A DNA stretch of 32,817 nt, taken from IMG/VR virus record IMGVR_UViG_3300033153_003873, positions 1-32,817 of that record, one strand, 5' to 3'. The position numbers and the translations under genes are program-made. The stretch's first letter is position 1. Every line of letters begins with the position of its first letter. Below are positions 1-32,817 of the stretch, one piece after another. Origin of the DNA: a virus. A model generated the notes under the pieces. It was not told the DNA's origin and did not search any database. It worked only from the letters and a program-made list of their open reading frames with translations.

Positions 1-105
1 CAATCTCTAATATAGTCACTCATTCTTTTACTCACTTTTTCAGATACATTAATAAGATCACGCTTTTCTGAATCAGTTAATGCAAAACACGTTATAGCGT
101 TTCTT
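1..105. repeat. Terminal direct repeat, left copy (circular-contig overlap)
   Basis: These 105 bases are identical to 32713-32817. An open reading frame continues without a break from the left copy into the unique sequence at 32712, which means the molecule was circular or assembled from circular or permuted reads. The simplest reading is an assembler overlap of a circular or circularly permuted genome. A true short terminal repeat of packaged DNA is the alternative. Confidence 0.9.
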
Positions 106-119
106 TTTTCTACAGCCAT
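1..119 (-). CDS. Ribbon-helix-helix (Arc/CopG-like) DNA-binding protein, N-terminal part
   Basis: This is the 5' part of a 50-residue protein whose 3' part lies at 32679-32712 across the circular join. The start ATG is at 119, with GGAGAG about five bases upstream. Residues 8-15 (NAITCFAL) look like the DNA-contacting beta strand, and residues 16-46 form two helices with the typical turn around MSDYIRDC, as in short Arc/CopG/MetJ-type repressors. Such proteins act as dimers that bind operators with two-fold symmetry. It is the first gene of the leftward operon and sits next to the 11-bp inverted repeat at 157-190, so it may regulate its own operon and perhaps the rightward genes. The fold is a motif judgement; the regulatory role is inference. 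Confidence 0.72.
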   Translation of the reverse strand, partial: MAVEKRNAITCFALTDSEKRDLINVSEKVSKRMSDYIRD

Positions 120-146
120 TTACTCTCCTTTATTTTAGATAACCCT

Positions 147-190
147 AGTATAATATATATCATCTTAATAACTTCTTAATAAGATGATAT
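147..190 (-). promoter_or_regulatory. Leftward early promoter with palindromic operator
   Basis: Read on the minus strand, TATACT at 152-147 is placed as a -10 box about 28 bases before the ribbon-helix-helix start codon. Just upstream lies a perfect inverted repeat with 11-base arms, ATATCATCTTA at 157-167 and its complement at 180-190, separated by 12 bases. It would cover the -35 region of this promoter. The position next to a repressor-like gene suggests an operator. A plus-strand TATAAT also occurs at 149-154, so transcription direction here is not certain. Confidence 0.55.
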
Positions 191-241
191 TAACTTTTAA
201 TTAAATATTCACACCATAAAAAGGAAACTAAAGACTTATTC

Positions 242-250
242 TGCTATAAT
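242..250 (+). promoter_or_regulatory. Rightward promoter with extended -10
   Basis: TGCTATAAT is a full extended -10 element. Transcription would begin near 257, exactly where the first hairpin of the following leader begins. No good -35 is seen, which is usual for Campylobacterota promoters. Confidence 0.6.
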
Positions 251-252
251 AA

Positions 253-425
253 AAATACGGGTGCTTTCTTCCCGTGTTTAATTGTTAAGATAATAAAATA
301 TAAGTGAGCGTCCAAACTCTCGAAAGTCCTTCACTTGAAGGGCGTTCACTTATAGGTTATTAATTTGGTGATAGATTGTTTGGACGCCTTCTGATCACAA
401 ACCTAAATTTTATTGTTCTGAAAGC
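253..425 (+). promoter_or_regulatory. Structured RNA leader A
   Basis: The RNA would begin with a hairpin (253-261 with 271-279, one wobble pair). Its 9-base loop holds GCTTTC (263-268), complementary to GAAAGC at 420-425, which covers the likely ribosome binding site of the small gene at 431. Between them lies a second set: TATAAGTGA (299-307) pairs with TCACTTATA (346-354) and extends six more pairs to 313/340; GCGTCCAAAC (308-317) pairs perfectly with GTTTGGACGC (378-387), crossing the first helix; CCTTC/GAAGG (328-332/337-341) is a small inner hairpin. The crossing pairs mean a pseudoknot or alternative folds. No U-rich terminator follows. Function is unknown. Confidence 0.55.
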
Positions 426-430
426 GTAAA

Positions 431-535
431 ATGAGAATATCTCAATATGAATATTTATCTTTTTTGGATAAATATAACCCACAACTTAAAATAAAATTTG
501 TAAAGTTTTTAATTAAAAGGGATATTATAGTATAA
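431..535 (+). CDS. Small hypothetical protein, 34 aa
   Basis: A short frame begins with ATG at 431 after GAAAGCGTAAA, which closely matches the start region of the gene at 8528 (AAAGGCGTAAA). It ends at TAA 533-535, inside the TATAAT of the next promoter. The product is basic and has no recognisable domain; aromatic and hydrophobic residues alternate in a way compatible with one amphipathic helix. Its ribosome binding site lies within the complement of the leader A hairpin loop. It could also be a non-coding part of the leader. Certainty is low to moderate. Confidence 0.4.
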   Translation: MRISQYEYLSFLDKYNPQLKIKFVKFLIKRDIIV

Positions 536-536
536 T
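531..536 (+). promoter_or_regulatory. Rightward promoter of the replication operon
   Basis: TATAAT lies about 7 bases upstream of the expected start near 543. The start coincides with the base of the long hairpin at 541-600. The preceding stretch (500-527) is very AT-rich with T-tracts, as in Campylobacterota promoters. Confidence 0.55.
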
Positions 537-540
537 GCCT

Positions 541-652
541 TATATCTTTATAAAAACAAGTGCCTTCTTGACGGACTCCACTTGTTTTTATAAGGGTATA
601 AAGAGTCCGTCAACTCTCCCTTTAAAAAATAAAAACATTGACGGTACAAAGG
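541..652 (+). promoter_or_regulatory. Structured RNA leader B, possible two-state switch
   Basis: Helix 1 pairs 541-562 with 579-600 (22 pairs, two of them G-U), with a 16-base loop. The loop segment TTGACGGACTC (568-578) is perfectly complementary to GAGTCCGTCAA (603-613). The 3' half of that segment, CCGTCAA (607-613), can instead pair with a second TTGACGG at 638-644. In that second state CCTTT (619-623) in the new loop is complementary to AAAGG (648-652), the ribosome binding site of the gene at 660. Full helix 1 and the 11-pair helix cannot both form completely because only two bases (601-602) would have to span 22 pairs, so competing folds are likely. This is by-eye pairing; no energies were computed. 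Confidence 0.6.
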
Positions 653-659
653 TACTAAA

Positions 660-848
660 ATGATACAAATTCCAAATGAAACACTATATGATATTGCAAT
701 GGCATCTCTTGAAATATTAAATGCTAGAGAAATAATAAGTAGTGAAAAAGACCCACTCCTAATTAAAAAGATGATTGTTAGAGAAGAAGTACAATATCAT
801 AAACTAATATGCTCTATTGCGGAAATAGGAGAACAAGATGGCAACTAA
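660..848 (+). CDS. Hypothetical early protein, 62 aa
   Basis: The ATG at 660 follows AAAGG with a 7-base gap. The protein is a charged, mostly helical sequence with no family I recognise. Its 3' end overlaps the initiator gene at 838 by 11 bases, so the two are probably translated together. Being the first gene after leader B, its translation is the likely target of that RNA structure, and through coupling it could set the level of the replication initiator. That role is inference. Confidence 0.75.
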   Translation: MIQIPNETLYDIAMASLEILNAREIISSEKDPLLIKKMIVREEVQYHKLICSIAEIGEQDGN

Positions 849-1407
849 AGGGATATGGGTACCAATAGAAATACTAAGAGATCATAGTTTAACAATGCAA
901 GAGAAGCTTGTATTGTTAGAAATTGGTCAACTTATGGAGCTTGATAATAAACAATGTTATGCCTCAAATGAACACTTCGCAAAGCTTTTAAATGTGAGCA
1001 GAAAAAGTGTCTCAAACACTATAAGCAATCTTGTTAAAAAGGGTGAGATTTCAGTTGAATTATCCGACAGAAACCACAAAAGATTACTATCCATAAAAAG
1101 TGGACAACCGTCCATAAAAAGTGGACAACCGTCCATAAAAAGTGGAGAGTCTAAAGATAATAAAACAAATAATAGAACAGTTATAGGCAACCCAACACTA
1201 ACAGAGATATTAGATATAGGCAAAAAACTAAACTATGATTCAAAATCTTGTACTAAATTTTATAACTATTATGAATCTATGGAATGGAAACGCGGAAGGA
1301 CAAAAATAAAAGATTTTGTGCCTCTTTTAAGAAATTGGAATATGAATGAAAAACCAAAGCCTTCTAAGCAAAAATTTACAGATGCTTCAACATTGGTATT
1401 AATATAA
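838..1407 (+). CDS. Replication initiator with winged-helix domain and internal iterons
   Basis: This 189-residue protein starts like phage lambda O and other Rep_O-type initiators: residues 1-75 form a winged helix-turn-helix domain (GIWVPIEIL, then an ASNEHFAKLLNVS-RKSVSN helix-turn-helix and a wing). Residues 85-105 are a seven-residue unit SIKSGQP repeated three times, encoded by 21-bp iterated DNA repeats. The C-terminal half (about 120-180) has a region resembling the helicase- or loader-binding part of such initiators. The start ATG is preceded by GGAGAAC. The stop overlaps the next ATG (TAATG). It would bind the repeats in its own gene and open the origin for the helicase encoded next. 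Confidence 0.82.
   Translation: MATKGIWVPIEILRDHSLTMQEKLVLLEIGQLMELDNKQCYASNEHFAKLLNVSRKSVSNTISNLVKKGEISVELSDRNHKRLLSIKSGQPSIKSGQPSIKSGESKDNKTNNRTVIGNPTLTEILDIGKKLNYDSKSCTKFYNYYESMEWKRGRTKIKDFVPLLRNWNMNEKPKPSKQKFTDASTLVLI
1090..1152. repeat. Iterons, probable origin of replication
   Basis: A 21-bp unit TCCATAAAAAGTGGACAACCG occurs at 1090-1110 and 1111-1131 and is followed by a partial copy (15 matching bases) from 1132. Each unit holds a short dyad GTCC/GGAC around ATAAAAAGT. An AT-rich stretch follows directly (1153-1180). Iterons lying inside the initiator gene and followed by AT-rich DNA are the arrangement known from oriLambda in gene O. There is no spacer diversity, so this is not a CRISPR array. 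Confidence 0.75.
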
Positions 1408-2207
1408 TGAATATAATTTCACTTGAAACAATAGAGTCTTCAACCGCAAGTTTTATTCTTGAAAACAAAATGCCTATGCCAAAAAATGCAGTTACTTTAT
1501 TAAGTGCTACAGGAGGACTAGGGAAAACAAGATATGCTTTGATTTGTGCTTCACATCATATTCACAATACAGGAGAGAATGTAGCATTATGGCTCACGGA
1601 AGATTACAAGGGTCAAGTTAGACATATTTTTAATGAATTGGTTAATGACGGGTTGGCAAAAGAGGGCACGATAGCAAAAATGTTCTTGATCTTAGACAAT
1701 CCCCCTCAGCTTGCAAAAAGAGTTGGCGGGATATTTACTGCAAACTATGAAGGGTTTGGAGAAATAGAGGTAAATTTAAAAAAGTATAATATTAAATTTA
1801 TAGTGTTTGATCCCCTACTTGCTTTTTATGGTGGAAACGAAAATGATAACAGTGAAGCCCGGGTATTTGTCCAGACCTTTGCAGAATTTGCGAAAGAAGC
1901 ACAAATAACAGTCTTGATTATTCACCATTCAAACAAAGACGGCAAATCAAGAGGAGCTTCAGCGTTCAGTGATGGTGTTAGGTGTAGATATGAAATGTAC
2001 CCGCCAAAAGACGGCAAAGGAGATACTGATATGAATTTATATAAAAAAGGCATTAGAGTGTTGTCTCTTGAAAAAGATAATTGGGGAGCTGCTAAGCCAT
2101 TTTTTAAAATGACCAAGGGTGAGCAGAAGGCAATGGTTAAAATATCAAAAGAATTTACAGAGGTTGTTGCTCCTTTTGAGATTGTATATGAGATGCCTTA
2201 TGCATAA
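1407..2207 (+). CDS. RepA-like replicative helicase (RecA-fold hexameric ATPase)
   Basis: The 266-residue protein belongs to the AAA_25/RepA group, as in RSF1010 RepA. Residues 31-42 contain the Walker A motif (SATGGLGKTRYA), a Walker B strand lies near residue 130 (FIVFDPLLAFYGG), and a conserved IIHHSNK motif near 172 is the sensor strand typical of the family. Such enzymes form rings that unwind DNA at the fork using ATP. It follows the initiator with overlapping stop and start and is followed by a primase, so the three form a replication unit. Confidence 0.85.
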   Translation: MNIISLETIESSTASFILENKMPMPKNAVTLLSATGGLGKTRYALICASHHIHNTGENVALWLTEDYKGQVRHIFNELVNDGLAKEGTIAKMFLILDNPPQLAKRVGGIFTANYEGFGEIEVNLKKYNIKFIVFDPLLAFYGGNENDNSEARVFVQTFAEFAKEAQITVLIIHHSNKDGKSRGASAFSDGVRCRYEMYPPKDGKGDTDMNLYKKGIRVLSLEKDNWGAAKPFFKMTKGEQKAMVKISKEFTEVVAPFEIVYEMPYA

Positions 2208-3039
2208 TTGTAATTTAGTATTGAGCTTTAACCCAACTCCAGACATGAATACTACAGAATTTAAAAGAAGATCGCTTGATTATGATTTTATGGAGACTGC
2301 AAAGGTATTAAAAATGAATGGCAGATACTCTAATTTTATTTTTAATAACGATTATCGGAAATCAGACAATTATCAAGCTAATATTTCAAATTGTATAATT
2401 TTAGATTTTGATGATGGTACAACTGTTGAAGAGTTTGAAAAAGATGCTTATTTTGCTTATGCTATAGGAACTACAAAATCACATAATATTGAAAAAAATA
2501 ATATTGTCTGTGAAAGGTTCAGGGTTATTATCCCAACAGAAACAGCAATAAGTCTAAACACTGAGGACTATTCAAACATGATGAGTGAATTGTTTTTAGA
2601 ATTTACTGGAGCAGACAAGGCTTGCAAGGACACAGCAAGGGCATATAGTGGATATGTGGGTGCAGAAGTTCAAATAAGGACAGGGGAGTATTTTGGTTGG
2701 GAGAAGTATTTTAAAAGTTATCTTGATAAAAAAGAGATAATGCGAAGATGGCAGGAAAAGGAAAGGGAACGATCTTCCCGGGAACATGAAGATGACGGAA
2801 CCAAAGTGGACTGGTATCGTGAAAACTGGCTAAATGAAATGATGCGATCGGTTTTAAAGGTTGATGAAAAATTCACAACAGGCAATAGAAATAATTCTCT
2901 GTATTCTTATGCAAGATTTTTTAAAGATTTAGAGCTAACTGATAGCGAAATAGTAGAAGCAGTTGAATGGATTAATAATATGGAGCTTCATGAACTGGAA
3001 GTTAGGCAAATCTTAAAAGGGATTAGGGTAGCAGCATGA
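2188..3039 (+). CDS. Archaeo-eukaryotic-type primase
   Basis: I place the start at ATG 2188, which overlaps the helicase gene by 20 bases; ATG 2200 is possible. The 283-residue product carries the three marks of the primase fold: ILDFDDGT (metal-binding acidic motif I) near residue 75, TTKSHN (motif II, S-x-H) near 98, and the strand CERFRVIIP that follows in phage and plasmid members. The C-terminal part is charged and helical and may correspond to a PriCT-like domain. It would make primers at the origin or fork opened by the preceding two proteins, as RepB' does beside RepA and RepC of RSF1010. Confidence 0.75.
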   Translation: MRCLMHNCNLVLSFNPTPDMNTTEFKRRSLDYDFMETAKVLKMNGRYSNFIFNNDYRKSDNYQANISNCIILDFDDGTTVEEFEKDAYFAYAIGTTKSHNIEKNNIVCERFRVIIPTETAISLNTEDYSNMMSELFLEFTGADKACKDTARAYSGYVGAEVQIRTGEYFGWEKYFKSYLDKKEIMRRWQEKERERSSREHEDDGTKVDWYRENWLNEMMRSVLKVDEKFTTGNRNNSLYSYARFFKDLELTDSEIVEAVEWINNMELHELEVRQILKGIRVAA

Positions 3040-3128
3040 AACACACAGCAAAAAGCAAATATGAGAATTTGACAGTTGGGCAAAAGAAGGTGAAGAGGCT
3101 AACACAGAAGGAGACATTATGGCACTAA
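3036..3128 (+). CDS. Small basic hypothetical protein, 30 aa
   Basis: This frame starts at ATG 3036 with a stop-start overlap (ATGA) with the primase gene and ends after the start of the next gene at 3119. The product is lysine-rich with no known domain. The tight overlap at both ends fits the style of the operon, but so short a frame could arise by chance. Confidence 0.35.
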   Translation: MKHTAKSKYENLTVGQKKVKRLTQKETLWH

Positions 3129-3466
3129 GTAGAAAAGATGGACAGAATAACGAAGGTGATTTGGTTGATAACTCTGGATATGATGCACAATATGAAAGAT
3201 GTAATTCGTGTCAATGGTTCGATAGAAAAGACGGTACTTGTGATCACTGTGCTTTTGGGCATCCGTATTTTGACTACAACGGGCTAAAGCCAAGTGAAGT
3301 TAAAGAGTGTGATATTTATGTTGAAGATGAGAGATTAAAATATGAATGGCAATGGGCTGTATATAATACAATGTCAAATAAATTTGAGCTAACCTCATTT
3401 CACAGCAAGCCAAACAACATGAATTGGATTAAATTCCATCCGAGCAAAAGAATAAAGAAGTTATAG
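3119..3466 (+). CDS. Cysteine-rich hypothetical protein
   Basis: The ATG is preceded by AAGGAGACATT, a strong ribosome binding site. The 115-residue protein has a cysteine cluster at residues 28-56 (CNSCQWF, CDHC, then a later C) typical of small phage proteins that bind zinc or iron-sulfur; the rest has no recognisable domain. A similar but shorter cysteine pattern occurs in the protein at 29497-29727. It is the last gene of the first replication unit, before the ssb promoter. Function is unknown. Confidence 0.75.
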   Translation: MALSRKDGQNNEGDLVDNSGYDAQYERCNSCQWFDRKDGTCDHCAFGHPYFDYNGLKPSEVKECDIYVEDERLKYEWQWAVYNTMSNKFELTSFHSKPNNMNWIKFHPSKRIKKL

Positions 3467-3560
3467 GTGTTGATAAATAAATAAGTGTTACACGTTATCA
3501 CACTCTCAATAATCATATGTAGGTAATGTGGCTTTGTTGGAGATATTGGTATAAAAAGAG

Positions 3561-3566
3561 TATAAT
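3561..3566 (+). promoter_or_regulatory. Promoter of the ssb operon
   Basis: TATAAT is followed by a leader of about 145 bases before the ssb start codon at 3718. The region 3467-3717 has no gene. It holds this promoter and leader C. Confidence 0.6.
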
Positions 3567-3599
3567 ATAACAAGTGATCGTTTAGATTTACTATGAGTG

Positions 3600-3710
3600 C
3601 CTACTCTCCAAATAGTAGGTTAACAAGAAAGATTTTAAATGCTACTTCTTCTTCAAATCCTCCAGATACGTCGGAGTAGCAGTATTTAAAATCATAATGT
3701 ATCATGGAGG
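3600..3710 (+). promoter_or_regulatory. ssb leader C: pseudoknot covering the ribosome binding site
   Basis: A first hairpin pairs CCTACT (3600-3605) with AGTAGG (3614-3619). A long helix pairs 3631-3646 with 3675-3680 and 3684-3693 (16 pairs, three-base bulge). Its loop contains CCTCCAGATAC (3659-3669), complementary to GTATCaTGGAGG (3699-3710) with one bulged base. That second arm includes GGAGG, the ribosome binding site of ssb, so the crossing helix would block translation. Phage T4 gene 32, also a single-strand-binding protein gene, is known to carry a leader pseudoknot through which the protein represses its own translation. The parallel is in design, not in sequence. Confidence 0.7.
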
Positions 3711-3717
3711 TACAACA

Positions 3718-4221
3718 ATGGCACTACCAACTTTAACCATTATCGGAAATATTCAGAAACTAGAAACCAGACGAACACAGACAGGTAAAAATATCACATC
3801 ATTAAATCTTAGCTGTGGTGATAAAAACGCCAAAGGTGAATATGACAATCTTTACATCAAGGCTGAATTTTGGGAAAAGCAAAGTGATTTTGTGTCACAA
3901 TATTTCAAAGAAGGTGATGTGATTATTGTAACAGGCAAACTTGTAACGACTAATTATACCAAGCAAGATGGTACGAAAGTATATGAAACAAAATTCCAAT
4001 TCCCTCAAGCTTCATTCGTTCCTAAGACTAAACAGCAAGACACTCAGACACAAGAAGACAGGGGATATTCAAACTCTAACCCACAGCAAAGTACACAAGT
4101 GCCCTCAAATGGTGGGGAGTATAGCTATCCTACTTCACAGCCACAAGGAGGAGCACTCCCCGATATAGACTTGGATACGGAAATTCCTTTTATGCCTATG
4201 AGTGGAAACCTTTATGTATAA
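3718..4221 (+). CDS. ssb: Single-stranded DNA-binding protein
   Basis: The start is ATG 3718, seven bases after GGAGG; an upstream in-frame ATG at 3697 lacks a site. The 167-residue protein has the OB fold of bacterial SSB in residues 1-105 (TIIGNIQKLE, LYIKAEFWEKQ, FKEGDVIIVTGKL), then a glutamine/asparagine/serine-rich linker, then an acidic tail DIDLDTEIPF. Bacterial SSB normally ends at such a tail, where the final phenylalanine docks partner proteins. Here nine more residues follow, overlapping the next gene. It coats single strands during replication and ERF-type annealing. Translation is probably controlled by leader C. Confidence 0.93.
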   Translation: MALPTLTIIGNIQKLETRRTQTGKNITSLNLSCGDKNAKGEYDNLYIKAEFWEKQSDFVSQYFKEGDVIIVTGKLVTTNYTKQDGTKVYETKFQFPQASFVPKTKQQDTQTQEDRGYSNSNPQQSTQVPSNGGEYSYPTSQPQGGALPDIDLDTEIPFMPMSGNLYV

Positions 4222-4399
4222 AGATAGAGAAAATAACACTATAAAAGTAGGCAACACCCTAAAGAACAAACACGACCAGTGGGGACGCGTAGAAAACATT
4301 CGCGGTGTCACAATGTTTGTTGAAAGACACGGCAACGGGGAGATAGCTAAGACTACAGTATTTAGAAAGCTTGATTTGAGTGAGTGGACAATCGCATGA
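4214..4399 (+). CDS. Hypothetical protein, 61 aa
   Basis: ATG 4214 follows GGAA with a six-base gap; GTG 4202 in the same frame is an alternative start. Either overlaps the end of ssb. The product is a small, beta-rich protein (VGNTLKNKHDQWGRV, then GVTMFVERHGNGEI) that looks like a short SH3-like barrel, but I do not recognise the family. Its stop overlaps the ATG of the next gene. Function is unknown. Confidence 0.7.
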   Translation: MYKDRENNTIKVGNTLKNKHDQWGRVENIRGVTMFVERHGNGEIAKTTVFRKLDLSEWTIA

Positions 4400-5178
4400 A
4401 ATATATAGCAACCATAAGCGGGGGGAAAGACTCTGTGACGATGTGTGACCTTTTGCTTAAAAATGGCTATCCAGTGGACTATATTATTTTTAATGATACT
4501 ACATCAGAGTTTGAAGTCATGTATATTTATATTGAAAAATTAAAAGAGTACTTTTTAGTAAGATATGGGAAGAAAATAATTGTGACAACACCAATTAGAA
4601 ATTTTAAAGACAGCATATTGAGAAAGGTAAAAAGAAGTAAAACTCCTCATAGGAATGGTCAGTACGTGGGACTACCTGTTGCGAGTAAAGGTGATGCAAT
4701 GTGTCATCTAAGAAAAACATTAAAAATAGACCCAACCGATAAATGGATAAGAAAAAACCTAAAGGGTATAACTTACAAAAAGTACATAGGGTATACAACA
4801 GAGGAAAAGTCTAGGGCAAAAAATACTTCTGGCAATGATATATATCCCCTAATTGAATATTTTAATATGAGTGAGATAGATTGTAAAAAATATTTAATTG
4901 AGAACGAGATGGAAAATGGTTTATATAAGCACTTTAACAGAACAGGGTGCAAGCTGTGTCCATTTAAATCAGAACAGGACTGGTGGCACATATATCACCA
5001 CTATAATGATGACTTTGAGGAAGCAAAAGAGATAGAGAAAGAGCTATTAGAAAAGCAAGCAGAATATGTTTATTTTTTAGGCAAGAGAACTTTACTAGAG
5101 TGGGAAGCAATATTTAAGCAAGGGAGTCTTTTTAATTTTTCAGATGAGCAGCTAAAAGACTGTTTTTGTAAGATATAG
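4396..5178 (+). CDS. PP-loop ATPase, PAPS-reductase-like
   Basis: The start ATG 4396 overlaps the previous stop (ATGA). The 260-residue protein begins with the PP-loop SGGKDS (residues 7-12) that binds ATP or adenylated sulfate and activates substrates by adenylation. Near residue 185 it has a CKLCPF motif typical of phage members of the PAPS-reductase-like group, probably for an iron-sulfur cluster or zinc. True sulfate reduction is unlikely in a phage. Related PP-loop enzymes act in DNA or tRNA modification (for example DndC or QueC-type reactions), but nothing here identifies the substrate. Position in the replication region would fit DNA modification or counter-defence; that is inference. 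Confidence 0.82.
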   Translation: MKYIATISGGKDSVTMCDLLLKNGYPVDYIIFNDTTSEFEVMYIYIEKLKEYFLVRYGKKIIVTTPIRNFKDSILRKVKRSKTPHRNGQYVGLPVASKGDAMCHLRKTLKIDPTDKWIRKNLKGITYKKYIGYTTEEKSRAKNTSGNDIYPLIEYFNMSEIDCKKYLIENEMENGLYKHFNRTGCKLCPFKSEQDWWHIYHHYNDDFEEAKEIEKELLEKQAEYVYFLGKRTLLEWEAIFKQGSLFNFSDEQLKDCFCKI

Positions 5179-5187
5179 GAGGCTAAA

Positions 5188-5739
5188 ATGATGCAATGCA
5201 AACACTGTAAAAAAGAAATAACCGGCAGAAAGAGAACTTATTGTAATGAGGGATGTTCAGATAAATATTTCGCAGAAAAAGCAGCGAATGAGCGAAAGAT
5301 AGAAAACAAAAAGAAGCCGGTCCGGTACTGTAGATATGAAAAATGTGGCAAACCGTTACCAAGTGATACAAAAAGATCATACTGTCCACTTAGTGACTGC
5401 TATTCACGGCAAAACAGATTAGAAGCCAAACGCAAACGCGACAAAACAAAAACAAAGCGTAAATTCAAAATATGCAATAATCCCAAATGTGGTAAAGAAT
5501 TCCGAATAGAAAAAAACAAATACCGGCAGGACTACTGCAGCCCGGAGTGCAAAATAGAAGCAACCACCAAGAAATGCCCACACTGTGATAAAAGAATAGG
5601 GTTGATATATAATGCCTGTTTTGCGTGTGCAAGTGTGAGAAGGAAGCCAAGAGTGCTAAAAACAAAAGAAGATGATGTGCCAAAAGAAAAATATTTGGTT
5701 AGAGGAAAAATAAGCTATCCGGGGTATAGAGAGCTATGA
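5188..5739 (+). CDS. Multi-zinc-finger protein
   Basis: The start (ATGATG) follows AGGAGGCTAAA. The 183-residue protein is highly basic and contains at least four CxxC or CxxxC half-sites grouped into treble-clef-like fingers: CKHC with YCNEGC, YCRYEKC with YCPLSDC, CNNPKC with YCSPEC, and CPHC with CFAC. Such arrays usually bind nucleic acid. No catalytic motif is seen. The last four bases overlap the next gene. It may be an RNA- or DNA-binding early regulator, but the family is not known to me. Confidence 0.75.
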   Translation: MMQCKHCKKEITGRKRTYCNEGCSDKYFAEKAANERKIENKKKPVRYCRYEKCGKPLPSDTKRSYCPLSDCYSRQNRLEAKRKRDKTKTKRKFKICNNPKCGKEFRIEKNKYRQDYCSPECKIEATTKKCPHCDKRIGLIYNACFACASVRRKPRVLKTKEDDVPKEKYLVRGKISYPGYREL

Positions 5740-5951
5740 AAACATCAATTTACCTATACAACATAGAAGCAGAAGAGTTGGACGGGATGGAATATTTTAC
5801 CGCGTTACAGTATAAATATGACGCAGCCACAAAACTATACAAGAAACTATTCTTGATGCACAACAGAACAGAAGATCAAGACGTTCAAATGTTTCACGTA
5901 GCCGCTGCTCAAAAATTTACGAAAAAATTATTGGCAGAGAGATATGGATAA
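5736..5951 (+). CDS. Hypothetical helical protein, 71 aa
   Basis: It starts at ATG 5736, overlapping the previous stop, and its end overlaps the next gene by 8 bases. The protein is predicted mostly helical with no known motif. Its place inside a tightly coupled operon is the main evidence that it is real. Confidence 0.7.
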   Translation: MKTSIYLYNIEAEELDGMEYFTALQYKYDAATKLYKKLFLMHNRTEDQDVQMFHVAAAQKFTKKLLAERYG

Positions 5952-6252
5952 GCAAACACAACTCTACAAAACAAAGAGGGTTAACCTAAAAAAACTGTCA
6001 CGATTAGAAAATAAACTCTTCCACGATAGTATTTTAGATTCAACCGGTGGGATATGTCAGTTGTGTAATGAAGCAGAAGGTGCAGATTTCCATCATACTT
6101 TATGGGGTTGTTACGGCGCGAACAAAGATGACTCTCGACAAATTCTAGTGTGCCGAAAGTGCCACGAACTATGCCACAAAGAAAAGCACGGTGTGGTAAA
6201 CACGATAGCAATCAAGATAAGTGAACTGAATTGGAAGGAATACAATGTTTAA
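5944..6252 (+). CDS. HNH-like zinc protein
   Basis: The 102-residue protein has a CQLC pair at residues 37-40, a central FHHTLWG strand and a CRKCHELCHKE segment near 80, which is the layout of small HNH (beta-beta-alpha-metal) proteins. Small phage members of this type are often placed beside RusA-type resolvases, as here, and are thought to act on DNA during late replication or packaging. It lacks the N-terminal DNA-binding parts seen in the homing endonucleases of this genome, so it is probably a resident gene rather than a mobile one. Confidence 0.7.
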   Translation: MDKQTQLYKTKRVNLKKLSRLENKLFHDSILDSTGGICQLCNEAEGADFHHTLWGCYGANKDDSRQILVCRKCHELCHKEKHGVVNTIAIKISELNWKEYNV

Positions 6253-6631
6253 ATTAAAACTGCCCATCCCAACAATTAAGATCAAAGGCAAATATCAAAA
6301 GTTATCTCTTAATCTGTATAGGAACGCACACTATGTACTTCTAAACAATGCAAAGAGAAGCTATAAGGACATAGTAGGCAAGCTGCTTATGCCACACAGA
6401 CGCAAAAGACACAACAAAATAAAAATAACATATACGATATATTTCGCAACACAACACAGAAGAGATTTAAGTAATTTCTTATCGGTGGTTGATAAATTTG
6501 TAGCTGATTGCTTGGTTGACTACAAGATAATACCAGACGATAGTTTTCAATATTTGCCAGAGGTTGTGTATCGATATGGTGGTGTAGGTGACGACTATGT
6601 TTCGGTACTGGTTGAAGATATGGTACAATAA
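6245..6631 (+). CDS. rusA: RusA-type Holliday junction resolvase
   Basis: The 128-residue protein matches the RusA family in length and motifs: an N-terminal strand with a proline-rich opening, RRDLSNFLSVVDKFVAD around residues 79-95 (the conserved acidic/asparagine helix), and YKIIPDDSFQYL with the catalytic acidic pair near 101-103. RusA enzymes cut four-way junctions made during replication and recombination, clearing branches before packaging. It is the last gene before the packaging block and works logically with the ERF and NinB-like proteins of the leftward operon. Confidence 0.87.
   Translation: MFKLKLPIPTIKIKGKYQKLSLNLYRNAHYVLLNNAKRSYKDIVGKLLMPHRRKRHNKIKITYTIYFATQHRRDLSNFLSVVDKFVADCLVDYKIIPDDSFQYLPEVVYRYGGVGDDYVSVLVEDMVQ
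6621..6629 (+). promoter_or_regulatory. Likely late promoter before the terminase genes
   Basis: TGGTACAAT is an extended -10 with one mismatch from TATAAT. The context ATATGGTACAATAAA closely matches the elements at 8501 and 22075. It lies 44 bases before the small terminase start, within the end of rusA. Confidence 0.45.
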
Positions 6632-6672
6632 AAGAAATATGACTAAATAGTGATTTATTTCAAGGAGGAACA

Positions 6673-7197
6673 TTGACGCCTAAACAAATTGCTTTCTGTA
6701 ATGAATACTTAATAGACCTCAATGCCACACAGGCAGCAATAAGGGCAGGATATAGCAAAAAAACTGCATTTATTATAGGACACGAAAACCTAAAAAAACC
6801 TAATATTGAAAAATATTTAACAGAAATTAGAACAAAACTACAAGAAAGAACAAACATAACTCTTGATAAGGTAGTGAACGAATTGTCAAAAATAGCGCTA
6901 TTTGACATTAGGGGAATATATGATAATGAGGGGGGGATTATACATCCTCACAATTTGTCAGATGATGTAGCGGCAGTAGTGTCAGGGTTTAAAAGCAGGA
7001 GAGAGATAACGAGAGGGAATAGTGATGAAGATAATAGTATTGCTTTTATTGACGAATATAAAACATATGATAAGACCAAAGCACTTGATATGTTAATGAA
7101 GCACCTTGGAGGGTATGAGAAAGATAAAGATATTCCAAGAGATGATAGTATTATAAATAATATATCGAAAGCGATAGCTGATGGTTTGCCAAATTAA
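6673..7197 (+). CDS. terS: Terminase small subunit
   Basis: Translation starts at TTG 6673, set by the strong site AAGGAGG seven bases earlier. The 174-residue protein fits the Terminase_2 family: LTPKQ-like opening, FCNEYLIDLNATQAAIRAGYS with the helix-turn-helix in residues 5-30, and IGHENLKKPNIEKYL. It recognises the packaging site on phage DNA and recruits the large subunit. The C-terminal part is helical and charged as expected for oligomer formation. It overlaps the large subunit gene by 17 bases. Confidence 0.9.
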   Translation: MTPKQIAFCNEYLIDLNATQAAIRAGYSKKTAFIIGHENLKKPNIEKYLTEIRTKLQERTNITLDKVVNELSKIALFDIRGIYDNEGGIIHPHNLSDDVAAVVSGFKSRREITRGNSDEDNSIAFIDEYKTYDKTKALDMLMKHLGGYEKDKDIPRDDSIINNISKAIADGLPN

Positions 7198-8497
7198 CGA
7201 CTATCTGTCTGACGTGAATCAAAAACGATGGTATAGGCTTATTGACCATCCAGTACAATTAGCATTAGTGACAGATAAGATAAGGTTTAAAGTTGTTCCT
7301 GCTGGTAGGCGTTCAGGAAAGACAGAAAGGGCTAAACGATTTATAGTAAAGGAAGCACTAAGAAATTCACAAGAGAGCTACTTTGTGGCTGCACCTACAA
7401 GAGATCAAGTTAAAAAAATATATTGGCTTGATATTAAAAAGCTTATACCCTTTTCGCAAATAGATAAAATATCAGAGACAGATTTATCAATAGTGTTATT
7501 GAATCAAACAACCATTACACTAATAGGACTAGATAAGCCCGAAAGAATAGAGGGGGTATTTTGGACGGGGGGAGTAATTGATGAGATAGCAGACATTAAG
7601 CCTGACGCGTGGGAAAATCATATATCCCCGGCACTTGATACGTATAACCCCTTGAGACCAGACTATTTGGCTTGGTGCTGGCTAATAGGTGTTCCAGATG
7701 GGTATAATCATTACTACGACATGGCACAATATGCAGAGAATAGCAAAGACAAAGACTGGAAGCTATACCATTGGAAGTCCGCAGACATATTGCCTAAAAA
7801 AACTATAGAAGCCGCCAAAAGAAGAATGAGCGATAAACAATTCAAACAAGAGTTTGAGGCGTCATTCTTAACCACTACTGGCAGAATTTATGAAGATTAT
7901 TCGAAAGATAACCATACTCACGAAACCATAAAAGAGCATGAGCAGTTATTATGGATGCATGACTTTAACTATACCCCTATGAGTTCAGCTATTGGTGTAT
8001 TGCGTGATGGAAATATATATATATTGGACGAAATCATATTAGAGAGTGCAATATCGACACAAAGCACATTGGAGTTTGTAGATAGATATAAAGATCATAA
8101 AAATAAACATGTTTTAGTATATGGAGATCCGGCGGGCAAAGCAGGTGAAAAGCATGGTCACTCATCGGACTATACACAAATAGAGGACACATTAAGAGCC
8201 AACGGCTGGAGCTTTGAGAGAAAAGTGAAGAGAAAAGCCCCGGCAATAAAAGATCGACAAAATGCAGTCCGGGCAAAAATAAAGAATACAATAGGAAAAG
8301 TGTCTCTTTATGTGAACCCAGCAAAGGCAAAATATGCAGATAAAGGGCTTTCAACCGTTCAGGCAAAAAAAGGAAGTACTTTTCAAGAAGTAGAAACAGA
8401 ATACCAACACATCACAACAGGAATAGGGTATTATATAGATTATGAATATCCAATTAACAAAACAACACTGTCTAACAGGTCAATTAGTTATGCGTAA
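7181..8497 (+). CDS. terL: Terminase large subunit
   Basis: The 438-residue protein is a full-length packaging motor. Residues 40-48 (PAGRRSGKT) are the Walker A motif of the ATPase, a Walker B-like GGVIDEIAD lies near residue 130, and the C-terminal nuclease domain shows MHDFNYTPMS near 263 and VYGDPAG near 313 with the acidic residues that bind metal in the RNase H-like fold. It pumps DNA into the prohead through the portal and cuts the concatemer. A promoter-like element follows its stop directly. Confidence 0.95.
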   Translation: MVCQINDYLSDVNQKRWYRLIDHPVQLALVTDKIRFKVVPAGRRSGKTERAKRFIVKEALRNSQESYFVAAPTRDQVKKIYWLDIKKLIPFSQIDKISETDLSIVLLNQTTITLIGLDKPERIEGVFWTGGVIDEIADIKPDAWENHISPALDTYNPLRPDYLAWCWLIGVPDGYNHYYDMAQYAENSKDKDWKLYHWKSADILPKKTIEAAKRRMSDKQFKQEFEASFLTTTGRIYEDYSKDNHTHETIKEHEQLLWMHDFNYTPMSSAIGVLRDGNIYILDEIILESAISTQSTLEFVDRYKDHKNKHVLVYGDPAGKAGEKHGHSSDYTQIEDTLRANGWSFERKVKRKAPAIKDRQNAVRAKIKNTIGKVSLYVNPAKAKYADKGLSTVQAKKGSTFQEVETEYQHITTGIGYYIDYEYPINKTTLSNRSISYA

Positions 8498-8500
8498 ATA

Positions 8501-8509
8501 TGATATAAT
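8501..8509 (+). promoter_or_regulatory. Extended -10 promoter after terL
   Basis: TGATATAAT followed by TAAC lies four bases after the terL stop, in the same context (ATATGnTATAATTAAC) as the element at 22075. It would drive the portal and head genes. Confidence 0.5.
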
Positions 8510-8527
8510 TAACCCAAAAGGCGTAAA

Positions 8528-8701
8528 ATGGATAGCCCTTCATTTATTTATATGATAGAAAAGATAGTCACTAAAGCTATGAGTGGGGATAAAAGGGCAA
8601 TTATAGAATTGTATGTGTTTATGCCGGAGTTGTTCAAAAGAGGCACTAAAACCTATACAATCTTAGAACCATTGCTTTATGATGCAAATAACAATCTTTA
8701 A
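8528..8701 (+). CDS. Small hypothetical protein, 57 aa
   Basis: The start ATG 8528 follows AAAAGGCGTAAA. The protein is helical and resembles small phage proteins found between terminase and portal genes (a segment KAMSGDKRAIIELYVF near residues 16-31), but no family can be assigned. Eleven bases separate its stop from the portal gene, and AAAGG in that gap serves the portal start. Confidence 0.65.
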   Translation: MDSPSFIYMIEKIVTKAMSGDKRAIIELYVFMPELFKRGTKTYTILEPLLYDANNNL

Positions 8702-8712
8702 AAGGAAACCAA

Positions 8713-9066
8713 ATGTCTAGTCAGTTCGTGCTAACATCAAACAATACAATCAACATACCTATTAAAAGTGATACTGATAGGATAAAAAAGTTTACGTATA
8801 GAAACAATATGCTGAATGATAACTTTTATTTTCAGGTAGAAACAGAGCTAGGGAATGTTTACTCTAAGTCTATGGAATTAGGGCTTATATCTCAAATAGA
8901 CGATACCAATAACTTGTTTCGTATGGTGGTTGAAGAGATAAGCAAAGTGTATGATTCGGGAGTAGATAGAATTTTTGATGAGAATGAGATCATACAGGAA
9001 GATATGAATATGCTATATGAAGATATAGGGATTGATGAAATACTTACTCAATCCAATATTTATTAA
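8713..9066 (+). CDS. Portal protein, N-terminal part (frame broken)
   Basis: This 117-residue frame matches the N-terminal third of SPP1-type portal proteins, including the helical segment DSGVDRIFDENE followed by NMLYEDIGIDE near residues 90-108. It stops at TAA 9064-9066, and the remainder of the portal continues in the +1 frame from about 9067. Joined, the parts give about 453 residues, close to a normal portal. About ten residues that usually link the two parts seem absent at the junction. This could be a sequencing or assembly error, a real deletion, or a two-piece portal. Confidence 0.75.
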   Translation: MSSQFVLTSNNTINIPIKSDTDRIKKFTYRNNMLNDNFYFQVETELGNVYSKSMELGLISQIDDTNNLFRMVVEEISKVYDSGVDRIFDENEIIQEDMNMLYEDIGIDEILTQSNIY

Positions 9067-10075
9067 AAATAATAACTTTACAGTTAAACTAAGACGACCA
9101 GACAACACAATAGTAATATTCGATGATGATATGGAGATGACCGCTGTATATGTATATATAGGGGATAATGACAATCTGCAAACATGGTATGGGTATACTA
9201 AAGAAGAGATGTTTAAAATTGAAGTTTCAAGATCAGAAGATGTGCTTAGTGAAGATAATATAAAATACCCACAAGAGGGAAAAGATACTACACTAAATGT
9301 GCTAGGATTTATTCCTTTTATCCCTATTCATAATGGGTTTAGAGATGATGAGTTTTGGCAAATGTATAAAGGTGATGATTTGGTTAAGGGAACGGTACAG
9401 GTAGCTATCAAATTAACTTTCTTAAATCATCTGATTAAAATGCAATCATTCAAGCAGCTTGTAGCATCTGGGAGTAATTTGCAACAGTTAAACGGCGCAG
9501 TGATAGACCCCCAAACAATATTGTTTTTAGAAGGTCAAGATACAAGCATCACAACACTTGATCTAGAAAGTAACTATAAAGCATTATGGGAAACAATACA
9601 AAGTATAAATAACAATATTGCATTAAACTACAAAATCAGCCCTAATATGTTTAGAATGACCGGCTCTATTTCGTCGGGGTATGCTTTAAAGATGGAAAAC
9701 CTTAGACTTGATAAGTTTATCACTAAGCAGCAAAACAGATATAAAAACATTGAAACAAAACTATTCAATATGCTTAAAAAAATAGATGACGTATTGTCCC
9801 TTGGTCATATTAAATCGGATAAAATGTCTGTATCTTTCCCTCTCAACCAATATCCTGTTACAAAACAAGAAGATCTAGAGAATAAAGAAAAAGAGATAAC
9901 ACTAGGTCTTGACAACCAAGTCAATATCATAATGAAGCGTGACGGAATAGAAGAGGATGAAGCAGTCGAAGTGTATGCAGAAAATATAAGGGTAAGGAAT
10001 GAAAGCAACAAACAGCTAAACACCCCAACACTCACAGAAGCAGGTACAGCAGAAGCAATGGGCATAAAGGTATAA
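9035..10075 (+). CDS. Portal protein, C-terminal part (frame broken)
   Basis: This 346-residue frame holds the bulk of the portal: the wing strands after RPDNTIVIFDDD, the crown and stem helices, and the LNYKISPNMFRMTGSISSG segment typical of SPP1-like portals. An internal ATG at 9035, four bases after AGGG, could serve as a separate start, overlapping the upstream part by 32 bases. The portal is the dodecamer through which DNA enters and leaves the head, and it is essential, so one of three things must hold: the gene is intact in nature, its two parts assemble together, or the frame is restored. The P-site codon at the stop (TAT) does not favour +1 slippage. Confidence 0.85.
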   Translation: MKYLLNPIFIKNNNFTVKLRRPDNTIVIFDDDMEMTAVYVYIGDNDNLQTWYGYTKEEMFKIEVSRSEDVLSEDNIKYPQEGKDTTLNVLGFIPFIPIHNGFRDDEFWQMYKGDDLVKGTVQVAIKLTFLNHLIKMQSFKQLVASGSNLQQLNGAVIDPQTILFLEGQDTSITTLDLESNYKALWETIQSINNNIALNYKISPNMFRMTGSISSGYALKMENLRLDKFITKQQNRYKNIETKLFNMLKKIDDVLSLGHIKSDKMSVSFPLNQYPVTKQEDLENKEKEITLGLDNQVNIIMKRDGIEEDEAVEVYAENIRVRNESNKQLNTPTLTEAGTAEAMGIKV

Positions 10076-10076
10076 C

Positions 10077-10838
10077 GTGTTAGGTCAAGAAGCCCAACAA
10101 AAAGAGATAGAAGCTGTCGTTAAACGCTTTGATGGTGATATGTCTCGGGTTGTGCTGGAAGTTGAAAAGTTGATTAACAGATGGTTCCTAAGTACAAATG
10201 TTACATCGTTATCCTCACTGGAGTTTAATGTTTATTTTGAAAAGATACTTAACGAAAGTGGATATTATGCTCTCGTTAACAAGATGGTAAATGAGGATTT
10301 TAATAAATTGTTCCCTATGATGCAGGAGGGAATGAAACTTGGTGGGTTATTCTCTACATATACAGAAGAAGACTTAACGCGAATTATGGCTCTAAAGTCA
10401 GTAGAGATAAATAAGTTCAGTGTATTAGCCTCAACAGCAGGAACAACACTTAGAGATAATTTATACAAATACACACTATCAAATTTTACTATAGAAGATA
10501 TGGCTAAACAGATAGCCTCTGATTTTGAAGGCACTAATCTAGCAAGACACTCAACTACTTTAGCCAATACTGTAGTGGGTGAAATGCAACAAAGTTCGCT
10601 TGACCTATTAGCAGAAGGTTTGGACGGGGTTTATCTGTATGTAGGGGTGAATGATGGTGTTACCCGAGACTTCTGCAAGTGTGTATTGAAAGAAAAAGCA
10701 TATTACAATGATAAGCAAAAGAACAAAATAGCATCGGACCCGAAGCGAAAATATAATTGTAGACATCGATTAAGATTTGTCACAGAAGAGTATGCAAAAG
10801 AGCAGGGGTATATTAAATCTAATGGTGCAGGCTGCTAA
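10077..10838 (+). CDS. MuF-like minor head protein
   Basis: Translation starts at GTG 10077, one base after the portal stop. The 253-residue protein has a helical N-terminal half and a C-terminal SPP1 gp7/Mu F-type domain from about residue 160, with HSTTLANTVVGEMQQ, DGVTRDFCKC (residues 192-201) and the closing YNCRHRLRFV. Such proteins sit inside or at the portal vertex and help build the head; some carry effector domains, but none is seen here. The stop and the next ATG overlap. Confidence 0.85.
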   Translation: MLGQEAQQKEIEAVVKRFDGDMSRVVLEVEKLINRWFLSTNVTSLSSLEFNVYFEKILNESGYYALVNKMVNEDFNKLFPMMQEGMKLGGLFSTYTEEDLTRIMALKSVEINKFSVLASTAGTTLRDNLYKYTLSNFTIEDMAKQIASDFEGTNLARHSTTLANTVVGEMQQSSLDLLAEGLDGVYLYVGVNDGVTRDFCKCVLKEKAYYNDKQKNKIASDPKRKYNCRHRLRFVTEEYAKEQGYIKSNGAGC

Positions 10839-11239
10839 TGGCACTTAAAAAAAAGATAGACTTTAGAAAAACAAAACGAATATTAGTTGATGGTAGTGTA
10901 AAAAGATTAAGAGCTGAATCGCTTAATATGCTTTCTGGAATTGAATCACGAACTTTACAGGGAAGAGATGTTCAGTTGAGATCATTTAGCAAGTATTCAA
11001 AAGCATACAGGCTGTATCGTTCAAAGCATGGCAGAACTTCACGGGTAAATCTAACCTACACAGGTAAGATGTTGGGAGCCATGACAACAAGCAAGATAGT
11101 TAATGGGTTGCGGTTTAAATTCATGTCAAGTACCGAAACAAAAAAAGCCTATTACAACCAGATAAAAAATAAACGTGAGTTTTTTGGTATAGATAAAAAA
11201 ATGATTATAGCACTTAAAAAACGCATCAGCAAGCTATAG
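10838..11239 (+). CDS. Virion morphogenesis / tail completion protein
   Basis: The 133-residue basic protein has NLTYTGKMLGAMTTS near residue 70 and ends with NKREFFGIDKKM, a pattern shared by phage virion morphogenesis proteins (Mu gpG and HK97 gp10-like). These help the head and tail join. Its last 14 bases overlap, on the opposite strand, the end of the leftward cassette at 11226. It starts one base into the previous stop. Confidence 0.7.
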   Translation: MALKKKIDFRKTKRILVDGSVKRLRAESLNMLSGIESRTLQGRDVQLRSFSKYSKAYRLYRSKHGRTSRVNLTYTGKMLGAMTTSKIVNGLRFKFMSSTETKKAYYNQIKNKREFFGIDKKMIIALKKRISKL

Positions 11240-11360
11240 AATAAAGCCAGTACAGTAGACCACTCGAAGCAACCACCACCCAAAACAGATATGTCTTTGA
11301 CTTTAGTATCGATGTTATATATAGTATGATCGCGATAATTATTATTATTATAATATCCAT
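11226..11360 (-). CDS. Small membrane protein of the antisense cassette, 44 aa
   Basis: This frame starts at ATG 11360 on the minus strand, overlapping the lipoprotein stop (TAATG), and ends at TGA 11228-11226. The product is almost all hydrophobic: a first membrane segment at residues 3-18 (seven isoleucines in a row of ten) and a second at 24-41, joined by a short basic loop (KSK). The shape is that of a tiny two-pass membrane protein. Coupled to a lipoprotein gene, it may form an envelope pair for exclusion of other phages or for lysis. No family is recognised. Confidence 0.6.
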   Translation of the reverse strand: MDIIIIIIIAIILYITSILKSKTYLFWVVVASSGLLYWLYSIAC

Positions 11361-11593
11361 TATTTTACCCTCTCCAAGTAATATCCCTCAATAGCCATGC
11401 ACCTGTTTCTTATCTCTAGGTGACGATATGCACCCTCAAAAGGACTTCTTATATACATTGTAGCCTTTTGTGCTTCATAGTCACATTTCATAAATGCACG
11501 ATCTCTTTGAGTTGTGGTTTTGCCGGGCTGTGTAAATTGAGTTTGGGTGCAGCCCGTGAATAGTAATGTTGTGATTAATAGTATTGTTTTCAT
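11360..11593 (-). CDS. Predicted lipoprotein of the antisense cassette
   Basis: The 77-residue protein starts MKTILLITTLLFTGC: a short signal with a lipobox ending in Cys15. The mature part has two further cysteines, in KCDYEAQ and NRCMAIEGYY, probably joined in the periplasm. The pattern CM..EGY near the C-terminus is common in small phage and plasmid lipoproteins of unknown role. Its gene begins 11 bases after the HNH gene with AAGGA as binding site. A role in superinfection exclusion or in lysis is possible and not shown by the sequence. Confidence 0.75.
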   Translation of the reverse strand: MKTILLITTLLFTGCTQTQFTQPGKTTTQRDRAFMKCDYEAQKATMYIRSPFEGAYRHLEIRNRCMAIEGYYLERVK

Positions 11594-11603
11594 TTGTTAT
11601 CCT

Positions 11604-12182
11604 TTATATTAAAAGTAATTTAGTGGGCATTGAGGCACTCTTTTTGAGATTACAGGCACGGCATAGCCAGACAACATTATCTATACTGTGTGTGCCGCCT
11701 TTAGACAGGGGGACATGGTGGTCTAGGTGTTTATTTTCGGATAAATCTATATTGCAATTATTGCATTGATTGTTTTGCTGAATGAGAAGATTTTGTAGCT
11801 CTTTAGTGAGTGGGTAGCGTATCACCATTGGCAAGTTATATCTCTTTGTCTTTATTAAGTGTCTTCTTTTTGCCTCACTATTCAAGTGACTAGTTCTTCC
11901 TTTTTCTGTCTGTCTATATTTTTGACCTATCTCTTTTATCTTTGCTTTGTTGTTGTCTCTATATTTTCTATCTGATGATACTCTGTTTTTGTTAATATTT
12001 TCTTTGTTTAGTGTTCTGTTTTTTAGTATTGCGTCAGAGTTTACAGTTCGGTATTCTTTCATGTATATGTAGGTACATTCTTTGCATTTATTTTGCGTGT
12101 TGCCTGTGTCTTTTCGAGTAGCAAAGCTTGATGTGTTTTTTGTGGTGTTGCAGTATTTACATTGTTTAGTAGTTGTTAACAT
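11604..12182 (-). CDS. HNH endonuclease, likely free-standing homing type
   Basis: The 192-residue protein has an N-terminal zinc ribbon (CKYC, then CKEC), a long basic helical middle that likely contacts DNA, and a C-terminal HNH nuclease domain: CNNC, LDHHVPLSKGGTHSIDNVVWLCRACN, with the catalytic His pair at the start of that run. It lies antisense between the minor head and scaffold genes, with its own promoter. Its ribosome binding site GAGGAG is complementary to the loop of a hairpin at the very start of its mRNA, so translation is probably controlled by that pseudoknot. It is the first gene of a three-gene leftward cassette. Confidence 0.88.
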   Translation of the reverse strand: MLTTTKQCKYCNTTKNTSSFATRKDTGNTQNKCKECTYIYMKEYRTVNSDAILKNRTLNKENINKNRVSSDRKYRDNNKAKIKEIGQKYRQTEKGRTSHLNSEAKRRHLIKTKRYNLPMVIRYPLTKELQNLLIQQNNQCNNCNIDLSENKHLDHHVPLSKGGTHSIDNVVWLCRACNLKKSASMPTKLLLI

Positions 12183-12187
12183 TTTAA

Positions 12188-12223
12188 CTCCTCAATAGTT
12201 AAGCAAGAGATTGAGGCTCTTGC
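12188..12223 (-). promoter_or_regulatory. Pseudoknot leader D over the HNH ribosome binding site
   Basis: On the minus strand the mRNA should begin near 12223. Its first seven bases GCAAGAG (12223-12217) pair with CTCTTGC (12209-12203), leaving only CCTCAAT (12216-12210) as loop. That loop is perfectly complementary to ATTGAGG (12196-12190), which includes GAGG of the ribosome binding site GAGGAG, five bases before ATG 12182. The result is a compact H-type pseudoknot with two 7-pair stems, no unpaired loop bases at two of the junctions and a six-base connector. Confidence 0.75.
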
Positions 12224-12229
12224 ACTTTT

Positions 12230-12262
12230 ATTATAACATAATCAAAATAAATATGTTATAAT
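12230..12262. promoter_or_regulatory. Symmetric back-to-back promoters
   Basis: A perfect inverted repeat with 11-base arms (12230-12240 and 12252-12262) is separated by 11 bases. Each arm reads outward as TATGTTATAAT, an extended -10. The right arm serves the scaffold and coat genes, and the left arm serves the HNH cassette. The -10 boxes point away from each other, so the two polymerases would compete for the same DNA. The dyad could also bind a regulator. Confidence 0.65.
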
Positions 12263-12293
12263 GTAGATACTTACAAAAATAAGGATGTACATC

Positions 12294-12902
12294 ATGGAAA
12301 CAGAACCAAAGAATGCTGGAACAGAAACACCAACTCCAACACCAGAGACAAAAACGGTGGAAATGACACAAGCAGATTTTGATAGTAAATTTAACACATC
12401 ATTTGGCAAAGGTGCAACAAAAGCAACAAGTGACATTTTAGAGTCTCTTGGTGTAAATAGCATTGATGACCTAAAAGATATAGTTAAGGCAAAAAATGCT
12501 GCTGATGAGGAAAGCAAGACAGAACTACAAAAGGTTCAGGACTTGTTAGATGTTGAAAGGGGTATCAGTGCAGGATTAGAAACTAAACTTAGCACAACTC
12601 TTTCAGAAGCAGAGGTTCAAAACATAGCTCTTGATAGTGGGATAAGCCATGATAAAATTAAATACTTTAAAGTGGATTATCTGGAAGCTAAAAAAGGTGA
12701 AAATTTTGATATAAGCAAATTCATCGAAGGGCTGAAAGAAGAACAGCCTAGTCTATTCGCTGTGGGTGATACTAAAGTACCTTTAAACGTACCGAACCCA
12801 CCAAACAGGAGTAATCCCTCAACACAGATAAAAATGAAAGACTATGCACAACTTCCAGCAGCAGAACGAAGAAAATATAAGTCTAACGACATTATAAGAT
12901 AA
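12294..12902 (+). CDS. Scaffolding protein
   Basis: I choose ATG 12294, eight bases after AAGGA; the in-frame ATG at 12285 overlaps that site. The 202-residue product is acidic and helical, with a threonine/proline-rich start, a coiled-coil-prone middle (about 70-120) and a basic C-terminal end, which is the usual shape of scaffolds placed directly before the coat gene (compare gp20/DUF4355-type). It would direct coat assembly into a prohead and then leave. Nine bases separate it from the coat gene. Confidence 0.8.
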   Translation: METEPKNAGTETPTPTPETKTVEMTQADFDSKFNTSFGKGATKATSDILESLGVNSIDDLKDIVKAKNAADEESKTELQKVQDLLDVERGISAGLETKLSTTLSEAEVQNIALDSGISHDKIKYFKVDYLEAKKGENFDISKFIEGLKEEQPSLFAVGDTKVPLNVPNPPNRSNPSTQIKMKDYAQLPAAERRKYKSNDIIR

Positions 12903-12911
12903 GGATAAGAC

Positions 12912-14054
12912 ATGACAAATACGTTAACAGACTTAGTACCTAAGATACTAACAGAAGCAGCGATCATCTATCGCAATAACTCGATTACAGCTAACCTTGT
13001 GAACAGAGGCTTTGATGCAGAGTTCAGAAAAAAAGGTGATACGATCAACGTACCATCATATACAGCTCCAGCAGTTCAAACAGTAACAGGAGGTAGGGGC
13101 AACGAGAATACAGCTACAAATATCACAGCTACAAATGTGTCTATCACACTTGATTCATGGAAAGAAGTTAAAATTTACTTCACGGATCTTGACCTTAAAA
13201 AGATTGAAGATGGTAGACCATCGGAAGCACTCGAAAAAGCAGTTATCACACTTGCTGATTATGTGGATGCTTTTGTTCTTTCAGACATGGCTAAAAAAGG
13301 GTTCTCAACAGCAGGTACACAAGGTTCAGCGTTTAGTGATCCGGCAACTCTCGTGAATGCAAGAACTAAACTAGGTAACAAAAACGTACCTATGAGAAAC
13401 AGAACAGCAACTATTAACCCTACAGTAGCAGGCGCATTTATCAAAGATGCCAACCTATCTGAATCAGACAAGTTTGGCGGAAGTGAAGTATTAAGAGATG
13501 CAATCATCGGACGTCTTTATGGGTTTGATGTTGCAGAAACTAACAACCTTACAGACTTTGTAGGTGGTACCTTATCAGACGGTACAAGTAAAGATGCTCT
13601 AGTGGCAGCAACTTGTGCAGTAGGCGCCACAACAATCGGATTTGATGAGTCAACACTTACAGGTACGCTTGTAGAGGGTGACATCTTTACCAAAGCAGGA
13701 GATACGCAAGAGTATGTTGTTACGGCACTTGCAACAGCTTCAGCAAATGCTATCTCAGTATCATTTACACCAGCTAACCTTGTTGGAGCTTCGGATGGTG
13801 ATGCAGTTACGTTTATTGATGACTATACAGCAGCAGGTCTTGCGTTCCAGGAAGATGCTTATATCTTTGGTTCAGCACCAGTGCAAATTGACTTTGCAGG
13901 TGGAAACATCGTTGAGCAGTTTACAGACCCGGTAAGTGGAATCACATTCACATACGAGGTTGAGCGTGTGGGGAAATCTACAGAACACTCACTATCTATT
14001 CTTTATGGTGGTGAAGCACTCAAACGTGAAGGTATTGTAAGACTTCTGTCTTAA
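12912..14054 (+). CDS. Major capsid protein, P22 coat-like
   Basis: The 380-residue protein begins MTNTLTDLVPKILTEAA and shows the P22 gp5-type pattern: an N-terminal arm, FRKKGDTINVPSY strand, the spine helix around 100-135, and a beta-rich inserted domain at about 230-310 (LVEGDIFTKAGDTQEYVV). Position after the scaffold, length and lack of cysteines in the core all fit. Codon choice here is the most regular in the window, as expected for the most highly made protein. It forms the head shell with an HK97 fold. Confidence 0.92.
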   Translation: MTNTLTDLVPKILTEAAIIYRNNSITANLVNRGFDAEFRKKGDTINVPSYTAPAVQTVTGGRGNENTATNITATNVSITLDSWKEVKIYFTDLDLKKIEDGRPSEALEKAVITLADYVDAFVLSDMAKKGFSTAGTQGSAFSDPATLVNARTKLGNKNVPMRNRTATINPTVAGAFIKDANLSESDKFGGSEVLRDAIIGRLYGFDVAETNNLTDFVGGTLSDGTSKDALVAATCAVGATTIGFDESTLTGTLVEGDIFTKAGDTQEYVVTALATASANAISVSFTPANLVGASDGDAVTFIDDYTAAGLAFQEDAYIFGSAPVQIDFAGGNIVEQFTDPVSGITFTYEVERVGKSTEHSLSILYGGEALKREGIVRLLS

Positions 14055-14090
14055 CAGATAGGGCTTTCTCATAGAAAAAAAAGGAATAAT

Positions 14091-14318
14091 ATGCAAGTAG
14101 AAACAGTAAAAGTAGTGCACGAAGGCAAAAGAGGATTTAAAAATATCAATGAGTCTGACTTTAAAAAAGGCACACATGAAGTATATTCGGAGAAGCCAAA
14201 AAAGACCCCCAAAGAGGCATTGATTGATAAAGCACAAGCACTTGGAGTTGACAAAACAGGCATGGCATCGCGCCAATTAAAAGAAGCTATAAAAGAAGCT
14301 AAAGATGATAATAACTAA
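14091..14318 (+). CDS. Head protein with C-terminal SAP/HeH-like domain
   Basis: The 75-residue protein starts after AAGGAATAAT. Its C-terminal 30 residues (LIDKAQALGVDKTGMASRQLKEAI) resemble the HeH/SAP helix-extended-loop-helix seen in small phage proteins that follow the coat gene. The first half has a lysine-rich strand region. Its role in the connector or in DNA contact is not certain. It overlaps the next gene by 14 bases. Confidence 0.7.
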   Translation: MQVETVKVVHEGKRGFKNINESDFKKGTHEVYSEKPKKTPKEALIDKAQALGVDKTGMASRQLKEAIKEAKDDNN

Positions 14319-14895
14319 TGCAGACATAGCAGGGAGGTTAAAACTTCTTGCTGATGAACATTTAAAAGCTGACAGCGGTTCAACCACTACAGCGGTCAAT
14401 GCTTCAATTAAAGATGGATCTGACTACAAAAATAATTTCATCTGTTTTATTTCAGGTGACAATATTGGAGTAGATAGAGTTATCTCTTCATATACTGTAG
14501 CAACGGGAACATTTACATTTGATACTCTTGACGATGCGATCACAAACACTGATGAGTTTTGTGTAGTGTCAAAAGGGTTTCAAAGTGATGTATCACAAGC
14601 CACAAGTATAGTCGCTAATGATATACGAAACAGGGGATATGATATTGGCCTGTTCCTTAACTATCAGACACAGCTAAAAGAATTGTATATCTATAAAACT
14701 ATTGAGCTTATATGTCAAAGTCTAATGAAGGATGGGATTGAGAATGATGTTTACTTTGTGAACAGAAATTCATTTAATGCCCTTTATGAAACCGAGATAA
14801 ATACACTCATAGCAGATTATGATGCTAACGAAGACGGTGAAGTGTCAGAGAGTGAAGAAAACCTCAAAAGCAATTATGGAGTGTTAGAAAGATGA
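14305..14895 (+). CDS. Head-tail connector protein with a calcium-loop motif
   Basis: The 196-residue protein has the place and size of a head-tail adaptor. Helical runs at about 100-150 include YQTQLKELYIYKTIELICQSL. Near the C-terminus the run DANEDGEVSESE follows the EF-hand or dockerin calcium loop exactly (D1, N3, D5, G6, V8, E12). The start ATG 14305 lies inside the previous gene, and the stop overlaps the next ATG. Calcium could stabilise the joint. The adaptor call rests on position; the calcium site rests on the motif only. Confidence 0.65.
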   Translation: MIITNADIAGRLKLLADEHLKADSGSTTTAVNASIKDGSDYKNNFICFISGDNIGVDRVISSYTVATGTFTFDTLDDAITNTDEFCVVSKGFQSDVSQATSIVANDIRNRGYDIGLFLNYQTQLKELYIYKTIELICQSLMKDGIENDVYFVNRNSFNALYETEINTLIADYDANEDGEVSESEENLKSNYGVLER

Positions 14896-15197
14896 TTAAG
14901 TATATTAGGGAACAAGGCTATCAATATAATGATATGACACACAAGCAATTCTTTTTAGAGGGAATTGTTTACGAAAATAGTGCTACATCAACAATGGGTG
15001 GATGGAAACTTGACAGGCAGGAAACCTATGTGCTTTTTCTAAAAGATATTGATGCTGAAACATTTAAAGCTACGTTAGAAGCTATTATTGATTCAGCACT
15101 TAACGATGGAGTAGGTGTTTCTCTAGGCAACTCAATTACGGTTGAGAATGTAGAGAATGGTTACAATATCACAATGAGTTTCATTATACAAGGATAA
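14892..15197 (+). CDS. Tail terminator / tail completion protein
   Basis: The 101-residue protein is alpha-beta, with a MIKYIREQGYQYNDMTHKQF opening and a closing beta pair (ITVENVENGYNITMSFIIQG), the shape of tail terminators that form a ring at the end of the tail tube. It is placed between the connector and the tail tube gene, which fits. An endonuclease gene now separates it from the tail tube gene. Its final codons ATA CAA GGA are repeated in the tail tube start. Confidence 0.65.
   Translation: MIKYIREQGYQYNDMTHKQFFLEGIVYENSATSTMGGWKLDRQETYVLFLKDIDAETFKATLEAIIDSALNDGVGVSLGNSITVENVENGYNITMSFIIQG
15186..15196. repeat. Direct repeat flanking the homing endonuclease, left copy
   Basis: ATACAAGGATA here recurs at 16012-16022, on the far side of the endonuclease gene. 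In both places it encodes I-Q-G: at the end of the tail terminator and near the start of the tail tube. Confidence 0.6.
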
Positions 15198-15200
15198 GAC

Positions 15201-15995
15201 ATGGCAAAATGGACTATAGAAGCATTACACGCAGAAGCTAGTCAGTATACCCATGTTAAATTCTTTAGAAAGCATAGTAAAAGTGCATACAATAAAGCTT
15301 CATCACTTGGCATACTTAAAGAGGTGTGTAGCCATATGTTAAAACTCAGAAGAAATAAGTACACACTATTGGAGATTAGTAAGGAAGCACTAACCCACTC
15401 TAGGAGAAGTGATTTTGAGCATAATTCACAACAGATGTATGATTCTGCGTGTAGGCAAGGGCTGATAGATTCTATCTGCTCACATATGGGGAAGAAATAT
15501 CAAAGCATATGGAATAAAGATACCATAGCACGAGAAGCACTCCAATATACAACAAGAAAGGCTTTTGCAGTCGGCTCTAAGACTGCATATCAAGTGGCTT
15601 TAAAACTTGATATAGTCAATGGCGTATGTGAGCATATGGTGACAGGAGATATACCTTCTGACAATGATTGTCTGTATATTTGGAGGATTAAAGATACCAA
15701 TATATACAAAATAGGGATAACATCGCAGAAGTTAGGATATGAACGCATCAATCGTGTTTCAGGCTACCACAAAGTGGACGCAGAAATAGTTGCTTACACT
15801 AAAGTGCTAGACGCTTTTGCTATAGAAAGGGTACTACACAAAAAATACGACACCCCACAAGATTTAATAATTAGTGGTGATGGTTATTCTGAGTTTAGAA
15901 CCTTGACAGATGATGAGTTGTCCAATGTTTTGGATTTTCTCAAGAAAAACATGGCTGAGGGTATTTTAAACTATCCATATCGCCTAAATACATAA
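15201..15995 (+). CDS. GIY-YIG-like (T5orf172) homing endonuclease
   Basis: The 264-residue protein has three N-terminal repeats of about 45 residues, each ending in C-x-HM (VCSHM, ICSHM, VCEHM), a DNA-reading module common in phage homing enzymes. From residue 160 comes a T5orf172/MUG113-type domain of the GIY-YIG clan: CLYIWRIKDTNIYKIGIT, an Arg (RINRVSG), and later IERVLHKKY with the likely catalytic Glu. It separates the tail terminator from the tail tube gene and begins ATGGC where the tail tube gene would be expected to start. The gene is probably mobile. Confidence 0.82.
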   Translation: MAKWTIEALHAEASQYTHVKFFRKHSKSAYNKASSLGILKEVCSHMLKLRRNKYTLLEISKEALTHSRRSDFEHNSQQMYDSACRQGLIDSICSHMGKKYQSIWNKDTIAREALQYTTRKAFAVGSKTAYQVALKLDIVNGVCEHMVTGDIPSDNDCLYIWRIKDTNIYKIGITSQKLGYERINRVSGYHKVDAEIVAYTKVLDAFAIERVLHKKYDTPQDLIISGDGYSEFRTLTDDELSNVLDFLKKNMAEGILNYPYRLNT

Positions 15996-16005
15996 AGGAT
16001 TTATT

Positions 16006-16416
16006 ATCGCCATACAAGGATATAACGGTTCGGTGACAGCGGGTGCGTCTGAAGTTGCAACAGCATCTATTTGGACACTTGATATGACAGCAGATACAAC
16101 AGATGTGACAACCTTTGCAGATGCAGGGTGGAAGTCTAGTTGTGGAGGGTTAAAGTCATGGAGTGGAAACATTACTTGTACTTTTTCGGGTGGGGATGAC
16201 ACAGGGGAAGCAGCGTTAATTGCTTCCTTTACTGCAGGTTCTACAGTTGCACTGGTTTTAGAAACAGGAGCAACAGGAACAGGAACAGCAGAAAAGTTCT
16301 CTGGAAACGCAGTAGTAACAGGTTTTCCAATTACTAACGATGTGAACGGATGCCTCGTGGTTACGTTCGCGTATGAAGGTCAAGGTGCTTTAACTATAGC
16401 GGCAATAGCAGCGTGA
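16006..16416 (+). CDS. Major tail (tube) protein with non-standard start
   Basis: The frame reads back from the clear tail tube sequence (SWSGNITCTFSGG, FSGNAVVTGFPITND, VTFAYEGQGAL) to AIQGYNGSVTAG with no ATG, GTG or TTG at the expected place. AAAGGA at 15994-15999 lies six bases before ATC 16006, the same spacing as before normal starts here, so ATC (or ATT at 16003) may be used. GTG 16033 is a later alternative that would remove the conserved N-terminus and has only a distant site. The 136-residue product is beta-rich, as in tubes of TP901/lambda V type, and stacks in rings on the tape measure. Confidence 0.82.
   Translation: MAIQGYNGSVTAGASEVATASIWTLDMTADTTDVTTFADAGWKSSCGGLKSWSGNITCTFSGGDDTGEAALIASFTAGSTVALVLETGATGTGTAEKFSGNAVVTGFPITNDVNGCLVVTFAYEGQGALTIAAIAA
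16012..16022. repeat. Direct repeat flanking the homing endonuclease, right copy
   Basis: This second copy of ATACAAGGATA lies in codons 3-6 of the tail tube gene. The 826-bp distance from the left copy spans exactly the endonuclease gene and its flanks. Confidence 0.6.
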
Positions 16417-16422
16417 TTTTAT

Positions 16423-16444
16423 GGTGTATCTTACGAGGTACACC
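16423..16444 (+). terminator. Hairpin after the tail tube gene
   Basis: GGTGTATC pairs with GGTACACC (one G-U) around a six-base loop, seven bases after the tail tube stop. No U-tract follows, so it is more likely an mRNA end-stabilising or partial-attenuation element than a full terminator. Such elements help make more tube protein than downstream proteins. Confidence 0.45.
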
Positions 16445-16467
16445 GATAAACTCATAAAAGGCTATTA

Positions 16468-16860
16468 ATGGAAAACAAACTACTAGCAGAAATTGCAAAA
16501 GCACAAGACTCACTACAAACAATAGAATTTACTTTTATGGATAAAAAGCATAAGTGGCATTATAGATACTTAACTCTACTTGAGAAAGTAAGAATAACTC
16601 AAATGTGCATCAAGCCAAATATTACTATAAATTCAGACGGAACAACCACAACAGCGATGGAAGAACAAACTCACCTTATTCCTATACATACGATTATTGA
16701 AAAGGCTTTAGATGATGAAGGCAAACAACTATTCAATCATGCAAAAGATTTTAATACCATCTCAAAGCTTCCAGCAGGGCTAGCGTCATATATAGCTTAC
16801 GAGTTTTCTTTGGACATTTTTGGTACAATGAAGCCAAAGGATGACAATGGCAAACAATGA
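16468..16860 (+). CDS. Tail assembly chaperone
   Basis: The 130-residue protein lies just before the tape measure, the fixed place of tail chaperones. It has a strand-rich start (IEFTFMDKKHKWHYRYLTLLEKVRI) and a helical rest with DDEGKQLFNH and LPAGLASYIAYEF, similar to gpG-like chaperones that coat the tape measure until the tube covers it. A clear slippery site for a G/GT-type frameshift is not seen. Its end overlaps the tape measure start by 14 bases. Confidence 0.72.
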   Translation: MENKLLAEIAKAQDSLQTIEFTFMDKKHKWHYRYLTLLEKVRITQMCIKPNITINSDGTTTTAMEEQTHLIPIHTIIEKALDDEGKQLFNHAKDFNTISKLPAGLASYIAYEFSLDIFGTMKPKDDNGKQ

Positions 16861-18529
16861 TATAGAATTTGACATACTGGTCAATAGTAAGCCAGCAGAA
16901 AAGTCGATCAAGGAAGTCGAAAACGCCCAAAACGACCTTGATAAAACAGTTAAATCAACATCAAACAGCATAAAAGCCAACTGGACTGCTATTGGTGCAG
17001 TAGCGGCGGGAATTGTTACCTCTATGGCTTTATTGGCTAAAGGATCGTTGGATGTTGAGAGAGCCATGTTTGGGCTGAATAATGAACAGAGATTATATGT
17101 GGAGATGGCTTCACAAAGATATGCTGTAGATCAAGAGATAGTCGCAGGGTATGTTCAAACTGGAAAAGCCGCCAGAATGACACAAGAAGAAACAGCTAAA
17201 ATGATAGATACTGCGATAGCATTAGGTCGGGCATATCCAAACGAAAGCACAGAAACATTTATAGACAACCTAAGAGAATTTAATGCAACAGGCAAAGAAG
17301 CAGGGTTCATAACAGACGTACTCGAAACACACTTTAAAACAACGGACTTGGCAGCATTTTCGGTGGCTCAAAAAATGGCTGCATTGGATCAAGTAACAAA
17401 AGGGGTTAACGCTGAGTTTGACAAAACAAAAGCCGCACAATTTGACAAAACACTAAACACAGTAGAAATAGCAACAAACAATCTCGGAACTGCAATAGGA
17501 AACTTAATAAGCAAGTCTGGTATAGCAGAATGGTTCAGCAGTGCAGCCACTAAAGCAAACGAGTTCACTCAATCAATTCTTAGAAGCACAAAAGCCCTTG
17601 CAGAAATGAATGTAATGGAGAGAAACAAGGAGCGGTTATCTGCACTTACTAAGATAAAAGAAGCAGAAGAAGGCATTGAGAGAGCCAAAACAAACTGGAT
17701 AGCAACAAGTACAGTTGGGGAAAAGGCTGCAATTCGATTAGCAAACCAAAGACTATTGATACTTGACAGGCTTGATGAAGCAGAAAAAAAACAATTAGCA
17801 GATGTAAAGATCGCAGCAGAAGAGAGAGCCAAGATAATACAAGCCGAAACTGCATCAATAGAAAAGAAAGCAGAAGTAGCAGTATCATCAAACAAGACAG
17901 CACAAGCCATTATACTAGAGGACAATAAAGAAGCCCTCAAAGAAAATACTGCGATAAACGATGAGTATCAAAGACTATATGACAGCTCAATAGACAGACT
18001 TACTGATTCGTTTGTAGATTTTGCGATGACAGGTAAGTCAAGCTTTAAAGATATGGCTAATTCCATGATAGCCGATCTTTTAAGAATAGAAGTTAAAGCT
18101 ATGCTATTGCAAGCCATGACAGGGATATTTGGAGGTGGGTTAACTTCCTCTTTGAATACATCAATCGGGCTATTCCATACAGGTACACCAGAAGTTAAAC
18201 ACACCGGGGGAAACATAGGTCAGCTTCCTTCTTATCACTCAGGGCTTAGAGGAGATGAGCGTGTGGCAAAAGTACAAGTAGGGGAAGCAATTATCAACAG
18301 AAGTGGAGCAGCCAATAATCAAGAGGCTATAAGACAAATGAACGCCGGGAATAATGTTAGAGGTGGGGATAATATAACAACAGCTGAAATAAAGTTTGAA
18401 GTTATGGCTATAGATTCAGCCTCTTTTGACAGGTATTTGGTGAACAACAGAAAGACTATCGAGAGTATAATCAGCAACTCTATTTCAAGTAATGGTAGTG
18501 TTAGAAAAACTATTAGGCAGACTATCTAA
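16847..18529 (+). CDS. Tape measure protein
   Basis: I choose ATG 16847, six bases after AAAGG; ATG 16841 directly touches that site. The 560-residue protein has an N-terminal amphipathic start, a hydrophobic patch (AIGAVAAGIVTSMALLA, residues 47-63), long coiled-coil-prone helices (about 230-380) and a C-terminal lambda gpH-like part (SSFKDMANSMIADLLRIEVKAMLLQA). It sets tail length and is ejected with the DNA. At the usual 0.15 nm per residue it predicts a tail near 84 nm, which is short for a siphovirus. Confidence 0.9.
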   Translation: MANNDIEFDILVNSKPAEKSIKEVENAQNDLDKTVKSTSNSIKANWTAIGAVAAGIVTSMALLAKGSLDVERAMFGLNNEQRLYVEMASQRYAVDQEIVAGYVQTGKAARMTQEETAKMIDTAIALGRAYPNESTETFIDNLREFNATGKEAGFITDVLETHFKTTDLAAFSVAQKMAALDQVTKGVNAEFDKTKAAQFDKTLNTVEIATNNLGTAIGNLISKSGIAEWFSSAATKANEFTQSILRSTKALAEMNVMERNKERLSALTKIKEAEEGIERAKTNWIATSTVGEKAAIRLANQRLLILDRLDEAEKKQLADVKIAAEERAKIIQAETASIEKKAEVAVSSNKTAQAIILEDNKEALKENTAINDEYQRLYDSSIDRLTDSFVDFAMTGKSSFKDMANSMIADLLRIEVKAMLLQAMTGIFGGGLTSSLNTSIGLFHTGTPEVKHTGGNIGQLPSYHSGLRGDERVAKVQVGEAIINRSGAANNQEAIRQMNAGNNVRGGDNITTAEIKFEVMAIDSASFDRYLVNNRKTIESIISNSISSNGSVRKTIRQTI

Positions 18530-19315
18530 ATGAATAACTTAACAACAATACTGCTCACCAAAAATTCAAGATATGATGTTGATGAAGTAGGGAAACAGGG
18601 TAATTCTGTAACTTTTGATTCATCAATAGAGCAGAAAATAACAAAATATTCTATTCCTTCATCTAAGATGGTTATATCGTATAGAGGGTTGTCAGATACA
18701 GAATATCAAGCACTAAGAACAGCCTTTGAGTCTAATTATGCAAATACGTTTTTAATGGATATGGATAATTTTATAGACATAAGAAAAGAGACAATGACTA
18801 TCAATGCTACAGCGTGGGGGTTTAGTGACTTTCAATTTAATAAATATCCCAACAGCTGTATAAACGGGGAAATAACACTTATCACTTCTCTATTTTTTAA
18901 CTTCACGGCATATCAAGACCTATTTACAGAAACAAGTACCAATTCAATAGATACATCGGTAGATACTTCTTTTAAAACATTACTTGAAACATCAAGCCCG
19001 CGCTCTGTCACATACAGTTATCAGAACAATAGCCTTTTAAGCAACATAGGACGCTCACAGAGGCTATCAAAAGACAAAGGTGGGTTAAGACGTGTATATA
19101 CTCTACAGTGGCTCTTAGAGGAAACAGAGTTCTTGGCACTTTTGAAATATTTTAGGAAACATGCTGGGATAATGGGTGAGTTTGGTATGACGGACTTTAA
19201 TATAAATGATTCAACTATAATCAATAGTCGCTTTATGGATGAAGATATACAATATGTCAAAAGATTAGATGGTCTATATGAAACAGAATTGCAGATAGTG
19301 GAGATTAAAGCATGA
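18530..19315 (+). CDS. Tail-tip protein (distal tail, lambda gpM-like position)
   Basis: The 261-residue protein starts one base after the tape measure stop and overlaps the next gene by four. It contains a repeated beta-sandwich pattern with two similar halves (YSIPSSKMVISYRGLSDTEY near 43-62, and RRVYTLQWLLEETEFLALL near 184-202), as in proteins that form the ring below the tube. It is a tail-tip component by position. The exact family is not certain. Confidence 0.7.
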   Translation: MNNLTTILLTKNSRYDVDEVGKQGNSVTFDSSIEQKITKYSIPSSKMVISYRGLSDTEYQALRTAFESNYANTFLMDMDNFIDIRKETMTINATAWGFSDFQFNKYPNSCINGEITLITSLFFNFTAYQDLFTETSTNSIDTSVDTSFKTLLETSSPRSVTYSYQNNSLLSNIGRSQRLSKDKGGLRRVYTLQWLLEETEFLALLKYFRKHAGIMGEFGMTDFNINDSTIINSRFMDEDIQYVKRLDGLYETELQIVEIKA

Positions 19316-19917
19316 AAACCATAACAACAAACGCAAGAGGAGAAAACAGTTTGTCAATAGCACATCTGTTTGAATTTACGCTGAATGATCTTGACGGTAC
19401 ACTACATGAAATATTGTATCTTACTGACCATGATATTTTTATAAACTATGATGGTCATGATTATACTCCTCTGTCAATAACTTTTGACAGGCTTACTGAA
19501 GATATAAGCATGCAAACCAATAGCGTAACCGTAACTCTTGATAATATAAACGCCGCACTTTCGGATGCTGCACTAGAATACGAGTGGAGGAAAAATTCTG
19601 CTGTAATTAAAAGAATAATGTTTGTTCCGGATGCTGAAATAATAGACAGCTATACTTATGATTTTGGGTTCGGGAATAATTTATCAACCTACCCACAGCT
19701 AATAATAGGGGACATTACGCTAAAAGATGTATATATTTTGTTTAGTGGTCATATAGGTTCATTTAGTGCAACTCAACAGGCATTAACCGGAACAATCTCA
19801 ACTAAATTTATACATTGGCAGAACCCTTTTCCATCAAGAACATACGATCAAAAAGAGTTTCAAGAAATAATAAACACTATATCAAATAGCGTATATTGGG
19901 GGAGAGTAGCACCATGA
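19312..19917 (+). CDS. Tail-tip hub protein (lambda gpL-like / DUF2163-like)
   Basis: The 201-residue protein has the run SLSIAHLFEFTLNDL, then YLTDHDIFINYDGHDYTPLSI and a strand ending VTVTLDN, which is typical of gpL- and DUF1833/2163-type hub proteins. These link the distal tail ring to the central fibre. No cysteine cluster of the lambda gpL C-terminus is present, so it may lack that iron-sulfur site. Its stop overlaps the next ATG. Confidence 0.7.
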   Translation: MKTITTNARGENSLSIAHLFEFTLNDLDGTLHEILYLTDHDIFINYDGHDYTPLSITFDRLTEDISMQTNSVTVTLDNINAALSDAALEYEWRKNSAVIKRIMFVPDAEIIDSYTYDFGFGNNLSTYPQLIIGDITLKDVYILFSGHIGSFSATQQALTGTISTKFIHWQNPFPSRTYDQKEFQEIINTISNSVYWGRVAP

Positions 19918-20246
19918 TAAACTGTTTCACTTTTACATATAAAACACTAATAAGAAAGGGATATAAATTTCCGCCAGAGTTTGAAGGGTATGAACTAAAT
20001 AACCTAAAGCCTGTTATTGCTAACTATCAAGAGTTGCTGGATAATAAGTTACATTATGCATATTTTGAAAGTTTTTGTTATAAGGTAAAAACAGCACAAG
20101 AGGATGATATTATATTACATAAAGACGGTGTAGGAATTGCAGTTAATAAAATAATGTTTGTATCTATACTTGAAAATCCTAGACGTAAAATATTAAGACC
20201 CATCACTAATAAGCATACAATAATGAGAATAGGGGAGGAGATATAA
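19914..20246 (+). CDS. Tail-tip accessory protein (lambda gpK position)
   Basis: The start is ATG 19914, overlapping the previous stop, after GGGGGAG. An upstream TTG in the same frame is ignored. The 110-residue protein occupies the place of gpK-like NlpC/P60 or DUF6950 proteins but has no clear Cys-His catalytic pair: the pattern DGVGIAVNKIMFVSILENPRRKI resembles the strand region of DUF6950. It is probably structural. The stop overlaps the next ATG. Confidence 0.6.
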   Translation: MINCFTFTYKTLIRKGYKFPPEFEGYELNNLKPVIANYQELLDNKLHYAYFESFCYKVKTAQEDDIILHKDGVGIAVNKIMFVSILENPRRKILRPITNKHTIMRIGEEI

Positions 20247-22057
20247 TGGCTGTTTTAATTGCCCCTGTAGTTGCTGCGGCAACAGGACTTGCAGTAACAT
20301 CGACAATAGTGGGGATAATAAGTACTGTAATCGCGTTAGGGCTTTCAATGGCTATCGCTTCTGCATTTAAGCCTAATCTCGGCGAGTTTGGAATTGATGG
20401 TCAGGGTCAAGTATTAGATACCAGAAAGTCAAATACAAATGCTGTGGCTATTGTGTACGGTGAGAATAAACTAGCAGGTAATATTATATGGCAAACCACA
20501 AATAATTATAATGGAGGAGATACCAATAAAGACTACTGGGCTATTATATCAATATCAGACGGTGCGGCTAATGACTTTATAGAGCTATATTCAGATGAGT
20601 ATTTAATGGACAGCAGCACAGAAGATATACATACTCTTGAATATCAACATATACACACTCACGATACTTCCGGAGCGGGTAAAAATGTAACAGACGTTAC
20701 CTTTGTCACAAATGATTCTGGGAATACAGAATTAGGATCATCGATTTTCGGTGCATTAGTGTTGACAACAAGTTCAAACAATACAGACTCTATTAATCTA
20801 ACAGATGGAGACTTGGACACTTATTGGTCGCCAGACACAGATGAGGACGAATGGATATTATTTATTAATAATAATGAGTCGGCAGTGTCAAGCGTTAGCA
20901 TGTATTTAGGGGCATCAAACGCAGATGAGTATAGCATAAAGCTTCAATATTCAGATAATAATTCAACGTGGAATGATGGGAGTGATCTATATGAGCGTTC
21001 TGATGGTGATGAGAGGTGGCAAACTATTTCTAGTACAGAAGCAGGAAGCCATACATACTGGAGGATTTATTTTGATATTATAGAGTTTAGAGGAAACCCT
21101 AGTAAAATTTATGAGCTAGATATTGACTCTGATTCGGTAATGTCTGTAACAATACCGAGTGATATTTCATATATGGCAGTACACCATGAATATGATGTGT
21201 CAAATAACCCAACAATACAAAATATCACTGCGGTAATGGAGGGAAGAGAAATCGATGTGTTTGATACTGTCTCCACAACACCACTAACAACAGAATACTC
21301 AAACTATGCACCGGACATAGTGTTTGACATAATGAAAGAGTCACTAAATGTAAATATTGATGATGTAAATCAAGAAAGCTTTTACAATGCAAGGGTTCAT
21401 GCAATAGCTAATGACTTGACCTGCAACATCCCCTTTATAGAAAAGCAGAATACTGATTCAGCAATACAAGCAGCATTAGCAACAATAAGAGGACACCTAT
21501 CATTTTCTAATAACGAGTGGATTTTTATATATGATGCTCCACAATCAAGTATTAAATCATTAACAGAGGATGATATAATTGAAAACACCCTGAATGTTGC
21601 AGCAAAGCCAAGTAGTGACACAGCCAACACAATTACGGTTAGATATGTAAACCCAAGCGATATGTGGCAGGTGGCTGAAATAACAGTAGAGGATGAGGAC
21701 ATGATCGACTCAGATGGACAAGTTATCGAGCAAATAGTAGAGATTAGAGGATGCACAAGCTCTACACAGGCACGCAAATTAGCACAACTAACACTTAACC
21801 AAATGAGATATAGTGAAGATTCAGGGGGAGACAGGGTATCGAGATCTCCTGTTGATATATCATTCGTTACCTCTGTTAAAAATTCAGAGTTAGAAGTTGG
21901 GGATGTAATAAATATTACTCATTATCTGCTGGGTTACCCAAGAGACTTTAAAATAGTGTCAATAGAAACAGATCAGAGTGGTGCAATAAGCATTAATGGT
22001 GTAGAATATTGCGATACCCATTATAAGAATGATGATGATACGGATATTATTACATAA
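20246..22057 (+). CDS. Central tail-tip attachment protein (gpJ-like) with F5/8C sugar-binding insert
   Basis: The 603-residue protein begins with a hydrophobic stretch (residues 2-38), as in gpJ-type proteins where it may insert in membranes or pack in the tip. At about 165-290 there is an inserted discoidin (F5/8 type C) domain: INLTDGDLDTYWSP, YSIKLQYSDNNSTWND, HTYWRIYFD. The C-terminal part (360-600) follows the gpJ tip core, with NTITVRYVNPSDMW and LEVGDVINITHYL. The insert likely binds surface sugar of the host. It is compact beside lambda gpJ, which has over 1,100 residues. Confidence 0.85.
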   Translation: MAVLIAPVVAAATGLAVTSTIVGIISTVIALGLSMAIASAFKPNLGEFGIDGQGQVLDTRKSNTNAVAIVYGENKLAGNIIWQTTNNYNGGDTNKDYWAIISISDGAANDFIELYSDEYLMDSSTEDIHTLEYQHIHTHDTSGAGKNVTDVTFVTNDSGNTELGSSIFGALVLTTSSNNTDSINLTDGDLDTYWSPDTDEDEWILFINNNESAVSSVSMYLGASNADEYSIKLQYSDNNSTWNDGSDLYERSDGDERWQTISSTEAGSHTYWRIYFDIIEFRGNPSKIYELDIDSDSVMSVTIPSDISYMAVHHEYDVSNNPTIQNITAVMEGREIDVFDTVSTTPLTTEYSNYAPDIVFDIMKESLNVNIDDVNQESFYNARVHAIANDLTCNIPFIEKQNTDSAIQAALATIRGHLSFSNNEWIFIYDAPQSSIKSLTEDDIIENTLNVAAKPSSDTANTITVRYVNPSDMWQVAEITVEDEDMIDSDGQVIEQIVEIRGCTSSTQARKLAQLTLNQMRYSEDSGGDRVSRSPVDISFVTSVKNSELEVGDVINITHYLLGYPRDFKIVSIETDQSGAISINGVEYCDTHYKNDDDTDIIT

Positions 22058-22074
22058 TTACTATACTATAGATA

Positions 22075-22083
22075 TGGTATAAT
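22075..22083 (+). promoter_or_regulatory. Extended -10 promoter before tail-surface genes
   Basis: TGGTATAAT followed by TAAC repeats the context at 8501 and lies just after the gpJ-like stop. It is 20 bases before ATG 22103 and would give extra transcripts of tail-surface, homing and lysis genes. Confidence 0.55.
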
Positions 22084-22102
22084 TAACAAAAAAGGATTTA
22101 CA

Positions 22103-22345
22103 ATGGCAGCAGGGACGTTAACAATAGATAAGCATGGAGAGAGAATACAGGTGTTTTCACCAAGATTAGGAGTTAGCCTTACATCCCCTTACACTTCAAG
22201 TGATGATGAGGTGGTAATGTTGGCATCAGACGTAACAATTACTATAGATGGTGTTGATGCTGATTATGTTGAGGGAAGTGTTATAGGGTTGGCAAAGGGT
22301 GTCACCTATACGCTAAGTGCAACAACAGCAGCACATAAGATGTAG
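22103..22345 (+). CDS. Small virion-surface-type protein, 80 aa
   Basis: Starts after AAAGGATTTACA. The protein is beta-rich with no recognised family; the run VVMLASDVTITIDGVDADYVEGSVIGLAKG suggests a small carbohydrate-binding or capping fold of the type often found next to tail-tip genes. It is followed after two bases by the next gene. Function is unknown. Confidence 0.7.
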   Translation: MAAGTLTIDKHGERIQVFSPRLGVSLTSPYTSSDDEVVMLASDVTITIDGVDADYVEGSVIGLAKGVTYTLSATTAAHKM

Positions 22346-22347
22346 TC

Positions 22348-22806
22348 ATGTTTGGCTTTGATCTTTGGGCTACTAATGGAAACGGCGGTTATGTTGGCGA
22401 CTGGCATAAAAACATCTGCATAACCACAATAGGCAACGATGGAGTAATAACAAAATACGGTTATCTCGACAGCTCATACGGTGTTATAACTCCAAACGCA
22501 ACACTTCAGGGTATAGATATCTTTGAAACTACCTGGCAAGCAGACGGTACTTTCATAATCAGTTTTGGTGACGGTACAGAACATCTTACAAATATTGATG
22601 AAATTCTAATCGTTCACCCAACGGTACCAGACGGTAACATAGCGGTATGGGATTCAAACGAAGATTATTACACATTTACAGACAATACTTTAGCAGATTA
22701 CATCATTGATGGTTCATACACTGAAATATGTTTCTATGTTGAGTTGATACCACGTACAGCGGTGCATTATACATTTAGCTCTATTCTAGTGGGAATAAAG
22801 GAATAA
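22348..22806 (+). CDS. Hypothetical tail-associated protein, 152 aa
   Basis: The sequence is beta-rich, with aromatic and aspartate-rich loops (FGFDLWATNGNGGYVGDWHK at the start) and no signal or membrane segment. Its place between gpJ and the large tail protein, with the same codon use, makes a virion component likely. It ends one base before the HNH-AP2 gene. I recognise no family. Confidence 0.7.
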   Translation: MFGFDLWATNGNGGYVGDWHKNICITTIGNDGVITKYGYLDSSYGVITPNATLQGIDIFETTWQADGTFIISFGDGTEHLTNIDEILIVHPTVPDGNIAVWDSNEDYYTFTDNTLADYIIDGSYTEICFYVELIPRTAVHYTFSSILVGIKE

Positions 22807-22807
22807 T

Positions 22808-23449
22808 ATGATAATTAAAAATATTGGAACAAAAAAGATAAATGGAAAAACACGATGCTTCGTATTAGTAAAATGCGAGGACTGTGGGGAGGAAAGAGAA
22901 ATAAGAAAAGATAATGAACCTAAAGCTTGTCTTAAATGTTCGAGAAAAAGGGTAGGCAAGAAAAACATTACACACAACATGTCTAGAACATCAGCATATC
23001 TCACATGGGATAGCATGGTACAAAGAACAACAAATAAAAAATCAAAACATTACAATAAGTATAAAGACAAAGTGCCTAATAAAAAATGGCTCACCTTTGG
23101 CGGTTTTTGGGAAGATATGGGAAGTACTTATAAAAATAATCTAACACTAGATAGAATAGATAACAGTAAGGGCTATTCTGCTGAAAACTGCAGATGGGCT
23201 GATAGGTCTACTCAGTCATGTAATAGAAGTAAACAGTCCAATAATACCACTGGATATAAGGGTGTATATCGAAACACAATTAGTAAATCCAAAAAGCTTT
23301 ATTTTTCGAGAGTTCACTATAGAGGAGAAAATCATCATCTAGGTTCGTTTGAAACAGTTGAGGCTGGGGCAATAGCGTATAATGATTTTGTAGTTAATAA
23401 TGATTTGCCACACGAACTAAATAAAATTCCAAACAGGAAAGTGTCATGA
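22808..23449 (+). CDS. HNH homing endonuclease with AP2 DNA-binding domain
   Basis: The 213-residue protein has a zinc ribbon (residues 23-47: CEDCGEE, CLKC), an HNH-3-type nuclease (LTLDRIDNSKGYSAENCRWA, residues 113-132, with the catalytic Asp and Asn and Cys) and an AP2 domain at the end (GYKGVYRN, YFSRVHYRGENHHLGSF, AIAYNDFV). This three-part build is typical of phage and plastid free-standing homing enzymes. Its end overlaps the next start (ATGA). It probably moves between phage genomes and is not needed for growth. Confidence 0.88.
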   Translation: MIIKNIGTKKINGKTRCFVLVKCEDCGEEREIRKDNEPKACLKCSRKRVGKKNITHNMSRTSAYLTWDSMVQRTTNKKSKHYNKYKDKVPNKKWLTFGGFWEDMGSTYKNNLTLDRIDNSKGYSAENCRWADRSTQSCNRSKQSNNTTGYKGVYRNTISKSKKLYFSRVHYRGENHHLGSFETVEAGAIAYNDFVVNNDLPHELNKIPNRKVS

Positions 23450-23598
23450 ATAGAAAACTACCTTTATTTGACGTAAAAGTTATGAGAGAAGAAATGAAAA
23501 TTATCAACAAGATGAAGAAAACCAAAGACTCTAAAGAGTTGGCTAAACTTCAAAAAGAGCTTGATAATGGTCGTAAGCTTCGTAAAAAGGATAAATAA
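23446..23598 (+). CDS. Small basic coiled-coil protein, 50 aa
   Basis: It begins at ATG 23446 inside the stop of the HNH-AP2 gene and ends overlapping the ATG of the large tail protein. The product is lysine-rich and fully helical (KVMREEMKIINKMKKTK, then KELAKLQKELDNGRKL). It could be a chaperone or a trimerisation part for the tail protein that follows. No family is recognised. Confidence 0.6.
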   Translation: MNRKLPLFDVKVMREEMKIINKMKKTKDSKELAKLQKELDNGRKLRKKDK

Positions 23599-25967
23599 TG
23601 GCAACAGTAGATTTAGTTCCTGAAGGTGAATTGTTTTTTGAGAATGAAGCGGCGAATGTGAGTCCTGCTTTTTTAGGGAAAGCTTACGGCTCAAATCATA
23701 TACATTTAGATACTAACCAGAGTGTTCCTTATCCTATTGTGCATCAGTTAGGAAGTGAGATATTCGCGAATTATGCAGATGAGGGCAATACTGTATGGAC
23801 TGATAACGGGGGTGATGATTGGACTGGTATCGGCACGGTAGCAACTAGATTAACTATGGTGCTATCAGAGTCTATGAGTTCAGATGAGTCAATTGTAGTT
23901 AGTTTTAATGCTTCAATAGTGTCAGGGTCTTGTGTAATATTAACTTATTATAATGGTACTTCATGGATACCATTAGATGCACCATATACAATAGTATCGG
24001 GACTTAATAAAATTGAAATAAAAGGTAGAAACGCAAGCGGAACAAAATTCTCTTTAGACGACAATACCTTTGAAATAGATTTTACAAGTAATTCAGTCAA
24101 AGAAATCACCACAACCGACAGCTTCGTATCCTATTATGATGTAGCTACTAAACAGAGAATACAAATAGCTGATCAAGACAATGGTAGTAATAGTAGTGTT
24201 AAATTTATTGAAAATGGTGATTTTAGTGATGGTTTGACTGGGTGGGTAGCTGGTAGCGGAGCAGTTTTGTCCATAGAAAACAATGAGTTAAAAATATTAG
24301 CAACCCCTAGTGATTCTACTGCTTATGCTACACAAGCAACAAGTTTAAACACAGGAAGAAGATATGCTTGGTTGGCAAGTATTAAAGAAACAACATCAAC
24401 AAGAGCATATATTATTATTGACGGGAAAACTGTAGTTGATGATAGCCCAGCAATTGCAGGAGACTTTGGAGGAAATATTACATTCGATGGTACTAATGAA
24501 ATAAAACTACAAAATGCCTCGGCAGACACAGCACCAGATTATACAGTATTTGACAATATTTCAGTAAAAGAAGTCCTACCAATCTCAACAACTTATAACA
24601 TAACAACATCCCATTCAGACTATATGGCACATTCAAAAGCATTAACTGTAGCAGAATTAGCTGAATGTAATACAGGGGTTAATGTAATGGCTCAAGTATG
24701 GTTTGATGGTAGAGTGTTGGTTGATGGGTTTGCCAAAGCAGATATTGAATATTATCCTATGAGTAATGAAGGACTTAGAGGCGGGAAGTTTGTTCAGGAT
24801 TTAACAGAAGTTTCTATGGACCCGACAACCTCTTATACAGGAAAAGCCGGGGGTGGTGTAAATAATACTGTGACGAATAATGGAAATACATTTACAATAC
24901 ATCAGGAAAGTGCCGACTCTCAGGTATATTATCCTGAATGTAAAGCAATAAATACTAATTCGACTCCAGGTGAACATACTATATTTATTTTTAATGTTAA
25001 AATATTTAACGGTACAGCCAGAGCTAGAATTACATCAGTGGGGCATTTAGACCAAAGCACAAACTCATTAGCTATAAATGAAACGTGGGGTGTTGGAGAA
25101 TACCAAATTATCAGATACGGGAACTATAGAGGAGACGATAAAGCATATATAAGCTTTGACGGTTCTCATGTAGATGGAACAGAATTTGATGCAGAAGTAG
25201 AAATCTTAATTTTTCAATTTACAGCCTATGAAATAGCAAACTACACAGAAGCCTGTAGAACCACGCTACAGAATGTACAATACGGTAGCCTCTCTAATCT
25301 AGGATTACTACAAGATGCAAGTGGAAGAACTATATCAACAATGCCCAGCGGAAGCATAGCAGTTGACGCAGGTGGCAAACATGTAGACTCTGAATTTAAT
25401 GTAGATGGGTTAACGGCATATACGATTGAGCAGAAGATAAGTGGACTTCTTCAAAACTTTGGTTCAGACAGTAAACAATCTGCAACAACAACACCAGTAG
25501 ACTGTACCGAAAGTCCTTCCCATTTATATACTTGTGCTATTTCCACAGGGGACATAGAAGAACTCTCAACAGAAACAAGCGGTAATGTGAAGATAAATTA
25601 TACACTATCAAGCACTTCTGCGGGTTCTGCGGGAGGGAACAGCACAGACGGAACTTACGAAGCAGTAATTGCATTTGATGGTGTAATTGCTTTAGTGGGA
25701 TATACAGGGGTGCTTACGGTAAATAGTGTAAATGGCTTAACAACCACTAGCCAAAGGACTGAAAATCGCGTATTAACTCTCGACAGCGGAACAGTCAAGT
25801 ATTTTATAGAAACGGTTGAGCAGGATGTAGTTCCGCCACTCCCTACTGGTATAATTAAGGGTACAAATACTGCAATACTGGGGTATAGTGACGAAGTAAA
25901 CATAATATACGACCCTCTAAGAATAGATTTATATGCTAGGACACAGGCTGAGATATTAGAAGATTAG
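23598..25967 (+). CDS. Large tail-surface/fibre protein ending at in-frame TAG
   Basis: The 789-residue protein is beta-rich, with repeated jelly-roll or carbohydrate-binding modules. Residues 205-330 (FIENGDFSDGLTGWVAGSG to YTVFDNISVKEV) fit a CBM-like module, and a second similar region begins near 390 and ends near 555. The N-terminus (VDLVPEGELFFENEAANVSPAFLG) may attach to the tail. It ends at TAG 25965-25967, but the frame continues for 29 sensible codons to TAA 26057, so the natural protein may be 819 residues by readthrough or the TAG may be a mutation. It probably binds the host surface. Confidence 0.82.
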   Translation: MATVDLVPEGELFFENEAANVSPAFLGKAYGSNHIHLDTNQSVPYPIVHQLGSEIFANYADEGNTVWTDNGGDDWTGIGTVATRLTMVLSESMSSDESIVVSFNASIVSGSCVILTYYNGTSWIPLDAPYTIVSGLNKIEIKGRNASGTKFSLDDNTFEIDFTSNSVKEITTTDSFVSYYDVATKQRIQIADQDNGSNSSVKFIENGDFSDGLTGWVAGSGAVLSIENNELKILATPSDSTAYATQATSLNTGRRYAWLASIKETTSTRAYIIIDGKTVVDDSPAIAGDFGGNITFDGTNEIKLQNASADTAPDYTVFDNISVKEVLPISTTYNITTSHSDYMAHSKALTVAELAECNTGVNVMAQVWFDGRVLVDGFAKADIEYYPMSNEGLRGGKFVQDLTEVSMDPTTSYTGKAGGGVNNTVTNNGNTFTIHQESADSQVYYPECKAINTNSTPGEHTIFIFNVKIFNGTARARITSVGHLDQSTNSLAINETWGVGEYQIIRYGNYRGDDKAYISFDGSHVDGTEFDAEVEILIFQFTAYEIANYTEACRTTLQNVQYGSLSNLGLLQDASGRTISTMPSGSIAVDAGGKHVDSEFNVDGLTAYTIEQKISGLLQNFGSDSKQSATTTPVDCTESPSHLYTCAISTGDIEELSTETSGNVKINYTLSSTSAGSAGGNSTDGTYEAVIAFDGVIALVGYTGVLTVNSVNGLTTTSQRTENRVLTLDSGTVKYFIETVEQDVVPPLPTGIIKGTNTAILGYSDEVNIIYDPLRIDLYARTQAEILED

Positions 25968-26057
25968 AATAGCTGGATAGAAGAGAACGAGGATATTCTT
26001 ACCGATGGATTTGGCGAATATATAACCAATGAACACGGCTTATATCTAACAATATAA
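25968..26057 (+). other. In-frame extension after the TAG of the tail protein
   Basis: These 29 codons and TAA continue the tail protein frame. The peptide NSWIEENEDILTDGFGEYIT is compatible with a fibre C-terminus. The TAA then runs straight into AAAGGA, the binding site of the next gene, as at 15993-15999. The only gap with no gene between 25967 and 26067 is this extension. Confidence 0.6.
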
Positions 26058-26066
26058 AGGATTAAT

Positions 26067-26483
26067 ATGACAATGGAAGCCTACAAAGACTTTGGAACAA
26101 TGAGCGTGGTTGATAATTCAACAGCAGAAACAACAGTTGATTCAACTTTTAGAAAGATAGCAAACTTTACTGCTTCTGGTGCCGTGAATAAAATGACCGT
26201 TAACACAACAGAAAATGAGATAACGATAGCTACAAAAGGTACATATCTATTTATAGGGAACGCTAAGTTTGACGGCTCTAGTAAGACCTTTGAGCTTGCT
26301 ATCTTCAAGAATGATGTGGACACAGGGCTTGGAATGGTAGACAGGGCAGACGGAACTTCCGGGGGTTCAACCACTATCGCATTAGAAGCAAACGATGTGA
26401 TAGATGCTAGACAGAAGTCTACAGACGGCGGAACAGCTCTTACTATTGTTAGTATGTCTATAACCCTAGTACGATTAATATAA
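26067..26483 (+). CDS. Jelly-roll virion protein, first of a tandem pair
   Basis: The 138-residue protein begins after AAAGGATTAAT. It has the strand order of small TNF/C1q-like jelly rolls: FRKIANFTA, TKGTYLFIGNAKFDG, FELAIFKNDV, and EANDVIDARQKSTDGG. The next gene is a clear paralogue. Such proteins decorate heads or tail tips and may bind sugar. It is followed after nine bases by the second copy. Confidence 0.75.
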   Translation: MTMEAYKDFGTMSVVDNSTAETTVDSTFRKIANFTASGAVNKMTVNTTENEITIATKGTYLFIGNAKFDGSSKTFELAIFKNDVDTGLGMVDRADGTSGGSTTIALEANDVIDARQKSTDGGTALTIVSMSITLVRLI

Positions 26484-26492
26484 GGAGGCATC

Positions 26493-26933
26493 ATGCCAAG
26501 TATGAAAACATGGAACAATTACGGAGGGCTTTATGTTGAGGATGGCTCAACAGCAGAAGACACAACAGATGCAACACCTAGAAAGATAGCAGGATTCACA
26601 ACAGCTATGCCAAACGGAGATAATTCAACCATATCAACCAGCACGGATGATATTTCTGTAGTTGGAGCAGGCGATTATTTAGTAACTTCTCAAATAAGTT
26701 TTAGTGGTTCACTATCTAAAACCTTTATAGTTGAAATTTATGTAGAAGGTGTAGCAACAGACATTAAGTGCGAAAGAAAACTTGGTACTGGTGGTGATGT
26801 GGGTTCTGCTTCCGTGTGTGGAATAGTAACACTAGCTGCTAATGACAGCGTGTCTTTATACCACTCAAGTACTGATGGTGGTTTGACCTTCACTTTGCAG
26901 AATGGTCAATTTACCCTTACTAGACTATCATAG
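26493..26933 (+). CDS. Jelly-roll virion protein, second of a tandem pair
   Basis: The 146-residue protein matches the preceding one along its whole length: PRKIAGFTTA, GAGDYLVTSQISFSG, FIVEIYVEGV, AANDSVSLYHSSTDGG, and the closing LTRLS/LVRLI. It carries two cysteines absent from the first copy, near residues 89 and 109. The start follows AAGGAGGCATC, the best binding site in the late region. The pair arose by duplication and the copies have diverged far in DNA, so the event is old. Confidence 0.75.
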   Translation: MPSMKTWNNYGGLYVEDGSTAEDTTDATPRKIAGFTTAMPNGDNSTISTSTDDISVVGAGDYLVTSQISFSGSLSKTFIVEIYVEGVATDIKCERKLGTGGDVGSASVCGIVTLAANDSVSLYHSSTDGGLTFTLQNGQFTLTRLS

Positions 26934-26948
26934 ATAAAAGGCTATAAA

Positions 26949-27269
26949 ATGAAAAAGTTAATACTAAGTATACTAATACTATTAGGAACTACACAATCAC
27001 AAGCTAAAATAGCTGATGACAAAGCTCAACACATGTTTGCTGGTGTAGGTATTTATGTTGGGTGTCTGATGATTAAGGGTGCTGGCGAAGCACTAAAGTA
27101 TGATATGGACTATCTAACTACCACCACCTGTCTTATCCCCGTAGTAGTTGCAGGAGTAGGCAAAGAACTGTACGATGCCAACCATGATAACCACACAGCA
27201 GAATGGCAGGACGCAGTAGCAACGATAGCTATACCGCTTGGCATGACTGTTATATTATATGAGTTTTAA
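26949..27269 (+). CDS. Exported or membrane protein, YfiM-like
   Basis: The 106-residue protein starts with a signal (MKKLILSILILLGTTQSQA, cut after residue 19). The mature part has DKAQHMFAGVGIYVGCLM, then GVGKELYDANHDNHTAEWQDAVATIAIP, a layout of His, Gly, KE-x2-D and W-x-D shared with small YfiM/DUF2279-type envelope proteins. Two hydrophobic stretches follow the signal. It begins the lysis region and may act on the envelope. It is followed directly by the next ATG. Confidence 0.72.
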   Translation: MKKLILSILILLGTTQSQAKIADDKAQHMFAGVGIYVGCLMIKGAGEALKYDMDYLTTTTCLIPVVVAGVGKELYDANHDNHTAEWQDAVATIAIPLGMTVILYEF

Positions 27270-27638
27270 ATGAAAGAAATAAGTGAATTCCCTTGCAACC
27301 AATGCGAAGCACATCAACAGCTGAAAGAAGAGTTTGAAACATCAAACACACTTAATAGTAACCAACACAATAGCATACTTATTTCTATAGATAGAATGTC
27401 AGGCAACATTAGATGGATGAAAAACATCGGTGGTTGGGTACTTGTTACTATGTTAGGGTATTATATAGTTATAGGATATTATATATTCAGTAATGACTAT
27501 GCCACTAACACAGAAGTAGATTTAGTTAAAAAGAGAATTGGTGAAGGGGAAGCTCAGCATTTTTCTAATGAACGATTTATTCACAGTATGAACGGTAAGT
27601 TAGAGATACTTGTAGATAATATTAAGAAGGGGAAGTAA
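27270..27638 (+). CDS. Single-pass membrane protein of the lysis region
   Basis: The 122-residue protein has a CNQC pair near the start, a helical part, one membrane segment at about residues 50-72 (WVLVTMLGYYIVIGYYIF) and a soluble C-terminal tail with coiled-coil character. The shape resembles XhlA-like holin partners or inner-membrane spanins. Its stop overlaps the next ATG. Membrane location is clear and function is inferred from place. Confidence 0.68.
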   Translation: MKEISEFPCNQCEAHQQLKEEFETSNTLNSNQHNSILISIDRMSGNIRWMKNIGGWVLVTMLGYYIVIGYYIFSNDYATNTEVDLVKKRIGEGEAQHFSNERFIHSMNGKLEILVDNIKKGK

Positions 27639-28066
27639 TGAGTTTTAATATAGCAAGTCTATTTGCGAGTGGTATAGACACTGTAGTTGATAGTGTGGGT
27701 AATGCATTAGATAAGCTAGTCACTTCTGATGAAGAGAGAGGGCTTATAAAGAATGAACTTGAAAAGATCAAAATCAATGCGATACTCGAAAGTGAAAACA
27801 GTTATCTCAAACATGAAGCAGAAATCACTAAGCGTTGGACCAACGACAATGAGAACCTACTAACAAGAGCGGTTAGACCCGCAATGGTAGTATGGTCTTT
27901 TATTTTATTCACTATTGTAATTTTGTTTGATGGGAACATAGGAGAGTTTGGGGTAAAAGAGGCATATATCCCTATAGTTGAGACCATACTTGTTACTGTA
28001 GTTGTGGCGTATTTCGGAGGCAGAAGTGCAGAAAAGTGGAGAAAAGTAAGCCAAAATAAGCTATAA
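27638..28066 (+). CDS. Holin, 3TM gene-transfer-type
   Basis: The 142-residue protein has an amphipathic N-terminal third, then EAEITKRWTNDNENLLTRAVRPAMVVWSFILF and a second membrane helix near 115-130, as in the Holin_3TMs family known from gene-transfer agents and phages. It would make the inner-membrane hole that lets the lysozyme reach the wall. A TATAAT overlaps its stop and would serve the next, homing gene. Confidence 0.8.
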   Translation: MSFNIASLFASGIDTVVDSVGNALDKLVTSDEERGLIKNELEKIKINAILESENSYLKHEAEITKRWTNDNENLLTRAVRPAMVVWSFILFTIVILFDGNIGEFGVKEAYIPIVETILVTVVVAYFGGRSAEKWRKVSQNKL

Positions 28067-28067
28067 T
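28062..28067 (+). promoter_or_regulatory. -10 element before the HNH gene
   Basis: TATAAT overlaps the holin stop and lies 30 bases before ATG 28097. It would give the homing endonuclease gene its own transcript. Confidence 0.45.
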
Positions 28068-28096
28068 ATACACATATCAATATAAAGGATTTAGAT

Positions 28097-28768
28097 ATGG
28101 GTAAACTTGTAGACTTAACAGGTAAGGTTTTCGGAAGACTAACAGTAATTAAAAAAGCAGAAAGTTCTAATAGTAGGGTATTTTGGTTATGTAAATGCTC
28201 TTGTGGTAATACTAAGACAATACAGGGCGGTAACATGAGTAGAGGGAAAATATCTTCTTGTGGGTGTATTAAAAGTGAAATGTTAACACGAAAAAATAAA
28301 GCAAATGCTACACACGGACTGTCAAAAACAAGACTTCATGTAATATGGGATGGCATCAAAAAAAGAGCATCTAAAAACAGGTCAGCCAACAACAAAAATA
28401 GAGATGACTATTTTAATCGAGGTATTATTTTGTGCGATGAATGGGATAGTTCTTTTGAGTCTTTCCTTTTGTGGTCAAAACAAAATGGATACAAAGAAGA
28501 TTTGCAGATAGATAGGATTAACAATGATAAGGGATATTACCCAGAGAATTGTAGGTGGACAACTTCTGCAATAAACAGCCTAAATAAAAGAAACACAATT
28601 CCACTAGAAATAGTAAAAAAAGGAATAAGTATGTATAATGATGGATATACCATTGCACACATAGCTAGAGTGCTTGGCGTTAAGTATGGCGGACTATACC
28701 AAGCAATTACAGGCAGGCGTGGTAAGTCTAGAATAGAAAAAACAACCAAATACATAAAAGGAAAGTAG
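28097..28768 (+). CDS. HNH homing endonuclease with C-terminal helix-turn-helix
   Basis: The 223-residue protein has an N-terminal ribbon (LTGKVFGRLTVI, then CKCSCGN and SCGC), a middle that ends with the nuclease run LQIDRINNDKGYYPENCRW (residues 135-153), and a C-terminal helix-turn-helix (GYTIAHIARVLGVKYGGLYQAI) for DNA reading. It lies between holin and the lysis small genes, splitting the lysis cassette. This is the fourth likely mobile endonuclease gene here. Its stop overlaps the GTG start of the next frame. Confidence 0.87.
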   Translation: MGKLVDLTGKVFGRLTVIKKAESSNSRVFWLCKCSCGNTKTIQGGNMSRGKISSCGCIKSEMLTRKNKANATHGLSKTRLHVIWDGIKKRASKNRSANNKNRDDYFNRGIILCDEWDSSFESFLLWSKQNGYKEDLQIDRINNDKGYYPENCRWTTSAINSLNKRNTIPLEIVKKGISMYNDGYTIAHIARVLGVKYGGLYQAITGRRGKSRIEKTTKYIKGK

Positions 28769-28863
28769 TGGAATTTCAAACATTATGGACTGCTCTGTTT
28801 ATCACTTCATGCGTAATAGAAGCAGCAATTTTAGTAGTTATAATAAAGAGAGACAATAAATGA
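28768..28863 (+). CDS. Tiny membrane protein, 31 aa
   Basis: The frame starts at GTG 28768 after AAAGGAAAGTA and ends at TGA 28861-28863, overlapping the next ATG. It has one membrane segment (LFITSCVIEAAILVVII) and a basic tail KRDNK. With the following lipoprotein it could be a reduced spanin pair, but it lacks the long periplasmic helix of known inner spanins. Confidence 0.5.
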   Translation: MEFQTLWTALFITSCVIEAAILVVIIKRDNK

Positions 28864-28988
28864 ACGGTGCAATAGCAGCAGAATGGATAACATGGCTATT
28901 CGTATTCTTTTTGTTCCTTGCTATTGTCACAGGCTGTAGCCACAGAGAGCATAAACAATATGACTATATTATAGGAGAAACTAGATGA
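28860..28988 (+). CDS. Small lipoprotein, possible outer spanin, 42 aa
   Basis: ATG 28860 overlaps the previous stop and the gene overlaps the lysozyme start by four bases. The product has a hydrophobic run (WLFVFFLFLAIVTG) and a lipobox VTGC with Cys26, leaving a mature 17-residue peptide. The place between holin and lysozyme genes is that of spanins, but it has no proline-rich part. Lipoprotein prediction is good; the lysis role is inference. Confidence 0.55.
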   Translation: MNGAIAAEWITWLFVFFLFLAIVTGCSHREHKQYDYIIGETR

Positions 28989-29500
28989 TTTTATATAATT
29001 CAGGCGGTCAACCAATAGGTGAGATCTGGGAAGAGCATACTAAACCAAAAGATATGAAGATAAGCCAAAAAGGTTTAGACATGATTAAGCATTTTGAATC
29101 GTTCCGAAGTGAGCCATATTTGTGCAGTGCCGGAGTTCCAACCATAGGATATGGCACTACTTACTACAAGGGCGGTGTAAAAGTCACCCTACAAGATGAT
29201 GCTATAGATAAGAATGAAGCTACGGATCTACTAAGAACACAGGTTGATAAAATATATGGCAAAGCAGTGAATGACAATTTAACTGTAGAAGTTACGCAAA
29301 ATCAATGGGATGCTTTGGTATCTTTCACATACAACCTCGGTGGTAGTAATTTTAAGCGATCAACACTACTTAAAAGAGTAAATGAAGGGAAGAACAACAA
29401 GGCAGGAGATGAGTTTCTTAGGTGGGATAAAGCAGGCGGGAAAGTTTTAGCTGGATTAACTAGGAGAAGAAAAGCTGAACGAAAGCTTTATCTCTCTTAG
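28985..29500 (+). CDS. Lysozyme endolysin (GH24)
   Basis: The 171-residue protein has the GH24 lysozyme core after an unusual 25-residue N-terminal part: Glu38 (KHFESF), Cys48 (EPYLCSAG) and Thr54 (VPTIGYGTT), so the E-D-T triad of T4 lysozyme appears as E-C-T, a known variant. Further family marks are WDALVSFTYNLG, GLTRRRKAER. There is no clear signal, so it needs the holin. It cuts the glycan strands of the wall. Its TAG stop overlaps the stop of the opposite gene in TTAG. Confidence 0.93.
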   Translation: MILYNSGGQPIGEIWEEHTKPKDMKISQKGLDMIKHFESFRSEPYLCSAGVPTIGYGTTYYKGGVKVTLQDDAIDKNEATDLLRTQVDKIYGKAVNDNLTVEVTQNQWDALVSFTYNLGGSNFKRSTLLKRVNEGKNNKAGDEFLRWDKAGGKVLAGLTRRRKAERKLYLS

Positions 29501-29727
29501 TTGTTCTGCTTTATCGTTTTGTTAGCATTAGCAACACGTTCAAATAAAGTACAACCAAAACTATTGCTTGTTCCTAATTCTATAATATCACACTCTTTAT
29601 AGGATTTTTGTGTATCTTTGTGGTACTTACAATTCTTGCATATCTTGTTTTCAAAATCATCAAAAATAATATCAACTATCTCATCATCCCCACAGTTGTT
29701 TCTTTCATACGCCTCTTGTCTGGTCAT
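29497..29727 (-). CDS. Cysteine-rich hypothetical protein, end of leftward operon
   Basis: The 76-residue protein has CKNCKYHKDTQKSYKEC then a later GC, a four-cysteine pattern likely for zinc or iron-sulfur and similar to part of the protein at 3119-3466. Its gene starts inside the previous one and ends head-on with the lysozyme gene, sharing the stop bases. Function is unknown. Confidence 0.7.
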   Translation of the reverse strand: MTRQEAYERNNCGDDEIVDIIFDDFENKICKNCKYHKDTQKSYKECDIIELGTSNSFGCTLFERVANANKTIKQNN

Positions 29728-29915
29728 TTTAACTCTCCTCTTTTCTTTTTCTTGCTACACTCTAAGCAATACTCAGTAAATCCCGCATTAAATTGCGATG
29801 ACTGGATGCGATGCTCTTCACCACACCCACTGCACAACACCATGTAATGCCTACGCTTTACTTTGCTTTGTGGTGTACAATATATCATACCAAGGTCTTT
29901 AGTTTTGGTTAGCAT
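29724..29915 (-). CDS. Small zinc-ribbon protein, 63 aa
   Basis: Residues 28-56 contain CSGCGEEH and CLECSKKKK, two CxxC pairs with about 20 residues between, the form of a zinc ribbon. The basic C-terminus fits nucleic-acid binding. The gene overlaps both neighbours by a few bases, as in the rest of the operon. I recognise no family. Confidence 0.7.
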   Translation of the reverse strand: MLTKTKDLGMIYCTPQSKVKRRHYMVLCSGCGEEHRIQSSQFNAGFTEYCLECSKKKKRGELK

Positions 29916-30271
29916 TTGTGTATTCCTATTATTTCTGAATCTATAAAACTATAAACAAATAAAGTCTTATTTAAAATCATTGTTGCTTTAATGTAGTTGT
30001 ATCCCATATCTACGATATCCCCACCAACACCATCTTCACTAAGACTTGCGAATATTTTTTGACCGTTTTTGTCTATCATTGAGGGAAAGTGAATTGCTAG
30101 AGTTTTTGGGTATATTTTGTGTCCATTATAATAATCTAATCCTTGATAACAATATGCAATATTTTCTGTAATCCAAAAATCATTATTTTCATCTTCAACT
30201 AAATACCCTTCAACCCACTCATCACTGTCTATTTTCTTCGCTCTATATAAAGGGATTGGTAAACTTATCAT
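29909..30271 (-). CDS. YopX-family protein
   Basis: The 120-residue protein matches the phage YopX family: RAKKIDSDEWVEGYLVEDEN at residues 9-28, a central block, and the end GGDIVDMG followed by strands (FVYSFIDSEIIGIHKC). The family is common in phages of many hosts; its biochemical role is unknown. The start follows AGGAGG, which lies in the last codons of the preceding gene, so the two are translated together. Confidence 0.85.
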   Translation of the reverse strand: MISLPIPLYRAKKIDSDEWVEGYLVEDENNDFWITENIAYCYQGLDYYNGHKIYPKTLAIHFPSMIDKNGQKIFASLSEDGVGGDIVDMGYNYIKATMILNKTLFVYSFIDSEIIGIHKC

Positions 30272-30272
30272 C

Positions 30273-30419
30273 TCATCCTCCTATACTCTGTAACCACAAA
30301 CCAACACTGACACCTATACCAAGCATTACAAACACTAAAATGTCAAACCACATTTCTATATGGTCCCATTTGCCGCTGAATGTACGCCAACCCACTAAAC
30401 GCATTAATCTATCAAACAT
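30273..30419 (-). CDS. Small membrane protein, 48 aa
   Basis: I choose ATG 30419, preceded by GGAGAG; the longer frame to 30506 has no such site. The product has a basic, aromatic N-terminus (MFDRLMRLVGWRTF) and one membrane helix (WFDILVFVMLGIGVSVGLWL). It overlaps the NinB-like gene by eight bases. A small inner-membrane protein in an early operon may protect against other phages or change the membrane; no evidence separates these. Confidence 0.65.
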   Translation of the reverse strand: MFDRLMRLVGWRTFSGKWDHIEMWFDILVFVMLGIGVSVGLWLQSIGG

Positions 30420-30840
30420 TATCTCTCCTTTCTTCCCATAATTCACGCTTAGGAAAAGCAGGGATAGACACCCCCTTCCTTCCAAACGCAATCGTGATAA
30501 AATCAATTAGATGATCTATCTCTTTTCTTTTTAGTTTAGTCGTGCTGTTAATATCAAACACTTTTTTTATAGTAGTTTTAACTATCTGTGTTTTAACCAG
30601 GCTCATTGTCCAATCAATTTCATTACCAAATACCCCAGTCATGTAAAGATTGTGTTTATTGAGTGTATCAGCAATCATACTACACCATTTATGTAAAGCC
30701 TTGTTTTGCTGAAGCGTCCTGGTATCTAAGTTTTTTAAATCAACAGCATAGATACCATCGCTTAACTTTTCAAGTACTTTTTCGTCTTCTTCTGAATAAG
30801 TAGATATAAAACTACCTTGTTTGTATATGTTTATTTTCAT
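30412..30840 (-). CDS. NinB-like recombination protein
   Basis: The 142-residue protein has the run RTLQQNKALHKWCSMIADTLN near residues 40-60 and STTKLKRKEIDHLIDFI near 100, typical of lambda NinB (Orf)-like proteins. NinB binds single-stranded DNA and helps phage recombination by working beside SSB. It fits with the ERF annealing protein of the same operon and the RusA resolvase of the rightward set. Coding overlaps both neighbours. Confidence 0.78.
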   Translation of the reverse strand: MKINIYKQGSFISTYSEEDEKVLEKLSDGIYAVDLKNLDTRTLQQNKALHKWCSMIADTLNKHNLYMTGVFGNEIDWTMSLVKTQIVKTTIKKVFDINSTTKLKRKEIDHLIDFITIAFGRKGVSIPAFPKRELWEERRDNV

Positions 30841-31253
30841 GATAATCTTTTCAACACAACCACCGTGCCGTCAGGGCTTGTGGTCATTTTCCCGTGCTTG
30901 TCAATCTTGCACTGCGTAGAGTATTTTCTTGTAGGAAACTTTGCATTAAAGGATATAAAATCAAACTCTTGAGTGAACATCTCTGTTACTGTACCAACCC
31001 CGAATTCAATATCTTTACTGAATACCTGTGAGCCTACACCAAACTCTTTTATTTTTTCTACATCTTTTTCAAGCTTTGTAATTCTTTCATCAATAAGCTT
31101 ATACCCTATTTTTAATTTCCACTTACAAATTAAATCAAATTGTTTATCATTAATATTATACTTCTCACAAATGTACGTCTGTGAGAACTTCTTTTTTAGT
31201 ATGTCACTCTTTATCTGTTTTAATACCGGTCCACTCATTCCATACCATAACAT
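30837..31253 (-). CDS. Hypothetical protein with helix-turn-helix start
   Basis: The 138-residue protein starts at ATG 31253, six bases after AGGAGG. Residues 10-45 (LKQIKSDILKKKFSQTYICEKYN and following) look like a helix-turn-helix; a coiled-coil part follows, then a beta-rich end. A 6-pair hairpin (31269-31285) lies just before its binding site. It may be a DNA-binding regulator. No family is recognised. Confidence 0.65.
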   Translation of the reverse strand: MLWYGMSGPVLKQIKSDILKKKFSQTYICEKYNINDKQFDLICKWKLKIGYKLIDERITKLEKDVEKIKEFGVGSQVFSKDIEFGVGTVTEMFTQEFDFISFNAKFPTRKYSTQCKIDKHGKMTTSPDGTVVVLKRLS

Positions 31254-31326
31254 CTCTACCCTCCTAAAGGAAGCTTTTCGCTTCCGACTACAAGTCTATC
31301 TAAAATATTAAGTTTTGTCAAATTTA
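31254..31326 (-). promoter_or_regulatory. Short gap with hairpin before the gene at 31253
   Basis: On the minus strand GGAAGC (31285-31280) and GCTTCC (31274-31269) form a hairpin with a GAAAA loop, just upstream of AGGAGG. CTTCC can instead pair with GGAGG (one G-U) around TTTA, which would hide the binding site, so two folds compete. This is the only untranslated gap inside the leftward operon. Confidence 0.4.
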
Positions 31327-31539
31327 TCAATTTAACTCAATATAACTGTTTATCTCGTTTTTATCACAATAAGCTGAACTTCCTTTAGCGTTATCTGTAG
31401 AAACACCACCATAAAAGGCATCAATTACCTCATTTACAGCCTTTTCCCCCTTTGCTAAAGCTTTGCCTTTCTCAGAGCGTTCTTTGGCGTCTATGCGTGT
31501 TTGTATTATAAAAGGGGTTGCCTCTTGTAGTTTTAGCAT
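31327..31539 (-). CDS. Hypothetical protein, 70 aa
   Basis: The protein starts MLKLQEATPFIIQTR and has a lysine- and alanine-rich helical centre. The gene overlaps the preceding one by seven bases, which supports real translation. It has no known motif. Function is unknown. Confidence 0.65.
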   Translation of the reverse strand: MLKLQEATPFIIQTRIDAKERSEKGKALAKGEKAVNEVIDAFYGGVSTDNAKGSSAYCDKNEINSYIELN

Positions 31540-31709
31540 AATCTATCTTTTATGTGATCATTTAATTCTTGAAAATGCTCAGGGTTCTCTAGCACTAGCT
31601 TCCCTATATTTTCAATCATTTCGTCCAGTTCTTCAAGTAACTCTTCCCCTTTGTCAAAATATGCCTCTTCTGCACTTTTTATCTGTGCTTGATATGTAGC
31701 TTCATTCAT
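31533..31709 (-). CDS. Small acidic helical protein, 58 aa
   Basis: The frame starts at ATG 31709 after AAGGATAAATT and ends at TAA 31535-31533. The product is very acidic and helical (KSAEEAYFDKGEELLEELDEMIE), the charge pattern of DNA-mimic or small regulatory proteins. It is placed directly after the ERF gene. Its function is unknown; anti-restriction or anti-defence roles are only a guess from charge and size. Confidence 0.65.
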   Translation of the reverse strand: MNEATYQAQIKSAEEAYFDKGEELLEELDEMIENIGKLVLENPEHFQELNDHIKDRLC

Positions 31710-31712
31710 AAT

Positions 31713-32261
31713 TTATCCTTTCAACTTTTTGGTTAAAAGTGTTATAGCTGATTCAACCTGGGGTTTTGACATTACGGCAATACTTTGCACTTTGTACGCC
31801 TCTAAGAATTTAACCATATCCGAATTGGTTTGAGTAATTAATCCCTGGATAGTTAGGACATCATCTTGTGAGGCAATTTGAGGAGGTTTAGCAGTTGTTC
31901 TACCCGATACATGATTACCATCATCATCAACAGCCTGTAGTCCACATAGAGCCATTCTTGCATATCTTCTAGCATAAGTTATCGCACCACCAAGTTGTTG
32001 CATATCTTGTTTAGTAAGAATAAGCGGAATAGTTGATGAAATATGTTCCCCACTATCAAAATCCCAAATTTCAGCGATTAAGTTTAGATCAACAATTCTA
32101 TCTACATATACAAGACCAACAGATTCGAGAGCCGGATCAGTAGCATCAATCACAGAATTAAGATCTGCATACTTACTTTTAAAGAAAGGGTTTTCTTCAC
32201 CCTTTACAACTTTGCCCGTGATCTTGCGAAATTCAAATAGCTTTTCATATACATTTTTCAT
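31713..32261 (-). CDS. erf: ERF-family single-strand annealing protein
   Basis: The 182-residue protein shows the ERF signature: NPFFKSKYADLNSVIDA at 24-40, GLVYVDRIV, then QQLGGAITYARRYARMALCGLQAVDDDGN near 88-116. ERF proteins form rings that pair complementary single strands, which can circularise or repair phage DNA. The C-terminal end is short and may bind SSB. It follows TAATG overlap with the previous gene, with AAGGA as binding site. With SSB, NinB-like and RusA-type proteins it makes a full annealing pathway. Confidence 0.88.
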   Translation of the reverse strand: MKNVYEKLFEFRKITGKVVKGEENPFFKSKYADLNSVIDATDPALESVGLVYVDRIVDLNLIAEIWDFDSGEHISSTIPLILTKQDMQQLGGAITYARRYARMALCGLQAVDDDGNHVSGRTTAKPPQIASQDDVLTIQGLITQTNSDMVKFLEAYKVQSIAVMSKPQVESAITLLTKKLKG

Positions 32262-32440
32262 TATAAATCCTTACTTTCTCTTGCTACTCTTACAATAAAA
32301 TCTTCTAAATACTCTATTCTTTCTTTTAGAATTTCTATGTATTTTTTATTTGAAGAAATTACCATTTTATATGTCTCACATTTATCTGGTACAAATACCT
32401 TTCTCTCTATTCCTCGATACTCTTCTTCATTTGGTGCCAT
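32261..32440 (-). CDS. Small coiled-coil protein, 59 aa
   Basis: Starts at ATG 32440 (or the adjoining ATG 32443), overlapping the stop of the preceding gene. The C-terminal half is a clear coiled coil (NKKYIEILKERIEYLEDFIVRV). The last codons hold the binding site for the ERF gene. It may help oligomer formation or be an early accessory protein. Function is unknown. Confidence 0.68.
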   Translation of the reverse strand: MAPNEEEYRGIERKVFVPDKCETYKMVISSNKKYIEILKERIEYLEDFIVRVARESKDL

Positions 32441-32682
32441 CATATAACCTTTATTCCATTATGTTCAACCCTCGTAGGTACAAAATCATCTTTTAAAAAC
32501 TCAGGTACTTCAACATCTACCACCCCCTTAATGTCTTTCGTTACCTCATCAAGCGTGTCAATAACACCAAGATCATACTCTTTTTGCATAACTGCAACCA
32601 AAAAAAGTTTATCACTTGACTTTAATTTCATCCCGCAGATATCATCTACTATGTGGAATAATTCTTCTGCTGTCTTTTTCAT
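32440..32682 (-). CDS. Hypothetical early protein, 80 aa
   Basis: It starts at ATG 32682, sharing bases with the stop of the ribbon-helix-helix gene (ATGA). The first 45 residues are helical (KKTAEELFHIVDDICGMKL), the end is acidic with a strand-like close. I recognise no family. Being second in the leftward operon, it is likely made early. Confidence 0.68.
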   Translation of the reverse strand: MKKTAEELFHIVDDICGMKLKSSDKLFLVAVMQKEYDLGVIDTLDEVTKDIKGVVDVEVPEFLKDDFVPTRVEHNGIKVI

Positions 32683-32817
32683 TTATTATCCTTTATCATC
32701 TGCTTTAATACACAATCTCTAATATAGTCACTCATTCTTTTACTCACTTTTTCAGATACATTAATAAGATCACGCTTTTCTGAATCAGTTAATGCAAAAC
32801 ACGTTATAGCGTTTCTT
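32679..32817 (-). CDS. Ribbon-helix-helix protein, C-terminal part and repeat copy
   Basis: The stop is at 32681-32679 and the frame runs to the window end, so the start codon is only visible at 119 in the left copy. This copy shows the end of the second helix (YIRDCVLKQMIKDNK). The complete gene on the circle has 51 codons including the stop. Its stop overlaps the next ATG. Confidence 0.72.
   Translation of the reverse strand, partial: RNAITCFALTDSEKRDLINVSEKVSKRMSDYIRDCVLKQMIKDNK
32713..32817. repeat. Terminal direct repeat, right copy
   Basis: Identical to 1-105. Removing one copy gives a circle of 32,712 bp. Confidence 0.9.

Follow-up and report, generated by a model that had tools for sequence, protein, structure and literature searches.

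In each of the four leaders analysed in the window, the whole 32,817-nucleotide stretch of viral DNA, the loop of a predicted hairpin is complementary to sequence further downstream beyond the level seen in shuffled sequence (Table 1). The leaders fall into two classes: those of the single-strand DNA-binding protein gene (ssb, leader 3) and the HNH endonuclease gene (leader 4), in which the loop pairs with the SD, and the two leaders ahead of the replication operon (leaders 1 and 2), in which the loop's partner lies immediately 3' of the hairpin. Judging from sequence, we lean towards these leaders being cis-acting translation controls of phage genes whose dosage needs control. Similar folds on some of the same genes in related phages suggest, by analogy, a control of translation like the T4 gene 32 switch. 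The host of the window phage likely belongs to the Campylobacterota.

Table 1. Features of the four leaders and of the genes they precede (positions in the window)
Feature	Position	Strand	Basis or remark
Leader 1 -10 element TATAAT (TGCTATAAT)	245-250	+	sequence, consensus only
Leader 1 5' hairpin ACGGG/CCCGT	257-275	+	loop 261-268 weakly complementary to 420-427, p = 0.04
Leader 1 main hairpin TATAAGTGA/TCACTTATA	299-354	+	extended form 299-313/340-354; p = 0.002
Leader 1 loop strand GCGTCCAAAC	308-317	+	10-bp pair with 378-387, p = 0.001
Leader 1 partner GTTTGGACGC	378-387	+	43 nt ahead of ATG
34-aa ORF behind leader 1, reality uncertain	431-535	+	open frame only; no family match
Leader 2 -10 element TATAAT	531-536	+	sequence
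Leader 2 long hairpin	540-601	+	core 548-562/579-593, 15 bp; up to 23 bp with GU
Leader 2 loop strand TTGACGGACTC	568-578	+	11-bp pair with 603-613, p = 0.0005
GGTATAAAGAGT-loop-ACTCT block	595-618	+	common to orthologous G001 leader
Leader 2 partner GAGTCCGTCAA	603-613	+	46 nt ahead of ATG
Second TTGACGG copy adjoining SD	638-644	+	alternative partner of 607-613
Replication operon first gene, 62 aa	660-848	+	
Replication initiator	838-1407	+	HTH_36; DnaD/O-like
ssb leader -10 element	3561-3566	+	promoter-consensus scan
ssb leader hairpin GATTTTAAAT-GCTACT/AGTAGC-AGT-ATTTAAAATC	3631-3693	+	p = 0.007
ssb leader loop CCTCCA	3659-3664	+	pairs with SD, p = 0.012
SD of ssb, TGGAGG	3705-3710	+	complementary to loop 3659-3664
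Single-strand DNA-binding protein gene	3718-4221	+	phrog_44
HNH endonuclease gene	11604-12182	-	
HNH SD region ATTGAGG	12190-12196	-	complementary to whole 7-nt loop 12216-12210
HNH leader hairpin GCAAGAG-CCTCAAT-CTCTTGC	12203-12223	-	begins at predicted first base; p = 0.005
HNH gene -10 TATAAT (TGTTATAAT)	12230-12235	-	sequence

Leader sequences and coordinates in the initial annotation agree with the window. With each hairpin loop held fixed and the downstream part shuffled, the strongest pairs of leaders 1-4 gave p = 0.001, 0.0005, 0.012 and 0.007, respectively. A ranking of folds by the stacking energies of their paired stems placed leaders 1 and 2 as the two best H-type fold regions of the window, with leader 3 below them and leader 4 outside the top 16.

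It had been proposed that the loop is complementary to the ribosome binding site in all four leaders. This is borne out for ssb and the HNH gene; in leaders 1 and 2, the strong pair sits 43-46 nt ahead of the start codon. The pair originally proposed for leader 1, loop GTGCTTTC (261-268) with GAAAGCGT (420-427), is weak (6 Watson-Crick and 2 GU pairs, p = 0.04), and the pair formed by the main hairpin is far stronger and leaves the RBS untouched. Similarly, the loop-to-SD pair of leader 2, GTGCCTT (560-566) with AAGGTAC (649-655), is weak (6 Watson-Crick and 1 GU pairs, p = 0.03) and costs 3 bp of stem. The full 23-bp stem of leader 2 is sterically incompatible with its 11-bp pair, so that the base of the stem would have to open.

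The position of leaders 1 and 2 ahead of the replication operon, with iterons inside the initiator gene (1090-1146), raises the alternative that they are DNA-level or RNA-RNA elements of a replicon, either origin-proximal hairpins or a plasmid-like leader (IncI/IncB) under antisense-RNA control. In the rep leaders of IncI, IncB and IncL/M plasmids, the pseudoknot is the activating element and is blocked by an antisense RNA; leaders 1 and 2 resemble them in that a replication initiator is preceded by a stem-loop with a loop that pairs further downstream. The competing partners for 607-613 in leader 2 would also fit such a reading. However, a consensus scan of the minus strand between 180 and 700 detected nothing resembling a promoter, setting these leaders apart from the plasmid ones, and on this ground we rejected antisense-RNA control of leaders 1 and 2. 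Moreover, the iterons put the likely origin inside the initiator gene, away from the leaders, and a comparable leader precedes the VRR-NUC gene of the relative G003. We consider the replicon alternative improbable.

Translation control, the reading we favour, draws on relatives of the replication operon. The orthologous initiator operon of the related phage G001 also has a pseudoknot leader (p = 0.05, loop fixed and downstream part shuffled), and the two initiators share 37-39% identity. Leader 2 and its G001 counterpart both contain the invariant GGTATAAAGAGT..ACTCT block; their loop-partner bases differ, and each is complementary to its own loop (TTGACGG:CCGTCAA; GCCAAC:GTTGGC). The conserved GGUAUAAAGAG element ahead of the initiator operon may represent a new RNA family. 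A 12-nt block that stays invariant in two divergent leaders while the flanking pairs change could be expected of a riboswitch-like element in which a small molecule, with GGUAUAAAGAG between the hairpin and the pseudoknot strand, controls the replication operon. Yet Rfam covariance models gave no match at E<=5, and the element has only two members. The GGTATAAAGAGT..ACTCT block was matched by 29 and 58 stretches in two pattern scans of IMG/VR, with a hairpin and loop match only in G001. A riboswitch is very unlikely. Four further initiator relatives that were inspected (L083, L084, L089 and L091) have no such leader.

In the leaders of ssb, a pseudoknot is predicted at the sequence level in both the window (p = 0.007) and G001 (p = 0.002) by a test of the whole leader. 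The G001 ssb operon carries an 11-bp loop-SD pair (p = 0.001, downstream part shuffled). Covariation is thin, since there are only two orthologous sequences each for the ssb and initiator leaders. The ssb genes of G003 and L003 are without a leader, and the upstream sequence of the SSB relatives L149, L153, L155 and L156 showed no leader pseudoknot. As the initial annotation held, a single design recurs in differing sequences, and it extends to other phages: besides the G001 ssb operon, a DUF6291 gene of Nitratiruptor phages NrS-2 and NrS-3 is preceded by a 17-bp stem whose loop matches the SD over 11 bp, and the L061 HNH gene repeats the window HNH design with a predicted 8 bp on the SD. G003 adds two or three pseudoknot leaders, ahead of its GIY-YIG (p = 0.0005), VRR-NUC (p = 0.05) and 20013 (p = 0.07) genes, all three values again from shuffling downstream of a fixed loop. 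In Nitratiruptor phages, we found no VRR-NUC leader element, and the region looks coding.

The proposal of a genome-wide set of such leaders found only partial support. Among curated leaders of three phages, 8 of 27 exceeded shuffles at p<=0.017 in the whole-leader test, but an automated survey found no significant enrichment over leaders of other phages (6 of 44 versus 12 of 170, p = 0.14). These 12 control leaders, exceeding shuffles at p<=0.02, show that many phage leaders do so, as would be expected if the leaders were structured 5' UTRs without a switch, giving RNase protection or passive tuning, with loop complementarities partly as by-products. Consistent with this alternative, three hairpins (leaders 1, 2 and 4) start at the predicted 5' end of the transcript or close to it, in agreement with the initial annotation; that of leader 3 does not. 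Against it, pairs of 6-11 bp between loop and downstream sequence remain significant when the hairpin is kept constant, and the SD is the target of the loop in both ssb leaders despite their differing sequences. The automated survey covered 51 family leaders, of which only these two ssb leaders gave SD-covering matches (1 in 1275). In other phages, SD-covering pairs occur at close to chance frequency overall (22 of 837 at p<=0.02). We regard unswitched UTRs as possible and clearly less probable than translation control. A scan for kissing loops on SDs gave 90 matches versus 87 in reversed decoys. A generalised kissing-loop reading, with a second hairpin around the partner strand in leaders 2 and 4 and the L061 leader, was rejected, as it did not rise above shuffles (combined p = 0.38).

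Under translation control, the two classes would act differently. In class A (the window ssb and HNH genes, the G001 ssb operon, the NrS-2/3 DUF6291 gene and the L061 HNH gene), the hairpin would fold first on the nascent mRNA and its loop would then capture the SD, leaving ribosome binding poor until the fold is opened. In class B (both window replication-operon leaders, the G001 initiator operon, and the G003 VRR-NUC and GIY-YIG genes), the loop would pair just 3' of the hairpin, and a 43-59 nt AU-rich stretch with the RBS would remain downstream of the pseudoknot. An AU-rich spacer would be predicted from base composition. As a working model, negative feedback is the most likely: the phage SSB or another replication protein would keep the leaders shut when ssDNA is scarce.

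In the T4 gene 32 operator, binding of the SSB (gp32) begins at a pseudoknot and extends across the RBS (PMC535899, PMC3014915). The operators of T4, T2 and RB69 resemble the present leaders in serving phage ssb or replication genes and, for class B, in placing the RBS in an AU-rich stretch of ~40-60 nt behind a 5' pseudoknot. Unlike in those phages, the class B fold here sits on replication-operon and endonuclease genes, the predicted pseudoknot of the ssb leaders covers the SD directly, and the hairpins are much longer (9-23 bp). Accordingly, an RBS within an unstructured AU-rich stretch is seen only in class B leaders (43-59 nt) and in neither ssb leader. The SSB here is a member of the bacterial OB-fold family rather than a gp32 protein. 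By analogy, autoregulation by SSB in the manner of T4 gene 32 is plausible. It is doubtful that the pseudoknot leaders of this small-phage family, probably of Campylobacterota, constitute a common translational regulon that responds to SSB and takes in ssb, the replication initiator operon and nucleases; such a regulon would match the single T4 gene 32 operator across several genes and with an independent origin. If a second, unrelated phage lineage used loop-SD pseudoknots for ssb and replication genes, this form of control would have evolved repeatedly. The E. coli rpsO/S15 operator likewise places a pseudoknot where translation of the controlled gene begins; here the genes are phage genes, no r-protein is involved and the sequence is different.

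For the mobile endonuclease, the fold may simply hold expression low. In the window, its SD is sequestered by a predicted 7-bp pairing (p = 0.007); alternatively, ATTGAGG (12196-12190) could sit in a hairpin TTAACT-ATTGAGG-AGTTAA. T4-type homing endonuclease genes (I-TevI, Aeh1 mobE and T4 segB) have RBS-sequestering hairpins (PMC2988022), likewise hiding the RBS of a free-standing endonuclease gene in RNA structure, by a plain hairpin in contrast to the loop-SD pairing here. Transcripts from a T4-type late promoter escape the hairpin, whereas the window HNH transcripts would not: the predicted -10 element lies upstream, and transcription from the gene's own promoter would begin at the fold, so that every transcript would carry it.

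No phage DNA similar to positions 1-4500 was found, and the replication module is mostly absent from the terminase relatives (80 loci). The motif GTGCYTWCT, suggested to link three of the leaders, occurs exactly three times in the window, each time in a leader, with 1.05 copies expected. We rejected it as a shared signal, since in two relatives all its copies fall outside the leaders identified here; its common occurrence is probably a coincidence. The leaders are compact, at about 50-180 nt, and suitable for testing in reporter strains.

We listed all inverted matches for the four window leaders, sought H-type folds over the whole window by stacking energy, and tested pairings against dinucleotide shuffles. 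The top-ranked fold of the window is leader 2 and the second is leader 1, both lying before the replication initiator operon. In each, the start codon lies 43-46 nt downstream of the strong-pair partner, so the strong pairing leaves the ribosome binding site (RBS) unhidden. The initial annotation had proposed that all four hairpin loops are complementary to the Shine-Dalgarno site (SD) of the next gene. This stands for leaders 3 and 4 (p=0.012 and p=0.007 against shuffles), but the strong pairs of leaders 1 and 2 fall elsewhere, and their loop-to-SD pairs reach only p=0.04 and p=0.03. Taken together, the four proposed pairs exceed shuffles with a combined p of about 1e-4. Strand 607-613 of leader 2 has alternative partners, TTGACGG in the loop (568-574) or a second TTGACGG adjoining the SD (638-644), and this choice would make a two-state switch possible.

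Leaders and related features, with their positions and pairings
Feature	Position	Stem	Strong loop pair	Loop-to-SD pair
Leader 1, initiator operon (+)	308-317 with 378-387	9-15 bp	10 bp	GTGCTTTC with GAAAGCGT
Leader 2, initiator operon (+)	568-578 with 603-613	15 bp, up to 23 bp with GU	TTGACGGACTC with GAGTCCGTCAA, 11 bp	GTGCCTT with AAGGTAC
Leader 3, ssb (+)	hairpin 3631-3693			CCTCCA with TGGAGG
Leader 4, HNH endonuclease (-)	hairpin 12223-12203			CCTCAAT with ATTGAGG
G001 ssb leader		12 bp		TTTCCAAACGG with CCGTTTGGAGG, 11 bp (9 WC, 2 GU)
L061 AP2-HNH leader (-)	2993-3055			8 bp
NrS-2/NrS-3 leader, upstream of NrS3_41	L146 4570-4656	17 bp		11 bp
Window ssb gene	3718-4221
G001 ssb gene	L132 8731-9168
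Window initiator-gene repeats	1090-1146
Window terminase gene	7181-8497

We propose that the leaders split into class A, in which the loop pairs with the SD, and class B, in which it pairs just 3′ of its own hairpin. Class A folds would close the SD directly, and class B folds would leave a 43-59 nt AU-rich stretch bearing the RBS downstream. The class B layout matches the published one of T4 gene 32, in which gp32 first nucleates at a pseudoknot, from where it spreads to the RBS (PMC535899, PMC3014915). Translation control seems, on balance, the best reading of the leaders, whose sequences suggest translational operators built as loop pseudoknots, with SSB as a plausible regulator. The genes served, ssb, the initiator operon and free-standing endonucleases, are ones that a phage has reason to dose.

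The ssb operon of G001, a related phage contig, opens with a hairpin whose loop pairing covers the whole SD. Alignment of the window SSB with that of G001 gives ~39% identity, yet the two share the C-terminal linker QEDRGYSN. In an automated survey of 51 family leaders, the only two SD-covering matches were these two ssb leaders, which is the best unbiased point. The ssb genes of a second related contig (G003) and of locus L003 have no leader and directly follow their neighbor, so such control is not universal.

At the left end of the window, which is an IMG/VR virus record, lies a replication module: a 62-aa gene, an HTH initiator matching Pfam HTH_36, a primase/helicase-like ATPase, a primase-like gene and ssb. 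The sole close relative of this initiator in IMG/VR (37-39% identity) lies on G001 (35.9 kb), and the leader there lines up its parts as in the window: a long hairpin, GGTATAAAGAGT, a short segment of variable sequence, and finally ACTCT. In both phages this variable segment complements the loop of its own hairpin (G001, GCCAAC with GTTGGC; window, TTGACGG with CCGTCAA); thus, the block is kept and the pairing bases have altered together. The pair is retained in a relative through compensated bases, a pattern that would be expected under selection on it, in two sequences only. Within the window initiator gene, 2.7 perfect copies of a 21-bp unit, TCCATAAAAAGTGGACAACCG, resemble lambda O-gene iterons and mark a likely replication origin. 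The window terminase is 77-80% identical to those of contigs with differing replication modules, and mosaicism among the terminase-sharing contigs is strong. An Rfam search with the window gave no match at E<=5.

The L061 endonuclease gene, of a different HNH type from that behind leader 4, has a promoter-like TTATACT and a leader arranged like leader 4, in which the loop holding the SD complements that of the preceding hairpin. In G003, whose terminase is 77% identical to the window's, pseudoknot leaders precede a VRR-NUC gene and a GIY-YIG endonuclease gene, with a weaker one before gene 20013. Among the loci compared, 3 of 14 endonuclease genes carry a strong fold of the loop-pairing kind (window leader 4, L061 and the G003 GIY gene). 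RBS hiding is known for homing endonuclease genes, where a late promoter yields transcripts that escape the hairpin (PMC2988022). In contrast, the predicted transcription start of the window HNH gene is at the hairpin, so every transcript would carry the fold. Around position 9037 of L046, the SD of an HNH gene lies in a plain hairpin (AGTGGTATC/GATACCACT) directly 5′ of the ATG.

The suggestion of a genome-wide set fared unevenly. On a curated list covering the window, G001 and G003, 8/27 distinct leaders lie above shuffles at p<=0.017 (28 if the leader-4 region is entered once for each strand), but enrichment over other phages in the automated survey was not significant (6/44 vs 12/170, p=0.14). 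In other phages, SD-covering pairs occur overall at close to the chance rate (22/837). Combining the nine loop-to-downstream tests gives p about 3e-12, which overstates the case because most of these leaders were picked for looking strong. Placement of the partner strand always inside a second hairpin was unsupported (p=0.38). The three leader copies of GTGCYTWCT first noted are the only ones in the window (1.05 expected), but none of the copies in two related phages falls in a leader identified there. Overall, the original observation is partly confirmed and its interpretation partly supported.

A further fold with a loop-SD pair occurs in NrS-2/NrS-3, Nitratiruptor phages with Campylobacterota hosts, and ends one base before the ATG of NrS3_41. 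This gene encodes a DUF6291 protein that, from gene position, we would guess to be a replication initiator. These phages are cultured, and the NrS3_41 leader is a good experimental target. At the corresponding place in NrS-4, upstream of NrS4_26 (L147 4130-4195), the SD appears to be sequestered in the plain stem of a GC-rich hairpin (ACCCCTTG/AAGGGGGT).
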